Below are positions 1 through 64,000 of a stretch of DNA of 64,000 nucleotides, in pieces (position 1 is the stretch's first letter; the number at the start of each line of letters is the position of its first letter). The notes under the pieces were generated by a model. It searched no databases. It saw nothing but the letters and a program-made list of their open reading frames with translations, and was not told the DNA's origin. The translations under genes and the position numbers were made by a program. The DNA comes from Desulfobulbaceae bacterium BRH_c16a (GTDB lineage Bacteria; Desulfobacterota; Desulfobulbia; Desulfobulbales; Desulfocapsaceae): assembly GCA_000961725.1 (NCBI GenBank), contig LADS01000071.1:1-64000 (forward strand), read 5' to 3'.

Positions 1-523
1 CGTTTTCACGAACCTTGTAATGAATGGCATCGAGCCAGACAATGGGATAAATTGAGGCCAGGGGCCGGGCTTGCCATTCCTTGACCGTATGGATAATCTT
101 ATCAGTTATCGTGCTCAGGGTGCCGGTAGAAACCTCGAGACCATATATCTCCTGAAGATGGGCCGAGATATCATGGTAGCTCATACCCAGACCATAGAGG
201 GCCAGTATTTTCTGCTCTATTTCACCATTCAGACTGGTCTGATGCTTCTTCACCAGTTGGGGGGAAAAGGTTCCATCCCGGTCGCGAGGAGTAGTTAAGA
301 CAAAATTGCCATTCAACGATTTGATCGTCTTCCGGCTCTTCCCATTACGTCGATTTGCCGTGATTTCTTGGCCGAGATGTGAGTCCAATTCTCCTTCGAG
401 AGCTGCTTCCGTAAGATTTTTAATGAGTGGGGTGAGAATGCCTTCTTTACCTAATAGCGGCTTTCCTTCCTGGATAGATCTCAGCGCTGTTTCAAAATCA
501 AATCCATGGTTTTCTTCAGTCAT
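1..523 (-). CDS. IS256-family (mutator-type) transposase, partial
   Basis: This is the N-terminal part (174 codons) of an IS256 transposase; the rest runs off the window start. Read on the minus strand from ATG at 521-523, it begins MTEENHGFDFETALRS. It shows the typical helical N-terminal domain with a GELDSHLG motif, then a KSLNGNFVLTTPRDRDG-type strand region. Near the window edge comes WLDAIHYKVRE, where the Asp corresponds to the first catalytic DDE acid of the family. No frameshift is visible in the part present. Whether the whole gene is intact cannot be seen. Confidence 0.85.
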   Translation of the reverse strand, partial: MTEENHGFDFETALRSIQEGKPLLGKEGILTPLIKNLTEAALEGELDSHLGQEITANRRNGKSRKTIKSLNGNFVLTTPRDRDGTFSPQLVKKHQTSLNGEIEQKILALYGLGMSYHDISAHLQEIYGLEVSTGTLSTITDKIIHTVKEWQARPLASIYPIVWLDAIHYKVREN

Positions 524-592
524 GTCAGTTTCCTTTTTCGGGCTGATTATATCAGCTTTAAGTTAACTGACACAGAATTCTGAACACCCTCT
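1..592 (-). mobile_element. IS256-family insertion sequence, 5' end only
   Basis: The stretch holds the start of an IS256-type transposase on the minus strand plus its outer end. The sequence at about 562-591 reads, on the minus strand, agggtgttcagaattctgtg and onward to gttaac, which is the usual style of an IS256-group terminal inverted repeat. The element ends about 30 bases beyond the stop codon of the neighbouring CheC/CheX-like gene, so that gene is not interrupted. The other end and any target duplication lie outside the window. Confidence 0.8.
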
Positions 593-622
593 AAATGGCA
601 GGTGAATTTTCCTTTTCATCAG

Positions 623-3133
623 CTACGCTGCGAGTTTGAGGAGATTATTGGTCACATTCTCTTCAATATCCTCCTTTGCTGCCGGAGTAAGCAGAATATC
701 CAGGACCCCGTATTTAACCGCTTTTATAACTTTCGTTCTGGTCCAGCCTGGGCCTGCGGCAATAATCGGCAGGGAGCATGCCGAACTTACCTTGATTGCA
801 GCGCCAAAGGCCTGCTCGTTGACATCCTTCATTACCAGATAGACAGCCTTGAGCTGCCCCGGGATATAGTTATGGACATTATCTTTAAAAGACAGTGATT
901 TGACGGAATAACCCATGCCGCTGAGAACCGCGGCGATCTTCCCGGCCTCCGCCTCGTCATCGCCAATCAGCAGAATATCCGGCGATACAGCTTGCGCACC
1001 TGGCTCTCTCACGACACTGAGGTCACTGCCAGGCCCCTGAGAGAGACCTGCCGGTATTACTTCATCTGCATCATCCTGTACATCCTCCTCTTCATCTGTT
1101 TCCCGGGTTGCCCTCAGACCTTCGAGCTGCAGAAGCTCCAGTGGGAAAATAACATTCACCTTACCCAGGACATTCTCTTCCATGGAGAGATCCATGGTAC
1201 TCAGATAATATTCGTCATTCGGGAAAGGTTCGTCGGCTTCCAATTCCACCTTCATTGGAACGACCTGATGAAGGTCTGTTTTTATGAACCGCAGCCGTTT
1301 CGTATATTGTTCTTCGAAAACTGCCGTATACACTCCGGCAATGATATTGGCAATCTCACCGTAGGCGTCTTGAGTGTCCTCGCTGAACTCTTCATCGGCG
1401 ATAACCGATTCCAGCTCTGACGTGGGCAGCATTATCAGAGCGCCGCCGATTCGGATTGCGTCACGCAAGTTGACAACCAGATGGCTTTTCCCATCCAGTT
1501 CACCAACCACGTCCATATTGGCAATCACCTGTTTACCGGAAACAAAATCCGAGAAAAACGCTTCCTTGCCAATTACCGTATTGCTCTGGTTACTCAGTTT
1601 GACATCAATACCCAGAAGGGCAGAAACCTCGGCCTCCATCCTCTCGCCGCAGATTAGCAGAAGTTTGTCGACCCGTTTTCTATGTTTATCCAGCTTGTCT
1701 TTTGCTTCGGCGGAAACCGGCGCAGGCTTCTTTGCGGGCTTTTCCGGACTCGGCTGACTCTGGGCAGCTGGAGAGTTCGGTATTTTTTCACCGTCATTTT
1801 TTTTCGTTTCGGCCTGCTGTGGCATTTCCTGGACAGGTTGACTGTCGAGCTGCAGCAGTGCAGCGGGAAACAGCATATGGATGTTTCCCAGGCTCTTGCC
1901 TTCCACCGTCAAAGACATCTTACTGGAATAGTACAGTTTGTCTGGAATGGGTTGGTCGGAGGCCGTATCCACCTTGAGAGGAACGACAAGCTGGAGCTGC
2001 TTTTTTACAAATCTCAATTTCTTCGTGTACTGCTCTTCGAATACCGCCGTGTACACCCCGGAAACTATGTTTGCCACTTCGCCATAGGCATCCGTGGTGT
2101 CCTCGGTAAAGTCCTCTTCATTGACAACAGTGGTCAATTCGGCAGGAGGCAACATAATGAGTATGCCGCCAAGATGTATCGCATCTTTCAAACCTACGGC
2201 GAAATAACAGGTATCCTGGAATTCTCCGACCACCTCCATGTCGGCAAGCACTTGCTTACCGACAGCATGATCGGAGAAAAAGTCTTCTTTACTGATGATC
2301 CTGTTGTCCAGATCATCCAGGATAATATCGACGCCCAACAGGGCGCTTATCTCGGAGTTCAACCTCTTCTGACATTCGTCAAGCAGTCGATCGATCCTTT
2401 TTTTATGCTTTTCAAAATCGAGCTTCGGAGGATCGGTCTTTGGAGGCGGTCCATTTTTATCGGATGATTCTTTCGGCTTCTCCTTGGCTACCGCCTGGGC
2501 CGGTTTATCCTGGGGTACTTTCTCTTCTTTGACGGTCTCTGCCGCAGCTGGCTTCTTTTCCTCTTTTTCCAGACCGAAAGCTGCAGCAGGCAGCAGCAAA
2601 ACCATATCGCCCATCTGCCTGCCGTCGATGATCATTGAACACGAGGCCAGATAAAGCTGTTGGTTGAGTACCGGACTGTCCGACTCGATATCTACTTTTG
2701 CCGGGACGAGAATTTCCTGTTCTTTTCTGATAAAGCGACAGGGCTTCGGGTACATCTCCTCAAAATCTTTGGTGATCGAACCTGCTATTATATTAGCAAT
2801 TTCTCCGTAAGAATCCTCTATTTCCTCGCGGTACTCTTCTCGGCCGATCACCTCCTGCAATTCGGCATCGGGCAACATGATGAGTGTTCCGCCGAGTCGA
2901 ATTGCATCTTTAATACTTACCAGCAGACACGATTTTCCGGAAACATCACCGGTGATATCCAGATGAGCACAAATCTGTTTACCACGCAGCCGTTCAAAGG
3001 CTTCCTGTTTACTGACAAGTTCTCTGGCGCCGCTGTCCAGGATGAATTCGGCGCCGAGCAAAGCCCCTACTTCGTCCTGGACTCTTGTCTCAACTGCCTG
3101 GATGATCTTGTCAATTCGTTCTTGCTGTTTCAT
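623..3133 (-). CDS. triple CheC/CheX-like domain protein with C-terminal degenerate receiver domain
   Basis: An 836-residue cytoplasmic protein made of three similar modules (about residues 1-190, 240-430, 485-672). They are joined by Lys/Pro/Glu-rich linkers and end in a CheY-fold domain (about 717-836). Each module carries the CheC/CheX signature DxxxExxN (D107/E111/N114, D348/E352/N355, D589/E593/N596) inside a GEIANIIAG-type helix. The proline that follows sits 29 residues after the Asn in all three, instead of the 21 typical of CheC/CheX. The receiver keeps an acidic pair near residue 725, but the phospho-acceptor Asp and the conserved Lys are not where expected (LVMKD, LLTPA), so it is probably not phosphorylated. 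CheC/CheX proteins dephosphorylate CheY-P; whether these modules do is unknown. A sigma-28-like promoter lies upstream. Confidence 0.75.
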   Translation of the reverse strand: MKQQERIDKIIQAVETRVQDEVGALLGAEFILDSGARELVSKQEAFERLRGKQICAHLDITGDVSGKSCLLVSIKDAIRLGGTLIMLPDAELQEVIGREEYREEIEDSYGEIANIIAGSITKDFEEMYPKPCRFIRKEQEILVPAKVDIESDSPVLNQQLYLASCSMIIDGRQMGDMVLLLPAAAFGLEKEEKKPAAAETVKEEKVPQDKPAQAVAKEKPKESSDKNGPPPKTDPPKLDFEKHKKRIDRLLDECQKRLNSEISALLGVDIILDDLDNRIISKEDFFSDHAVGKQVLADMEVVGEFQDTCYFAVGLKDAIHLGGILIMLPPAELTTVVNEEDFTEDTTDAYGEVANIVSGVYTAVFEEQYTKKLRFVKKQLQLVVPLKVDTASDQPIPDKLYYSSKMSLTVEGKSLGNIHMLFPAALLQLDSQPVQEMPQQAETKKNDGEKIPNSPAAQSQPSPEKPAKKPAPVSAEAKDKLDKHRKRVDKLLLICGERMEAEVSALLGIDVKLSNQSNTVIGKEAFFSDFVSGKQVIANMDVVGELDGKSHLVVNLRDAIRIGGALIMLPTSELESVIADEEFSEDTQDAYGEIANIIAGVYTAVFEEQYTKRLRFIKTDLHQVVPMKVELEADEPFPNDEYYLSTMDLSMEENVLGKVNVIFPLELLQLEGLRATRETDEEEDVQDDADEVIPAGLSQGPGSDLSVVREPGAQAVSPDILLIGDDEAEAGKIAAVLSGMGYSVKSLSFKDNVHNYIPGQLKAVYLVMKDVNEQAFGAAIKVSSACSLPIIAAGPGWTRTKVIKAVKYGVLDILLTPAAKEDIEENVTNNLLKLAA

Positions 3134-3181
3134 ACCGGCTATTCGGAAGATAAGGAGTAACTACACTAAGGATGTTTTTCT

Positions 3182-3209
3182 CTATCGGAGGAAATGCCTG
3201 AATAATTTA
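3182..3209 (-). promoter_or_regulatory. candidate sigma-28 (FliA) promoter for the triple CheC/CheX-like gene
   Basis: On the minus strand: TAAA (3206-3209), 16-base spacer, TCCGATAG (3182-3189). It matches 6 of 8 positions of the GCCGATAA -10 box and has the same TAAA-N16 spacing as the better sites at 36399 and 61445. It lies 50 bases before the ATG at 3133, which fits a late, chemotaxis-class gene. Confidence 0.5.
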
Positions 3210-3228
3210 TAGCTTGACTCTTTTTTCC

Positions 3229-3696
3229 TTACGATGCGACATACATGAGTTCGATCCAGAACAACCCTTCGGCCATTTTCAATGGCACAATAATCCGTTT
3301 AGCCTCGGCAATACCGCTTATACGAAAAGACTCACCGACAATTGATGTGGGAATGGCAAGCTCAACATTCAAACCAATTGCGGCATAGGAGACTTTCAGA
3401 TTTCCGGCAACCATGTTGGCAATTTCTCCGATTGCATCCTTGACATCGTCGTCAAGGTCTTCCACCTCCATGCCAAGAAAACTGCCGGTGATCGCTTTGG
3501 CAATGGCAGCGGGGCAATGAATCGCGAGCACCCCGCGAATCCCTCCGCCCAAACCGATCATTGATGTCATATTCGACTGTATATCCGAATAATTATCGGT
3601 GAAATGCTCCCTCTCGAGCTCAACCGAGAGCATGGTTGAGAAAACATCCTGCGTACCCTTGAATATCTCGCCTGCAATATCGAGTTCATTCGACAT
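3229..3696 (-). CDS. CheX-like chemotaxis phosphatase-domain protein
   Basis: A single-domain 155-residue protein of the CheC/CheX/FliY superfamily, which removes phosphate from CheY-P in known members. The full signature DxxxExxN-x21-P is present: D87, E91, N94, P116, in the context VKDAIGEIANMVAG. This spacing is the one associated with active CheC/CheX phosphatases, unlike the three modules of the neighbouring large protein. There is no FliN-like C-terminal domain, so it is not FliY. A good ribosome binding site (aggaattatatc) precedes ATG at 3696. It sits in a minus-strand group with a second CheX-like gene and cheY. Confidence 0.8.
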   Translation of the reverse strand: MSNELDIAGEIFKGTQDVFSTMLSVELEREHFTDNYSDIQSNMTSMIGLGGGIRGVLAIHCPAAIAKAITGSFLGMEVEDLDDDVKDAIGEIANMVAGNLKVSYAAIGLNVELAIPTSIVGESFRISGIAEAKRIIVPLKMAEGLFWIELMYVAS

Positions 3697-3772
3697 GATA
3701 TAATTCCTCTGCGCAAAACGATACTAGACAGACTGCAAGAATCGGCCTGGTATCGTGTCGATGAGCATTAAT

Positions 3773-4222
3773 TTATTTTTCCAACTGCAATTCGACAATA
3801 AACTCACCAGCTTCACAGCTGCACGGAATAACCAGACTTTCCGAATCCTTGGTCGGTTGAAAATCGTATTGTCTGCCGGAGATAGTCGTTGGCATAGAGA
3901 GGCTGATATCCCTGCCCTTCTCGGAAAGGATGGATTTGACATTGCCGCCGAGCATATTGGCCAGTTCTCCGACGGCATCCTCGACATCCGAATTGATTTC
4001 ATCTACATCCATTCCCAGAAAACTGCTGGTGATGGCCATAGCTACACGATGGGGGAGATGGATGGCAAGTACGCCCTTGTGCGTGCCCGCCAGGCCGATA
4101 ATTCCTGAGATGCTGTCGTTGAGGGGACTTTTCTCAGTCATGGTCTCTTCTTCGGCAGTCACTTCCATCATGACCATGGTGGAAAAAATCTCTGTCAACG
4201 ATTCAATGATTTGTTCACGCAA
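3773..4222 (-). CDS. CheX-like chemotaxis phosphatase-domain protein (second copy)
   Basis: A 149-residue paralogue of the next gene downstream, also of the CheC/CheX superfamily. The phosphatase signature is complete: D82, E86, N89 and P111 (N-x21-P) around VEDAVGELANMLGG. The start appears to be TTG at 4222, preceded by an extended Shine-Dalgarno region (ggaggtactagga). It lies about 70 bases downstream of cheY, so CheY-P is the natural candidate substrate; that is inference from position. The two CheX-like proteins are clearly diverged from each other, which suggests distinct partners or an ancient duplication. Confidence 0.78.
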   Translation of the reverse strand: MREQIIESLTEIFSTMVMMEVTAEEETMTEKSPLNDSISGIIGLAGTHKGVLAIHLPHRVAMAITSSFLGMDVDEINSDVEDAVGELANMLGGNVKSILSEKGRDISLSMPTTISGRQYDFQPTKDSESLVIPCSCEAGEFIVELQLEK

Positions 4223-4293
4223 TCCTAGTACCTCCTCCCAATATCTTATTTTTCTTCATGCCTTAACTCCTTTATCTAACGTATCCAAGGGAA

Positions 4294-4665
4294 TTAAAGC
4301 AGCGGGCCGAGGACTTCGTTAACCTTATCTGGGGTGAAAGGTTTCTTGATCGCTCCGACCGCACCGAGGGATTTGGCTTCTCCAATGATATCGTCTCCGG
4401 TTTCGGTAGAAATCATCAGGACCGGAATATCCTTCATATTCGGGCGGCTGGCCTTCTCTCTCAAAAAGGTAATGCCATCCATATTCGGCATATTGATATC
4501 GCTCAAGACGATATCGACCTTTTTGCTTTCGAGAACTTCCAAAGCCTCAAGCCCGTCGGCTGCTTCATAGATATTATCGAATTCTATCCCCGCCTGGCGA
4601 AGAGAACGTCCGATGATTTTCCGCATTGTGCTTGAGTCGTCAACTAACAGTACGTTTTTTCCCAT
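4294..4665 (-). CDS. cheY: CheY-like single-domain response regulator
   Basis: A 123-residue stand-alone receiver domain. The acidic pocket D9/D10, phospho-acceptor D56 (VLSDINMPNMDG), Ser/Thr 86-87 and K108-P109 (AIKKPF) are all in place, so it should be phosphorylatable. The open frame extends 49 codons further upstream, but the start MGKNVLLVDD at 4665 fits the family and has an aggagaaagga ribosome binding site. With two CheX-like genes downstream it forms a compact CheY/phosphatase set. No CheA, CheW, CheB or CheR lies in the window, so the kinase is elsewhere. It could act on FliM, whose N-terminal CheY-binding motif is present at 20993. Confidence 0.88.
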   Translation of the reverse strand: MGKNVLLVDDSSTMRKIIGRSLRQAGIEFDNIYEAADGLEALEVLESKKVDIVLSDINMPNMDGITFLREKASRPNMKDIPVLMISTETGDDIIGEAKSLGAVGAIKKPFTPDKVNEVLGPLL

Positions 4666-5001
4666 TCCTTTCTCCTGTATGATTTGCCGGTGCTTTAACC
4701 ACCGAGGCTTTTTTACTCCGCTCTTATTCTCTATGGATTCCGTTAATTTCCTGTAAGCCTTCCTCAGGCAATACTCAGTCCAATAGTACCAAGAAGCAAA
4801 TAAAAAAATCAAATAAGTAATTCAAAAAGGTAATCATTCTTTTCGAGTATCATCTTTCACGGCATCGCTTGCGTCAATTTTTTGTCCTATGACTTCTACA
4901 CCGGTCGGCAATCTCGTTGTTCCCAGAACAGCACGAACCGGCGACGCCACATGCTGCACAGCATAGTACCAGGATGGATCGATATTTGCATAACAGATCG
5001 C

Positions 5002-7413
5002 ATGAAATACTCAACTGTATGCATACTCCTGATTGTCGCTGTTTTGCAGGGTAATGTAGTTCAAGCGTCCGAACTTGTCAAAATCGCGCGAATGGACTCC
5101 AAGGACCTGGTCCAGCTCTATTTCAGCTTTGATAAAGCCCCGAAGTTCTCAATTACCGAGAACAAACGCCGCATCGACCTGATTTTTACGGATACCGTAC
5201 CGGCAGCCGATCTTTCTCTTTTCTCCCCCGACGACCGTATAGTCAAAATTTTGCCACGCCCGGCAAAGTCCGAGTTTGTTCTTTCGCTTTTTTTTCGATA
5301 TAAACCTCAGAAGTATAAGCTTACGCAGAGTTCGGACGGCAAATTGGTTTTTGAAGTTCTGCTCGGCAATGAGTTCAGCAAATCATACGAGGAACTGGCC
5401 GAGAGACTGAAAGGCCTCACGGTTCTTGAAACGATTCCCACCGATCACTCAAATCCGACGATCCTTTCACCGTATGCAAAGAACTGGAAATCCTTCTTTG
5501 CAAACTATGAAACTGCGCCCGAGATCAGACCCCAGGTACAGTTCACGCCTCCGCCTTTTCCGATCATTGGCCTGCTTCCTCCTGAAAAAGAATTGAACAT
5601 GGAGATTCTCGATGCCGAAACGTTGACTCTGGCGAACAATCGGCTGTGGCTCCAGGTCGAAGAAAAGCTCCTGCAACAGCTCCAGGGAACTACGGACGTC
5701 GAACACCAGAAGCTTCTTGCTCTTACTTTAGGGGAAACCCTGGTTCGGAAGGGGGACTTCCAGAATGCTTTTATTCAGCTTCATCTGCTGCAGGATAAAT
5801 TTAACGATGAATGGCTTGGCACGTATGCCGGTTACCTGCTCGCTTATCTCCGTGCAGTCCATGAGAGCCCCCATATTGCCGATGCCGAGTTCCAGGCCCT
5901 GGAATCTTCGATCGGCAACAGCAGCCCTCTCGCGCCCTACTTTGTGCTTTCGCAGATGGAAACCGCTCTTGCAACCTACCAGTACAACCGACTCAACACA
6001 CTGCTTCTTCGTGACGATGTTGCCTACCCGAAAATAATTGCCGAAATTGTTCAGATCCGCCAGGCAGATTATTGGTATGCGATCAAACAGCAGGTCAAGG
6101 CCTATGCAACCTATCAGCTGTACAGACAATCGACGGTTCTTCCCACACTCCCCCATTCCATGGGCGGATACTGCAACACTCTCTATATACAGAAAAAATA
6201 CGAAGAAGCAGTCGGCTGTTATGAACAGCTCAGCCGGATTGTCAAGGAAAAGCCTCTGCTGGGGCTCATATCCTATCGTAAAGTCATGGCTCAACTGAAG
6301 TTTACCGACGGCTCGTCCTTGATCGGCGATTTCGCCAGGATCGAGAATTCCTTTCCCGGAACGGAAGCCGGTCATCGCGCAGCCATGAAAAAAAACGATC
6401 TTCTTTTTCTGCAGTCAAAAGATCAGGCCGGGCAGGTTATTCAAGGCTATGAAGCTATTGCCGCACATTCACTGTCCCGAACAATCAGAGAAGAAGCCCT
6501 GCTTAAAACAGCCTTGGTGCATGCGGAATCAGGTGAGTCGGCCAAGAGTATAGCTTTACTCCAGCAGCTGCTGAGAGATTTCCAAACAGGCGATGTCAGA
6601 ATTTCGGCACAAGCACTGCTTATCAACCTTCTTCCGGGGGAAATAAAGCGACTTGTAGATGCTAAGGAATATATCAAAGCACTTGTTCTTGCCAAACAGA
6701 ACAGGGATCTCTTTCAAAAAAACTGGATCGACGGCAAATTCCTTGTCGATACCGCAGAGGCCTACCGGCAAATCGGCATCTATGACGAAGCACAGAAACT
6801 TTACCTCTATCTCATTGAAATAATGCCCGTCGATCAAAGGGAGAAGTTTTATCTCCCAATGATCGAAGCGACCTTTGATCATGGCGACTACAGCCTGGTG
6901 GAAGATTATGCCGCACAGTATGCCTACAACTATCCTGAGGGAAAGTTTGCCAACGAGGTGTTGTTCCTCAGAATCCAGTCCCTCGTCAGTGACGGGCGGT
7001 TGACGGATGCTCTCAACCTTCTGCCATCCCCTCTGCCGGAAGACAAAGAACTGTATAAGATTGCCGGGTCTCTTTATTTCAGGACCAACGACTATGAAAA
7101 CTGTCTGAATACCCTGAATAAGTTATCAATCCTGGAGACTCCACTGCCGCAGAAGGAGCAGTTCATGCTCGCCGAGAGTCTTTTTCGTACGGATGCCTTC
7201 GAACAGGCGGAAAATGAGTTTCGGCTGGTAAATGAAGAGAATAGTTTCTATGACCAGAGTCTTTTCAGACTCGCCAGTCTTGCACGGATGAAAGGAAATG
7301 AGGAATCTGCCCTAAGCTTCTTGAGACAAATTGTCGAAAAGGGAAGTAGCCCCCGTTGGAAACAATATGCGGAACGGGAATTGCAATTCAAAACTGCAAC
7401 GGATCGGATGTAG
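5002..7413 (+). CDS. secreted AMIN-like/TPR repeat protein
   Basis: An 803-residue exported protein beside the flagellar rod genes. From ATG at 5002 it has a signal peptide (MKYSTVCILLIVAVLQG, cut near VQA-SE). A beta-rich AMIN-like region follows (about residues 24-120, with KIARMDSKDLVQLYFSF). The remainder, from about 180 to 800, is degenerate TPR-type helical repeats, e.g. EEAVGCYEQLSRI, DEAQKLYLYLIEI and ENCLNTLNKLSIL. The open frame extends 40 codons further upstream without a convincing signal peptide, so 5002 is preferred. AMIN domains often bind peptidoglycan, so a role in seating the flagellum in the envelope is plausible but unproven. It lies 45 bases upstream of flgB, probably in one operon. 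Confidence 0.65.
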   Translation: MKYSTVCILLIVAVLQGNVVQASELVKIARMDSKDLVQLYFSFDKAPKFSITENKRRIDLIFTDTVPAADLSLFSPDDRIVKILPRPAKSEFVLSLFFRYKPQKYKLTQSSDGKLVFEVLLGNEFSKSYEELAERLKGLTVLETIPTDHSNPTILSPYAKNWKSFFANYETAPEIRPQVQFTPPPFPIIGLLPPEKELNMEILDAETLTLANNRLWLQVEEKLLQQLQGTTDVEHQKLLALTLGETLVRKGDFQNAFIQLHLLQDKFNDEWLGTYAGYLLAYLRAVHESPHIADAEFQALESSIGNSSPLAPYFVLSQMETALATYQYNRLNTLLLRDDVAYPKIIAEIVQIRQADYWYAIKQQVKAYATYQLYRQSTVLPTLPHSMGGYCNTLYIQKKYEEAVGCYEQLSRIVKEKPLLGLISYRKVMAQLKFTDGSSLIGDFARIENSFPGTEAGHRAAMKKNDLLFLQSKDQAGQVIQGYEAIAAHSLSRTIREEALLKTALVHAESGESAKSIALLQQLLRDFQTGDVRISAQALLINLLPGEIKRLVDAKEYIKALVLAKQNRDLFQKNWIDGKFLVDTAEAYRQIGIYDEAQKLYLYLIEIMPVDQREKFYLPMIEATFDHGDYSLVEDYAAQYAYNYPEGKFANEVLFLRIQSLVSDGRLTDALNLLPSPLPEDKELYKIAGSLYFRTNDYENCLNTLNKLSILETPLPQKEQFMLAESLFRTDAFEQAENEFRLVNEENSFYDQSLFRLASLARMKGNEESALSFLRQIVEKGSSPRWKQYAERELQFKTATDRM

Positions 7414-7458
7414 AAGAAACACAGTATCGTTTTTTGAATCAGCATCAGGAGTGTAAAC

Positions 7459-7875
7459 ATGGATCCCACCAAACCATTTGATGCCAATATGCAGCTGCTC
7501 GGCAAGGTCCTTGATCTGCGGGCACAAAAAGCCCAGGTCATTTCGGCCAATATAGCGAATGCGGAAACTCCCGGTTTTTCTCCATCCCGGTTCGATTTTG
7601 AGCAGGATCTGGCTCATGCCCTCGACAAGAATCGAGGGATTCGACTGGCACGATCGCACTCTACCCATATACCGCTAGGCCCGGCCAATTTTCAGGAAGT
7701 GAGCGGGAAAGTCGTCATGGTTGAAGACAAGACAGGGATAGGCGATAAAAACGGGGTGAGTGTCGATCAGGAAATGCTTGCCCTGTCGGAAAATGAACTG
7801 ATGTACGAAACAGCCGCCCAGCTGCTGAAACAAAAGCTCTCACTGCTGAAACACGTCATTTCAGGCGGGCAGTAA
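7459..7875 (+). CDS. flgB: flagellar proximal rod protein FlgB
   Basis: A 138-residue rod subunit exported by the flagellar type III system to build the proximal rod in the periplasm. It shows the rod/hook N-terminal motif (VISANIANAETPGFSPSRFDF) and the typical C-terminal helix (MLALSENELMYETAAQLLKQK). There is no cleaved signal peptide, as expected. The ribosome binding site is caggagtg before ATG at 7459. It begins the conserved flgB-flgC-fliE-fliF-fliG-fliH-fliI-fliJ run. Confidence 0.93.
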   Translation: MDPTKPFDANMQLLGKVLDLRAQKAQVISANIANAETPGFSPSRFDFEQDLAHALDKNRGIRLARSHSTHIPLGPANFQEVSGKVVMVEDKTGIGDKNGVSVDQEMLALSENELMYETAAQLLKQKLSLLKHVISGGQ

Positions 7876-7917
7876 CAGTTTTTACCACTCTTTAAATACT
7901 TACGAGGGAAGGATCTT

Positions 7918-8349
7918 ATGGATATTCTCAATACTTTTCAAATCAACGGTTCCGCTTTACGAGCCCACAGCCAGAGATTGAATACGATCAGCTCCAATCT
8001 TGCCAATGTGGAAACCACCTCAACTCCCGAGGGAGGCCCGTACAAGAAAAAGTCGGTATATTTTCAGAGTGCACCGCTGAGCTTCAAGGAGGAGCTCGAC
8101 GGCAAAATGAAGAACTCCATGCATGGCGTTACAGTCACCAAAATTGTCGAAGACAATACTCCGCCAAGAAAAGTGTACAATCCTTCGCATCCGGATGCCA
8201 AGGAAGACGGTTATGTCGAGATGCCGAATATCAGTGTCCTGGAAGAAATGGTTGATATGATGTCCGCGACAAGATCGTATCAGGCGAATGTCACTGCAAT
8301 AAAAATGGCGAAAAGAATGGCCCTCAAGGCTCTTGAGATAGGGAGGTAA
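7918..8349 (+). CDS. flgC: flagellar proximal rod protein FlgC
   Basis: A 143-residue proximal rod protein. The N-terminal coiled-coil motif (RLNTISSNLANVETT) and the C-terminal segment (MVDMMSATRSYQANVTAIKMAK) match the FlgC/FlgG/hook family, and the length is normal for FlgC. It lies 42 bases after flgB with a gagggaagg ribosome binding site, and 6 bases before fliE, so the three genes are almost certainly cotranscribed. Confidence 0.93.
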   Translation: MDILNTFQINGSALRAHSQRLNTISSNLANVETTSTPEGGPYKKKSVYFQSAPLSFKEELDGKMKNSMHGVTVTKIVEDNTPPRKVYNPSHPDAKEDGYVEMPNISVLEEMVDMMSATRSYQANVTAIKMAKRMALKALEIGR

Positions 8350-8355
8350 TACATC

Positions 8356-8655
8356 ATGACCACGATAAACAGCCTCGAAGGGATAACCCCGCTTACTCTT
8401 AAACCAACCGGTGAAAAGAGCATCCAGAGCACCGGCGCCGATTTTGCGGGCATGTTCAAATCGATGATCGAAAAGGTCAACGATTCTCAGGCGGCCGGCG
8501 AACAGGCCATTCAAAAACTGCACAGCGGCCAGGCAACTCATCTCCACGAAGTAATGATTGCTGTTGAAGAAGCGGATGTTTCCTTACGTATGCTTGTCCA
8601 GTTGCGTAACCGGGCCCAGACCGCCTACGAAGAAATAATGCGGATGCAGGTTTAA
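8356..8655 (+). CDS. fliE: flagellar hook-basal body adaptor FliE
   Basis: A 99-residue protein that links the MS ring to the rod. The family hallmark is in the C-terminal half: HEVMIAVEEADVSLRMLVQLRN followed by AYEEIMRMQV. The N-terminal third is variable, as usual. A gggaggtaat ribosome binding site overlaps the end of flgC, 6 bases upstream, which suggests translational coupling. Confidence 0.93.
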   Translation: MTTINSLEGITPLTLKPTGEKSIQSTGADFAGMFKSMIEKVNDSQAAGEQAIQKLHSGQATHLHEVMIAVEEADVSLRMLVQLRNRAQTAYEEIMRMQV

Positions 8656-8707
8656 CTTTCCGTTCACACAGCAATATTTATTTTTCATGAGCCGTAAAGG
8701 ATAGACA

Positions 8708-10330
8708 ATGGCCGAACAAAACAGAGGAGCACTGGTGGCGGAACAGCCCTTGCCGCCTGAAGTTGTACCCCCGGAGCGTAAAAATCTCCTGACCCTTGTA
8801 CAGCAATGGCCGCTTTCACGAAAAATTGCGACCGCAGCTGTTCTGTTGATTTCCATAGCTCTTTTTACGATCCTCATCATTCAGGCCCGAACCGCCGACC
8901 AGCAACTTCTTTATGCCAATCTTACCATGAATGATGCTGCGGCAGTTGCCGATTGGTTGAAGAGCCAGAAAATTGACTATACCTTGAAAAATGGCGGCAA
9001 GGACATCTGGATTTCTGCGCCGCAAATCTATCAGACCCGCCTTGAGCTTGCCGCCAACAGTCTCCCGAGCGGAGGAGGTGTCGGTTTTGAGGTTTTTGAC
9101 AAACAGAGCTTTGCCCTGACCGATTATGTCCAGAAAGTCAATTACACCAGGGCACTGCAGGGCGAACTTGCAAGGACGATCTCGTCGCTTGCACCTGTCG
9201 AATCGACCAGGGTTCACCTCGCCCTTCCGGAGAAAAGACTGTTTAAAAACCAGCAGGCAAATGCCACCGCTTCGGTAATCGTCACCTTGGTCCCTGGCAA
9301 GAGCCTTGATCAGAAGCAGGTGCAGGGGATCATTCATCTGGTTGCCGGTTCCGTCAATGATCTGGATCCGGAATATGTCAAAGTCATCGATGCCAACGGT
9401 GTTGTCCTCGAAAGCGAGAAAAAGACCGATAAAGACAATCTTCTTTCCGCCGACATGCTGGCATTTCAGCGCGAAGTTGAAAACAGACTCGAAATCCAGG
9501 CCCAGGACATGCTGGATAGATCCATGGGAAAAGATAACGCCATGGTGAGAGTTTCGGCAGCCCTCGATTTTGCAAAGGTAGAAAAAACTCAGGAACTCTT
9601 CGATGCCGACGAGCCGGTGGTGAGAAGCGAGCAGATCAATCAGGAGAGCAACGGCACGGAAACAGTCGGCGGCATTCCCGGAGTGCAGTCCAACCTGCAG
9701 GGGAATGAATTCGAGCAGAACGCCACTTCGTCCCCCTCGAGCAAAAACTCCCGCATCACCAATTACGAAATCAGCAAGACCATCAGCAAGACCGTCAATC
9801 CGGTCGGTACGGTAAACAAGCTCTCGGTCTCCGTTCTTGTTGCGGACAGTGTGAAACCGGGCGGAAACGGCACGCCCGGAACTCCTGTTCCCCGCACTGC
9901 CGAGGAGCTCAAATCAATCGAAAACATGGTCGCAAGCGCAATCGGTCTGGTACCTCAACGCGGCGATATAATCAATGTCTTGTCAATGCCTTTTGTCGAT
10001 CCGGTAAACATTCAACAGGATGGAGAACAGGTCACGGAAAACGGAATCTATCGGCACCTCCCTCTCATTAAATACGGCTTGATTGGTTTGGGATTGCTTT
10101 TAGTGTACTTTTTTCTGGTACGACCGGTTATTAAAACTATGAAAGGTGAAGTGAAAGAGCATTACAAAACGGTTAAACAGCTGGAACAGGAACAACACAT
10201 TCAAATTGCCGAAGAACCTGTTGAACCGCCTCTCCCCGTCGATGAAGCGATTGTCGCCTTGCGAAGGGAGGTCCAGCAGAATCAGATACCGACTGCATTT
10301 ATCATTAAGAACTGGATCCAGGAAGGTTGA
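8708..10330 (+). CDS. fliF: flagellar MS-ring protein FliF
   Basis: A 540-residue inner-membrane protein that forms the MS ring, the base on which rotor and export gate assemble. Two membrane segments frame the periplasmic part: about residues 40-60 (ATAAVLLISIALFTILIIQA) and about 454-475 (YGLIGLGLLLVYFFLVRP). Between them lie the ring-building motifs with YANLTMNDAAAVADWL, RTISSLAPVESTRVHLALP and the FliF beta-collar region. The cytoplasmic tail ends in a FliG-binding helix (TAFIIKNWIQEG). fliG starts 6 bases after the stop. Confidence 0.95.
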   Translation: MAEQNRGALVAEQPLPPEVVPPERKNLLTLVQQWPLSRKIATAAVLLISIALFTILIIQARTADQQLLYANLTMNDAAAVADWLKSQKIDYTLKNGGKDIWISAPQIYQTRLELAANSLPSGGGVGFEVFDKQSFALTDYVQKVNYTRALQGELARTISSLAPVESTRVHLALPEKRLFKNQQANATASVIVTLVPGKSLDQKQVQGIIHLVAGSVNDLDPEYVKVIDANGVVLESEKKTDKDNLLSADMLAFQREVENRLEIQAQDMLDRSMGKDNAMVRVSAALDFAKVEKTQELFDADEPVVRSEQINQESNGTETVGGIPGVQSNLQGNEFEQNATSSPSSKNSRITNYEISKTISKTVNPVGTVNKLSVSVLVADSVKPGGNGTPGTPVPRTAEELKSIENMVASAIGLVPQRGDIINVLSMPFVDPVNIQQDGEQVTENGIYRHLPLIKYGLIGLGLLLVYFFLVRPVIKTMKGEVKEHYKTVKQLEQEQHIQIAEEPVEPPLPVDEAIVALRREVQQNQIPTAFIIKNWIQEG

Positions 10331-10336
10331 AAAGCA

Positions 10337-11341
10337 ATGGCCATCGAAACTCTTACCGGACTCAACCGAGTCGCCGTTCTGCTTATCTGTCTGGGTGAGG
10401 AGGCCACGGCAAAGATATTTGCGGAACTCTCCGATGAAGAAATCAGACAGGTCGCCAGAACCATGGCCACGATCAATCATATTCCGGTCGACGTGAAGGA
10501 AAAGGTGTTTGCCACTTTCCACGATGCCCAGAATCGCTTTGCCGGATTGTTTGTCAAGGGTGAGGATTTTGCCAAGAATGCCATAACAGCGACTCCCGGT
10601 GAACAGCGATCTCATTTCCTCCTCGACCAGTTTCTTTCCGGAACCGAGACGAAGTCCCTTGAGACTATCGCTCTTATGGCTCCGCGCATGGTTGCCGGAC
10701 TTCTCGAACTCGAACACCCGCAGACGGTGGCCCTCGTGCTCTCCACCCAGCATATCGAGCATGCTGCCGAAATACTCACCCATCTGCCGGAAACAGTCAG
10801 GGCCGATGTAGCCTACAGGATCTCGAAGATCGAAAAAGTCTCGCCGGAGGTCATTACCCGAATCGAAGATGCGCTGCACCGGGAAATTGGTTTAGTATCA
10901 GGAAGAGCGCACAAAAAGGTCGGAGGAGTCGATGCAGTGGTGGGCATTCTCAACCATATGAAAAACAACCTCGATGCCGATATTCTCGATGAAATGGAAC
11001 TGCATGATCCTGAAATGGCTGAAGAGATCCGCAAAAAGATGTTCACCTTCGAGAACCTCATTGCTCTTGACGGCAGGTCTCTGCAGATGATCCTCAGGGA
11101 AGTAAACAACGATTCCCTGACCATGGCTTTGAAAACCGCGTCCGAACAGATGAAGGAAAAAATATTTGCCAACATGTCTTCCCGTGCTGCCGACATGATC
11201 AAGGACGACCTTGAAGCAATGGGACCTGTCCGCCTCTCCGAGGTGGAACTGATGCAGCAGTCTATTGTTAAAATCGCCATGAAACTTGAGGAAGAGGGTA
11301 AGCTGGTGCTGGGAACCGGAGGTGGCGATGAGCTTGTCTAG
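10337..11341 (+). CDS. fliG: flagellar motor switch protein FliG
   Basis: A 334-residue switch-complex protein that binds FliF at its N-terminus and receives torque from MotA at its C-terminus. The EHPQT motif that contacts FliM is at residues 126-130 (LELEHPQTVALVL). The C-terminal domain has the charged helix region (MAEEIRKKMFTFENLIALDGRSLQ) used in torque generation. The length is normal. The 3' end overlaps the start of fliH by 14 bases (ATG at 11328). Confidence 0.95.
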   Translation: MAIETLTGLNRVAVLLICLGEEATAKIFAELSDEEIRQVARTMATINHIPVDVKEKVFATFHDAQNRFAGLFVKGEDFAKNAITATPGEQRSHFLLDQFLSGTETKSLETIALMAPRMVAGLLELEHPQTVALVLSTQHIEHAAEILTHLPETVRADVAYRISKIEKVSPEVITRIEDALHREIGLVSGRAHKKVGGVDAVVGILNHMKNNLDADILDEMELHDPEMAEEIRKKMFTFENLIALDGRSLQMILREVNNDSLTMALKTASEQMKEKIFANMSSRAADMIKDDLEAMGPVRLSEVELMQQSIVKIAMKLEEEGKLVLGTGGGDELV

Positions 11342-12170
11342 ATATTATAAAAGCTCGGCGTCCTTCCGGCCGGAAGAGATCGTCAAGCAGGATGGCAGCA
11401 GGCCGGCAGGCTGGGCGCCCTTGCCACGAAGTGACGACAAACCTTTTATCAACCAGCGGCTCACCGCGGACAAAGACCGTCAGGCAAACTCTGTCATGAA
11501 GAATGCCGCTTCGCCGCCGCCATCACCGGCAAAGGGGGGGGATGCCACTGCTCTTGACCCGGAAGGCTGCCCTACCGCCGAATCCCAGGCCGCGATCGAG
11601 CCACATGACGAACAGCTTCCCTCCCAAATACCAATTGATTTAAGCGTGTATGTCGAACTCGCTGTTGCCGAGAAACAAAAAGAAGAGGCATACAGCCAGG
11701 GACTGGAGAAGGGACGCATGGAGGGCCATGACAAAGCCGAGCAGGATTTTGGCGCTGCCACCCGAGCTCTGCTTCTTGCCTGCCAGCAGCTTGACACGCT
11801 TCGCGAAACAATAATCGGCAACAGCAGCCGTGAGCTTCTCGAATTTTCCCTGGCAATAGCCGAAAGAATTCTGCGCATATCCGTCCAGGAACAGGATGCT
11901 TCGATTGTCGCGACTATCGAAGAGGCTTTACGCAGGGCAGTGAAATCGGATGAATTCTCCATTTTTATCCATCCCGACGATTATGCCGCAGTATCGGAAA
12001 AAGCGGCTGAAATAGTCGCCGGAATCAGCGGCTTGAACAATGTTGTGTTGCGAAAGGATAAAACTGTCGAACGGGGAGGCGCAAAGATCGAGTCCGATAA
12101 CTGCACCATCGATGCCACCATCGCCGGACAATTCGACCTGATACGGGAAGAAGTTCAAAAGAAGCTGTAA
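11328..12170 (+). CDS. fliH: flagellar export stator FliH
   Basis: A 280-residue protein that binds and regulates the FliI ATPase of the export apparatus. The first 110 residues are low-complexity and variable. A GxxxGxxxG run (GLEKGRMEG), typical of FliH, begins the coiled coil. The C-terminal half (SLAIAERILRISVQEQDASIV to AGQFDLIREEVQKKL) matches the FliH/YscL domain. ATG at 11328 with the ggaggtggcg ribosome binding site is preferred over the longer in-frame extension inside fliG. Confidence 0.88.
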   Translation: MSLSRYYKSSASFRPEEIVKQDGSRPAGWAPLPRSDDKPFINQRLTADKDRQANSVMKNAASPPPSPAKGGDATALDPEGCPTAESQAAIEPHDEQLPSQIPIDLSVYVELAVAEKQKEEAYSQGLEKGRMEGHDKAEQDFGAATRALLLACQQLDTLRETIIGNSSRELLEFSLAIAERILRISVQEQDASIVATIEEALRRAVKSDEFSIFIHPDDYAAVSEKAAEIVAGISGLNNVVLRKDKTVERGGAKIESDNCTIDATIAGQFDLIREEVQKKL

Positions 12171-12183
12171 GTCCTTTCATGCA

Positions 12184-13605
12184 TTGATTCACATGTTTCC
12201 CGCCACCGGCAATACAGGAGAAGCTCTCCAATCAAACAATAACAGGATCATGGTTCTCGACGCCGCAGCAATCAAAAACATCAACGTCATCAAGATCTGG
12301 GGCAAAGTTACCCGCATAGTCGGCCTGGTTATCGAAGGCTATTGCCCCCATGCGACCATCGGTTCACTCTGTGAACTGAGCGCCATGACCGGGGATCAGA
12401 AGATTTTCGCCGAAATTGTCGGTTTCAAGGACAGCAAGGCTCTCCTCATGCCCCTCGGAGAGTTGCGGGGTCTTGGCCCTGGCAGCCTTATCAGGGTTGT
12501 CCGCACCAGCGCCACGATCTCGGTCGGCAACAACCTCCTCGGCCGGGTGGTCGATGCAATGGAGATTCCCCAGGACGGCCTTCCGGCACCGATCCTTACC
12601 GAGGAAAAAGATCTCTACTCCCTCCCCCCCGGCCCGATGGAACGGCAAAATATCAGCGAGACACTCGACCTCGGCATACGGGCGATAAATGGCCTGGTCA
12701 CCTGCGGCATGGGCCAGAGGCTTGGGATCATGGCGGGTTCGGGGATCGGCAAGAGCGTCCTGCTCGGCATGATGTCCAAATACGCCAAAGCCGATATCAA
12801 CGTCATCGCCTTGATAGGCGAACGAGGCCGGGAGGTTCGCGAATTTATCGAGAGGGATCTGGGGGCGGACGGTCTGGCAAGATCGGTTATCGTCGTTGTC
12901 ACTTCCGATCAATCCCCTCTCCTCCGCATGCGCGGCGCCTTCGTCGCCACCGCAATCGCCGAATATTTCTGCAATCAGGGAAAAAATGTCCTGCTCATGA
13001 TGGATTCCGTCACCCGTTTTGCCATGGCCATGCGCGAGATCGGTCTTGCAATAGGCGAACCGCCGACGACCAAGGGATACACCCCCTCGGTTTTCGCCAC
13101 CCTCCCCAAACTACTCGAAAGGGCCGGAAGGTTTCGTGACAAAGGTTCCATTACCGGTCTTTACACGGTTCTTGTCGACGGAGACGATATGACCGAACCG
13201 GTTGCCGATTCGGTGCGCTCAATCCTCGACGGACATATTGTTCTCTCCAGAGCTCTTGCCGCAAGAAACCATTTTCCGGCAATCGACATCCTGAACAGTG
13301 CCAGCCGGGTTATGCGCGATATCGTCTCCCCGAGACATCTTGAGCTTGCCGGCAAAGCGCGGGAGGTGCTCGCCAGGTATGTTGAAGCTGAAGATCTCAT
13401 TAATATCGGTGCATATGTCAGAGGCTCCAACGCCAAGATAGATTATGCCATCGGCAAAATCGACGAGATCAATTCTTTCCTCCGACAGAATTTTAACGAA
13501 ACCACCAACCTGAAACAATCGATTGAACAATTAGGCGGTCTGCTCAGTGACCGCAAGGACGAAGAACCACTGAAGAAAAATCGTCGCCAAACCGACAAGC
13601 TATAA
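12184..13605 (+). CDS. fliI: flagellum-specific ATP synthase FliI
   Basis: The hexameric ATPase that powers unfolding and export of flagellar substrates, related to the F1 beta subunit. Walker A is AGSGIGKS at residues 184-191, Walker B is LLMMDSVTRFA with the Asp near 274, and the type III ATPase signature GEPPTTKGYTPSVFATLPKLLERAG is present. The length, 473 residues, is normal. The start is uncertain: TTG at 12184 gives the longest form, while ATG at 12193 and ATG at 12250 are alternatives, and none has a strong ribosome binding site. It lies between fliH and fliJ as in most genomes. Confidence 0.95.
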   Translation: MIHMFPATGNTGEALQSNNNRIMVLDAAAIKNINVIKIWGKVTRIVGLVIEGYCPHATIGSLCELSAMTGDQKIFAEIVGFKDSKALLMPLGELRGLGPGSLIRVVRTSATISVGNNLLGRVVDAMEIPQDGLPAPILTEEKDLYSLPPGPMERQNISETLDLGIRAINGLVTCGMGQRLGIMAGSGIGKSVLLGMMSKYAKADINVIALIGERGREVREFIERDLGADGLARSVIVVVTSDQSPLLRMRGAFVATAIAEYFCNQGKNVLLMMDSVTRFAMAMREIGLAIGEPPTTKGYTPSVFATLPKLLERAGRFRDKGSITGLYTVLVDGDDMTEPVADSVRSILDGHIVLSRALAARNHFPAIDILNSASRVMRDIVSPRHLELAGKAREVLARYVEAEDLINIGAYVRGSNAKIDYAIGKIDEINSFLRQNFNETTNLKQSIEQLGGLLSDRKDEEPLKKNRRQTDKL

Positions 13606-13651
13606 CATTTGAAGTATCGCTGCTCAGCTTCTTTACAACGCCAATTCAACA

Positions 13652-14095
13652 ATGAAACCGTTTGCTTTCAAGACCGTCCTCGCATACAGAAAAAGACTGG
13701 AGGATATTGCCCAGCAGAGATTGGCTGAAGCAAAAAAGGCTCTGGACGCCGTCCGGCGAAAGCTGCAGGAAGAAAAAGCGACGCTTGCCCAGCTCATCGA
13801 GCATTCCGAACTTCTACAAACCGAAGGCGTCAATATATTGGAACTGGTTCGTTATGAGGATCACATCCTTCGTCTCGAAGCCAATATCAAGGCAATTGAA
13901 AAAAATCTCACGGATAAAACCGATATCGTTCATCAGGAACAACAAAACCTTCTTCGCCGCGCCAAGGATCGCCGTATAATGGAACGGTTGAAAGATCAGC
14001 AGAATATCGCGTGGAAAACCTATCTTGACAAGAAGGAAGTGGCAATGCTCGATGAAATCGCCATAATCCGTCACGACGCCGACAAAGAATATTAA
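13652..14095 (+). CDS. fliJ: flagellar export chaperone/stalk FliJ
   Basis: A 147-residue, highly charged coiled-coil protein. FliJ fits into the FliI ring like the gamma subunit of F1 and helps escort late chaperones. The sequence begins with the family-typical MKPFAFKTVLAYRKRLEDIAQQ and is helical throughout, with heptad-like Lys/Glu/Leu patterns. It is identified by position after fliI and by that N-terminus. It lies 20 bases before the motE-like gene. Confidence 0.85.
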   Translation: MKPFAFKTVLAYRKRLEDIAQQRLAEAKKALDAVRRKLQEEKATLAQLIEHSELLQTEGVNILELVRYEDHILRLEANIKAIEKNLTDKTDIVHQEQQNLLRRAKDRRIMERLKDQQNIAWKTYLDKKEVAMLDEIAIIRHDADKEY

Positions 14096-14115
14096 CCAGC
14101 CAAAGGAACAACATT

Positions 14116-14634
14116 ATGACAAACCTTACAAAACTAATGCTCAGTCTGGCAGTGGTGTTTTTTTTCTTCCAGCATGGCCAGGCGGCAGAGCCAGATGCCC
14201 GGGAAAGCTACAGTTCCGTCGAAGAAAGAAGAATAGAAAATTCCATTTTGCAGGAACGTGCCAATATCAGAAAAGAGCGGGAAGAAATTTCCTTGCGTGA
14301 AAAGGAACTAAAGACCTTGGAAGAGAGCGTCGATAAGAAACTTGCCGAGATGGACAACAAGCTAGAGGAACTGAAGCAACAGCAAAAAAAAATCGAGGCG
14401 CTCCTGGCGGAAAAAACAGCTGAAGAAAAAACGCGGGTTCAGGATCTGGCAAGCATATACGAAAAAATGTCGCCGGTGAAAGCAGCCCTCTCCCTTTCGG
14501 GGCTGGAGCAACAGCTGGCAGCCGATCTTCTTGCAAGCATGAAGGTTAAAGCCGCGGCAAAAATCCTGGATGAACTTTCGAAACAAAAGGCGACTGAACT
14601 GAGTACAACCTTTTCAACTTTGCAGATTGAGTGA
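14116..14634 (+). CDS. MotE-like exported coiled-coil protein (MgtE-N/FliG-like tail)
   Basis: A 172-residue protein with a signal peptide (LSLAVVFFFFQHGQAAE), a long charged coiled coil (about residues 30-110), and a C-terminal domain (LASIYEKMSPVKAALSLSG to ILDELSKQKATEL) of the MgtE_N type seen in MotE and YlxF. Such proteins are regularly found between fliJ and fliK. In Sinorhizobium, MotE is a periplasmic chaperone of a motor protein; a similar job here is inference. The stop overlaps the in-frame upstream extension of fliK. Confidence 0.75.
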   Translation: MTNLTKLMLSLAVVFFFFQHGQAAEPDARESYSSVEERRIENSILQERANIRKEREEISLREKELKTLEESVDKKLAEMDNKLEELKQQQKKIEALLAEKTAEEKTRVQDLASIYEKMSPVKAALSLSGLEQQLAADLLASMKVKAAAKILDELSKQKATELSTTFSTLQIE

Positions 14635-14641
14635 CAAAAAA

Positions 14642-16195
14642 ATGACCCAGATAGCAATTATCCAACCAGCCGCTCCTCAACCCCTTCCCGCCGGTCCTCC
14701 GACGACCAATACCGAAAAACAACAGTTTTCGAGTCATTTCGAAAAAGCCATATCGGGCAAAAAGGATCAACTCAAAACACGTGAAAGCGCGGGAGAAAAG
14801 TCTGCTTCCCTCTCGACGGACATTACCGGGGAACCGACACCTGTCCCGGAACAATATCGGGAAACGGCAATTGAAACAGATGCGCAGACAGGCGAAAAAA
14901 TACTTATAGACGCCTTGTTCGCACAGGAAAACCCTGCCGATCAGGCTGTTTTCCCTTTTTCATCCAGTAATACAACTCTAAGCAGTAATGACTTTATCTC
15001 GTCAAAACAGGGGGGAGTCCTTGCTTTCTCCGGGAATCCCTTACACGTATCAAATACTTCTTTCTCAAACACTTCTTTCTCAAACACTCCATTTTCGAAC
15101 ACTCCTTTTTCGAACACTCCTCTGCCTCAGCCTCTGACTGAAAATTCAGATTTAACCTATTCCCCTTCAGAGCCTGCAATCGCGACCGCACTCCAACCAG
15201 GACGGAAACCTGCTACGGACACCCTGCTCTTTCAATTACAGCAACTTATCGACAGCAGTAATGAAAAAGGTACAGTAACCATTTCAAGAGCGGACAATCC
15301 CGTGTCAAACAACACTGGTGGGAGAGGCGCCTTTGTTGTTCTGCCGCAACAAGCGGCCAACAACACTTCGGGGCAAATTCATATCGCGCTCTCGTCGGAT
15401 ATTTCCGAGAACAACACCGAGTCTCCGGCAGTTATGCTATCCGACGGATTTAAGCTCCCCACAGAAAAATCGGATAAGCAGCTGGCTTCTTTAAGACAAA
15501 ATACTCAGCAGCAATATTATGAAGCAAAAATAAATCTGCAGTCCTCCGGCAAAGACGGTATGACGTCACAAGATCGACAACAAGGCAATGAGTCTGGCAG
15601 CCCGGCACCTGCTGTTACCGGCCAAAACCCATCGACATCGCCAATCACCGGCGATCAGAATCATCCCTTCAGCCAATCTCTTGCCGCAGTTCAGGATTCA
15701 CCGGCTTTGCCGTTAAGCGAGGCTGCCAAAACAGTTACCTTGCCTTCAGGAACCGTCGTTCACGAAGAGGATGTCCTCCGGCAGTTGATCGAACGTTTCC
15801 AGATTGCCAGAAGGCCAATGGATAACACCCAAATCAATCTAAAACTACATCCGGCCGAACTCGGGGAACTGAAGATCGATCTCACCGTCAAGGAAGGCTC
15901 GATCCGGGCAAATGTTGTAGCCCAAAGCCAACATGCCCAGGAAATTATCGAAAAGAACATGATGAAACTCAGGGCTGTCCTTGAAGAAAACGGCTTCACT
16001 ATAGAGACTATAACCGTCACTTCAAAGTCCGATTCGACCGGGGATCCCAACTTTTTCGAACGACAACTCTTCGGCCAGAACGATTACACCCCGCAATCGG
16101 GTAAAAGACGAAATGGGGCCGAAACGGCCTTCAGTCTTGAAGAAACCATTTTGTCCCCCCAACCGGCCGCAACCGGAGTAAATGTGAAAATCTGA
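14642..16195 (+). CDS. fliK: flagellar hook-length control protein FliK
   Basis: An exported ruler protein of 517 residues (ATG at 14642) that sets hook length and triggers the FlhB specificity switch. The long Ser/Thr/Asn/Gln-rich N-terminal ruler is poorly conserved. The C-terminal Flg_hook domain is clear: [21 protein letters not shown] then [14 protein letters not shown]. Inside the ruler, five 15-base units encode S-N-T-S/P-F/L repeats (15050-15124). A TTG 15 bases upstream would add five residues. It is followed by flgD after 11 bases. Confidence 0.9.
15050..15124 (+). repeat. five tandem 15-bp repeats within fliK
   Basis: Units such as tcaaatacttctttc, tcaaacacttctttc and tcgaacactcctttt lie end to end and encode [20 protein letters not shown] and SNTPL in the FliK ruler. 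They are in frame, so copy-number change would lengthen or shorten the ruler by five residues per unit without frameshift. Confidence 0.9.
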
Positions 16196-16206
16196 AAGGA
16201 TACGTC

Positions 16207-16998
16207 ATGAGCAGCTACATCGATTCGATTAATCAGGCAGCGACTGCTTCCACCGGAAAAACCACGGCAAAAAGCACCGGCGACGCCGTCATGGGCAAAC
16301 AGGATTTTCTCAGCCTGCTGGTGGCACAGCTGCAGAACCAGGATCCCTTGAACCCCGACGACCCCACTGAATTCACTGCCCAGCTTGCCCAGTTCAGTTC
16401 TTTGGAACAGCTCTTCACCCTGAATGACAGCATGAATAATCTGGTTGCCTCCAATGCCAACTCCGATCGTCTTTCCACTCTCAATACCATCGGCAAGGAG
16501 GTGGCGTACAATGGCAGCAGTTTCAACTTCTCAGGCTCGCCGGTCGAAATTGGGTATCAACTTGACAACCAGGCCTCGGAAGTCACACTCGATCTTCAAC
16601 TGAATGGGTTTACAGTCAAGTCATTCAGCGGGAAAGACTTGAGCGCGGGGAATCATTATCTGACCTGGGATGGACTCAACAAAGACGGTGTCAAGGCGTC
16701 CTCCGGCAACTACCAGATTGTCCTTCGGGCGAAAGCCGCAAGCGGGGAAAGCACCGCGGTAGCCCCTTTGATCAAGTCCGAAGTGACCGGGGTCGATTTG
16801 GGCGGCAATTACGGCGGCACTCTCATAACAAAGGCCGGAGAGATAGCTTTTAATTCGATTATCGGAGTCTATGATCCGGGCAGTCGGGCCAACCTGACCA
16901 CACCTCCGGAGACAGAAAAAGATGACTCCGAAAGCCTCGGCGATATCGTCGATTCTGTTGCCGAAGTAACAAATGACATGAAAGAGATTATCGATTGA
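16207..16998 (+). CDS. flgD: hook-capping/scaffolding protein FlgD
   Basis: A 263-residue scaffold that caps the growing hook. The N-terminal signature is unmistakable: [20 protein letters not shown] followed by [18 protein letters not shown]. The C-terminal half holds the FlgD Ig-like and Tudor-like domains ([20 protein letters not shown]). A short acidic tail ([19 protein letters not shown]) lies beyond the usual end. It has a gaaaggatacgtc ribosome binding site and lies upstream of flgE, its partner. Confidence 0.94.
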
Positions 16999-17065
16999 TT
17001 GTTAGATGACTACCATGCAAAAGTGATTTTCATAATCTGACTCTTGTGAAGAAAAAGGAGAAAAA

Positions 17066-18343
17066 ATGGGTATTTCAAGTGCGTTATACAGTGGAGTCAG
17101 CGGTCTGAACACCAACTCACAGGCCATGAGCGTTATCGGCAACAACCTTGCAAACACGAATACTGTCGGATTCAAAGGGTCGAGGACGGTATTTGCCGAT
17201 CTTCTATCCTCCAACATAAACGGCTCTGGCGGAACATCTCAAGTCGGCCGGGGTGTCGGAATGTCAAAAGTCGACCAGATTTTCAGCCAGGGAACCTTTG
17301 AGTCGACCGAATCCAAACTCGATGTGGCAATAGAGGGCGAAGGATTTTTCATTTTAAAACAACCTGGAAACGATACTCCGTACTATTCCAGGGCAGGAGC
17401 ATTCAGATTCGATGACGAAGGATATCTCATTAATCCGGAAGGCTATCAGGTGCAAGGCAAACAATTCGATGTCAACGGAGTACTGGTTGCGGGAGACGCC
17501 AGCAGTATCCAGGTTGCAGGAACCGGTTTGATCCAGGGAAATGCCACATCGACTCTCACGCTCACCACGAATCTCGACTCCTCTGAAGCAATACTGGGAA
17601 TGGCCGGTTTCGATATTACCGACCCCGATACCTACAATTACTCTTCCTCGGTTCAGGTATTTGACACCCTTGGAAACCCGCAACTGTTGACCACCTACTT
17701 CATCAAGACTGCCGACAACGAGTGGAATTGGGCGTGGAGTGCGGAAACAGACGACGGCCTTGGCACTGTTCTCGAAGGAGTGGGTGCCACTCCCCTCGAA
17801 TTCACGCCCGACGGCATACTGGTCGGTGCAGCGGCAGATCCACCGGTTGCAACCACCGATGTTATTGCCGCCGCAGATATAGATTGGAATAACGGCACGA
17901 CACCCACCGCAATTACCCTCACATTCGATACCACCCAGTTTAACAGTGCCAATGTGGTTCTCTCACAAAACCAGAATGGGTATGGAGCCGGAAATCTTAC
18001 GGGTGTTGCAATAGACCCGGATGGTATTGTCATTGCCTCGTATTCCAATGGAACACAGACGAAGATTGCCCAACTCGTATTGGGAAAATTCGTCAACCCC
18101 AATGGACTGGCGCTTGCCGGCAGCAACCTCTACACCGAAACGGGAACTTCGGGCCCCCCTCGCATAGGTCTGCCGGGACCGGAACTTGGAAAAGTTTTCA
18201 CCAATTCGCTGGAACAGTCGAATGTCGATATGGGCGCGGAGTTTGTCCGGATGATCACCGTCCAACGTGGATTTCAGGCGAATTCAAAAATTATTACTAC
18301 TGTCGATGAACTGCTCGGTGAACTGATAAACCTGAAAAGGTAA
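17066..18343 (+). CDS. flgE: flagellar hook protein FlgE
   Basis: A 425-residue hook subunit. The N-terminus MGISSALYSGVSGLNTNSQA with NNLANTNTVGFKGSRTVF and the C-terminus SNVDMGAEFVRMITVQRGFQ are diagnostic. The middle carries the FlgE D1/D2 region (SSVQVFDTLGNPQLLTTYF). The ribosome binding site aaggagaaaa is strong. It is the last gene of the first operon; a hairpin terminator starts 32 bases after the stop. Confidence 0.95.
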   Translation: MGISSALYSGVSGLNTNSQAMSVIGNNLANTNTVGFKGSRTVFADLLSSNINGSGGTSQVGRGVGMSKVDQIFSQGTFESTESKLDVAIEGEGFFILKQPGNDTPYYSRAGAFRFDDEGYLINPEGYQVQGKQFDVNGVLVAGDASSIQVAGTGLIQGNATSTLTLTTNLDSSEAILGMAGFDITDPDTYNYSSSVQVFDTLGNPQLLTTYFIKTADNEWNWAWSAETDDGLGTVLEGVGATPLEFTPDGILVGAAADPPVATTDVIAAADIDWNNGTTPTAITLTFDTTQFNSANVVLSQNQNGYGAGNLTGVAIDPDGIVIASYSNGTQTKIAQLVLGKFVNPNGLALAGSNLYTETGTSGPPRIGLPGPELGKVFTNSLEQSNVDMGAEFVRMITVQRGFQANSKIITTVDELLGELINLKR

Positions 18344-18375
18344 ATGACAATTTTTTGACACCGTCATTCCGTTGC

Positions 18376-18407
18376 AGGAGGCTGAGAAGAATTCAGTCTC
18401 CTTTTTA
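18376..18407 (+). terminator. intrinsic terminator after flgE
   Basis: The 10-bp stem aggaggctga / tcagtctcct (one G-T pair) has a 7-base loop and is followed by a run of five T. It closes the fliK-flgD-flgE end of the first operon. Confidence 0.8.
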
Positions 18408-18698
18408 ATCTCCCCTTGCCCCGCATTTTTCTCTTTTCTCATTCTTCCTGCCGGTTTTTTCTATTTTGGTTATCACCTGGAATATTTTTTGCTTTCTTGA
18501 GTTTCAGCAAATGAAGTTCTATGATATGACTTACTAAGAAAAAAGAAGTAATTTCCTTCGTACTTATTACCTAAAGGTAATGTGAACCAGTATGACTCAG
18601 CAGAACATCGCGACTTTGGACCCTTGAAACAAGACTGCACCGAATAGTCATTATTTTATTGATTTTATTAATATAATTATCATGCATGGAGGGAATTT
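18408..18698 (+). other. intergenic region upstream of motA
   Basis: The flgE-motA gap is 355 bases in all, including the terminator. No open frame with a start and ribosome binding site is visible. It contains a sigma-54-like element (18478-18493), a short perfect palindrome attacc-taaa-ggtaat, and a TATAAT hexamer at 18672-18677 without a matching -35. It is the only gap over 300 bases in the plus-strand flagellar block and probably starts the second operon. Confidence 0.6.
18478..18493 (+). promoter_or_regulatory. candidate sigma-54 promoter upstream of motA
   Basis: The sequence tggaatattttttgct gives TGG and TTGCT with GG and GC separated by exactly 10 bases, the invariant sigma-54 spacing. 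The CAC part of the -24 box is not matched. Flagellar genes of related bacteria are often RpoN-dependent. No activator gene is present in the window to support it. Confidence 0.4.
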
Positions 18699-19466
18699 TT
18701 GGATCTTTCAACCATAATAGGCATAGGTGCCGCGTTTGGACTTATGCTGATGGCTATTATTCAAGGCGGCCCATTAACGATTTTTATAAACGTTCCGTCC
18801 ATCTTGATAGTGTTTGGCGGTACCTTTGGCAACACTCTTGTTCATTATCCGTTCAGCGACGTATTCGACGCGATGAATGTCGCCAAAAAGACCTTTCTCT
18901 ACAAAGAAATACCGATCAACTCACTGATTGTCCAACTCATGGAGTTTGCCAATAAAGCGCGGAAGGAAGGCATTCTTGCTCTGCAGGGGGCTATGGAAAA
19001 AGTCGATGACGAATTCTTGAAAAAAGCGATGCAGATGGCCGTTGATGGTCAGGAGCCTGAGACACTTAGAAACATGCTCAACACTGAAATCGAGTATATC
19101 CAGATCCGCCATGGCAAAGGTGCCGAAATCTTCAGCTCAATCGCCGCCTATGCCCCGGCGATGGGCATGATAGGGACCCTGATCGGTCTTGTTCAAATGC
19201 TGCAGACTATGGGCGATCCTTCAACTATCGGGCCGGCGATGGCAGTTGCCCTTTTGACCACGTTTTATGGGGCTATTATCGCCAACGTCTTTTGCCTGCC
19301 GATGGCCGGTAAACTGAAACTCAGGTCCGCATCGGAAGTACTGACGAAAACCCTGATCATTGAAGGGATGCAATCGATTCTCTCGGGTGAGAATCCACGG
19401 ATTATGGAACAGAAACTGCATGCTTTCATTGCCCCCAAGCTTCGGGACTCGATTTATAACAAGTAA
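18699..19466 (+). CDS. motA: flagellar stator protein MotA
   Basis: A 255-residue inner-membrane stator subunit with four membrane segments. The third and fourth carry the conserved AAYAPAMGMIGTLIGLVQML and AVALLTTFYGAIIANVFCLP stretches with the functional prolines. The cytoplasmic loop between segments two and three is the FliG-contacting region. The start is TTG at 18699, supported by a good atggaggga ribosome binding site 6 bases upstream and by the family length. motB follows after 8 bases. Confidence 0.94.
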   Translation: MDLSTIIGIGAAFGLMLMAIIQGGPLTIFINVPSILIVFGGTFGNTLVHYPFSDVFDAMNVAKKTFLYKEIPINSLIVQLMEFANKARKEGILALQGAMEKVDDEFLKKAMQMAVDGQEPETLRNMLNTEIEYIQIRHGKGAEIFSSIAAYAPAMGMIGTLIGLVQMLQTMGDPSTIGPAMAVALLTTFYGAIIANVFCLPMAGKLKLRSASEVLTKTLIIEGMQSILSGENPRIMEQKLHAFIAPKLRDSIYNK

Positions 19467-19474
19467 AGGTTGAT

Positions 19475-20260
19475 ATGGCGGAAGAGACAAAAAAACAGGA
19501 AAAACCAAAAAGCTTGAAAAAGGATGATCGTCCGGCCGGCGCCCCAAGCTGGATGGTTACCTATTCGGATCTGGTTACTCTTCTGCTCACCTTTTTTGTC
19601 CTCCTGTTGTCCATGTCCAGTTTGGATCCCATCCGTTTTAACAGTGCCTCAAAATCGCTCAAAGAGGCTTTTAATATCCATGACGTTCCATCGCAAACCA
19701 AGTATATCATTCCCGTGCTTCCCTCCCCGTCAATCCCCCAGATTTCTCCCATCCTGGAACAGACAACGGAAAAGGTCCATGAAAAAATCAAATCGCAAAT
19801 CGATGCTCTTCGACTCAATAGCCAGGTAGGGGTGCTGAAGAGAGATGACGAATCCATCGTTCTCAGGATAAACGATTCGGTACTCTTTGAACCCGGCCAG
19901 GCAAAGATAACTCCGCGTTCATATCCAATCCTGAGAGATATTGCCGATATAATTCGCCCTCTGCCGATGGACCTGAGAATTGAAGGTCATACCGACGACA
20001 CTCCCGTAGCCGGTTCGCAATTCGGTAATTGGGATCTTTCGGTCAGCAGGTCGGTCTCCGTGTTACGGTTTTTTGCTCAAAGCGATCTTCTTGCCCTGGA
20101 TCGAATGGCTTCAGTCGGTTACGGCCTCGACCGGCCTGTTGTGCCGAATAGCGATGAGGCGGCCAGGGCATTGAACAGGAGGGTCGATTTTGTGCTCAGA
20201 CTGAAGAGCAATACCTCACGGGAAAAAATCGGCACACCGAGAAACACGGTGCCACTTTAA
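19475..20260 (+). CDS. motB: flagellar stator protein MotB
   Basis: A 261-residue stator subunit with one membrane helix (about residues 27-47). The proton- or sodium-binding Asp is at residue 32 in WMVTYSDLVTLLLTFF. The C-terminal OmpA-like peptidoglycan-binding domain has LRIEGHTDDTPV and SVGYGLDRPVVPN, ending in NRRVDFVL. The ion used cannot be told safely from the sequence alone. Confidence 0.94.
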   Translation: MAEETKKQEKPKSLKKDDRPAGAPSWMVTYSDLVTLLLTFFVLLLSMSSLDPIRFNSASKSLKEAFNIHDVPSQTKYIIPVLPSPSIPQISPILEQTTEKVHEKIKSQIDALRLNSQVGVLKRDDESIVLRINDSVLFEPGQAKITPRSYPILRDIADIIRPLPMDLRIEGHTDDTPVAGSQFGNWDLSVSRSVSVLRFFAQSDLLALDRMASVGYGLDRPVVPNSDEAARALNRRVDFVLRLKSNTSREKIGTPRNTVPL

Positions 20261-20315
20261 GATAAGAGCCGTGTAGACCATCAGTACATCAAAAAACGAT
20301 TAAGGGACTTGAAAT

Positions 20316-20819
20316 ATGGCTGAAAAGAAAGAGATCCAAACCGATAAAGGTGGGAATAAGAAAAAGATGTTTCTCATTATCGGCATAATTGTGCTTGTAC
20401 TTCTGGCAGGGGCCGGCACTGCGGCATTTTTCTTGTTGAAGAAGAGCCCCGATACCAAAGAACAGCAAAATCCGGCAAGCCAGGTGTCCGTCCCCGAACT
20501 TAACCAGATGGCCCAAATAGGCCCCATGGTCAATATCGAAGAGTTTATCATCAATATAATCAGTGCCGACACACCCCATTACGTCAAAGCCACATTTGCT
20601 ATCGAGTTGACCAACGAGGAGGTCAAAACAGAAGTGGAATTGAGAATGCCGCAAATGCGGGATGCCATCCTTCTGCTGATAGGCAACAAATCTTTCGAAG
20701 AACTGCAGGATCTCCAGGGCAAGAATCAGCTGAAGGCGGAAATCACCAGCAAGATCAATTCGTTTTTGAAATCCGGCAAGGTAAAAGCCGTGTATTTCAC
20801 CAATTTTGTGGTGCAATAA
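20316..20819 (+). CDS. fliL: flagellar basal body-associated protein FliL
   Basis: A 167-residue single-pass membrane protein that surrounds and supports the stator. It has a basic N-terminus, one membrane helix (about residues 18-40), a linker rich in Lys/Pro/Gln, and a periplasmic FliL domain with EEFIINIISADTPHYVKATF and ending in VKAVYFTNFVVQ. It stands between motB and fliM, its normal place. Confidence 0.92.
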   Translation: MAEKKEIQTDKGGNKKKMFLIIGIIVLVLLAGAGTAAFFLLKKSPDTKEQQNPASQVSVPELNQMAQIGPMVNIEEFIINIISADTPHYVKATFAIELTNEEVKTEVELRMPQMRDAILLLIGNKSFEELQDLQGKNQLKAEITSKINSFLKSGKVKAVYFTNFVVQ

Positions 20820-20992
20820 ACAGTAACCCTTCACCAGCACCCCATTTTCGTCCGATCAGGCCACCTCACATAGCCAACTATAGCTCGGCGGCCTGCTTGA
20901 ACGAACCTGGAGCACTGGATGAACGGTTACAAATCCAGGTTATTCAGTCTTTTGAGACCAGAGAAGGATTACCAATAAACATATCACAGCTC

Positions 20993-21973
20993 ATGGAACA
21001 GATTCTCAATAAAACGGAAATATCCGATCTTCTGAAGGCGATCAGGGAAGGCAGGGTTCCCCTCGATATCGACGACAAAGAGCAGGATGCTTTTCTCGCC
21101 TGCACCCCGGTAAATCTTTTTCAGCTCACCCGTCCCGACAGCGAGCTTTTTCGGATTCCCAATTTCGATATCATTCTCGATATATTTTGCCGCACCTACG
21201 CCACCTCTCTGACCAACCTTCTGCAAAGAAATTTTTCAATCACCAGAACAGGTCTCGAGAGCTATGAGTTTCAAAAATTCATGGCCGACAAGCACAGCCC
21301 GGGGGCCATCGGCATTCTTGATATGCCGCCGTTGAAATACGGCTCTCTTATTATTTTCGATGCCGCTTTATCCTTTTCAATGCTCGAAATCATGCTGGGA
21401 GCTTCCAGCGAGCTCGAATCGCTTCATCTCGATCGCCGCCTCACCACCATTGAACTGAATATTCTGAAGACCTTGCTCTCCAACGCCTGTCACGACCTCG
21501 ACAAGTCCTTCAACCAGTTGCTGGAAATGCATACTTCCTTGATCAAACTGGAAAATAATGCCCGCCTTGTCTCCATTGTCGAGCCGGACGCCGAGGTTAT
21601 CGTCGGGACATTCGTGGTGAAAGTCGGCGAGCAGTCGGGACAGATCCATCTGGTCTTTCCGTTTGCCACGCTTGAACCGCTTCGGGATGTCCTGAAGCAG
21701 TTGCTCAATATTTCCACCACTACCCAGAGCACCTGGCAGGCTGTGCTCGAGGATGAAGTACAGCAGGTCGCGGCATCGATCACAGCTCTTTCCGGGAACA
21801 TAACGCTTTCGATCAATCAGATCCTGCAGCTGAAGGAAGGCGATCTTCTCGAGCTTGATTACGATCCGAATGCACCGCTGAAAGTTATGGTTGAAGACAA
21901 ACTGAAGTTTTATGCAATTCCCGGAACACATAATGGCAAAAAAGCCATCAGTCTTACCGGCACCAATACATGA
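20993..21973 (+). CDS. fliM: flagellar motor switch protein FliM
   Basis: The central C-ring protein that binds CheY-P and FliG. From ATG at 20993 it is 326 residues and begins MEQILNKTEISDLLKAI, matching the N-terminal CheY-binding motif (ILSQxEIDALL) at the usual place. An in-frame TTG at 20897 would add 32 residues before that motif, which is atypical, but neither start has a clear ribosome binding site. The middle CheC-like domain (LIIFDAALSFSMLEIMLG) and a C-terminal SpoA domain (KEGDLLELDYDPNAPLKVMV) are present. It overlaps no neighbour and is followed by fliN. Confidence 0.93.
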   Translation: MEQILNKTEISDLLKAIREGRVPLDIDDKEQDAFLACTPVNLFQLTRPDSELFRIPNFDIILDIFCRTYATSLTNLLQRNFSITRTGLESYEFQKFMADKHSPGAIGILDMPPLKYGSLIIFDAALSFSMLEIMLGASSELESLHLDRRLTTIELNILKTLLSNACHDLDKSFNQLLEMHTSLIKLENNARLVSIVEPDAEVIVGTFVVKVGEQSGQIHLVFPFATLEPLRDVLKQLLNISTTTQSTWQAVLEDEVQQVAASITALSGNITLSINQILQLKEGDLLELDYDPNAPLKVMVEDKLKFYAIPGTHNGKKAISLTGTNT

Positions 21974-21983
21974 AAGGAATACA

Positions 21984-22355
21984 ATGATGAAACCAACCGC
22001 CAACACCCGACCCGACCCCGAGGAGATCAAAGAACTTCTCCAGGACGATGCGGCAAGCAATCCAAAAACTGCAAAACCTGCAGATCTGAAACCCGGCAGA
22101 GGGCTCGATTTCCTCTACGATATTCCCTTGCAGATATCAGTAGAGGTCGGCCGGAGCAAAATCCTGCTGAGAGATTTGCTGAAAATGGGTGAAGGGTACG
22201 TAATCGAACTGGATAAACTGGCCGGAGAGCCCCTTGATCTGTACGTCAACTCCAGACTCATTGCCCGGGGGGAAGCGGTGATGGTCGGCGAGAAGTTTGG
22301 AATCCGGCTGACGGATGTAGTCAGCACCTCCGATCGCATCGAAAACCTCGGGTAA
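21984..22355 (+). CDS. fliN: flagellar motor switch protein FliN
   Basis: A 123-residue C-ring protein consisting of a short variable N-terminus and a SpoA domain: LYDIPLQISVEVGRSKILLR, then GYVIELDKLAGEPLDLYVN and EKFGIRLTDVV. The start at 21984 (gaaaggaataca ribosome binding site) is preferred; the open frame extends 24 codons back into fliM. It is not a FliY fusion, as no CheC domain is attached. Confidence 0.94.
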   Translation: MMKPTANTRPDPEEIKELLQDDAASNPKTAKPADLKPGRGLDFLYDIPLQISVEVGRSKILLRDLLKMGEGYVIELDKLAGEPLDLYVNSRLIARGEAVMVGEKFGIRLTDVVSTSDRIENLG

Positions 22356-22366
22356 GGAAATATTTT

Positions 22367-22678
22367 ATGGGAGAACTGGATTCTTATCTCAGAATGATCT
22401 GGGGCCTGCTCATCGTTCTTGGCATCATTCTTTTACTCTATGCACTGCTGAAGAAAAGATTTTCCCTCCTTGCCAATTCCCCGGAACAACAGATCAAAAT
22501 CCTTGAGATGAAACCACTCATGGGAAGAAAGGCTCTCTGTCTCGTCGAAGTAAGGGGGCAGGAGTATCTCATCGCGATAAGTGGCGACCGGATCAGTCCC
22601 ATTGCCACCATTGCCAAAAAATCGGTCTCGTCCTTTGCCGACACACTGAAAAATACAGGAGCGGACTCCAAACCATGA
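22367..22678 (+). CDS. fliO: flagellar biosynthesis protein FliO
   Basis: A 103-residue membrane protein that helps assemble the FliP ring of the export gate. It has one N-terminal membrane helix (about residues 11-28) and a FliO/YscR-like domain (EQQIKILEMKPLMGRKALCL then YLIAISGDRISPIAT). It overlaps fliP by 4 bases (ATGA). Confidence 0.9.
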   Translation: MGELDSYLRMIWGLLIVLGIILLLYALLKKRFSLLANSPEQQIKILEMKPLMGRKALCLVEVRGQEYLIAISGDRISPIATIAKKSVSSFADTLKNTGADSKP

Positions 22679-23439
22679 TGTCCAGATTTTCATTTTTCAG
22701 GACATCGCCGATACTGTTTGGCTTTTTCCTTTATTTAATGTTTCCGGACACGGCAGGAGCTGTCGCCCTGCCGAACATCACCTTCGGCATAGACGATGCT
22801 CAGGAACCTCAGCAGATCTCCAATGCCCTCCAGGTGCTTTTTGTCCTCACTGTTTTCTCAGTAGCCCCGGCTATTCTGCTGATGACCACCTGTTTCACCC
22901 GCATCGTCATTGTCTTGAGTTTTATCCGGCAGGCTATGGGGACCCAGAATATGCCTCCGAATCAGGTGATACTGGGGTTGTCCCTGTTTTTATCTTTTTT
23001 CATCATGTCGCCGACCCTGAACCGCATCAACCAGGAAGCCCTGCAACCGTATCTTAACGAGCAGATCAGTCAGCCTGTTGCGCTGGAAAAAGCGCTGGAA
23101 CCCATGCGTGAATTCATGTTCAGTCAGGTTCGCGAGGAGGAACTGATCCTGCTGACCGACATAACCATGACATCCGACCCCGCCATGAAGGAAGAAATTC
23201 CGACGATGACCCTGATTCCCGCCTTCATGCTTTCCGAGTTGAAACGGGCGTTTCAGATGGGTTTCATGATTTATATCCCTTTCCTGGTTATTGACATGAT
23301 TGTTGCATCGGTTCTCATGTCAATGGGAATGATGATGCTCCCCCCGGTTATTATTTCCATGCCATTCAAGCTGCTGCTCTTTGTCCTTGTCGACGGATGG
23401 AACCTTGTTGTCGGATCTCTGATAAAAAGCTTCGGCTAG
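22675..23439 (+). CDS. fliP: flagellar export gate protein FliP
   Basis: A 254-residue core channel protein of the flagellar type III export gate. It has an N-terminal signal peptide (LFGFFLYLMFPDTAGA) and the family signatures TCFTRIVIVLSFIRQAMGTQ and FMIYIPFLVIDMIVASVL with SMGMMMLPPVIISMPFKLLL. The stop codon TAG forms part of the left end of a palindromic element inserted before fliQ. Confidence 0.95.
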   Translation: MMSRFSFFRTSPILFGFFLYLMFPDTAGAVALPNITFGIDDAQEPQQISNALQVLFVLTVFSVAPAILLMTTCFTRIVIVLSFIRQAMGTQNMPPNQVILGLSLFLSFFIMSPTLNRINQEALQPYLNEQISQPVALEKALEPMREFMFSQVREEELILLTDITMTSDPAMKEEIPTMTLIPAFMLSELKRAFQMGFMIYIPFLVIDMIVASVLMSMGMMMLPPVIISMPFKLLLFVLVDGWNLVVGSLIKSFG

Positions 23440-23579
23440 TGTCTGTCCAGAAATGAGATATTTTGTTCTAAATCGAGGCGCTCGATGAATTTAACCACAG
23501 GCATATAGTTGATTTCCGAGGATTAAATTTTGAGAGCAACGAAGAGTTAGGGCAAAATAGCCATTTATGGACAGACACT
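23438..23579 (+). repeat. 142-bp MITE-like palindromic element between fliP and fliQ
   Basis: The ends are inverted repeats: agtgtctgtcca at 23438 and tggacagacact ending at 23579. The similarity continues inward (tattttg, cta, gctc, aatttaa match in order), so the whole element can fold as one long imperfect hairpin with arms of about 55-60 bases and a loop around cacaggcatatagttgattt. No open frame lies inside. It separates two genes that normally abut and begins within the fliP stop codon. Confidence 0.75.
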
Positions 23580-23619
23580 CACCTTTTTCTACAAGCTGTA
23601 ACGACGGTAAAGGAGCCCC

Positions 23620-23883
23620 ATGAATCCGGAACTTGCCATAGATATATGCCGGAAGGCGGTTCAGACTGTTTTGATGGGGTCGGCCCCCATGCTCATTATC
23701 GGCCTCATCATCGGCTTGATCGTCTCTATCTTTCAGGCGGCAACACAGATCAATGAGCAGACACTTACCTTTGTGCCGAAGATTGTCGCGGTATTCATAA
23801 GCATACTGATATTCGGACCCTGGCTGATCAACCTTCTAGTCACCTTTACGATCGGACTTTTTGAAGTCATGGCCACCCTCTGA
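23620..23883 (+). CDS. fliQ: flagellar export gate protein FliQ
   Basis: An 87-residue protein with two membrane helices that wraps the FliP/FliR pore. Diagnostic stretches are PMLIIGLIIGLIVSIFQAAT, QINEQTLTFVPKIVAV and GPWLINLLVTF. It has an aaggagccc ribosome binding site. It is separated from fliP by 180 bases because of the palindromic insertion, and its stop is 2 bases before the fliR ATG. Confidence 0.94.
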   Translation: MNPELAIDICRKAVQTVLMGSAPMLIIGLIIGLIVSIFQAATQINEQTLTFVPKIVAVFISILIFGPWLINLLVTFTIGLFEVMATL

Positions 23884-23885
23884 AT

Positions 23886-24674
23886 ATGCCTGTCGATATC
23901 CAGCTTATTCCCCTTGAACAGTTTCAAACCTTTCTTGTCGTCACCAGCAGGGTGGCCGGTTTCATAGCGGCCATTCCCGTCATCTCGGCCTCGCAGACTC
24001 CCGCCCGCATAAAAACCGCCTTAGTCTTTGCAACATCGCTGGTGCTATTCCCCATCATGGGCGACGCCGTACCCAAAATGAGCTTTTCTCCAATCCCCTT
24101 TGCCCTTGTGATAGTTTCCGAGCTTCTGCTCGGGCTTCTCCTGGGCCTTGTATCGCGGCTTATTTTTACCGCTGTCGAATTCGGCGCTACCGTCATCGGC
24201 TACCAGATGGGATTTGCCGCAGCAAATGTGTTCGATCCGCAGAGCGAGAGGCAGGTTGCTCTTATTTCCCAGTTTCAGAATGTATTTGCTATTCTCATTT
24301 TTCTTGCCATCAACGGACACCATCTTTTCCTGCAGACCGCAGTGATGTCCTATGAATACCTGCCGCCCGGCCAGCTCGATCTTTCCGGTGAAGCCATCCC
24401 TTTTCTCATGCAATTGACCTCCCATATGTTCGCCATCGGGGTTCAATTCAGCGCGCCGGTACTTGCCGTTCTTCTTCTTTCCGGTCTTATTCTCGGCATT
24501 ATGGCCCGGGTATTTCCGCAGCTGAATGTTTTTCTCCTCTCCTTTCCACTCAACATCGGAACCGGCTTCATTGTCATTGCTTTGACACTCGGCATGGCGT
24601 CAACACTCATTAGACGGGAATTTGACAGCCTCGTCGAAAGGTTTTTAACTTTGCTTTCTTATCTTGCCCCCTGA
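23886..24674 (+). CDS. fliR: flagellar export gate protein FliR
   Basis: A 262-residue polytopic membrane protein completing the FliP-FliQ-FliR pore. It shows about six hydrophobic helices and the family stretches SRVAGFIAAIPVISASQTPA, EFGATVIGYQMGFAAANVFD and FPQLNVFLLSFPLNIGTGF. Start and spacing to fliQ suggest translational coupling. FlhB follows after 83 bases. Confidence 0.94.
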   Translation: MPVDIQLIPLEQFQTFLVVTSRVAGFIAAIPVISASQTPARIKTALVFATSLVLFPIMGDAVPKMSFSPIPFALVIVSELLLGLLLGLVSRLIFTAVEFGATVIGYQMGFAAANVFDPQSERQVALISQFQNVFAILIFLAINGHHLFLQTAVMSYEYLPPGQLDLSGEAIPFLMQLTSHMFAIGVQFSAPVLAVLLLSGLILGIMARVFPQLNVFLLSFPLNIGTGFIVIALTLGMASTLIRREFDSLVERFLTLLSYLAP

Positions 24675-24757
24675 TAATCATGAAACGGAAAATCTTGCTG
24701 AAATTATCAGGATATAAAATGATTGAAATACTCATGACCTCAACAAACGTTTAATCA

Positions 24758-25828
24758 ATGGCAGAAGAAAGCCAATCAGGAGGGGAAAAGACAGAGGCCC
24801 CGTCATCGAAACGCCGCGATGATTTCAGGAAAAAAGGTCAGGTCGCCCAAAGCAAGGAAGTGCAGACCGCCGCCCTTTTTACGATTGTCCTCCTGTTCTG
24901 GCTGATGTATCTGCCGACTTTCTGGCAGGGGTTCACTACCCTCATTTTTTCGATCTGGCAATCAAGCGGGGAGTTTGAGGTCACTGCCGCCTCTACCATG
25001 TCCCTTGCCTTCTTTCTCGTGCAGAAAATCGGGCTGCTCCTCGCCCCGCTCTTCCTGCTGGTTTTAATCATCGGATTCTTCTCCAGCTTCTTCCAGTTCG
25101 GTTGGCTGATCACCGCCAAACCTCTCTTCCCCGACTTTGCCAAACTCAATCCGATAACCGGAGCGGCTCGGTTTTTTTCGAAGAAATCGTTAATCGAGGT
25201 AGTTAAATCTATTTTAAAAGTACTACTTATCGGCTGGGTCGCCTTTGCAACCGTCTTCGATAATTTTGCCGAAGCCCTCGTCCTCGCCGACACAAGTGTC
25301 GGCATGACGCTCAGCTATCTGGCCAAAATCTCGGCTCTGGTCATGGCCAAGATTTGTGCCATTCTCATCCTCATTGCGTTTCTCGACTTCATCTTCGTCA
25401 GATGGGAACTCGAGGAAAAAATGAAAATGACCAAACAGGAGGTAAAGGAAGAATACAAGGAAAGCGAAGGCGACCCCCATATCAAGGCACAGATTCGTTC
25501 GATCCAGCAGGAAATGGCCCGGAAGCGAATGATGGCGGAAGTGCCCAAAGCCGATGTTGTCGTCACCAATCCGACTCATCTCTCCGTCGCCATCCGCTAT
25601 GATTCGAAAAAAATGGATTCACCGGTCGTTGTCGCCAAGGGAGCCGACCACCTGGCCATGAAAATCAGGGAAATCGCCCGCCAACACGACATCCCCCTCG
25701 TCGAGAACCCGCCCGTGGCTCGATTATTGCATAAACTCGACCTAGGAGAACGTATACCCGAAGATCTCTTCAAAGCTGTCGCTGAGATTCTCGCCCATGT
25801 ATATTCATTGAAAGGCAAGATACATTAA
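24758..25828 (+). CDS. flhB: flagellar export specificity-switch protein FlhB
   Basis: A 356-residue export-gate protein with four membrane helices and a cytoplasmic autocleaving domain. The cleavage motif NPTH is intact at residues 271-274 (VVTNPTHLSVAIRYD). The N-terminus (GEKTEAPSSKRRDDFRKKGQ) is canonical. It would switch export from hook to filament substrates on contact with FliK. The stop overlaps the flhA start by one base (TAATG). Confidence 0.95.
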   Translation: MAEESQSGGEKTEAPSSKRRDDFRKKGQVAQSKEVQTAALFTIVLLFWLMYLPTFWQGFTTLIFSIWQSSGEFEVTAASTMSLAFFLVQKIGLLLAPLFLLVLIIGFFSSFFQFGWLITAKPLFPDFAKLNPITGAARFFSKKSLIEVVKSILKVLLIGWVAFATVFDNFAEALVLADTSVGMTLSYLAKISALVMAKICAILILIAFLDFIFVRWELEEKMKMTKQEVKEEYKESEGDPHIKAQIRSIQQEMARKRMMAEVPKADVVVTNPTHLSVAIRYDSKKMDSPVVVAKGADHLAMKIREIARQHDIPLVENPPVARLLHKLDLGERIPEDLFKAVAEILAHVYSLKGKIH

Positions 25829-27924
25829 TGGAACTGACCTCTGTACAAAACGCCCTGAGCAACCTGCAGTACAAGCAGCTGCTCGGCCGAAGCGACGTCA
25901 TCGCCGCCGTGGGTCTGGTATCCATTCTGATGATCATGATCATCCCTTTGCCTTCGATTATTCTCGATCTTTTTCTTTCGATGAATATCACCATTGCCCT
26001 GCTTATACTCATCCTCAGTCTGTATACGGTGAAGGCGACCGATTTTTCCATATTCCCGTCTCTTCTTCTGGTAACCACCCTTTTCAGGTTATCGCTGAAT
26101 GTAGCATCCACCCGGCTTATCCTCCTTCATGGCGATGAAGGCCCCGCCGCCGCCGGTTCGGTTATTCAGGCCTTCGGCCAATTTGTCGTCGGCGGCAATT
26201 ATCTGGTTGGTGTAGTCATCTTTGTTATACTCGTTCTCATCAACTTTATGGTCATTACCAAAGGCGCCGGCCGGGTGGCAGAAGTTGCCGCACGGTTCAC
26301 CCTTGATGCCATGCCGGGAAAGCAGATGGCTATCGATGCCGACCTCAACGCCGGTCTGATCAATGAAGACCAGGCGCGAAAACGTCGGGAAGATATCGCC
26401 AAAGAGTCCAACTTTTACGGAGCAATGGACGGTGCCTCGAAATTCGTCAAAGGCGATGCCATCGCCGGCATCATCATAACGCTGGTCAATATCGGCGCCG
26501 GTTTCGTCATCGGCGTTGCCCAGAAAGGCATGCCGATAGCCGAAGCGGCTGCCAACTATACCATTCTGACGGTGGGAGATGGTCTTGTCGGCCAGATTCC
26601 AGCCCTTATCATCTCAACCGCCGCCGGTCTGCTGGTTACCCGCACGACCGGGGAGAAAGATTTCGGCAGCGACCTGAAGAAACAGTTTTCCAGCAGCGCC
26701 GTGGCTCTGTGGGTCGTCTCCGGTATTCTTCTTCTTTTTGCCCTTATTCCCGGACTGCCTTTTCTGCCATTTCTCATCCTCTCCTGCTCGCTTGCACTTC
26801 TGGCGTATCAGATCGATAAATCGCAAAAGCTCGTCGAAGAAAAAGCCGCGGAACCAGTCGAACAAGCCCCGGTGCGGAAAGAAGAGAACTACGAAGAGAT
26901 GCTGCATGTCGACCTTCTGCAGCTCGAAGTCGGTTACGGTTTAATCCCCTTTGTCGACTCCACCCAGGATGGCGAACTGCTTAACCGGATCCAGTCGATC
27001 CGCAAACAGTTTGCCATAAACAATGGTTTCATCGTCCCGCCGGTCCATATCAGGGACAACCTGCAGTTGACCCCGAATCAATACACCTTCTCGCTGAAAG
27101 GGGTAAAAGTCGCCCAGTCTGAGATCCTGCCCGGCCACTTCATGGCCATGGACCCAGGCATGGTGACCGAGACTATGCGGGGTATAGTCACCACCGAACC
27201 GGCCTTCGGCCTGCCCGCCCTGTGGATTACTTCGGACAAGAAGGACAGAGCCCAGATTGCCGGCTATACGGTTGTCGACTGCACCACCGTCATGGCAACA
27301 CATATCAGTGAAATCATCAAGCAGCACGCCCATGAACTGATAGGACGCCAGGAAGTCCAGGGGCTGCTCGACAATCTCTCGAAAAATTATCCCAAACTGG
27401 TTGAAGAGCTTGTGCCGGGCGTCCTTGCTCTTGGGACCATCATGCGAGTCCTGCAGAACCTCCTGAAAGAAGGTGTCTCCATCCGCGATCTGCGGACGAT
27501 CCTCGAGACCATGGCGGACTGGGCACAAGCCACTCAGGATACCGATGTGTTGACCGAATATGTCCGGCATGCCTTATCGAGAACGATCAGCAGCGAGCTG
27601 GCCGTCAACGGCATCATCCCGGTCATCACCCTGTCCCGAGCCACCGAAGATGCCATCAGAAATTCCATCCAGCACAAGGAAACCGGGGCCTACCTGTCGA
27701 TCGATCCAATAATTGCCCAGCGCATCCTCGACTCCATCGGCAAGGGCATTACTCTCTTTGACGGCGGCAGCAGGCCTGTGTTGCTGGCGGCACCGCAGAT
27801 TCGACCGTATGTCAGAAGTCTTACCGAAAGATATTACCCGGCGCTGGCCATTATTTCACACAACGAGGTCATACCGAACCTCAAAGTCAGATCTCTCGGC
27901 ACGGTGAACATGGATGCAAGTTAG
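25828..27924 (+). CDS. flhA: flagellar export gate protein FlhA
   Basis: A 698-residue export-gate protein. The N-terminal half has about eight membrane helices and the FHIPEP region between them (AEVAARFTLDAMPGKQMAID then ADLNAGLINEDQARKRR). The C-terminal half, from about residue 330, is the cytoplasmic ring that docks chaperone-substrate complexes. The end overlaps the flhF start by 11 bases. The length is normal and no break is seen. Confidence 0.96.
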   Translation: MELTSVQNALSNLQYKQLLGRSDVIAAVGLVSILMIMIIPLPSIILDLFLSMNITIALLILILSLYTVKATDFSIFPSLLLVTTLFRLSLNVASTRLILLHGDEGPAAAGSVIQAFGQFVVGGNYLVGVVIFVILVLINFMVITKGAGRVAEVAARFTLDAMPGKQMAIDADLNAGLINEDQARKRREDIAKESNFYGAMDGASKFVKGDAIAGIIITLVNIGAGFVIGVAQKGMPIAEAAANYTILTVGDGLVGQIPALIISTAAGLLVTRTTGEKDFGSDLKKQFSSSAVALWVVSGILLLFALIPGLPFLPFLILSCSLALLAYQIDKSQKLVEEKAAEPVEQAPVRKEENYEEMLHVDLLQLEVGYGLIPFVDSTQDGELLNRIQSIRKQFAINNGFIVPPVHIRDNLQLTPNQYTFSLKGVKVAQSEILPGHFMAMDPGMVTETMRGIVTTEPAFGLPALWITSDKKDRAQIAGYTVVDCTTVMATHISEIIKQHAHELIGRQEVQGLLDNLSKNYPKLVEELVPGVLALGTIMRVLQNLLKEGVSIRDLRTILETMADWAQATQDTDVLTEYVRHALSRTISSELAVNGIIPVITLSRATEDAIRNSIQHKETGAYLSIDPIIAQRILDSIGKGITLFDGGSRPVLLAAPQIRPYVRSLTERYYPALAIISHNEVIPNLKVRSLGTVNMDAS

Positions 27925-29248
27925 AGTCTTTGAAGCAGCCGACATGGCGTCCGGGCTGAAGCTGGTGAAAAAGGAACTCGGTCCCGATGCCCTCATTCTT
28001 TCGACACGGACCATAAAAAGCGGGACACTGGGCCTTCTCGGCAAACCTGTGCTGGAGATTACTGCTGCCATTGACTCCGACTATCCCAAGGGAAAGCACT
28101 CTGCTCGGAAAAGCAACATAAGATATTCGGAACCTTCCGCCTCTGCCGTCTCTGCCAGAGAATCTCTCGGCTTCAGGCATACCGTTGGCGATTCGGTCGA
28201 AAATTATTTGACCCATCCCGGCTCCGAAAACAAAGAAACAGCTCGCCCCGGACAAGCCGTTGAAAATTCCGCTCTCGCACCCGAACCGGATCAGAAACTG
28301 CAAAGCGAGGTGAATGAACTGAAAGATCTGGTAAAGAGCCTGGCCGGCCAGATCGCGCACCTGGCAATCAAGGAAGAACCCGCGAGAATGACTCACGAAC
28401 TCAAGGTAGGCACCAGCGGCTTCGGCAAACGGTTCAACGATGCGGCGATTCATGGCGATTACATCCTCTCCATGTTGATCGACCGGGGAATCAACACGGA
28501 AACCAGCCGGACAATTGCCGGATTCCTGCGGGAAAGCCTTACCGAACAGGAACTGAGCGACCATGAACATGTCATGGCCACGATCATTTCAACGATTCAG
28601 GATCTGCTCCATGTTGCCCCGCCGCTTTTTACCGACCGCACCTCCCAGCAGCGAATCGCGCTGGTCGGTCCGACCGGTGTCGGCAAGACAACGACGCTGG
28701 CTAAAATCGCCGCTGCATATCTCGGCAACCACTCCCCTTCGATTGCCTTGATCACTATCGATACCTACCGGATTGCCGCCGTAGAACAACTCAAAGTCTA
28801 CGGCGAAATCATGCATCTTCCGGTCGAAGTGGTCATTACCCCGGAACAGCTGGAAAAGGCCTTGGAAGCCCATGGGGACAAGGACCTGATCCTCATCGAT
28901 ACCGCCGGCAGAAGTCCGCGGGACAGCCTGTGTATTGACGAGCTGAGCACGTTTCTGAAGCCGGAGTTCGGCCTCGACAAACACCTTGTGCTCTCTGCGA
29001 CCACCCGGGAGCAGGAGCTTCTCGACACCATAGAACGCTTTAAAGGTCTTGGCATAACCCATACGATTTTCACTAAAATCGACGAATGCGCCAATCTCGG
29101 GATTCTGCTCAATGTGCAGATCCAGAACGCTAACCCTTTATCCTACATAACCAACGGTCAGAGGGTTCCGGAAGATATTCTCGAGGTTACCCCAAAAATT
29201 ACAGCTGAAATGATCATGTCTCTACCTGAAGGATCAATGCATGAGTAA
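27914..29248 (+). CDS. flhF: SRP-type GTPase FlhF
   Basis: A 444-residue GTPase that sets the position of flagellum assembly. The N-terminal basic B domain (MQVRVFEAADMASGLKLVKK) and a variable linker are followed by the N and G domains. The P-loop GPTGVGKT is at residues 252-259; DTYRIAAVEQLKVYG and LILIDTAGRSPRD are the SRP-GTPase motifs. It overlaps flhG by 8 bases, its regulator, which suggests polar flagellation under FlhF/FlhG control. Confidence 0.95.
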   Translation: MQVRVFEAADMASGLKLVKKELGPDALILSTRTIKSGTLGLLGKPVLEITAAIDSDYPKGKHSARKSNIRYSEPSASAVSARESLGFRHTVGDSVENYLTHPGSENKETARPGQAVENSALAPEPDQKLQSEVNELKDLVKSLAGQIAHLAIKEEPARMTHELKVGTSGFGKRFNDAAIHGDYILSMLIDRGINTETSRTIAGFLRESLTEQELSDHEHVMATIISTIQDLLHVAPPLFTDRTSQQRIALVGPTGVGKTTTLAKIAAAYLGNHSPSIALITIDTYRIAAVEQLKVYGEIMHLPVEVVITPEQLEKALEAHGDKDLILIDTAGRSPRDSLCIDELSTFLKPEFGLDKHLVLSATTREQELLDTIERFKGLGITHTIFTKIDECANLGILLNVQIQNANPLSYITNGQRVPEDILEVTPKITAEMIMSLPEGSMHE

Positions 29249-30140
29249 TATTCCCCGCACCGCGGTCGACCAGGCCAAAACCCTCAGGGACTTGAATTCC
29301 ACCCGTCCCGGGCCGTTACCGATCAAGACGGAACAGCCGACAAGTGTGTATTCAATCACCAGTGGCAAAGGCGGGGTCGGAAAGACAGCCGTCGTTGCCA
29401 ACCTGGCCTATACCCTCGCCTCGATCGGCAAGAGAGTTCTTATTCTTGACGCAGATCTCGGCCTGGCCAACATCGATGTTGTCTTCGGCATCTCCCCCAC
29501 TTACAATCTCAATCATTTTTTTACCGGAGACCAGGACCTCCAGGCCATCATGGTCGATGGACCGATGGGGATCAAAATCCTGCCTGCCGGTTCGGGTATC
29601 CAGAATTTCACCAATCTTGATTCCCATCAGAAAATGCGGCTTCTCGATGGCCTCGACGCCATGCAGAATCATTTCGACTACGTGCTGATCGATACCGAAG
29701 CCGGAATCTCCGAGAATGTCACCTATTTCAATACCGCAGCCCAGGAAATCCTGGTTGTAACAACGCCCGAACCGACCGCGATAACCGATGCCTATGCCCT
29801 TATGAAACTGCTTTCGACCCAGTACCACGAGAAGCATTTCAACCTGATCGTCAATCAGATCGTAAGTGAGGACGATGCGCTCGATGTGTATCGCAAGCTG
29901 ACCATGGTTGCCAACCGGTATCTCGATATTTCCATCGATTATCTCGGTTCGATTCCGGAAGACCGGCAAATGGTCGATTCGATCCGAAAGCAGAAAGTCA
30001 TATGCGAAATGTATCCGAATTCCAAGATCACCGCGGCCTTTCGCCAGCTTGCCGGAAGAATCTGTTCCGAACCGACGCAGACCTCTCCCAAGGGGAATCT
30101 GCAGTTTTTCTGGAAGAAATTGCTTCACATGGGGGGATAG
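29241..30140 (+). CDS. flhG: MinD-like ATPase FlhG (FleN), flagellar number regulator
   Basis: A 299-residue MinD/ParA-type ATPase. The deviant Walker A is KGGVGKT at about 43-49, followed by LILDADLGLANIDVVFG and the DTEAGISENV switch region. The N-terminus carries DQAKTLR (residues 10-16), which matches the DQAxxLR motif known to stimulate FlhF GTPase activity. It limits flagellar number in characterised relatives. It ends 9 bases before fliA. Confidence 0.94.
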   Translation: MSNIPRTAVDQAKTLRDLNSTRPGPLPIKTEQPTSVYSITSGKGGVGKTAVVANLAYTLASIGKRVLILDADLGLANIDVVFGISPTYNLNHFFTGDQDLQAIMVDGPMGIKILPAGSGIQNFTNLDSHQKMRLLDGLDAMQNHFDYVLIDTEAGISENVTYFNTAAQEILVVTTPEPTAITDAYALMKLLSTQYHEKHFNLIVNQIVSEDDALDVYRKLTMVANRYLDISIDYLGSIPEDRQMVDSIRKQKVICEMYPNSKITAAFRQLAGRICSEPTQTSPKGNLQFFWKKLLHMGG

Positions 30141-30149
30141 GAGGTGGAA

Positions 30150-30881
30150 ATGCTCTACAGTCATACTCCTCATACCGACGATAAATCCCAGCTTATTCGG
30201 GACCATCTCTATCTTGTCGATATCATAGCGCGGAGAATGGTCACGCAGGTTCCGTCGTTCATGAACAAGGACGATGTCAAAAGTGCCGGCATGCTCGGCC
30301 TGCTCGATGCGGCGAACAAGTTCGACCCGGCCAAGAACATACTTTTCAAGACCTTTGCCGAATATCGCATACGGGGCGCCATCCTTGATGAAATGCGGAA
30401 ACTCGACTGGTTTTCCCGAACCCTCAGGGACAAGCAGAACAGGATCGGCAAGACAATCGTCGACCTCGAACTGCAGCTTGGCAGAGATCCGGAAGACCAT
30501 GAAGTCGCCAAGGCGATGAGAATGTCTCTTGATGAATATCGCTCAATGGTGGGCGAAGTGAGTCATCTCGGATGTGTCAGCCTCAATGAAACCCTGGACC
30601 AGTCAAGTGAAGGCAGGTCTTTCCTCGACTGTCTCATGGATGAAAGGCCCGGGGCCTCGCCGGGCGCAAGAATCGAAGAACAGCAGCTGACCAAGAAGGT
30701 CGCCGAAGTGCTGGCCCTGCTTTCAGAAAAAGAAAGGCTGGTGATCTCTCTCTATTATTACGAAGAACTGACCCAGAAAGAAATCGCCGAGGTTCTTGAA
30801 CTCTCCGAGGGGCGGGTGTCCCAGCTGCACAGCCAGGCACTCATCAAACTCAAGACAAAGCTCGATGCAAGGCTCTACTGA
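30150..30881 (+). CDS. fliA: flagellar sigma factor FliA (sigma-28)
   Basis: A 243-residue sigma-70-family factor for late flagellar genes. Region 2 (KFDPAKNILFKTFAEYRIRG with GAILDEMRKLDWFSR) and region 4 (EKERLVISLYYYEELTQKEI then LSEGRVSQLHSQALIKLK) are typical of FliA/WhiG/SigD. ATG at 30150 is preferred over GTG at 30144, which overlaps the aggaggtgg ribosome binding site. Its antagonist FlgM is encoded at 37095, and matching promoters occur at 36399 and 61445. Confidence 0.95.
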   Translation: MLYSHTPHTDDKSQLIRDHLYLVDIIARRMVTQVPSFMNKDDVKSAGMLGLLDAANKFDPAKNILFKTFAEYRIRGAILDEMRKLDWFSRTLRDKQNRIGKTIVDLELQLGRDPEDHEVAKAMRMSLDEYRSMVGEVSHLGCVSLNETLDQSSEGRSFLDCLMDERPGASPGARIEEQQLTKKVAEVLALLSEKERLVISLYYYEELTQKEIAEVLELSEGRVSQLHSQALIKLKTKLDARLY

Positions 30882-30944
30882 TCAGGCCCGAACGCGTTAT
30901 TATTCTGTAGGGAAAGAAAACCACTTTTTATCGCGGAGAAACCC

Positions 30945-31364
30945 ATGGAACAGTTTCATGTCATTATTTTTCTCTCTGTCATTTTCTTGATGGTGCTTGC
31001 CATTTCCATCTGGAAAACCGTTGCGCTGAAAAAAGAAAACACGATGCTCTCCCGACAACTCACAGAGACCTCCAACTCTCTTGAAATGACCCGGAAAAAC
31101 ATCACGGCCCTTCGGGAAAAGCAACTCAAGGCTGATGAGTTTCAGAGCAGTCTGACCGATGCGGCGTTGTCGACAAGAATACAGAAATCCCGTGCGACGT
31201 TTCAAAGCGGCGACCGGAATCGAACCACTCCGGAAAAATATTGCTACATCCATTCCCTGGCAAAAAAAGGGCTGTCGTCCGACGAAATAGCCGCCGTGCT
31301 GACAATTTCGACGCACGAAGCCAGGCAGCTGGTAACGCTTGCAAAAATAGCTCAAGGAAACTGA
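30945..31364 (+). CDS. SwrB/DUF6115-like membrane-anchored coiled-coil protein
   Basis: A 139-residue protein with one N-terminal membrane helix (about residues 6-24), a charged coiled coil (about 28-75), and a small C-terminal helix-turn-helix-like unit (SLAKKGLSSDEIAAVLTIST followed by HEARQLVTLAK). This layout and the position just after the flagellar sigma gene resemble SwrB of Bacillus subtilis, which follows sigD and aids basal-body maturation, and DUF2802 proteins of gamma-proteobacteria. Homology is suggested by architecture only. Confidence 0.55.
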   Translation: MEQFHVIIFLSVIFLMVLAISIWKTVALKKENTMLSRQLTETSNSLEMTRKNITALREKQLKADEFQSSLTDAALSTRIQKSRATFQSGDRNRTTPEKYCYIHSLAKKGLSSDEIAAVLTISTHEARQLVTLAKIAQGN

Positions 31365-31471
31365 AAGGATAAAGTTTTGCCGGAAGTTTAAGATTGACCT
31401 GCAACGAACCGATAAGACAGTAAGAGAAAAAAAAACATCCATCATCCTCAAGCGAGCAAACAGATATAGAT

Positions 31472-32221
31472 ATGGTATCGGGAAAATACAGCGCCCTCTC
31501 GGGTGCGATTGCAAGGGAACAGGCGATAGCCAACGTCAGCAACAATCTGGCCAACATCAGCTCGAGCGGTTACAAGAGATCGCAGGTCAGCTTTGAATCC
31601 CTGCTCCGCGGGGAACAACAGACCAAACAGTCGAAAGGCATCAACTACAGTCGGGTTCGTCAGAATTTTACCGATTTTTCACCTGGCGCGATACGTTCAA
31701 CCGAAAACCCGCTTGATCTAGCCGTGCAAGGTGACGCCTTTTTCAAGGTCCAGGGGCCGGACTCCGTGCTCTACACCCGGCGCGGCGATTTCAAGGTTAC
31801 CGCCGAAGGAGTGTTGACGACCAGCAATGGGCTGCCGGTTCTCGATGAAGGCAATGGCCAGATCACCATTCCCGATACCGACACCAGCAAGATCGCCATC
31901 GGCGATAACGGCACGATTTATCTCCTCGGACCACGGGGGGCAAGGGCTGAAGTCGGCAGGCTTGCGGTCATGGACATCGACGACAGGGAAAAACTCATAC
32001 GCCAGTCGGATACGACCTTTTCCCTTGAACAAGGGGGGGTGGAGACACCGAGCGAGAGTTCTTCGGTTATCCAGGGAAGCCTTGAACTCTCGAACATCAA
32101 TATGTCCGCCGAACTCACCCAGATAATAGACAACTACAGAACCTTTGAAAACTACCATAAAGTCTTGAAAAGCTACTCGACGATCTCCGAACAGCAGGAT
32201 GAGCTCGGTACGCTGGGATAA
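31472..32221 (+). CDS. flgF: flagellar rod protein FlgF
   Basis: A 249-residue distal rod component of the FlgE/F/G/K superfamily. The N-terminal motif is NVSNNLANISSSGYKRSQVSF, and ENPLDLAVQGDAFFKVQGPD is the family core. The C-terminus has SNINMSAELTQIIDNYRTFE. It is shorter than FlgG next door and precedes it, as expected for FlgF. No strong ribosome binding site is visible upstream of ATG 31472. Confidence 0.88.
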   Translation: MVSGKYSALSGAIAREQAIANVSNNLANISSSGYKRSQVSFESLLRGEQQTKQSKGINYSRVRQNFTDFSPGAIRSTENPLDLAVQGDAFFKVQGPDSVLYTRRGDFKVTAEGVLTTSNGLPVLDEGNGQITIPDTDTSKIAIGDNGTIYLLGPRGARAEVGRLAVMDIDDREKLIRQSDTTFSLEQGGVETPSESSSVIQGSLELSNINMSAELTQIIDNYRTFENYHKVLKSYSTISEQQDELGTLG

Positions 32222-32254
32222 AGAATGAATCACCTCAACCGGAAGGGATAAACA

Positions 32255-33040
32255 ATGATCCGCTCACTTTGGACCGGCACCACCGGCATGCACAGTCAAC
32301 AGCTGAATATTGACGTTATTGCCAATAATCTTGCAAACGTCAGCACCACAGGCTTCAAGAAAAGCAAAGCCGATTTCCAGGATCTTTTATACCAGACCAT
32401 GAAGGTGCCCGGCAGTCAAAGTTCGGCCGATACCGAGTCGCCGACCGGCATCCTCATCGGCCTCGGCGTCAAGCCCGCCGCAGTGAGCAAGGTCTTCACC
32501 CAGGGCGATCTTATCCAGACCGAAAACGAGCTGGATGTCGCCATTGAGGGCGAAGGTTTTCTGCAGATCGAAATGCCGAACGGCAACACCGGCTACACCA
32601 GATCAGGCGCATTGAAACGCGACAGCAACGGCCGATTGACCAACTCCGACGGCTATCCGATTCTCCCGGGGGTGACGGTTCCCGACGGATCCCGCCAGAT
32701 CACCATCAGCGAAACCGGTATCGTCAGTGCAATTATCGGCGACGATGCTGCCAGTACCGAAGTCGGCAATCTTGAACTTGCCACCTTTACCAACAACAGC
32801 GGCCTCTCGGCTATCGGTAAAAATCTTTTTGAAGAGACCGCCGCGTCGGGAGCAGCCCAGACAGGCACCCCGGGCGATGACGGCTACGGCACCCTGCTGC
32901 AGACGTATCTGGAAGGCTCGAATGTCAATATCGTCGAAGAACTGGCCAGCATGATCACGACCCAGCGGGCCTATGAAATAAACTCGAAAACCATCCAGAC
33001 CTCGGATGAAATGATGCAGACCACCAACAACCTCGTTTAA
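32255..33040 (+). CDS. flgG: flagellar distal rod protein FlgG
   Basis: A 261-residue distal rod subunit, normal length. Diagnostic stretches are MIRSLWTGTTGMHSQQLNID, VIANNLANVSTTGFKKSKAD, and the C-terminal SNVNIVEELASMITTQRAYE. The ribosome binding site is gaagggataaac. The stop overlaps the flgA ATG by one base (TAATG), indicating tight coupling. Confidence 0.95.
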   Translation: MIRSLWTGTTGMHSQQLNIDVIANNLANVSTTGFKKSKADFQDLLYQTMKVPGSQSSADTESPTGILIGLGVKPAAVSKVFTQGDLIQTENELDVAIEGEGFLQIEMPNGNTGYTRSGALKRDSNGRLTNSDGYPILPGVTVPDGSRQITISETGIVSAIIGDDAASTEVGNLELATFTNNSGLSAIGKNLFEETAASGAAQTGTPGDDGYGTLLQTYLEGSNVNIVEELASMITTQRAYEINSKTIQTSDEMMQTTNNLV

Positions 33041-34005
33041 TGAATAAACTTTTCATGATGGCCAAGTTATTAATAACATTACTCCTCCTGTCGGGATTCT
33101 TCCAGACAGCCGAGGCTGCGAAAATAACCTTCATACCGACCGCCGAAGTGAGCGATGCCGTCATTCGTCTTGGCGATATTGCACGTTTTGACGAAGAAAC
33201 CGATCTGACCGCCGCTTTAGCCACCCAGATAGTCGGGCCGGCGCCGTCGGCCGGCGAGGCTGTTGTTCTTCGCGCATTGACTCTCAAGCAGTCGCTCTTG
33301 GCCGGAAAAACGGTTCCCGAGGACAGTGAGTGGTCGGGATCGGCAGCCATCACCGTCAGTCGACTGGGAGTGACAATCGGCCCCGAAAGGATCCTGACCA
33401 TAATCGCCGAGTATATTGAAGATCAAAAAAGGAACCTTCCCGAGGCGGAGATCCGGTTTATCCCGGTATCGCAACCTCTGCCGTTTATCCTGCCGACAGG
33501 CGAGCTCACCACTGAAGTTATCCCCTCAAATCCGGGGATCCTCGGGAGTTCCAGGTTTTCCATTATTTTCCACGTCGATAACCAGGTGGCGAAAAACATG
33601 TCGGTCCGGGGGCGAATCGAAGCGACTGCCAGTGTTGTCGTCACAGCCCAGGCTTTGCCGAAAGGCAGCATTATCAGCCCTCAGTTACTCACCATGGCCG
33701 TTACCAACATAAGCGATATTCCCAATCCTCTTTTTGAGCCGGACGAGCTGATGGGCATGAAACTCACGCGAAGCCTCAGGGCCGGTTCGCCGATTCTTGC
33801 CAATATGGTGGAATCGCTGCCGGTGGTAAGACGTGGAGAAAAAGTGAAAATTATCCTTAACTCCGGTTCATTGCACCTCACGGCGACAGGATTTGCCTTC
33901 ACCGACGGGAGACTCGACGAAATGATCAGGGTACAGAATATCAGTTCGAATAAACTTGTTTATTGCCGGGTGGCTGCGCCCGGTCTGGTGGAGGTGATGC
34001 TTTAA
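33040..34005 (+). CDS. flgA: P-ring assembly chaperone FlgA
   Basis: A 321-residue periplasmic protein that helps FlgI polymerise into the P ring. It has an N-terminal signal peptide (LLITLLLLSGFFQTAEAA), a variable N-terminal half, and a C-terminal SAF-type domain (ALPKGSIISPQLLTMAVTNI and SLRAGSPILANMVESLPVV). It is somewhat longer than enterobacterial FlgA, as is common outside enterics. flgH follows after 1 base. Confidence 0.9.
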   Translation: MNKLFMMAKLLITLLLLSGFFQTAEAAKITFIPTAEVSDAVIRLGDIARFDEETDLTAALATQIVGPAPSAGEAVVLRALTLKQSLLAGKTVPEDSEWSGSAAITVSRLGVTIGPERILTIIAEYIEDQKRNLPEAEIRFIPVSQPLPFILPTGELTTEVIPSNPGILGSSRFSIIFHVDNQVAKNMSVRGRIEATASVVVTAQALPKGSIISPQLLTMAVTNISDIPNPLFEPDELMGMKLTRSLRAGSPILANMVESLPVVRRGEKVKIILNSGSLHLTATGFAFTDGRLDEMIRVQNISSNKLVYCRVAAPGLVEVML

Positions 34006-34006
34006 C

Positions 34007-34699
34007 ATGAAAATCATACTTCAGACCATGGCATGTCTCCTGTTGCTGACCGCATGCGCCACACCCGACCAGCCGCTTGTCGCGATCAGGGAACCCCTTG
34101 AAGAAATCCAGCCCGCCGAAACGGAGGTACAGGAATCCGGCTCCCTCTGGCAGGCCAATAACACGTCGATGTTTTCCGATAGGAAAGCTAAAGATGTCGG
34201 CGACATCGTGACCGTTATCATTTCCGAGAGAGCCAGTGCGACCAAGGAAGCGACGACCTCAAGCAGCAGATCGTCAAATATGTCGGCATCCATTCCCAAT
34301 TTTTTCGGGTTTGAAAACGACAAGTTCTGGACGACCAGTCATAATGCCCCCATCGATCTTAACAATCTGGTCAATGCAGAGTTCGGCAATGGTTTCGACG
34401 GCAGCGGCAGCACCTCGAGAAAAGAAGACCTGAGCGCCTTCCTCACGACTCAGGTAGTCGGCCGCTACCCCAACGGTCAACTTAAGATCCGCGGAGGAAA
34501 GGAAGTAATGGTCAACAATGAAATGCAGATTATCTATCTGACCGGCATTATCAGGCCGGTCGATATCACTGCGGCAAACACCGTAAATTCGACCAAGATC
34601 CTCAACGCCAGAATCAGCTATACTGGAAAAGGCGCAATCAGCGACAAACAGAAACCCGGCTGGGCCATGCGCGTACTCGATAACATCTGGCCCTTTTAG
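34007..34699 (+). CDS. flgH: flagellar L-ring lipoprotein FlgH
   Basis: A 230-residue outer-membrane ring protein. The lipobox is LTAC with Cys17 as the modified residue. Family stretches include SMFSDRKAKDVGDIVTVIIS, RYPNGQLKIRGGKEVMVNNE and YLTGIIRPVDITAANTV. It proves a Gram-negative envelope with an outer membrane. The TAG stop coincides with the start of a palindrome before flgI. Confidence 0.94.
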   Translation: MKIILQTMACLLLLTACATPDQPLVAIREPLEEIQPAETEVQESGSLWQANNTSMFSDRKAKDVGDIVTVIISERASATKEATTSSSRSSNMSASIPNFFGFENDKFWTTSHNAPIDLNNLVNAEFGNGFDGSGSTSRKEDLSAFLTTQVVGRYPNGQLKIRGGKEVMVNNEMQIIYLTGIIRPVDITAANTVNSTKILNARISYTGKGAISDKQKPGWAMRVLDNIWPF

Positions 34700-34770
34700 T
34701 ACCTTAGAAATTCATTTCTTGTTTTTTAGGAATGAATTTCGTGAAGGTACTTATACCCCCTTGTGGGGTG
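34698..34770 (+). repeat. palindromic element between flgH and flgI
   Basis: The first inverted repeat pairs agtacctt and aaattcatt (34698-34718) with aatgaattt and aaggtact (34731-34751), forming one interrupted stem. A second small hairpin, atacccc / ggggtgt, follows at about 34754-34769. It begins inside the flgH stop codon and has no T-run, so it looks more like an inserted palindrome or an mRNA-stability element than a terminator. Confidence 0.55.
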
Positions 34771-34812
34771 TGAGGTATTCGCCATGCTTAACCACGACCG
34801 TTGGTGCCTGAA

Positions 34813-35934
34813 ATGAAATTTTTCTTTGCTCTCCTCATATCGATTGCCCTCGTGCCGCTCTCGGGTGTTATCAGTGCCGATGCCGCCCGGGTTAAAGACC
34901 TCGCCCAGCTGCACGGTGTCCGTAACAACCAGCTGATGGGCTACGGCCTGGTGACTGGCCTGAACGGCACCGGGGACGACATGAAAAAATCGGTCTTCAC
35001 CCTGCAGGCCGTCTACAACATGATGACGAGGCACGGCATAACCATCGATCCGGCCAACATCGAGGATATCAAGGTGAAGAACGTTGCCGCGGTGATGGTT
35101 ACCGCGACCTTGCCGCCCTTTGCAAAATCGGGCTCGACCATGGACATCCAGGTGTCTTCCATGGGCGACTCGAAAAGCCTTGCCGGCGGCACCCTGCTCA
35201 TGACGCCGCTGGTGGGACCGGACGGCAATGTCTACGCCGTCGCCCAGGGTCCTATCAGCGTAGGCGCCTTTTCTTTTGGCGGAAAAGCGGCCCAGGTCCA
35301 GAAAAACCACCCCACCGTCGGCAATATTGCAGGCGGAGCCATCATCGAACGATCCGTCTCCATAGATCTGGGTGAAGGCGGCAATCTGCTGTACCAGTTG
35401 CGCAATGCCGACTTTACTACCGCCGCAAACATGGCCGAGGCGATAAACAGCCGTTTTGGCGAAAAATCGGCGTTCCCCGAGACTTCCGGTTCGGTAAAAG
35501 TTGCCATCCCGGAGCAGTATAAAGAGAATATCGTCGATTTTATCGCGGCGCTCGAAGTTCTCAATGTCGAGGCCGATTCCACCGCCAAGGTAGTGGTGAA
35601 CGAGCGGACCGGCACCATCGTCATGGGCAAGGATGTTCGACTCTCGACCGTTGCCGTCTCTCACGGCAACCTGAGTCTCATCATCCGCGACGACTTCGGT
35701 GTTTCCCAGCCGAATCCTCTTGCCGAAGGCGAAACCGTCGTCGTCCCGCGCACGGACATAAAAGTGGTTGAAGAGGAAGGCCAGCTGGTTCTGCTCGATA
35801 TGAACAAGGGAGTCTCTTTGGGTGAAATCGCCAACGCCCTGAATGCCATCGGCGCCACCCCCCGGGATCTCATCGCTATTTTTCAGGCAATCAAGGCATC
35901 CGGTTCTCTGCACGGTGAACTGATTATCCTCTAA
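34813..35934 (+). CDS. flgI: flagellar P-ring protein FlgI
   Basis: A 373-residue periplasmic ring protein with a signal peptide (MKFFFALLISIALVPLSG, cut after ADA). It matches FlgI throughout: QLHGVRNNQLMGYGLVTGLN, GTGDDMKKSVFTLQAVYNMM and the C-terminal NALNAIGATPRDLIAIFQAI. An in-frame TTG at 34801 would add four residues; ATG 34813 gives a better signal peptide. Confidence 0.95.
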   Translation: MKFFFALLISIALVPLSGVISADAARVKDLAQLHGVRNNQLMGYGLVTGLNGTGDDMKKSVFTLQAVYNMMTRHGITIDPANIEDIKVKNVAAVMVTATLPPFAKSGSTMDIQVSSMGDSKSLAGGTLLMTPLVGPDGNVYAVAQGPISVGAFSFGGKAAQVQKNHPTVGNIAGGAIIERSVSIDLGEGGNLLYQLRNADFTTAANMAEAINSRFGEKSAFPETSGSVKVAIPEQYKENIVDFIAALEVLNVEADSTAKVVVNERTGTIVMGKDVRLSTVAVSHGNLSLIIRDDFGVSQPNPLAEGETVVVPRTDIKVVEEEGQLVLLDMNKGVSLGEIANALNAIGATPRDLIAIFQAIKASGSLHGELIIL

Positions 35935-35961
35935 GCAAATACATCAACCAAGGCCTGCCGC

Positions 35962-36273
35962 ATGGATTTTAAAATCGACCCACGCATCTTGACCAGTCAT
36001 GTAACCCAATCGACTGTTGATAAAAAAACCAAGGATTTAGAGTCGTTGAGAGAATCGGCTCGCGAATTCGAGACCCTCATGGTCATGGAGATGCTGAAAG
36101 CCATGCGCAAATCGGTGCCGGAAGGCGGGCTCTTTGAAAAAGACGTGGCCACGGAGACTTTTACCGAGATGCTGGACATGGAGAAGGCAAAAGCTACAAC
36201 CCATGGCAAGGGCCTTGGCATAGCCGAGTTGATGTACAACCAGATGGCCGAATTGATCGAAAAGAAAAAATAG
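35962..36273 (+). CDS. flgJ: FlgJ-like rod-binding protein, hydrolase domain absent
   Basis: A 103-residue protein equivalent to the N-terminal rod-capping domain of FlgJ (EFETLMVMEMLKAMRKSVPE and GKGLGIAELMYNQMAE). The C-terminal peptidoglycan hydrolase domain of enterobacterial FlgJ is missing, as in many non-enteric bacteria, so a separate hydrolase must open the cell wall. It lies 27 bases after flgI and ends the rod/ring operon. Confidence 0.88.
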   Translation: MDFKIDPRILTSHVTQSTVDKKTKDLESLRESAREFETLMVMEMLKAMRKSVPEGGLFEKDVATETFTEMLDMEKAKATTHGKGLGIAELMYNQMAELIEKKK

Positions 36274-36398
36274 CCCCGCCCGACGCCTTTTCTGATATTA
36301 CCTCACTTTTGTTGTTCCAAGCCCGATGCAGGGAATCCAGGATTCCCTCGCTGCACGAAGAATTCGCAAATCACAAGGAAAAAAGAGTTCCCAGCGCC

Positions 36399-36426
36399 TA
36401 AAGTTTCCCTTCCCTGCCGCCGATAT
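36399..36426 (+). promoter_or_regulatory. strong sigma-28 (FliA) promoter for the 36501-flgM-flgN-flgK-flgL operon
   Basis: TAAAGTTT (36399-36406) and GCCGATAT (36419-36426) match the FliA consensus TAAAGTTT-N11/12-GCCGATAA at 15 of 16 positions. The start of transcription would fall near 36433, about 70 bases before the first ATG at 36501. It sits in the 227-base gap after flgJ. Confidence 0.85.
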
Positions 36427-36500
36427 TAATATTGACAGAATAGTCAGTTGCAGCAAAACAATGCACGGATGCATGGTTCAAATTCGCAGGGAGGCAGGAA

Positions 36501-37079
36501 ATGATCGACAATACAAGCATCGGCTCACATCTACCGGCAAGAGCACAAAACAATTATCAGGCCGGAAATATAACCACATACCAGCAGAGTGGGCAGCTTA
36601 AGCAGACCGAAAATCTGACAATCCAGACCGATCGGGTATCCCTTTCCTACAGTGCCGAATCTGTTTTCACCTATGACAGTTCAATGACTTTGCAGGGTGT
36701 CCGAAATGATGGTTATGATCTGCTGAGAGGTTTGGTGCTCAATATTTTCAAGGAACAAGGCCTCGACTATAAAATTGCCGCAGGCGATACCGAGATCGAT
36801 CTCAGCACGTTGACCCCGGAAGATGCCCAGGATCTTATTGCGGATGACGGATATTTCGGGGTAGATAAGACATCGCAACGCATTTTCGATCTGGCGGTAG
36901 GCATCGCCGGCGGCGATACCGCCAGAGTGGATGCGATACGGGAAGGGGTGGATAAAGGTTTTCAGGAGGCCTTGGACGCATTCGGCGGCTGGCTGCCTGA
37001 TATATCATATGACACCTATGATGCTGTTATGAAAAAACTGGATGACTGGGCTGGAGAGAACAGCAGCCGGGAATCGTAA
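36501..37079 (+). CDS. unknown protein, first gene of the late flgM operon
   Basis: A 192-residue soluble protein that I do not recognise with confidence. The first 60 residues are polar, Gln/Asn/Thr-rich and probably disordered (QNNYQAGNITTYQQSGQ). The rest is helical with an acidic character: DTEIDLSTLTPEDAQDLIAD, RIFDLAVGIAGG and a C-terminal GWLPDISYDTYDAVMKKLDD. It vaguely recalls DUF5610-type proteins. No signal peptide or membrane helix is seen. It has a gggaggcagga ribosome binding site and a near-perfect FliA promoter, and it is 15 bases upstream of flgM, so it is a late flagellar gene, perhaps an export substrate or regulator. Confidence 0.6.
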   Translation: MIDNTSIGSHLPARAQNNYQAGNITTYQQSGQLKQTENLTIQTDRVSLSYSAESVFTYDSSMTLQGVRNDGYDLLRGLVLNIFKEQGLDYKIAAGDTEIDLSTLTPEDAQDLIADDGYFGVDKTSQRIFDLAVGIAGGDTARVDAIREGVDKGFQEALDAFGGWLPDISYDTYDAVMKKLDDWAGENSSRES

Positions 37080-37094
37080 AACCCAGGTGAAAGT

Positions 37095-37382
37095 ATGAGC
37101 GTAGAATTTTTTGGAGTCGGTGGACCGGGACAGATCGGCAATCTGAAAAAGCCGCAGAAGGTCCAGGCCGACAAAAAAACGGAAGGTGTTGGCGAAGACA
37201 AGGTGCAGTTCTCTTCGATACTGCAGGATGTCAAGAACGCCAAAGCCGCAACGGCAACCAGTGACGCAGAAAGAGCCGCGCGTGTTCAGGAACTGAAAGC
37301 CCAGGTCAAGGAAGGTTCCTATCAGCCGGATCTGCAGAAAGTCTCTGCCTCGCTGTTACAATTCCTAGTCGAGAATAACTGA
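37095..37382 (+). CDS. flgM: anti-sigma-28 factor FlgM
   Basis: A 95-residue inhibitor of FliA that is exported once the hook is complete. The N-terminal half is disordered and Lys-rich. The C-terminal half carries the FlgM signature (DAERAARVQELKAQVKEGSY then VSASLLQFLVEN). It is placed directly before flgN, flgK and flgL and behind a FliA promoter, giving an autoregulatory loop. Confidence 0.88.
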   Translation: MSVEFFGVGGPGQIGNLKKPQKVQADKKTEGVGEDKVQFSSILQDVKNAKAATATSDAERAARVQELKAQVKEGSYQPDLQKVSASLLQFLVENN

Positions 37383-37383
37383 A

Positions 37384-37737
37384 ATGGAAACCAGGACCAC
37401 ACACGACTATCTCGTCCAGCTGCGTGACCTCATCCTTCTTGAGCGGGAGTGCGCCAAAGCACTGGACATGAAAGGAATGACCGAGGCTATGCAGGCTAAA
37501 GAAGAGATCGTCAAAGTGCTGGGCCATATCCAGGTTATCGATCCGGAAGACCATATAATCGCCGCCCAGATACGCTCGGAAAACCGGCGTAACGCATTTC
37601 TCTTCAAATCCACCCTCGGCTGGATAAGGCAGACCATGGAATTTTTCGGGCAGAAAACCGTTACCTCGACCTACTCGGCATACGGCAATCCGGTAGCTTC
37701 CCAGGTAAACGGTCGACTTCTTTCGGGAAGGATTTGA
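37384..37737 (+). CDS. flgN: FlgN-type flagellar export chaperone
   Basis: A 117-residue helical protein in the standard flgN position between flgM and flgK. The N-terminal helical hairpin (HDYLVQLRDLILLERECAKA and AMQAKEEIVKVLGHI) fits FlgN, which carries FlgK and FlgL to FlhA. The C-terminal tail (TSTYSAYGNPVASQ) resembles FlgN tails. It starts 1 base after the flgM stop and ends 1 base before the flgK ATG. Confidence 0.8.
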   Translation: METRTTHDYLVQLRDLILLERECAKALDMKGMTEAMQAKEEIVKVLGHIQVIDPEDHIIAAQIRSENRRNAFLFKSTLGWIRQTMEFFGQKTVTSTYSAYGNPVASQVNGRLLSGRI

Positions 37738-37738
37738 T

Positions 37739-39187
37739 ATGGCTGGCCTCTTCAGCGCACTCAACTCAGCCAGGACATCGCTTGAGGTCAACCAGAAAGC
37801 GATAGAAATCGTCGGCAACAATATCTCCAACGTCAACACCGAGGGATATTCCCGCCAGAAGGCCGTCATGGAAACCTACCCGGCCATGAATTTCGGTGAT
37901 TTCTTCATTGGCCAGGGAGTCAAGATAAGCGATGTCAGTCGCTATCACGATGTCTTTATCGATCAGCAGATCAAACAGAAAGCCGTTAATTTCGGTCTGC
38001 AGGACGCCATTACCCGTCCCCTTTCCGAACTTGAACGCGTTTTCACGATCACCGAAGACAACATCTCCACCAATATCGATAATTTTTTTGATTCCCTCCA
38101 GGAACTCTCCGCCGATCCAAGCGATCTCGTGCAAAGAAACAATGTGATCCTTCAGGGTGAGGTGCTGGCAACCAGCTTCAACAATGCAGTCAATGAACTG
38201 AATGCAATACAAGGCAACATTAACAACACCATTCTTTCCAAACTCGACACCGTAAATTCGCAAATCCGCGAGATAGCCGACCTGAACGATCGAATCTACC
38301 AGATCGAAATTAACGGGCAGACGGCAAACAGTGCCAGAGACCAGCGCGACATGGTAGCCAAGAGCCTGGCCGAGACACTCGGCGCCCAATCCTATGAAGG
38401 CCAGAACGGCATGCTGACTGTGCAACTGCCGGGTGGGCTTCCTCTGGTTCAGGGCAACATGGCGATGTCCATTTCCGCCGATACATCGGGCTCAGACCTT
38501 GTTCTCCAATTGAATGCAGGTGGAGTTACCAGGGATCTCGGCCTGAGAAACCTTGGCGGAGCGTTTTACGGCCTGGTCGACGTTCGCGACAATTTAATCC
38601 CCGAGCTGAACGGCGATCTCGACAAGCTCGCCTACGAGCTGAGCGTCCAGTTCAACCTCCAGCATCAAGCCGGCGGTGCACTCGATTCGAGTACCGGCAA
38701 CCTCTTTTTCAACATGCCGCCAAATTACGTGGCATCTCCTCCAGGACCGCCGCCCACCGCCGCCCAATATACGGATTCCGCCAGGGGGATACGCGTCGTG
38801 ATTCCGGATGCCTCCAAGGTAGCTGCCGGGGCCGCTCCAGCCCCCGGCCCTCCTCCCGGAACGGTTGCTCCGGGAGATAATTCCAATGCTCTCATTCTCT
38901 CTAATATCGGTGATGAATATCTTATCGGCGGCACCGACACCTTTACCTCGCTGTACGGAAAAATTGCGGCAAAGATCGGTGTTGAGAACAACCAGAATCA
39001 GCTCTCCCTGAAAGGGGCGCAGGACGCTCTGGTGCAACTCGAAAATTTCCGCGACGGCTTGGTGGGTGTATCGCTTGAAGAGGAAATGATCGATCTCATT
39101 CGATACCAGCGCGGTTTTCAATCATCGGCCAAATTTCTTACAACTGTCGATGAGATGATGTCATCAATTCTGGAAATACGAAGATAG
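37739..39187 (+). CDS. flgK: hook-filament junction protein FlgK (HAP1)
   Basis: A 482-residue junction protein. The N-terminus (LFSALNSARTSLEVNQKAIE then NISNVNTEGYSRQKAVM) and the C-terminus (SLEEEMIDLIRYQRGFQSSA) are diagnostic. Around residues 330-385 there is an unusual proline/alanine-rich insert (SPPGPPPTAAQYTD and GAAPAPGPPPGTVAPG), which probably forms surface-exposed extended segments on the outer domain. It is translated from an ATG one base after flgN. Confidence 0.93.
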   Translation: MAGLFSALNSARTSLEVNQKAIEIVGNNISNVNTEGYSRQKAVMETYPAMNFGDFFIGQGVKISDVSRYHDVFIDQQIKQKAVNFGLQDAITRPLSELERVFTITEDNISTNIDNFFDSLQELSADPSDLVQRNNVILQGEVLATSFNNAVNELNAIQGNINNTILSKLDTVNSQIREIADLNDRIYQIEINGQTANSARDQRDMVAKSLAETLGAQSYEGQNGMLTVQLPGGLPLVQGNMAMSISADTSGSDLVLQLNAGGVTRDLGLRNLGGAFYGLVDVRDNLIPELNGDLDKLAYELSVQFNLQHQAGGALDSSTGNLFFNMPPNYVASPPGPPPTAAQYTDSARGIRVVIPDASKVAAGAAPAPGPPPGTVAPGDNSNALILSNIGDEYLIGGTDTFTSLYGKIAAKIGVENNQNQLSLKGAQDALVQLENFRDGLVGVSLEEEMIDLIRYQRGFQSSAKFLTTVDEMMSSILEIRR

Positions 39188-39209
39188 CTTCGGCTAAAGC
39201 AGGTATGTC

Positions 39210-40865
39210 ATGAAAGTAACGGAAAATTCAACCTACCGGTTAATGCAGACCAACCTCGACCGTATCAACAATGACCTGCTCACTCTTCGCAACCAGGGGG
39301 CTACCGGCCTAAAACTCAACAAACCGTCGGACGACCCGGGGGCCATCCGTCCGGTCCTTACCACCAGGTCGCAGCTCCAGCAAAATGCCCGGTATATTGA
39401 AACCATGGGACACGCCGGCGATACAATGGCAGCCACCGACGGCCACCTTGCCTCGGTTGAGAATGTCCTTGTGCGGGCCAAGGAAATCGCCATCAATGCC
39501 GTCAACAGCGGTTTGAGTCAAACCGATCTGGCGACACTTGCCGACGAGATTGCCGAACTGAAAAACCAGTTGCTTGACTCCGCCAATGCGGTTGTCGACG
39601 GCAAATATATTTTTGCCGGATACCAGGAGGATACCAAACCGTTTACCGCCAATCCAGCCTATGATCCCAATCTGTACGATCAAAACGATGTCACAACCTG
39701 GCCTTATCTGTATAATGGCGATCACAATCCGACCAGACTGGAGATCACACCCGGAGAGTTCCTCGAGTCGAATCTGACAGGCAACGAACTCTTCATGGGG
39801 ATAACCAATGAGATAGCCGCCACCGGCTCTATCAACCCCTATCAGGGGCAATCGATGACTTCGGGGCCTATCGGCGTAGGAACTCCCGGTAACGATATTA
39901 CCATTACCGCCGGCACCAATCCGCCGGTGACCATTTCTGGAGCCTTAGACCTTACCGACCCCGTCGGCGAAAACAACTACGCGGGTAAGGTTGCGGCCCT
40001 TTTCAGCCAGGCCGGGACCGGACTTGTCGGTACAGCCAATGCGGCAACCGTTGACCTTGGCCCGCTCGCTCTTGCAGATTTTGTCGACACCGAGGATACT
40101 TATAGCCTGGATATCACGTCCGGCGGCAGTACTGTGTCGGTAACGCTTGACGGACCATCCGGAACCTACGATTATACCCTGTCGGGGATGGCATTTGCCC
40201 TTGCCAACACCGCCGGCGCAACAAACCTCACCGCTACCGGCGGCACTCTTGCAAATGGCGTCAGGTATGATATCTCCAGCGGATCCCTGGTTCTTACAGG
40301 TCCGGCAGACGGCTCGGAAATCGAACTGGATGAGACTATTATTGACGGAGACGTCACCGCCACCCTGCCGTCCGGGGGCATATCCGGCAGCGACCAGACG
40401 GTTTATGGGACTGTCAACATCGCTCCCAACTCGTCCACTGATGTCAATATTGCCGGCGCCGGGCTGGCAGATGTCGGGCTTACTGCGGATACTCTCAACG
40501 GCGCTTCCGGCAGAATCGATCTTTTTTCCGTCCTGACGCGGCTTGAAGAGGCAATAAGAGCAGGTAATATCGACGATATCAATGGACCAGGCGGTTCACT
40601 GCAGGCCCAGATCGCCAACCTTGAAATTGCCGCAAACCAGAACCGTACGCAAAGAAGTACGCTTGGCGCCAGGGCGATGCGTGTCGATGCCGCCATTCTC
40701 CACCAGGAAGATGCCAGGGTAGACCTCAAGCAAATCCTTTCACGATACCAGGATGCTGATATCCTGCAGGTATACAACGACATAATCCAGAAAGAGAGCG
40801 CATTTCAAGCTGCTTTGAGCATTACCGGCAGGGTGTCGCAAATTTCGATTCTTGATTATTTCTAA
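39210..40865 (+). CDS. flgL: hook-filament junction protein FlgL (HAP3), long form
   Basis: A 551-residue flagellin-like junction protein. The N-terminus (MKVTENSTYRLMQTNLDRIN then LKLNKPSDDPGAIRPVLTTR) and the flagellin-type C-terminus (AILHQEDARVDLKQILSRYQ) fit FlgL. Many FlgL proteins are 300-400 residues; the extra length is a central Gly/Thr/Ser-rich beta region (about 210-430, with TLDGPSGTYDYTLSGMAF) exposed on the surface and a possible glycosylation target. It ends the late operon. Confidence 0.9.
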   Translation: MKVTENSTYRLMQTNLDRINNDLLTLRNQGATGLKLNKPSDDPGAIRPVLTTRSQLQQNARYIETMGHAGDTMAATDGHLASVENVLVRAKEIAINAVNSGLSQTDLATLADEIAELKNQLLDSANAVVDGKYIFAGYQEDTKPFTANPAYDPNLYDQNDVTTWPYLYNGDHNPTRLEITPGEFLESNLTGNELFMGITNEIAATGSINPYQGQSMTSGPIGVGTPGNDITITAGTNPPVTISGALDLTDPVGENNYAGKVAALFSQAGTGLVGTANAATVDLGPLALADFVDTEDTYSLDITSGGSTVSVTLDGPSGTYDYTLSGMAFALANTAGATNLTATGGTLANGVRYDISSGSLVLTGPADGSEIELDETIIDGDVTATLPSGGISGSDQTVYGTVNIAPNSSTDVNIAGAGLADVGLTADTLNGASGRIDLFSVLTRLEEAIRAGNIDDINGPGGSLQAQIANLEIAANQNRTQRSTLGARAMRVDAAILHQEDARVDLKQILSRYQDADILQVYNDIIQKESAFQAALSITGRVSQISILDYF

Positions 40866-40880
40866 GCTTCGATTACTATC

Positions 40881-40919
40881 GTGGAGATGAAACGTGCTGC
40901 AAAGCAAATTCGTCTCCAC
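40881..40919 (+). terminator. hairpin after flgL
   Basis: The 11-bp stem gtggagatgaa / ttcgtctccac has one G-T pair and a 17-base loop, 15 bases after the flgL stop. There is no clear T-run after it, so it may act as an mRNA end stabiliser or a factor-assisted terminator. Confidence 0.5.
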
Positions 40920-41059
40920 AAGCCAAGTAATTTCATGATAGAATGTATTCGGCTTGGTGAGATTCTATCCACATATTCAGCTCCCTGATTTATAATTTTT
41001 TCGGAACTGAAACATTTCTCAACACCCAGGCGGAACAGACCGTCATTTCGGAGTCGACC

Positions 41060-41311
41060 ATGCTGGTTCTTACCAGAAAACTCGGTGAAGGTATTGTCAT
41101 TGGTGACGATGTAACAATTACAATAGTTGAAATGAAGGGAGGCAATGTCCGAATCGGCATTGAAGCCCCTCGAGATAAAAAGATTCATCGCCAGGAAGTG
41201 TATAACCGGATTGTTGAAGAAAACCGAGAAGCCGCCCAATGGAACATGACTGATCTTGATACGATCAGCGATAACCTCACCGTGAGAAAAAAGAAAAATG
41301 GAAAAAATTAA
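41060..41311 (+). CDS. csrA: carbon storage regulator CsrA
   Basis: An 83-residue RNA-binding repressor that blocks translation by binding GGA motifs. The sequence [20 protein letters not shown] and [19 protein letters not shown] is canonical, including the RNA-binding Leu4, Arg6 and the Arg in HRQEV. It overlaps fliW by 14 bases and lies 650 bases upstream of the first flagellin gene. Both flagellin leaders carry CAAGGA motifs at their ribosome binding sites, the expected CsrA target. Confidence 0.96.
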
Positions 41312-41717
41312 TACACGATTTGGTGAAGTAGAATACGATCCGGCAAATCTCCTCCATTTCCCGGCCGGTTTGATCGGCTTGCCCAATCTTCGCCACTTCA
41401 TCGTCATGCCGAACAAAAAGAAGGGCCCGCTCTTCTGGATTCAGAGTGTCGACGACCCGGATATTGCATTTGTTCTTACCGACCCGACAAATTTTTTCTT
41501 GGATTATATTGTAGTTCCTGATCCGACTGAGCGGCAGAGTCTGCACATTGAGGATGGCGACGAACATTTCACCCTCAGTGTTGTAACCGTCCCTGCGGAT
41601 CAGAATATCACCTTGAACCTTGCTGCTCCGATACTTTTTTCTCCAAAAAGCAACAGGGCAATTCAGGTAATCCTGGAAAGATCAAATTATTCTTCAAGAA
41701 CCCCTCTTCCGAAATAA
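41298..41717 (+). CDS. fliW: flagellar assembly factor FliW (CsrA antagonist)
   Basis: A 139-residue protein that binds either CsrA or flagellin; in Bacillus, secretion of flagellin frees FliW to neutralise CsrA. Family stretches are [40 protein letters not shown] and the C-terminal [19 protein letters not shown]. It overlaps csrA, giving a fixed CsrA:FliW gene pair just upstream of fliC. Confidence 0.95.
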
Positions 41718-41738
41718 TTCTTTCCTCGATTACCCCAC

Positions 41739-41775
41739 AAGCAGTCAACCACAAAAAGCGTTAGGTTGACTGCTT
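41739..41775 (+). terminator. hairpin after fliW
   Basis: The perfect 12-bp inverted repeat aagcagtcaacc / ggttgactgctt has a 13-base loop, 22 bases after the fliW stop. It lacks a T-run directly after the stem, so its strength as a terminator is uncertain. It separates csrA-fliW from the first flagellin. Confidence 0.65.
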
Positions 41776-41831
41776 TCCAAATCCTCCCTTTCAAATTGAT
41801 TCTTTTTTTGTTCATTTTGTCACATTTACTC

Positions 41832-41859
41832 TAAAGAAATTTCACTCTTAGGACGACAA
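41832..41859 (+). promoter_or_regulatory. weak sigma-28-like promoter of the first flagellin gene
   Basis: TAAA (41832-41835), 16-base spacer, GACGACAA (41852-41859), matching 6 of 8 bases of GCCGATAA. It has the same spacing as the strong site before the second flagellin but deviates at two -10 positions. It lies about 100 bases before the ATG. Confidence 0.55.
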
Positions 41860-41938
41860 GTATCTTACCTGCGAGGTAAACCAAAAAGAGACTCTACGTT
41901 TGTAAAACATGATTGAAAACGACGCCGAAGCACCCTTT

Positions 41939-41948
41939 CAAGGAGGAT
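41939..41948 (+). promoter_or_regulatory. CsrA-type site overlapping the first flagellin ribosome binding site
   Basis: The ribosome binding site is embedded in CAAGGAGGAT, which contains the CARGGA core of the CsrA consensus. Binding here would block ribosome access. Upstream, ttacc-tgcga-ggtaa (around 41875-41889) can form a small hairpin in the leader. Confidence 0.5.
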
Positions 41949-41955
41949 TAATACA

Positions 41956-43461
41956 ATGGCACTTACAATCAATACAAACGTTTCATCACTCAACGCTCAA
42001 AGAAATTTAGGAAAATCCCAAACCGATTTGGCGAAATCCATGCAAAGGCTTTCATCAGGTTTGAGAATCAATTCAGCTAAAGACGACGCTGCAGGGCTTT
42101 CGATTTCCGACCGAATGACTTCCCAGATCCGCGGTCTTAACCAGGCGGCTCGCAACTCCAATGATGGCATCTCCCTTGCTCAGACAGCGGAAGGCGCATT
42201 ACAGGAAACCACCAATATTCTGCAACGTATGCGCGAGCTGGCTATCCAGTCGGCAAATGACACCAACAGCGCTTCTGATCGCTCGTCCCTTCAAGCCGAG
42301 GTCAACCAGCTTAAGCAGGAAATGAGCAGGATTGCCGAAACAACTGAATTCAACGGCAAAAAACTGCTTGACGGGACGATGACTTCGGCCCAATTCCAGG
42401 TCGGAGCCAACGCAAACGAAACTATTTCCTTTGGAATCAGCTCTGCTAAGGCCGCAAATCTTGGCAATAATTCATTGACATCCAGTAACGCCACTCTAAA
42501 TTTTAGTATAGAAGCAGCAACTTCAGCGGCAACGGGTATTTCTGCCAACGATGTAATGGCGCAGACGTTGACGATTGTAGGTTCTCAAGGTTCACAAACA
42601 ACTTCCGTGGCTACGGGCGATACGGCAAACGTCATCGCCAGTAAAATCAACTCCATATCAGCAGACACCGGAGTGACGGCTACCGGCAGAACAACTGCCA
42701 CACTTGGCACTCTCAATGTCAATGGGAGCCTTAGTTTCAACCTCCAGGGAACCAACGTTTCAACAGTTTCCGTCAACGCCACAGTTCTATCAAATGACCT
42801 GACCAATTTGGTGAGTGCGATTAATGAGCAGTCCGGTAATACCGGAATTACCGCCACTATCAGTGCCGATAAATCGAGTGTTATTATGGACCAGTCAACA
42901 GGCTATGACATCAAGCTTTCCGATTTTTCTCACAGTGCCGGAGCTGCTACAATACTATTGACTGGAAGCGCCGGAGCTGCAGTGACGCTTACTGAAACCG
43001 GTGGCGCCGACAATGATTCTTCAACTGTCGGCGGTGAGATCATATTTAATGGTTCCGAAGGATTCAACGTAACAAGCAGCATTGCCGACACTGCGGGTTC
43101 CATTTTTGCAAGTGCTGCAAGCGGTGCCAATGTCAGCACACTCAGTTCCATCGATAACGTTGACATTTCAACCGCTTCTGGAGCTGCAGATGCCATAAAA
43201 GCTGTTGATGGTGCCCTTACCCAGATTGACAACATTCGTGGCGACCTTGGTGCTATCCAGAACCGTTTCGAATCGACAATAGCGAATATTTCGAATGTCT
43301 CCGAAAATCTCTCCGCAGCACGGTCACGAATTCTTGATGCCGATATTGCCCAAGAAACCTCGGCAATGACCAAAAATAGCATTCTCCAGCAGGCAGGAGT
43401 TGCAATTCTCGCTCAAGCGAACCAGACACCCCAACTTGCTTTACAGCTGTTGCAGGGATAA
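41956..43461 (+). CDS. fliC: flagellin, first copy
   Basis: A 501-residue filament subunit. The conserved N-terminal D0/D1 ([20 protein letters not shown] then [20 protein letters not shown]) and C-terminal D1/D0 ([20 protein letters not shown] ending in LALQLLQG) frame a variable Ser/Thr/Ala-rich centre (about residues 175-420). The ends are nearly identical to the second flagellin at 61616, while the centre is related but diverged. The surface-exposed Ser/Thr-rich centre is the natural target for the neighbouring GT41 transferase. The ribosome binding site is caaggagg. Confidence 0.95.
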
Positions 43462-43473
43462 TCACACTCTAGT

Positions 43474-43511
43474 CCAGAAAGGATGTGCTATCGGTCCACC
43501 ATCCTTTCTGG
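43474..43511 (+). terminator. hairpin after the first flagellin gene
   Basis: The perfect 12-bp stem ccagaaaggatg / catcctttctgg has a 14-base loop, 12 bases after the stop codon. It is followed by a pyrimidine-rich stretch rather than a pure T-run. The remaining 225 bases before the giant gene are AT-rich, with no recognised promoter. Confidence 0.7.
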
Positions 43512-43737
43512 CTCTACTTCTTCGTTTTACTGAGCATGGGTGGAGAATGCTCTATAGAACTACTCCAAAATCTCTGTGCTCAGCCCCGTCCAACTTTTAT
43601 AACTTGACAACAAGAATCATGATATGAAAAGATACTGTATCAAACTGAATTATTTGCTTTTCCTCTTGGAAACATCAAATTTTAGCCTTGTGCTTATAAT
43701 CTGAAAATGCGTTGAAGAGTTCTACTTCCTGATTTTG

Positions 43738-46700
43738 ATGATAAATACTCCGACACCTGCTCAAACTCTCGTTGACAACCTTGTATTCTTTTACAGTCAA
43801 GGAAAAACAAACGACTGTGAAAACCTTGCTCGTTCGATATTGGCCAACTTTCCTCATCATGGTTTTACCTGGAAAGTCCTAGGAGCACTCCTTTTCCAAC
43901 AGGAGCGATTGGATGAAGCAGTATCTGCCATGAGAAAGTCGGTTCATTTCCTGCCAAATGACCATGATGCAATAAACAACCTGGGATTATCACTTAAAAA
44001 CAAAGGTCTTCTGACTGAATCTGAGTCGACACTGCGCCTGGCGCTCACCATTAAAAAAGATTTTGCCGAGGCCCACAATAATCTCGGCGTCACCCTTATG
44101 GCACAAGGTCGATTGGCTGATTCCGAGGAATGTTTCAGACAAGCGCTACACCTTATGCCGGAATACACGGAGGCATACTGCAATCTTGGAATCAACTTAA
44201 AAGATCAAGGAAGATTTGCAGAATCCGAAGAGAATTTTCAGCATGCCCTGAAGCTCAGACCTTCTTACGCAGAGGCCTTCAATAATCTCGGAAATGTTCT
44301 ACATGGAACAGGCAGGCTCTCTGAAGCGGAAGATTTCCTCCGTAAAGCTCTCGAACTTAAACCCGATTTTGCTATAGCTTATAACAATCTCGGTAACGTC
44401 CTTCATTGCCAAGGGCATCTTGAAGAATCCGAGCATTGTTATCATAAAGCCTTGTATCTTAAACCTGATTATTCAGAGGCGTATGATGGACTGCTTTTTG
44501 TATCAAACTATCACCCAGACAAGACCGATCAGGAAATCTTCCAACTGTATCAAGGTTACGATGAACGATTTGGACGTCCTCATTGCATTCATCCGGTCGC
44601 CCATGCCAATAGCCGAGATTGCAATCGCCGTCTAAAAGTAGCATATGTATCCCCCGCTTTTTACAGTCATCCCGTTGCTCATTTTCTAGAACCATTGCTG
44701 ACGCATCACGATAACACCCGTTTTGAAGTGTATGCTTATGCCGAAATCTCCCGGGAAGACCATATAACAGGTTCCTATAAGCAACATGTCCACCACTGGG
44801 TTCCTACAGTTGGACTTTCCGATGATCAATTGGCTGAACGGATTCGTAGTGATGAAATAGACATTCTCGTGGATCTTGCAGGCCACACCGGTCGGAACCG
44901 ACTCGGCGTTTTTGCCCGGAAACCTGCGCCGGTTTCTTTGCACTGGCTCGATTTCGGCTACACAACAGGCCTCTCGGCCATTGACTATTACCTTACCGAT
45001 TTAAGTAGCGCTCCTATCGGCAGCGAGAACCTGTTCTCGGAACAAGTGTGGCGGCTTCCCCGCCCTGCCTTCGCCTATCGCCCTGCGACAGGCATGGGCC
45101 ATATAAGCCCATTACCTGCTGCACAGCGTGGCTATACCACCTTCGGGACTCTGACCAGAGCCATCCGTATCAACCATCGCACAATCCGTGTCTGGTCGGA
45201 AATACTCCGTCGGGTTGAAGGCTCACGACTGGTGATAGACAGCGGCAATTTCAAGGATCCAGCCATACAGCAAACGCTTAAAGAAAAATTCGCCGCCCAG
45301 GGAATAGAGAGTAGTCGTTTGAGCATCGGTTATCACAGTCCACCGTGGGATGTTCTGAGAGATATCGATATCGGCCTTGACTGCTTTCCCCATAACTCGG
45401 GAACAACCTTGTTTGAAAGCCTGTATATGGGTATTCCCTTTATAACCCTAGCGAACCGGCCGGGCGTAGGGAGATTGGGCTGTTCGGTCCTGGAAGGAGC
45501 AGGACATCCGGAATGGATTGCAAACAGCGAAAATGAATATATCGAAAAAGCCCTTTCTCTTGCGTCTAATTTACCGGCGTTGGCTTCAATTCGGGCCAGC
45601 TTGCGCCAGGAAATGCAAGACTGCCCTTTGATGGATGAGGATGGTTTCACCAGGAATATCGAGAAAGCCTATCAAAGCATGTTCAAACAGTGGTGTCATA
45701 ATTCGATTCCAGTCCCGGAGGGTACCGACAATCCTTCCTTGATCGATAGAAAGCCATCTCGCGCCATTGACGACTCCATCGCTCTGTATAATTTGGGCGT
45801 CGACCTTCAGCGGCAGGAGCGCATTGCCGAAGCCAAGATTTCTTACATACAAGCAATTAATATTTCACACAATTTTATTGAGGCGTATAATAATCTCGGA
45901 GTCATTAAACAACAAGAAGGGAAATTCAGCGAGGCGGAAGCCAGTTTTCTCCAAGCCATTGAAATAAAACCAGATTATGCAGACGCTTATTACAACTTGG
46001 CGAATACTTACAAACTGCAACAAAAATTATTCGATGCGGAAGAGAAGTATCGAAAAGTTATTGAACTCGTGTCGGACAATGCTAACGCCCATTATAACTT
46101 AGGATATATTCTTCAAGAGCAAGGCCGGCTCCATGAAGCCGAAATCTGTCTCCGAAATGCCTTGAAGCTCAGCCCGGACCATATCAAAGCCTTCAGCACA
46201 CTGCTCTTCGCCTTGAACTACCATCCGGACAAAAACTCTGAAGAAATCTTTAAAGCATACCAAGAATTTAATGTACGATTCTGCCAACCCTACCATGAAA
46301 CATGGTTATCGCATACCAACAGCTTAGGAGAAAACCGTCGCTTAAAGATTGGCTATGTCGCTTCGGATTACCGCAAACATCCTGCCCGTTATTTTTTAGA
46401 GCCGTTGCTTGCACATCACGACAAACGTTCGGTTGAAACTTACGCCTATGTCGAACTCTCCAGTGAAGATGCCGCAACCGATCTGTTTCATGGCTATGTA
46501 GAACATTGGGTGCCAACCGCGGGGTTAACGGATGACCAGATAAGCGAGCACATTCGTAACGATGCCATCGATATTCTTGTCGATCTTGCCGGACATACAG
46601 CCGGCAATCGGTTGGGGGTATTCGCCAGAAAGCCGGCACCAATCTCACTGCACTGGCTCGATTTTGGCTACACGACAGGGCTTACTGCGATTGATTATTA

Positions 46701-49700
46701 TCTGACCGACCATGCCGCTGTGCCAACAGGAAGCGAACGGTTTTTCTCCGAGACTCCCTGGCGTCTTGAAACTCCCGCCCTGGCTTATCGTCCGCCTGGT
46801 GTAACAGGTCCTGTGAATGAACTCCCCGCACAAAGCCATGGCTATGTCACCTTTGGCACACTCACTCGGGCTATACGCATCAACCACCGGACTATTCGAG
46901 TTTGGTCGGAGATCCTGAAAAAATGCGAAGGCTCCCGTCTTATCATCAATAGCGGCAGCTTCAGGGAACCGGCCATGCAACTGGCCCTGGCCGATCGGTT
47001 TATGAAACAAGGAGTTGAACGGGATAGACTCGATATCGGTTGTGAAAGTCCACCATGGGATCTCCTGAGAAATACCGATATCTGTCTTGATTGCTTTCCC
47101 CATAATTCCGGCACTACTCTGGTTGAGAGTCTCTATATGGGAGTCCCTTTCATCACCTTGGCCGATCGCCCCAGTGTCGGCAGGTTGGGAAGCTCAATAC
47201 TGAAAGGTATTGGTCATCCCGAATGGATAGCCGAAACGGAAAATGAGTATATCCGGAAGGCTGTATCGCTCGCATCAGACTTTACAAAACTAGCCTCAGT
47301 CCGCCTGTATTTGCGCGAGGAAATGGCAAAAAGTCCCCTCATGGATGAAGTGGGTTTTGCTAGAAAAGTGGAAGGAGCCTACCGAGAGATGTTCAACAAG
47401 TGGCGGACTTCACAGCAGATGGAAGCGAGTCCTCGCGTCATTCGACAATCCAAGAAAAACTCAAAGAAAAAGCGGGCAAGCGATTCGTACGGGAAAGGAC
47501 CTCATGCTCAAGAGATCAACCGGCTCACTCAATTGTTCAACAATGGGAAATATGCCGAAGCAACGGAACTTGCAATATCATTGACCACCAGGTTCCCGCA
47601 TCACGGTTTCGGTTGGAAAGTGCTGGGACCGCTTCTTCACCAGCAGGGATTGGCCGAAGATGCCATCCAGGCCATGAAACAAGCTGCACTCTATATGCCT
47701 GACGATCCCGAAACGCACTTCAATCTCGCTATTGCTCTGCAGCAGGCTCGGCTTTTGGGAGAAGCCGAATACAGCTATCGCAGGACCCTGCATCTCAACC
47801 AGGATCATTTCCAGGCACATTACAATCTCGGCAACATCCTTAGAGATAATGGCAAGCCGGCAGAAGCTGAGAACTGCTATAATCGAGCCTTGGCTCTAAA
47901 ACCAGATTATTTTGAAGTGCTCTGCAATCTGGGAAATATTTTGAAAGCACAAGGAAGACTCAGCGAATCCGCTGCCGGCTATCGGTCAGCTTTAACAATC
48001 AGGCCTGATTCTGAAGAGATATATAATAACCTCAGCCTGGTCCTTAAGGAACAAGGACTGCTTGCCGGTGTCGACCAGACTCTTCTGGCCGAGGCTGAAT
48101 TTGCATGCAAACAGGCCCTGAAACTGAAACAAAATTTCCCGGAGGCCCTTAATAACTTAGGGATCATTTACCAGGCACAAGGCAATTTTTCAGAAGCGGA
48201 AACCTGCTACCGACAAGCCATAGAATTCCAGCCGAGGTATTCTATTGCATATTACAACTTGGGACTCATTCTTCAAAAACAAGGCCGACTTGACGAGGCA
48301 GAACTCATCTGTTATCAAGCACTGAAAGTCGATCCTAACAATGCCCAGATATATAAGAACCTTGGGAGTATTCAAAGCTATCAAGGTCGCCTTGATGAAG
48401 CGGAAAGCAACCTGCATCGCTCGCTGGAAATTAATCCCGATTACACTGTGGCACATAGCACTCTGCTCTTTCTTCTGAATTACCACCCTGATAAGAGCGG
48501 CGAGGAAATTTTTGAAGAATATAAGAACTTCAACGCCCGATTCGCTTGCCCACTGCAAAGGGAATGGCAGCCACATACCAACAATTATAAGATAAATCGC
48601 CGGTTAAAGGTAGGCTATGTTTCTCGACACTTCAGCGCACATTCGATGCGCCATTTCCTTGAACCTTTGCTGGCCCACCATGACCAAAACGTGGTGGAAA
48701 TCTATGCCTATGCTGACATGTACCAACAAGAGGGCAAAATTGCCGACCGGTACAAGTCCTATGTCGATAACTGGATCAACATCAAGGGCTTAAATGATGC
48801 TGATCTAGCGAAGCGCATTCGTGCCGACGGTATCGATATCCTGGTGGATCTGGCAGGACATACCGGCGGAAATCGTTTGGGAGTATTTGCCCGTAAACCT
48901 GCGCCGGTGTCATTACACTGGCTCGATTTTGGCTATACTACCGGCTTGACAGCAATTGATTATTATCTCACTGATACTGCGACTGTTCCCCTCGGCAGCG
49001 AGGGATTATTTGCAGAAACTCCCTGGAGAATAGAAACCCCCTGTTTAGTATATCGCCCTGCCGAAGGAATGGGCGAAGTCAGTTCCCTGCCTGCAACAGC
49101 CCGTGGATATGTCACCTTCGGTACACTGACCCGGGCAGTTCGCATCAATCATCGGACGATTCGGGTTTGGTCGGAAATCCTGAAACGAGTTGAAGGCTCG
49201 CATCTGGTAATCGACAGTCGCAATTTCCAGGATGCAACCATGCAGGAGGAAATGGCAGACAAGTTTATCGCACATGGAATCGACCGTGAGCGCCTGGAGA
49301 TAGGTTGTCACAGTCCACCATGGGATGTGCTGAGGGGGCTGGACGTCGGCCTCGACTGCTTTCCCCATAACTCGGGCACCACCCTTTTTGAGACCCTGTA
49401 CATGGGCGTGCCATTTATTACCCTGGCCGACCGCCCGAGTGTCGGACGTCTCGGTTGTTCGATTCTTGAAGGACTGGGGCATCCCGAGTGGATTGCGCAC
49501 ACCGAGGAAGAGTATGTGGAACTGGCGGTCGCGCTGGCGGCAGATCTGCACAACCTTGGGATATTGCGTGCCGGCCTACGGGCAGAGATTGAAAAGAGTC
49601 CTCTGATGGATGAACCGAACTTTGCCCGTAAAGTGGAGTCAGCGTACAAAGAGATGTTTGCAAAATGGTGCGAAAGTCAAAAATTTTTACAAACACAAAA

Positions 49701-52700
49701 CGATAGCGAAATTCAATCAGCTTTATCGGCCCCGGTCGACCAAAATCTACAGGAGACTGAAGTCCTTAATCAGTCGAATCCAGTAACCGACTCGCAACCT
49801 GAAGAAAGTTACCGTCTGGGTTGCATGGCAATGGAAAGGCACCAACCATCTGCCGCCCTGCCTTACTTTGAGACGGCACTTGATATCAGGCCTGATCATG
49901 GGCCCTACTGGCTTGCATATATCGATGCCCTGGACAAAGCTGGTCAGCCGGAACACGCTCGACAAATCCTGGAAATGGCGATTGAAGCCGGTTTAGACGG
50001 CGAGGTGGCTCAGGAGTTGAAAGTTCGTTTGACATCTTCATCACAAAATCCTCGTGCTGAGTCTTTGGAATCACAACACACTACAGAAACCCAACGAGAC
50101 GCATCGACACTGCAGCATAATGCTGTTCAATCCTCACCATCACCGACCACGGATGAGACAAAAAGACTTATTTCTCTATTTCATCAGGGAAAATATGCAG
50201 AATGTGAAGAACTTGCCAGATCCATAACCAAAATTTACCCCGAAAACGGTTTTGCCTGGAAAGCCCTGGGAACCACTCTTAAGCTGAGAGGTTTGCTGGA
50301 CGAGGCCGTATTCGCATTACAGCAGGCCTTGGCGTTGTCGCAGAAAGATACTGAAACCCACCATAATCTTGGCGACATCTTCTTTACACAAGGCCGGTTT
50401 ATTGAAGCTGAGAATATCTATCAATGTTCCCTACAACATAATCCGGGTATAGCGGAATCCCATTATGCTTTAGCAAACACTCTTGTTGAGCTTGGTAATC
50501 TGGAAGAAGCCGAAGGCAATTACAGAAAAGCCTTGGAATTGAAACCCGATTATGCCGAGGCTTTGAGCAATCTCGGCAATACCCTGCAAAGACAAGGTAA
50601 ACTTCTCGAATCTGAAATGAGTTATCTGCACGCTTTAGCAATCAAGCCTGATTTTGCCGAAGCATATTTTAATTTCGGCAATCTTCTTAGAGAACAGAAT
50701 CGTTTTTCGGAATCGCAGGAACTGTATCAAAAGGCACTTGAGCTTAGAGGAAATTATTACAAGGCCTGCAGCAATCTTGGAATTTGCCTCCAAATGCAGG
50801 GACAACTCAGAGAAGCAGAAAACAATTATCAAAAAGCGATCGGGATTAACCCGCAATTCGTTGAAGCGCATATCAATTTGGGGGCCTGTCTCAAGGAGCA
50901 GGGCCGATATCGAGAAGCAGAAAAATGTTATAGGGATGCGCTGGCCATTTCTCCTGATTATGCGCTCTGTTACAGCAACTTGGGAGCCGTAATTAAAGAA
51001 CATGGCCTGCTTACCGAAGCCGAGAAATGCCTGCGCCGCGCATTGGAACTCGAACCGGACTATACCGAAGCACACAGTAACCTGCTCTTTCTGCTCAATT
51101 ACCATCCTGACATGAGTGCTGAAAGTATTTTCGAAGAGTACAGAAACTTTAACACTCGATTTTGCCTCCCTCTGCAAAAAGAATGGACCTCTCATACCAA
51201 CAGCCGCCAGAGTAACCGTCGATTGAAGATTGGCTATGTATCGTCTCAATTCCGCCTGCACTCGATACGACATTTTCTTGAACCACTGCTGGCCCACCAT
51301 GATAAACAACAGGTTGAGATTTTTGCCTATTCGGATGTTGGCAAAGAAGACACAGTCACTCAACGATACAAAAGCTATGTTGATCACTGGGTCATCACTG
51401 TCGGCCTCAATGATGCTACCCTGGCTGAACGAATCCGCACCGACGGTATTGATATTCTGGTAGATTTGGCAGGACATACGGCTCACAACCGTCTTCGGAT
51501 GTTCGCTCTAAAACCTGCCCCTGTTTCCCTGCACTGGCTTGATTACGGATATACCACAGGTCTTACGGCAATAGATTATTACTTAACTGACCAGGCAACC
51601 ATCCCAGAAGGCAACGATGGTCTTTTATCAGAAACCCCTTGGCGGCTGGAAACGCCCTGTCTGGCCTACCGACCGGCAGAAGGCATGGGTGAAGTCACCT
51701 CCCTTCCGGCGATAGGCCGCGGGCACATCACGTTCGGCACACTAACCAGGGCAGTCCGTATCAACCACCGTACAATCCGAGTCTGGTCGGAGATACTGAA
51801 ACGGGTCGAAAATTCTCGTCTAGTCATCGACAGCAGCAATTTCAAGGACGTCGCGATGCAGGAGGAATTGGCAGAAAGGTTTTTAAGCCACGGTATCAGC
51901 CGAGAAAGGCTGGAAATCGGTTTCCATAGTCCACCATGGGATGTGCTCCGCAACTTGGATATCAGTCTTGATTGTTTTCCCCATAACTCCGGCACCACCC
52001 TCTTTGAAACGCTGTATATGGGCGTACCTTTCATTACCCTGGCTGACCGGCCAAGTGTCGGACGCCTCGGTTGTTCAATTCTTGAGGGACTGGGGCATGC
52101 GGAGTGGACAGCTTATACAGAAGAGGAATATGTTGAACTTGCGGTTGCCCTTGCATCGGATTTGCCCAAACTCGCAGATATCAGAAATGGCCTTCGTCAC
52201 GAGATGAAAATGAGTCCCTTGATGGATGAACCGGCTTTTTCCCGCAAAGTTGAAGCGGCCTACAGAGAAATGTTTATGAAGTGGTGTGAAAACGAGCAAT
52301 CGGGATCGTCAATGCAAGAGAACGGTAAAGTCACCACGACATCTCTTCAAACAGTCCTACACCAAGCTGAGATCCTTTACAATGCAGGACAACTCCAAGA
52401 AGCCAGAGCCGTTTTCCTATCAATTCTCGAAACCGATCCGCAACATTCTGAAGCGAATTATTCTTTGGGCTGTATTGAGGTGGCACTCCAGCAACCATCC
52501 GCAGCACTGCCTTTTTTTGTAGCAGCGGTCGATGCACGGCCTGAACACGGTCCCTACTGGCTGGCATATATTGATGCACTCGACAAGGACGGTCAGTCCG
52601 AATCGGCACACCAGCTCCTGGATATGGCAATTCAGGCTGGATTGGACGGAGAGGAAGTGACAGCGTTGCAAGACCGTTTTACATCAAAGCCTATAGAACC

Positions 52701-55146
52701 ATCTGTCGAAAAAACAAGAAATTCAAGGACGGTCAAATCACTCAAAAAGAGGAAATCGAAACAGAACAAAAAAACCGCCAGCCCTCATCCCGATGAGACA
52801 AACAGGCTGGTGTCCCTCTTCCAACAAGGAAACCTTATTGAAGCTGACACAATTGCCCGATCGCTGATTGAACGCTATCCTAGAAACAATTTCGCCTGGA
52901 AAGTCATTGGCGCCATTCGCAGACAACAGGGAGCATTCGAAGAAGCACTATCCGCAATGAAGACGGCTGTAACATTCACACCGGAAGATTATATCTGCCT
53001 GAGAAATATCGCCGTTATGCTCTGCGATTTAAAAAGATATGTTGAAGCCGAAAAATATTGTCGCAGGTCCTTGAGAATTAAACCTGATTACGCAGATGCT
53101 CACAATACGCTGAGCATCGCTTTCAGGTCGCAAAAAAAACTCCCTGAAGCCGAAAGCAGTTGCCGAAAAGCGATGAAATTGAAACCTGCTTCCGCGGAGA
53201 TCTTCGTCAACCTCGGCCTGGTCCTCAATGAAACGAAAAAATATTCTGAAGCAGAAAAATACTATCACAAAGCCCTGGACCTAAACCCTGCGTTCGCTGA
53301 AGCCTATTGCGGCCTCGGCATCACACTCCAGGCAACAAACAGGATGCTGGAAGCGGAAGCAGCCTGCCGTCAAGCGCTTGCATTGAAACCGGATTATGCT
53401 GCAGCATACAATTCTCTGGGCGGCATACTCAACGAACAGGAAAGGTATGACGAGGCGGAAACTTTCTACCTGCGTGCTTTAGCTCTCAATCCTTCATATA
53501 CCGAAGCGTTACATAATCTTGGGAAAACCCACTTCAACAAAGGGCAACTTTCAGAAGCCGAGTCATGCTACAGGCAGGTTCTGGAAACCGAGACCAACAA
53601 TGCAGAAACATACTATAATTTAGGGAACGTGCTTGCAGATCAAGGTCGACACAAAGAGGCAGAAACCAACTTCCGGACGGCTCTGAAGATCAGACCCGAT
53701 TATCCCGAGGCCTATATTAATCTGGGCAACACCTTTCGGAAGCAAGGCTGGATTATCGAAGCTGAAAAGACCTACAGAAATGTTCTGCAGATGCATCCGG
53801 AATATGAGAAGGCTTTTAACAATCTGGGTAACATTCTTCAGGAACAGGGACGTCTTTCAGAGGCAGAAGATATTTTTCGGACTGTCCTGGACTTGAAACC
53901 GGATTTTGCAGGTGCTTACGGCAACCTCTTATTTCTTCTGAATTATCATCCCGATAAAAGCGGTGTAGAGATATTCCGGGAATATGTAAACTTTGAAGAA
54001 AAGTTCGGCCAGCCACTTCGTACAGAGTGGAAATGGCATGCCAACAATCGGATAATAAACCGTCGCCTGAAAATCGGGTATGTCTCACCCCAATTTTGCC
54101 AGCACCCGGTCTGCAATTTTCTTGAACCGCTATTGGCGTGCCACAATAAAGATCTCGTCGAACTCTACGCCTATGCGGAAATCTCTAAAGAAGATTCAGC
54201 CACTGAACGATATAAATCGTATATGGAGCATTGGATTCCTACAAAGGGTATGACAGATGCAGATATGGCAGCACGCATCCGGGCCGATCGCATTGATATT
54301 TTGGTTGATCTTGCTGGACATACCAGCCTGAACCGACTCTTGGTGTTTGCCCGCAAACCGGCACCGGTATCCCTCCATTGGCTGGATTTCGGCTACACAA
54401 CAGGATTGACGGCGATAGATTATTATCTTTCAGATAATGCAAGTGTCCCCACAGGAAGCGAAGGGCTTTTTTCAGAGACTCCTTGGAAAATCGAAACCCC
54501 GTGTCTGGTCTACAGGCCATCGGAGGGAATGGGCGAAGTGAACACCTTGCCGGCCATTGAGCGAGGCTACATCACCTTCGGCTCATTGAGTCGTGCCGTT
54601 CGAATTAATTATCGGACTATCCGGGCATGGGCAGAGATACTCAAACGGGTTGAAGGATCTCATCTTGTAATAAATAGCGGTAATTTCAAGGATCCTGTCA
54701 TGCAGGATAAGTTGGCGGAAAAATTTAGCGCCCATGGTATCGAAAGCGAGCGTCTGGAAATCGGCAGCAACAGCCCTCCATGGGATGTGCTGAGGGGGCT
54801 GGATATCGGTCTTGACTGCTTTCCCCATAACTCTGGCACAACATTGTTTGAAACACTCTATATGGGGATACCCTTTGTTACACTCGCCGGTCGGGCAAGT
54901 GTTGGCCGGCTTGGTTGTTCGGTACTTGAAGGACTTGGGCATCCGGAGTTGATCGCTGAATCGGAAGAAGACTATGTAGAACGGGTGGTAGCCCTTGCTT
55001 TCGATCTGCCAAGACTTGCGACTCTTCGTGCCGGTCTGCGGCAGGAGATGAAAATGAGCCCATTAATGAATGAACCTGCCTTTGCCTGCAAAGTTGAGGT
55101 GGCGTATAGAGAAATGTTTGCGAAATGGTCTGAGGAACAACAATGA
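43738..55146 (+). CDS. giant five-module TPR-GT41 (OGT/SPINDLY-like) glycosyltransferase
   Basis: A 3,802-residue cytoplasmic protein (over 400 kDa) in one uninterrupted frame. Five units each consist of an array of 34-residue TPRs followed by a GT41-type catalytic domain of about 360 residues: about 296-653, 866-1222, 1620-1978, 2493-2850 and 3441-3802. TPR counts are about 7, 4, 9, 9 and 11. Each catalytic domain has the [10 protein letters not shown] motif, KPAPxSLHWLDxGYTTGL, [18 protein letters not shown] and [13 protein letters not shown]. The Lys that contacts nucleotide diphosphate in OGT is Arg in all five. Modules 2-3 and 4-5 are joined by Lys-rich linkers. ATG 43738 is preferred over TTG 43735. 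The likely role is flagellin Ser/Thr O-glycosylation, inferred from its position between two flagellin genes and from overlap with CDP-sugar genes. Confidence 0.85.
44623..45696 (+). other. GT41 catalytic domain 1 of the giant transferase
   Basis: About residues 296-653, from [10 protein letters not shown] to MFKQWC. It has HPVAH (both His of the HPxxH motif), [11 protein letters not shown] and [18 protein letters not shown]. It is preceded by about seven TPRs. By motif content it appears catalytically complete apart from the family-wide Lys-to-Arg change. Confidence 0.8.
46333..47403 (+). other. GT41 catalytic domain 2 of the giant transferase
   Basis: About residues 866-1222, from [10 protein letters not shown] to MFNKW. 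The HPxxH motif reads HPARY, so the second His is lost. [11 protein letters not shown] and [18 protein letters not shown] are kept, and the strand after it reads GRLGSS instead of GRLGCS. It has only about four TPRs, the shortest array of the five. Confidence 0.8.
48595..49671 (+). other. GT41 catalytic domain 3 of the giant transferase
   Basis: About residues 1620-1978, from [10 protein letters not shown] to MFAKWC. The motif is HSMRH: both His are kept and Pro is replaced by Ser. [11 protein letters not shown] and [18 protein letters not shown] are intact. It is preceded by about nine TPRs, one of which has a small insertion ([15 protein letters not shown]). Confidence 0.8.
51214..52287 (+). 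other. GT41 catalytic domain 4 of the giant transferase
   Basis: About residues 2493-2850, from [10 protein letters not shown] to MFMKWC. The motif is [20 protein letters not shown] and [18 protein letters not shown] are present, and [11 protein letters not shown] replaces [11 protein letters not shown]. It is very close to domain 3, with the longest shared motif runs of any pair. It is preceded by about nine TPRs and a [15 protein letters not shown] linker segment. Confidence 0.8.
54058..55143 (+). other. GT41 catalytic domain 5 of the giant transferase
   Basis: About residues 3441-3802, the C-terminus of the protein. The motif is HPVCN, so the second His is lost, and [13 protein letters not shown] and [12 protein letters not shown] replace the common [13 protein letters not shown] and [23 protein letters not shown] and [18 protein letters not shown] are kept. 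It is preceded by about eleven TPRs, the longest array. Confidence 0.8.
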
Positions 55147-55913
55147 AGGCAGTTATTCTTGCAGGTGGTCTGGGAACCCGGATCAGTGAGGAAACCCATC
55201 TTAAACCCAAACCTATGATCGAGATCGGCGGTAAGCCCATCCTCTGGCATATCATGAAGATGTACTCGGCACACGGAGTAAATGATTTTGTCATTTGCTG
55301 TGGATATAAGGGGTACATCATCAAGGAATATTTCGCTAATTACTTCCTCCATATGTCCGATGTCACATTTGATATGGCTAATAATATCATGGAAGTGCAT
55401 CAACGTCATGCGGAACCGTGGCGGGTAACTCTGGTCGACACCGGCGAGGATACCATGACCGGCGGCAGGTTGAAACGGGTGGCTGAGTATATAAAGGATG
55501 AAGAATCCTTCTGTTTTACCTACGGTGACGGGGTGGCGGATGTCGACATTTCCGCAACGATAACCTTTCATAAATCACATCGGAAGCTGGCGACTGTAAC
55601 GGCCGTCCAACCCCCAGGAAGATACGGGGCGCTCTCCTGCGATGGAGATGCAGTGCTTGGCTTTACTGAAAAGCCTCGTGGTGACGGCGGGCTTATCAAT
55701 GGCGGATTTTTTGTCCTTTCCCCCGGCTGTCTCGACAGAATCGCCGGCGATCCAATCAGTTGGGAACTTGAACCTCTGGCAGATCTTGCCGCAGATGGCC
55801 AGCTAATGGCATTTGAACACAAAGGTTTCTGGCAACCAATGGATACGTTGCGCGAGAAGAATCTGCTGGAAGACTTGTGGCATTCTGGTAAAGCCCCATG
55901 GAAGGTGTGGTGA
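55143..55913 (+). CDS. rfbF: glucose-1-phosphate cytidylyltransferase
   Basis: A 256-residue nucleotidyltransferase that makes CDP-glucose from glucose-1-phosphate and CTP. The signature [20 protein letters not shown] and the following [23 protein letters not shown] and [14 protein letters not shown] fit RfbF. The ATG overlaps the giant-transferase stop (ATGA), so the two are translationally coupled. It is the first step of the CDP-deoxysugar branch. Confidence 0.92.
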
Positions 55914-56971
55914 TGTTGCCCTCTCCGCAGTTTTGGCAGAACAAGCGAGTACTGCTAACCGGACATACCGGATTCAAAGGGAGCTGGCTGGCCTTGTGGC
56001 TTTTTCGATTGGGCGCGAAAGTTACCGGTATTTCTCTGCCACCAAGCACTCTTCCCAATTTGTTTTCGTTGGCTGGAATAGCTGATGTGACTGACAGTCG
56101 TTCAGGCGATATCCGAGATGCGGAAAACCTTGCGGATCTTGTGCGCCTGGTTTCTCCGGAAATCGTCCTGCATCTCGCAGCCCAGCCACTGGTCCGCACC
56201 AGTTATCGTCAACCTTTGGAAACCTTCGCTACCAATGTCATGGGCACTGCCCATCTGTTGGAATCGTTGCGGGGCCTCGACTCCGTTAAAGTTGCAATGC
56301 TTGTCACCACCGATAAGGTATACAAGAATCAGGAATGGCACTATCCATACCGGGAGACTGACGCTTTGGGAGGCCATGACCCATACAGTGCCAGCAAGGC
56401 CGCTTCAGAAATTGTAGTGACAAGCTATCGCGATGCTTTCCTCACCCATCAGGGGCTAGCCGTGGCCACAGCACGGGCCGGGAATGTTATCGGCGGCGGA
56501 GACTGGTCGGAAGACCGTCTGATTCCTGATGCCATCCGCGCATGGGAATCCGGAAAGCCTCTGGAGATTCGTCGGCCTCAGGCTATTCGCCCCTGGCAGC
56601 ACGTCCTCGAACCTCTGGCCGGCTATCTATTGCTGGCAGAGAAACTCTGGCACAGGCCGGATCTTGCCGGGGCCTATAATTTTGGTCCGGATACAGGCTC
56701 CGTAGCAACGGTCCGTGAGGTTGTCGAACATGCAAACAAAAGCTACGGTCGTGGCCATGTAATCTGGGGCGACGGCAGTGGCGGTCCGCATGAGGCCGGC
56801 TGGCTGGCTCTCGAAATTGCCAAAGCCAAGGTGGTCCTCGGAATCGAACCAAGGTGGCTGCTGCCCGAATCGATTGAGCGTACGATGAAGTGGTACTGTC
56901 GATTGACCGCGGGAGCTGACGCCCGTGAGCTCTGTTTCCGCGAGATCGACGAGTTTGAGGTTATATCATGA
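55913..56971 (+). CDS. rfbG: CDP-glucose 4,6-dehydratase
   Basis: A 352-residue extended SDR that turns CDP-glucose into CDP-4-keto-6-deoxyglucose. The NAD-binding motif is LLTGHTGFKGSWLALWLF, and the active site has TTDKVYKN and DPYSASKAASE (YxxxK). RAGNVIGGGDW and RPWQHVLEPLAGYL are typical. ATG 55913 overlaps the rfbF stop (TGATG); a second in-frame ATG lies 15 bases upstream. Confidence 0.92.
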   Translation: MLPSPQFWQNKRVLLTGHTGFKGSWLALWLFRLGAKVTGISLPPSTLPNLFSLAGIADVTDSRSGDIRDAENLADLVRLVSPEIVLHLAAQPLVRTSYRQPLETFATNVMGTAHLLESLRGLDSVKVAMLVTTDKVYKNQEWHYPYRETDALGGHDPYSASKAASEIVVTSYRDAFLTHQGLAVATARAGNVIGGGDWSEDRLIPDAIRAWESGKPLEIRRPQAIRPWQHVLEPLAGYLLLAEKLWHRPDLAGAYNFGPDTGSVATVREVVEHANKSYGRGHVIWGDGSGGPHEAGWLALEIAKAKVVLGIEPRWLLPESIERTMKWYCRLTAGADARELCFREIDEFEVIS

Positions 56972-57528
56972 ATCGATTTAAAATCTCTAAAACTCCTCTC
57001 TATGGTCTGAAGCTTATCGAACGGCAACGTTTGATTGATACCAGAGGGTTCTTGAGCCGGTTATTCTGTGCGGAAGAATTTGCCGCCTTCGACTGGACAA
57101 AACCTATAGTCCAGATAAATCAGACATCCACCACTCGCCAAGGCACGATACGAGGTATGCATTTTCAATGTCCACCCCATTCCGAAATGAAGCTGGTCAG
57201 TTGTCTGCAAGGAGAAGTGTGGGATGTGGTTGTTGATATCAGATCGACTTCACCTACCTTTTTACACTGGCATGGAGTACGCCTGTCCGCGGAAAACTGT
57301 CTGGCCCTGCTGATACCTGAAGGTTTTGCTCATGGGTTTCAAGCGCTTTCCAATGATATCGAACTGCTGTATTGCCATTCGACCGCGTATGTTGCCGGGG
57401 CTGAAGGAGGTTTGAACCCACAGGATCCCAAGCTGGGAATTGTCTGGCCACTTCCTGTAACGGAAATTTCCGCAAGGGATATGTCACACCCGCTTGTTCA
57501 AAACGGCTTTAAAGGAGTCCGCCCATGA
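56968..57528 (+). CDS. RfbC-family 4-keto-6-deoxyhexose 3,5-epimerase
   Basis: A 186-residue cupin of the dTDP-4-dehydrorhamnose 3,5-epimerase family. The catalytic His lies in IRGMHFQCPPHSEMKLVSC, and LIPEGFAHGFQALSNDIELL is the second family block. Because it is embedded between a CDP-glucose dehydratase and a C-methyltransferase, its substrate is more likely a CDP-4-keto sugar than dTDP-4-keto-rhamnose. It overlaps both neighbours by 4 bases (ATGA). Confidence 0.88.
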   Translation: MNRFKISKTPLYGLKLIERQRLIDTRGFLSRLFCAEEFAAFDWTKPIVQINQTSTTRQGTIRGMHFQCPPHSEMKLVSCLQGEVWDVVVDIRSTSPTFLHWHGVRLSAENCLALLIPEGFAHGFQALSNDIELLYCHSTAYVAGAEGGLNPQDPKLGIVWPLPVTEISARDMSHPLVQNGFKGVRP

Positions 57529-58751
57529 ATTGTCGTCATTGCGGAACCGCTCTTCGCCTTCCCTTTCTCGATCTCGGTTCCGCACCGCCCTCAAACGCTT
57601 ATCTCACCGTTGACACCCTGCATGAACCTGAACGGTGGATTCCACTGCGGGTTATGGTGTGCACGCAATGCTGGCTGGTGCAAACCGAAGATTTTTCCCG
57701 AGCAGAATCTCTTTTTGCAGCAGATTACGCCTACTTCAGTTCGTTTTCCGATACCTGGCTCGAACATGCCAGGCAGTATGTTCAATCGATGATCGAGCGT
57801 TTTTCTCTGGGACCCTGCAGCAAGGTGGTGGAAGTAGCGGCCAACGATGGCTATCTCTTACAGTATGTAAAGAAGGCCGGTATCCCATGCCTTGGAATTG
57901 AACCTACTTCCGGCACAGCTGAAGCCGCTCGGGAAAAGGGACTTGATGTTATCGAGGAGTTCTTTGGCGAACAGGTGGCTCAGACTCTGGTAGCTGACGG
58001 CCATGCCGCAGATCTGATGGCAGCTAATAATGTTCTTGCCCATGTTCCTGATATCAATAACTTTGTCGGAGGATTCCCGGTACTTTTGAAACCTCAGGGT
58101 ATAGCCACCTTTGAATTCCCACATCTTTTGCGACTAGTGCAGGAAAATCAATTCGACACGGTATATCACGAACATTATTCTTATCTATCTCTTTCAACGG
58201 TTGAAAACATATTCTCCAACAAGCGCTTGCATATCTTTGACGTGGAAAAATTGTCCACCCATGGCGGCAGCTTAAGGGTGTACGCCCAGCATGCAGACCG
58301 GGGAAGGCAGGAACGATCAAATCGTGTGACGGAACTCCTCGCCGAAGAAAAGTCCGCCGGGATGATGGATGCAATTTTTTATGCGGGATTTCAATGTAAA
58401 GCCGAACAGGTCAAAAATAATCTGCTCACTTTTCTGCTCGACGCCAAATACAAAGGACTGTCTGTTGCGGCGTATGGCGCGGCAGCCAAAGGTAATACGC
58501 TCCTTAACTATGCCGGCATCAGATCTGATCTGTTGAGCTATGTGGTAGATCGAAACCCGGTCAAACAAGGAAAGTTTATGCCCGGCAGCCGGATTCCTAT
58601 TGTGGATGAAACACATCTCATACACAAAAAGCCTGATAGAGTAGTAATCCTCCCATGGAATCTTCGTGATGAAGTGATGGAACAGCTGCAATATATCAGA
58701 GAATGGGGTGGTCGGTTTGTCACTGCAGTACCACAGCTTGAGATATGTTGA
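57525..58751 (+). CDS. sugar C-methyltransferase (SAM-dependent, zinc-binding)
   Basis: A 408-residue three-domain methyltransferase of the type that adds a C-methyl group to nucleotide-bound 4-keto-deoxyhexoses. It has an N-terminal zinc domain with Cys pairs (CRHCG and CTQCW), a Rossmann SAM domain (KVVEVAANDGYLLQYV), the YHEHYSYLS active-site His/Glu motif, and a C-terminal domain (GLSVAAYGAAAKGNTLLNYA). It predicts a branched-chain deoxysugar as product. The start overlaps the epimerase stop (ATGA). Confidence 0.85.
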   Translation: MNCRHCGTALRLPFLDLGSAPPSNAYLTVDTLHEPERWIPLRVMVCTQCWLVQTEDFSRAESLFAADYAYFSSFSDTWLEHARQYVQSMIERFSLGPCSKVVEVAANDGYLLQYVKKAGIPCLGIEPTSGTAEAAREKGLDVIEEFFGEQVAQTLVADGHAADLMAANNVLAHVPDINNFVGGFPVLLKPQGIATFEFPHLLRLVQENQFDTVYHEHYSYLSLSTVENIFSNKRLHIFDVEKLSTHGGSLRVYAQHADRGRQERSNRVTELLAEEKSAGMMDAIFYAGFQCKAEQVKNNLLTFLLDAKYKGLSVAAYGAAAKGNTLLNYAGIRSDLLSYVVDRNPVKQGKFMPGSRIPIVDETHLIHKKPDRVVILPWNLRDEVMEQLQYIREWGGRFVTAVPQLEIC

Positions 58752-58821
58752 AGATATAACCGGATGGATATGAAGATGTTTTTTCTCAAATAAATTCTGA
58801 CTGACAAAGACAGGTGATTAG

Positions 58822-59892
58822 ATGGCTAACGATCCTCGTGACATTGATGGAAAACGACTGAAAAACGCTCTGTATATGCTGGGTCGAAATGCAGCGCTCC
58901 GTGGACGGCTTTTAGAATTCCTCAAAATTGCCGAAGCAGACCTGAAAATCGATGGTTCCGTGCGTGATGAAATTACCGGTCCCATTGTCGATGCCCTGCA
59001 TGATGAGCAGGACATCTATGAGAAAACCCTCTCCGACGGGACTCGATTCAAATTTTTGTTCCGAACAAAAATTGCGCGAGACTTCCTGATGGCGACTGAC
59101 GAACATCCTTCACACGTCTGGGAGCCGCAGACGACAAAATTGTTGATGGGATTGACAACTGCCATCCAGGGAGATGTTATTGTCGGAGGAGCCTATTTTG
59201 GTGACCAGGCTGTCCTCGTTGCAAAAAACATTAAATCAGCTGGGAGATATATTCACTGTTTCGAACCAAACCTCGCTCAGGCTGGGATGTTGAAAGAGAA
59301 TTTCAAATTAAACGAACTCAACAATGTTCGGTTCAATACTCTTGGATTGTGGTCTGAGAGCAGCGTCCGGTTGAAACTTGATGGTTTCGATTCGTTCGCC
59401 AATGCAATTAAAGCCGAGGCTGACGAGGATGGTTTCGAAACGATTTCCATTGATGACTATCAAAGCCAATTCAGCCTGAAAATCGGACTGATCCAACTCG
59501 ACATCGAGGGCGCGGAACTGGGAACACTTCGGGGAGCCTCTAGAACGATTAACCAATTCAAGCCGCATATCGTTTTTGAGGTGCACAGAGACTACGTCGA
59601 CTGGTCTGAAGGACTCGAAAATACTGAACTCTGCAAACTGCTCCTCGATACCGGCTACAGCGTTTTCGCCATACGTGACTTCAACTCCCATTACGAGATG
59701 GCCAATAAACCTGTTGAGCTGGTTCCAGTCGACAAGGTGTATCTGGAAGGGCCTCCCCATGGCTTTAATATGGTGGCTGTCCAGAATGCCTCAGTTTTTT
59801 CCAGACCATTGTATAAGATTGTCGAAAATGTCAGTCCTAAACTGCTCCTTCATAAAGATCCCGCCTTGCATCATCCCACGGATGGTCTCTGA
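58822..59892 (+). CDS. FkbM-family methyltransferase
   Basis: A 356-residue SAM-dependent methyltransferase with the FkbM fold. The SAM-binding region is VIVGGAYFGDQAVLVAKNI with HCFEPNLAQAGMLKENF, followed by the LIQLDIEGAELGTLRGAS block and HIVFEVHRDY. FkbM enzymes O-methylate sugars or polyketides, so this one may O-methylate the flagellin glycan. The first 90 residues are an extra helical region. It is 70 bases after the C-methyltransferase and 21 bases before the SDR start. Confidence 0.82.
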   Translation: MANDPRDIDGKRLKNALYMLGRNAALRGRLLEFLKIAEADLKIDGSVRDEITGPIVDALHDEQDIYEKTLSDGTRFKFLFRTKIARDFLMATDEHPSHVWEPQTTKLLMGLTTAIQGDVIVGGAYFGDQAVLVAKNIKSAGRYIHCFEPNLAQAGMLKENFKLNELNNVRFNTLGLWSESSVRLKLDGFDSFANAIKAEADEDGFETISIDDYQSQFSLKIGLIQLDIEGAELGTLRGASRTINQFKPHIVFEVHRDYVDWSEGLENTELCKLLLDTGYSVFAIRDFNSHYEMANKPVELVPVDKVYLEGPPHGFNMVAVQNASVFSRPLYKIVENVSPKLLLHKDPALHHPTDGL

Positions 59893-59913
59893 TTTTTTTT
59901 GGAGATGAAAGAA

Positions 59914-60741
59914 ATGCAGAAACGAAAGGCCACAATTATCGGCGGAAAAGGCTTTATCGGTCGTCATCTTGCAGTCAAGCTGCGAACCACAGGATGGGAT
60001 TGCCGTCTTCCTGGCCGAGAGGAGATTTTTAAGGGACAGGAAGATATGGGCAATGTATTCTATTGCGCAGGTTTGACCGCCGACTATATCCTGCGTCCAT
60101 ACGATACCGTTGAAGCACATGTTTCATTGCTAAGCAGAATTCTTCGGGCCGACCGTTATGAGTCGCTGGTGTATCTTTCTTCCACCCGTCTTTACGACAG
60201 TCAACCGGGGATTGTGGGGACCGAAGAAATCCCCTTGTCGCTTAACCCGACAATCCCCCGGCATCTTTACGATCTTTCCAAGGCGTTGGGCGAATCGCTT
60301 TGTTCTGCAACAGGGAATGGCCGAGCCCGAGTCGCCCGTCTCTCCTGTGTATATAATGATCACACCGATGATGAAGGCTTTCTTCCCGGTCTGCTGCGCC
60401 GGATAATAGAGGACCGCCCCTCTTTTCTTGAGATCGATTCATCTCCGGCCTTCGCCAGGGACTATATCCATCTGCAGGATGTGCTGGATGCCCTGATCAT
60501 GATTGCCGATCGCGGGCAAGGATTTATCTACAACGTCGCCAGCGGCGAAAACATCCGGAATGAAACCTTGTTTGCCGCTCTTGCCACAGCAAGCGGCTGT
60601 AAAATAATCCCCCTACTCCACGAGAATCCCCCTCCGCCTGCCCGGATCAGCATACAAAAAATTCAGGATGAATTCGGCTGGAGTCCAGTTTCTGTGCTCA
60701 ATAAAATAACCTCAATCATTGAGGAGAATTTACAATGCTGA
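59914..60741 (+). CDS. NAD-dependent epimerase/dehydratase (extended SDR)
   Basis: A 275-residue sugar-modifying SDR. The nucleotide-binding motif is IIGGKGFIGRHLAVKL, and the active site has YLSSTRLYDS and YDLSKALGESL (YxxxK). It could be a C-4 ketoreductase finishing the deoxysugar; the exact reaction cannot be read from sequence. ATG 59914 has ggag 9 bases upstream; TTG 59899 and ATG 59905 are alternatives. It overlaps the acyltransferase start by 7 bases. Confidence 0.8.
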   Translation: MQKRKATIIGGKGFIGRHLAVKLRTTGWDCRLPGREEIFKGQEDMGNVFYCAGLTADYILRPYDTVEAHVSLLSRILRADRYESLVYLSSTRLYDSQPGIVGTEEIPLSLNPTIPRHLYDLSKALGESLCSATGNGRARVARLSCVYNDHTDDEGFLPGLLRRIIEDRPSFLEIDSSPAFARDYIHLQDVLDALIMIADRGQGFIYNVASGENIRNETLFAALATASGCKIIPLLHENPPPPARISIQKIQDEFGWSPVSVLNKITSIIEENLQC

Positions 60742-61385
60742 AACTGCTGCAATCCCGCCGTGAAGACCTTCTTCAGTATGTAACGGTCCAGTTGGAAACA
60801 TTTTTTCCAGACGGCCAGACCGGCATTCGACAGATCCTCGACACTTGCATGGACGAGGCGCTCGCACGGCTTGAATGCTGTATCAATGCGGTAAAAATGT
60901 GGCGTCAAGGTGAATTTGATTATCTGCATTCTTCACAATATGCCATTTTTCTCTATTTCCTCTCAAATACACTTTGGCGCCGGGAAGGTTCACAGAGGAT
61001 CTGTGCCAAGCTGTTCTTTCTCAACAAATCCCTCAACGGCATTGACTGTTTTTACGAAATTGAAATGCCCGAAATTTTCTTCATCGGCCATTCCGTGGGC
61101 ATCGTCTTGGCAAAGGCAACTTATGGTAACTATCTCGTCCTCTATCAGAATTCTACAGTCGGCAAAAACCATGGTGTAGCGCCTGTTATCGGAGAAGGTG
61201 TCATAATGTACCCGAACACAGCCATTATCGGTGCAAGTCATGTACGAAATGGATCGGTGATATCACAGGGGGTAAGTGTCATCAACAGAGAAACACCCGG
61301 TCATTGCCTGGTATTTCAAGGAAATTCAGGAGAACTCGCGTTTCGGCCAAGACAAAATTCGCTCGATGAATATTTTCGCCGATAA
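60735..61385 (+). CDS. hexapeptide-repeat acyltransferase (serine acetyltransferase-like)
   Basis: A 216-residue protein with a helical N-terminal half and a left-handed beta-helix C-terminal half (GHSVGIVLAKATYGNYLVLY, then GEGVIMYPNTAIIGASHVRN). The STVGKNHG-type segment carries the likely catalytic His. The fold resembles CysE, but the context points to acylation of an amino or hydroxyl group on the flagellin sugar. It is the last gene of the glycan block; the second flagellin promoter begins 60 bases downstream. Confidence 0.72.
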   Translation: MLKLLQSRREDLLQYVTVQLETFFPDGQTGIRQILDTCMDEALARLECCINAVKMWRQGEFDYLHSSQYAIFLYFLSNTLWRREGSQRICAKLFFLNKSLNGIDCFYEIEMPEIFFIGHSVGIVLAKATYGNYLVLYQNSTVGKNHGVAPVIGEGVIMYPNTAIIGASHVRNGSVISQGVSVINRETPGHCLVFQGNSGELAFRPRQNSLDEYFRR

Positions 61386-61444
61386 GCTGAGAAACGACTG
61401 GAGGTAAGACCCCAAGAGTTTTTTTAAAAAAATTCATTTTTTTC

Positions 61445-61472
61445 TAAATTCTTTTCTTCCACCAGCCGATAA
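61445..61472 (+). promoter_or_regulatory. strong sigma-28 (FliA) promoter of the second flagellin gene
   Basis: TAAA (61445-61448), 16-base spacer, GCCGATAA (61465-61472), a perfect FliA -10 box. Transcription would start near 61479, giving a leader of about 137 bases before the ATG. Confidence 0.88.
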
Positions 61473-61559
61473 ACTTTCAAGACAAAGAAAAACAACAAAA
61501 CATGAACGTAGGAGGTGCCCCCGACAAAAATAAACTACATGCAGAAAAATTGTTTACTC

Positions 61560-61608
61560 GGCAAGGATGCCTTACTTAGCAGTACCCCATACCAACATAT
61601 TCAAGGAG
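61560..61608 (+). promoter_or_regulatory. two CsrA-type sites in the second flagellin leader
   Basis: The sequence ggcaaggatgcc (61560-61571) can fold as a 4-bp stem with AGGA in the loop and contains CAAGGATG, a full match to the core of the CsrA consensus (RUACARGGAUGU). A second CAAGGA overlaps the ribosome binding site (61602-61607). A further aggagg occurs near 61510. Confidence 0.6.
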
Positions 61609-61615
61609 GAATATC

Positions 61616-63145
61616 ATGGGACTCACAATTAATACAAACGTAATGTCTCTCAATGCTCAGCGTAACCTGGGCCAGTCTCAATCAGCGCTGGCAAAATCCA
61701 TGCAGCGTCTTTCTTCCGGTCTCCGCATCAACTCAGCAAAAGACGATGCAGCCGGACTTGCTATTTCAGATCGTATGACCTCGCAGATCCGCGGTCTGAA
61801 CCAGGCAGCTCGTAACTCAAACGATGGTATCTCCCTGGCCCAGACGGCTGAAGGTGCATTGCAGGAAACGACCAACATCCTGCAACGTATGCGCGAACTG
61901 GCCGTTCAGTCAGCCAATGATACCAACAGTGCTTCCGATCGTTCTTCTCTGCAAGCTGAGGTGAATCAGCTCAAACAGGAGATGACCAGAATTGCTGATA
62001 CTACTGAATTCAACGGCAAGAAGCTTCTTGATGGGACTCTGACTTCGGCCCAGTTCCAGGTGGGAGCCAATGCAAACCAGACGATTTCCTTTGGAATCAG
62101 TTCCGCCAAGGCAGCAAATCTTGGCAATAATTCCTTAACCTCCAGCAACTCCACCGCAGACTACAGTATTGAAGGTGCCACCTCTGCGGCAACAGGGAGC
62201 TCGGCCAATGATGTTTTAGCTCAAACTCTGACCATCGTAGGGAAAGAAGGTTCCCAGACAGCTTCTGTGGCTGCTGGACAGACGGCAGCCGTCATTGCCG
62301 GTAATATTAATGCTGTCTCTGCAGACACCGGTGTAACTGCCACGGCTTCCACTACGGCCACTCTCGGTGGCCTCACTGCTAACGGCAGTGTGTCATTCAC
62401 ACTGCAGGGAACTAATACCACCGCAGTTTCTATCAGTGCGACTGTGCTCTCCGATGACCTGACAAACCTCGTCACATCCATTAGTGAGCAGGCAGGTAAT
62501 ACCGGCATAACAGCAACTCTGAGTTCCGATAAAAAGAGCATTACCTTGACCCAAGCATCGGGATATGATGTCAAGATTGCCGATTTTGCCCACAGTGCCA
62601 CCGTTGCGGGAACAACCTCATCGATTATGACCCTGACGGGTAGCGCCGGTACTGCAAAAACTCTTACCGATGGTCTCACCACATCAGACGCTGCCGATCT
62701 TGATTCCTCGACCGTTGGTGGAGAGATAACCTTCAACAGCGCGGCAGGCTTCAACGTAACAAGCAGTATTGCAGCCGCTACCGGTTCACTCTTCTCAACC
62801 GGTGCCAATGGCGCAAACGTCAGTACCCTGAGCTCGATCGACAACGTCGATATCACCACTGTCGCAGGTGCTGCCAATGCCATTAAGGCTGTTGACGGAG
62901 CGTTGACGCAGATTGACAATATGCGTGGTGAGCTTGGTGCGGTCCAGAACCGTTTCGAGTCAACCATTGCCAATCTGTCCAATGTTTCTGAGAATCTCTC
63001 TGCTGCCCGCAGCCGGATTCTGGATGCGGACATTGCCCAGGAAACTTCGGCAATGACCAAGAACAACATCCTGCAACAGGCTGGTGTATCGATCCTTGCC
63101 CAGGCCAATCAAGCCCCACAATTGGCTCTTTCACTACTGGGATAA
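61616..63145 (+). CDS. fliC: flagellin, second copy
   Basis: A 509-residue filament subunit, paralogue of the flagellin at 41956. The N-terminal 170 and C-terminal 90 residues are almost the same ([39 protein letters not shown]), while the Ser/Thr/Ala-rich centre differs and has a few extra residues. It ends LALSLLG rather than LALQLLQG. Its perfect FliA promoter suggests it is the major flagellin. A UUCG-loop terminator follows. Confidence 0.95.
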
Positions 63146-63169
63146 ACCTTAACCTTTCTTCGTAACACC

Positions 63170-63191
63170 GGGGCCGGCTTCGGCCGGCCCC
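63170..63191 (+). terminator. UUCG-tetraloop hairpin after the second flagellin gene
   Basis: The stem ggggccggc / gccggcccc (9 bp, all G-C) is closed by a TTCG loop, 24 bases after the stop. The tail actttgattt is only weakly T-rich, so partial read-through into flaG and fliD is likely. Confidence 0.8.
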
Positions 63192-63228
63192 ACTTTGATT
63201 TCAGGTAGTGCAGGTAAAGGAGACCGTC

Positions 63229-63582
63229 ATGAATGTCGATAGCATCAGCAATCCGGGAGGATTTTTCCAACAGCCGCCAAAACCGGCCGAGTTGATTGAT
63301 TCCGGCCGTAAAAGCAAGGATTCGGTCAACGCCGAACCACAGGCTCCGGAAAAGAACCCGAAAATTCAACCGGAAGAATTACTCGATCAGATCAAGGCCA
63401 TAACCCAGGACGGGCTCTACAGTGTCCGTTTTGAGATGGATAAAAAAAATTCTGATCTTGTAGTAAAAATATTTGATAACGAAACCCAGGAAGTTATTCG
63501 CCAGATTCCGGCGGAAGAGTTGCTGAATTTCAAGGCAACTTTTGCCGAACTCGTCGGTAACCTTGTCGATACCAAAGGATAA
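63229..63582 (+). CDS. flaG: FlaG-family flagellar protein
   Basis: A 117-residue protein of the FlaG family, which influences filament length in some bacteria. The N-terminal half is polar and Pro/Lys-rich. The C-terminal half has the family pattern SVRFEMDKKNSDLVVKIFDN then EVIRQIPAEELLNFKATFAE. ATG 63229 with the aaggag ribosome binding site is preferred to the in-frame start 21 bases upstream. It lies between flagellin and fliD, its normal place. Confidence 0.9.
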   Translation: MNVDSISNPGGFFQQPPKPAELIDSGRKSKDSVNAEPQAPEKNPKIQPEELLDQIKAITQDGLYSVRFEMDKKNSDLVVKIFDNETQEVIRQIPAEELLNFKATFAELVGNLVDTKG

Positions 63583-63617
63583 GTTCAGAGGTTCCGAGTA
63601 GCAAGAGAGAGGTAACT

Positions 63618-64000
63618 ATGTCTATTACATTCAGCGGTCTAGCCACCGGAATGGACACCAACTCGATCGTCAAAGATATCATGGCACTGGAACGTGCCCC
63701 TTTAGACAGAATCGAGAAGAAAAAGGCCCTGGCGAGCCAACGGCTAGAAGCATTTGCACAATTCAAGACTAAGCTTGATGCATTGAAAAGCGCAGTCGGC
63801 GATATGCAACTCACCAGCCAGTTGCGGTCCACAAAGGTATCACTCAGTTCCGAGAGTGCTTTTACTGCAACGACGACCAGTGGTACGGCAGGCAGCTACA
63901 ACATATCCGTGGCCCAACTCAGTCAGGTCCAGAAAACCATTACCGACGGGTTTACCTCTAATACCGAAGCCCTTCTGGGAACAGGAAGCATCACCGTAAA
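63618..64000 (+). CDS. fliD: flagellar filament cap protein FliD, N-terminal part
   Basis: The first 127 codons of the filament cap and hook-associated protein 2; the rest lies beyond the window end. The N-terminus MSITFSGLATGMDTNSIVKD and the coiled-coil DRIEKKKALASQRLEAFAQF are diagnostic, and YNISVAQLSQVQKTITDGF begins the FliD_N domain. It has an agagaggtaact ribosome binding site, 35 bases after flaG. fliS would be expected downstream. Confidence 0.93.
   Translation, partial: MSITFSGLATGMDTNSIVKDIMALERAPLDRIEKKKALASQRLEAFAQFKTKLDALKSAVGDMQLTSQLRSTKVSLSSESAFTATTTSGTAGSYNISVAQLSQVQKTITDGFTSNTEALLGTGSITV

Follow-up and report, generated by a model that had tools for sequence, protein, structure and literature searches.

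CheX, CheC and FliY act on phosphorylated CheY in the same way: a Glu and an Asn are inserted into its active site and orient a water molecule onto the phospho-Asp. CheX forms a beta-strand homodimer and has, by consensus, a Pro some 21-22 positions beyond the Asn, CheC carries two ExxN sites per domain, and FliY, which belongs to the flagellar switch of Bacillus and Thermotoga, joins a CheC-type domain to a SPOA domain. CheY itself contacts FliM through its alpha4-beta5 face. In the published descriptions, members of this superfamily reach into the active site of the receiver with an Asn and an acidic residue, the latter forming a salt bridge with the Lys there (PMC3035606), FliY is presented as a part of the motor that contains a domain of the phosphatase family (PMC6946799), and the CheA-CheC/CheX fusions of Leptospirae join a CheC/CheX domain to another signalling domain (PMC10782961). 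Receiver domains without the phosphotransfer residues were defined as pseudo-receivers in a 2025 review, which calls the activation and inactivation mechanisms of the bacterial ones still a mystery and in the main text of which a text search returned neither CheX nor CheC (PMC12632262). A description of CheC-type modules fused to a pseudo-receiver was not found in the open-licence literature, an absence that weighs little.

The window analysed here, a stretch of 64,000 nucleotides from Desulfobulbaceae bacterium BRH_c16a, a relative of sulfate reducers, begins at the start of its contig and carries a gene for a protein of three such modules and a C-terminal pseudo-receiver (PsR; Table 1). Two canonical cheX genes and cheY lie upstream of it on the same strand, and the flagellar cluster is on the opposite strand. 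The TPR-like gene of Table 1 also adjoins the module gene in relatives without cheY and cheX. A gene for a Mutator-type transposase, which we take to be IS256-like, is cut by the contig end (positions 2-523), about 100 bases past the stop of the module gene. The module gene is genuine and not a chance reading frame, since it is conserved across the genus: among 14 other genomes, a complete or nearly complete copy was found in 11, a fragment at a contig end in 1 and none in 2. Named relatives include Desulforhopalus and Desulfopila. In its own genome, matches to the CheX and CheC families were confined to this locus, and a profile search gave no match to CheZ.

Table 1. Features of the locus, with PsR genes without a catalytic module from three other genomes
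Feature	Position	Strand	Remarks
Three-module gene with C-terminal PsR	623..3133	-	ATG start, 836 aa
Module 1 (M1), aa 1-192	2558..3133	-	D107/E111/N114
Module 2 (M2), aa 238-432	1838..2422	-	D348/E352/N355
Module 3 (M3), aa 478-673	1115..1702	-	D589/E593/N596; nearest to module 2
Linker 1	2423..2557	-	predicted disordered; pLDDT <50 at 191-236
Linker 2	1703..1837	-	predicted disordered; pLDDT <50 at 432-476
Linker 3	989..1114	-	predicted largely disordered; pLDDT <50 at 677-715
PsR, aa 716-836	626..988	-	patch W797-T798...A805...Y808-G809...D812-I813...P817
cheX2, canonical CheX, 155 aa	3229..3696	-	Pro at x21
cheX1, canonical CheX, 149 aa	3773..4222	-	Pro at x21
cheY	4294..4665	-	Response_reg match 90.9 bits; start set by likeness to 123-aa relatives
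TPR-like protein (by eye), ~800 aa	4882..7413	+	between cheY/cheX cassette and flgB
flgB, flgC, fliE, fliF, fliG, fliH, fliI	7459..13605	+	named from gene order and recognition, no profile
fliM	20897-21973		FliM profile match
PsR without catalytic module	L127 5157-5927, L140 3456-3980, L147 3730-4314		genomes G023, G126, G088

An earlier interpretation, made from the sequence alone (the sequence-only reading), had proposed three CheC/CheX-like modules in one chain. This was borne out by the prediction of three folded modules and by Pfam, whose CheX family covers three stretches of the chain, with 56.7 bits over the full length against a cut-off of 27. When the whole genome was searched, two of the modules scored 26.1 and 23.7 bits individually, slightly below that cut-off, and the third was unlisted. 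The modules share 39, 40 and 53% identity in pairs. Each contains a single D...E..N, with Glu and Asn on the catalytic helix, and not the double ExxN of the CheC type. The same reading had pointed to a conserved DxxxExxN with an aberrant Pro, which also holds: the next Pro common to all three modules is at x29, against x21 in both neighbouring CheX proteins and 21-22 in the CheX consensus. Module 1 carries two additional Pro residues, at x14 and x16. The D, E and N are invariant across 44 aligned modules; in 55 chosen proteins the E is present in 116 of 116 modules and the N in 114, and once a wider set with decayed genes is taken, E and N are both retained by 214 of 231 module matches. When the modules were compared to CheX by hhalign, the catalytic helix alone aligned (29 columns, 92.9%), and E and N fell on the E and N of CheX. 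The modules thus resemble CheX in this helix and in their Pfam matches, but they are longer, have the Pro at x29, are closer to FliM, FliY and CheC in predicted fold, and are fused and repeated; the whole protein exceeds the Pfam cut-off for CheX, and by the Pro spacing the modules fall outside CheX proper. Searches of PDB sequences with the full chain and with a module profile gave no significant match for the modules.

Structure prediction, which had been suggested together with that reading, gave three folded modules, disordered linkers and a CheY-type receiver fold. In the AlphaFold2 model of the full chain (17-sequence alignment), ten-residue blocks of the modules had pLDDT values of 85-97, the linkers fell below 50, and the PsR blocks lay at 72-89 with a final block at 63; the overall pTM was 0.33, and the placement of the modules relative to each other is therefore undefined. 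A single-module model built from 44 aligned modules reached a pLDDT of 97.3 and has a CheC-type fold. Its VIA-align Z scores were 17.8-20.4 for FliM middle domains, 19.9 for FliY (4hyn), 16.0-17.2 for CheC-type and 11.2-14.0 for CheX-type structures, the next unrelated fold scoring 4.4; Foldseek similarly ranked FliY, FliM and CheC above CheX. Judged by this predicted fold, the modules are more aptly described as a CheC/FliY/FliM-type subgroup than as CheX proper. Binding of the modules to FliG, suggested by the FliM fold, was considered and rejected, the hhalign match to FliM sequences being weak (7.3 and 6.2%). FliY shares the module fold but has one module, whereas one to three occur here, and the identity is 16%; the protein is not a FliY, as Pfam found no SPOA (FliN-like) domain in the 836 residues and the PsR stands in its C-terminal place. 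The Leptospirae fusions differ in having a kinase as the partner where a PsR is found here, and tandem modules are not mentioned in the part of that article dealing with them (PMC10782961).

The C-terminal domain had been described as a CheY fold that lacks the phospho-Asp and the conserved Lys, and this description stands. By DSSP, strand beta3 spans residues 763-767 (AVYLV) and is followed by M768, leaving no Asp at the strand end; T816 occupies the position of the CheY Lys and G794 that of the Thr, as read from the alignment. One candidate for the Asp is D770, which MAFFT places in the Asp column of CheY, but this column is not conserved, with D, E, N, R, Q and further residues across the family. 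A phmmer alignment to NtrC1 left a gap opposite the phospho-Asp. The acidic pair D725-D726 persists near the end of beta1 and varies among relatives. A conserved phospho-Asp was found in none of 30 aligned PsRs; the set covers relatives with one module from other parts of the phylum, of which those of families f39 and f115 retain the Lys-Pro. A recent loss of the phospho-Asp is ruled out, because one-module relatives in other families also have no conserved Asp.

The nearest profile match of the PsR is PleD (E 7e-5), and its fold matches PleD and CpaE. It is like the second receiver of PleD and other pseudo-receivers in having a receiver fold without the phospho-Asp; unlike PleD, which bears a diguanylate cyclase, it is tied to a row of phosphatase-type modules. 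Among 18 aligned PsRs 20 positions are invariant, 16 of them within residues 789-818, i.e. in 30 of 124 positions, a segment that starts shortly ahead of beta4 and ends shortly past beta5 (hypergeometric p 8e-9, for a stretch picked after inspection). The conserved patch sits on beta4-alpha4-beta5. K801 is invariant solely in these first 18 sequences and is replaced in 10 of the 17 genomes without the cheY/cheX cassette described below.

A search for the same architecture, also suggested earlier, uncovered a family distributed across the phylum beside cheX and cheY, with zero to three modules. In the order, 114 of 257 genomes gave a match to the module profile, and so did 28 of 395 genomes spread evenly over the phylum, one of the latter (G286) with a weak, chance-like match. 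FliM was matched in 182 of the 257 genomes. These include 115 genomes of families f1, f4 and f12, in which modules were found in 110 and the PsR in 111 (counted by hand from listings, leaving out weak PsR matches with E >1e-6), whereas none of the 67 FliM-positive genomes in the remaining families has a module. The four FliM-positive genomes of f1, f4 and f12 without a PsR match are G001, in which the gene reaches the contig end, G080, and the flagellated G026 and G119, in which modules went unmatched as well. In other parts of the phylum, proteins of ~320-380 aa combine one module with a receiver (f39, f41, f115 and one f74 genome), and two-module proteins occur in f95, f112 and a second f74 genome. 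A related module of CheC type occurs in f52 and f85, joined there to CBS-looking domains (by eye) that replace the receiver, and in f52 this fusion adjoins cheX and cheY in both regions examined. In 18 neighbourhoods a canonical cheX was adjacent in all 18 and cheY in 17, and flagellar genes were in view in 10.

The sequence-only reading had called three modules unusual, which is correct in that they are a minority, but they are not unique: among 107 genes with an intact 5' end, three modules are present in 20, two in 75, a single one in 9 (including that of G001, cut at the 3' end by the contig) and none in 3. The linkers between modules have a median length of 49 residues (range 27-93, n=117). 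The closest pair is formed by modules 2 and 3 in 15 three-module genes (genera g1, g25 and g26; in G013 by a margin of one point), and by modules 1 and 2 in the other five (four in g7 and one in g31), with up to 86% identity in G132. The trees concur on these pairings, with several poorly supported nodes. Since the closest pair differs between lineages and the trees agree, a third module appears to have been gained independently on two or more occasions and perhaps on as many as four (g1/g25/g26; G128-G129-G139; G132; G173). In G047 (L141 2979-4078) the module and the PsR lie in two overlapping ORFs, which may be a split gene or an assembly error. FliM in f1, f4 and f12 (10 sequences) is divergent, with a MLGAS-like loop in place of the FLGGSG type and an N-terminal CheY-binding-like motif of the form ILxKxEIxxLL and not ILSQDEVDALL; nine FliMs from the other families of the order, which are without the long module gene, are canonical. 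This divergence is compatible with co-evolution with the module gene and is confounded with ancestry.

The locus was compiled in 115 genomes, chosen by their PsR match or, in two cases, by a module match, a sampling that says nothing on retention of the PsR. The cassette was scored as present when cheX or cheY lay within 2.8 kb upstream, and as absent when neither did and at least 900 bases upstream were available; 14 genomes with insufficient upstream sequence (13 intact, 1 decayed) were left out. With the cassette, E and N were whole in every module seen in 83 of 84 genomes, the sole exception being an N to D change in one module of G176. Without it (n=17), 5 genomes were intact (G148, G149, G153, G016 and G115), 8 decayed, 1 mixed and 3 without a module. 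The association gives a Fisher p of 6e-11, uncorrected for relatedness; by genus, any loss occurred in 1 of 20 with the cassette and in 4 of 7 without (p 0.009). Genus g21 has both states, intact with the cassette and decayed without, and in g25 all three cassette-less genomes are intact. CheA was absent from 14 of the 17 cassette-less genomes, gave a weak match of 29-30 bits in 2 and was present in G115; these absences weigh less than presences, as many genomes are incomplete and mostly draft assemblies. CheX was present in all 7 intact controls and missing from each of the 11 flagellated genomes tested in which the gene is reduced; it was also absent from G172, G010, G017 and G185, which have no FliM match.

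The PsR followed a different course. It was found in 27 of 30 FliM-positive genomes of f1, f4 and f12 without a strong CheA match (E up to 1e-10; the 30 counted by hand), although in several of them the missing CheA is probably an assembly gap, since cheX or cheY is still at the locus. The flagellated genomes G023, G126 and G088 have kept the PsR with no recognisable catalytic module. All 17 cassette-less genomes retain the eight patch residues listed for the PsR in Table 1; of the 20 invariant positions, a mean of 16.4 is kept in these genomes against 18.7 in 82 with the cassette, the PsR being likewise somewhat eroded there. dN/dS was computed on the domains only, for 14 pairs. In the modules it was 0.21-0.35 in the five pairs without chemotaxis genes and 0.075-0.13 in six of the nine pairs with them, the other three not being computable; in the PsR it was 0.09-0.24 and, in eight of the nine, 0.06-0.27, respectively. 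The intervals overlap, genomes recur in three of the five chemotaxis-less pairs, and the upstream region of G152 is cut; as supporting evidence, the chemotaxis-less pairs give an impression of relaxed modules and a constrained PsR.

That the catalytic pair tracks the presence of cheY and cheX makes CheY-P the most likely substrate of the modules, and that the PsR tracks flagella and not chemotaxis makes a flagellar partner most likely for it; the best reading is that the PsR has a flagellar job of its own, independent of CheY-P. We consider it probable that the protein is a multi-headed CheY-P phosphatase with the CheC/FliY/FliM-middle fold, anchored by the PsR. Every module would use its Glu and Asn as CheX, CheC and FliY do, reaching into the active site of CheY-P and positioning a water molecule for attack on the phospho-Asp. 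With two or three modules on flexible linkers, the protein would make active sites locally more concentrated at the spot to which it is attached. The PsR, having no phosphorylation site, would be a constitutively docked, CheY-like adaptor that binds part of the flagellar apparatus through the conserved alpha4-beta5 face. The simplest joint reading would be a phosphatase with several heads, tethered and built on a PsR, and analogous in function to FliY. As a more tentative elaboration, the PsR could be a permanent mimic of CheY-P on the flagellar switch, e.g. on the N-terminal helix of FliM, which would carry the predicted phosphatase modules there and, once chemotaxis is gone, still serve the motor in a role of its own. 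Of the roles put forward in the sequence-only reading, a phosphatase of a new subtype gains indirect support from the tracking of E and N with cheX/cheY (83/84 vs 5/17), the separate sequence group and the FliM/FliY/CheC-type predicted fold; a scaffold fits the PsR part, which outlasts the modules, but does not fit the modules themselves.

Dimerisation could also explain the PsR: by pairing with itself it would form a six-headed dimer, as the pseudo-receiver of PleD, its closest profile match, is linked to dimerisation. The position of the conserved patch agrees with this, alpha4-beta5-alpha5 being described as the dimerisation surface of many pseudo-receivers (PMC12632262), but a mere dimeriser of the modules would be purposeless once these are gone, and the PsR persists in the three genomes without them; we regard this explanation as unlikely. 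The decoy or sink of the sequence-only reading, in which the modules bind several CheY-P molecules without hydrolysis and buffer the signal, would be served by several modules per chain on flexible linkers, and the two canonical CheX proteins next door could be the enzymes. It is disfavoured and rather improbable, because mere binding needs no catalytic Asn, which is kept together with the Glu in every module of nearly all cassette-bearing genomes. That the FliM-like modules enter the motor as extra FliM-type subunits of the C-ring is suggested by the FliM middle domain as top VIA-align match and by the frequent position of the gene at the flagellar cluster; against the missing SPOA domain (Pfam), and with catalytic residues that track cheY and cheX among flagellated genomes, it appears quite improbable. 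Least probable is autoinhibition, in which the PsR mimics CheY and fills a module active site until displaced: the chain does join a CheY fold to modules for which CheY is a probable ligand, but the PsR is retained without modules and has T816 in place of the Lys with which the acidic residue of the phosphatase would form its salt bridge (PMC3035606).

If the anchored, multi-headed phosphatase is correct, the family would represent an architecture of CheY-P phosphatases whose count of catalytic modules, from zero to three, is an evolvable setting. The expansion of the modules would have arisen independently more than once, here in a genome without a detected CheZ. The role of the PsR would be separable from CheY signalling, as some lineages have kept the PsR and lost the chemotaxis genes.
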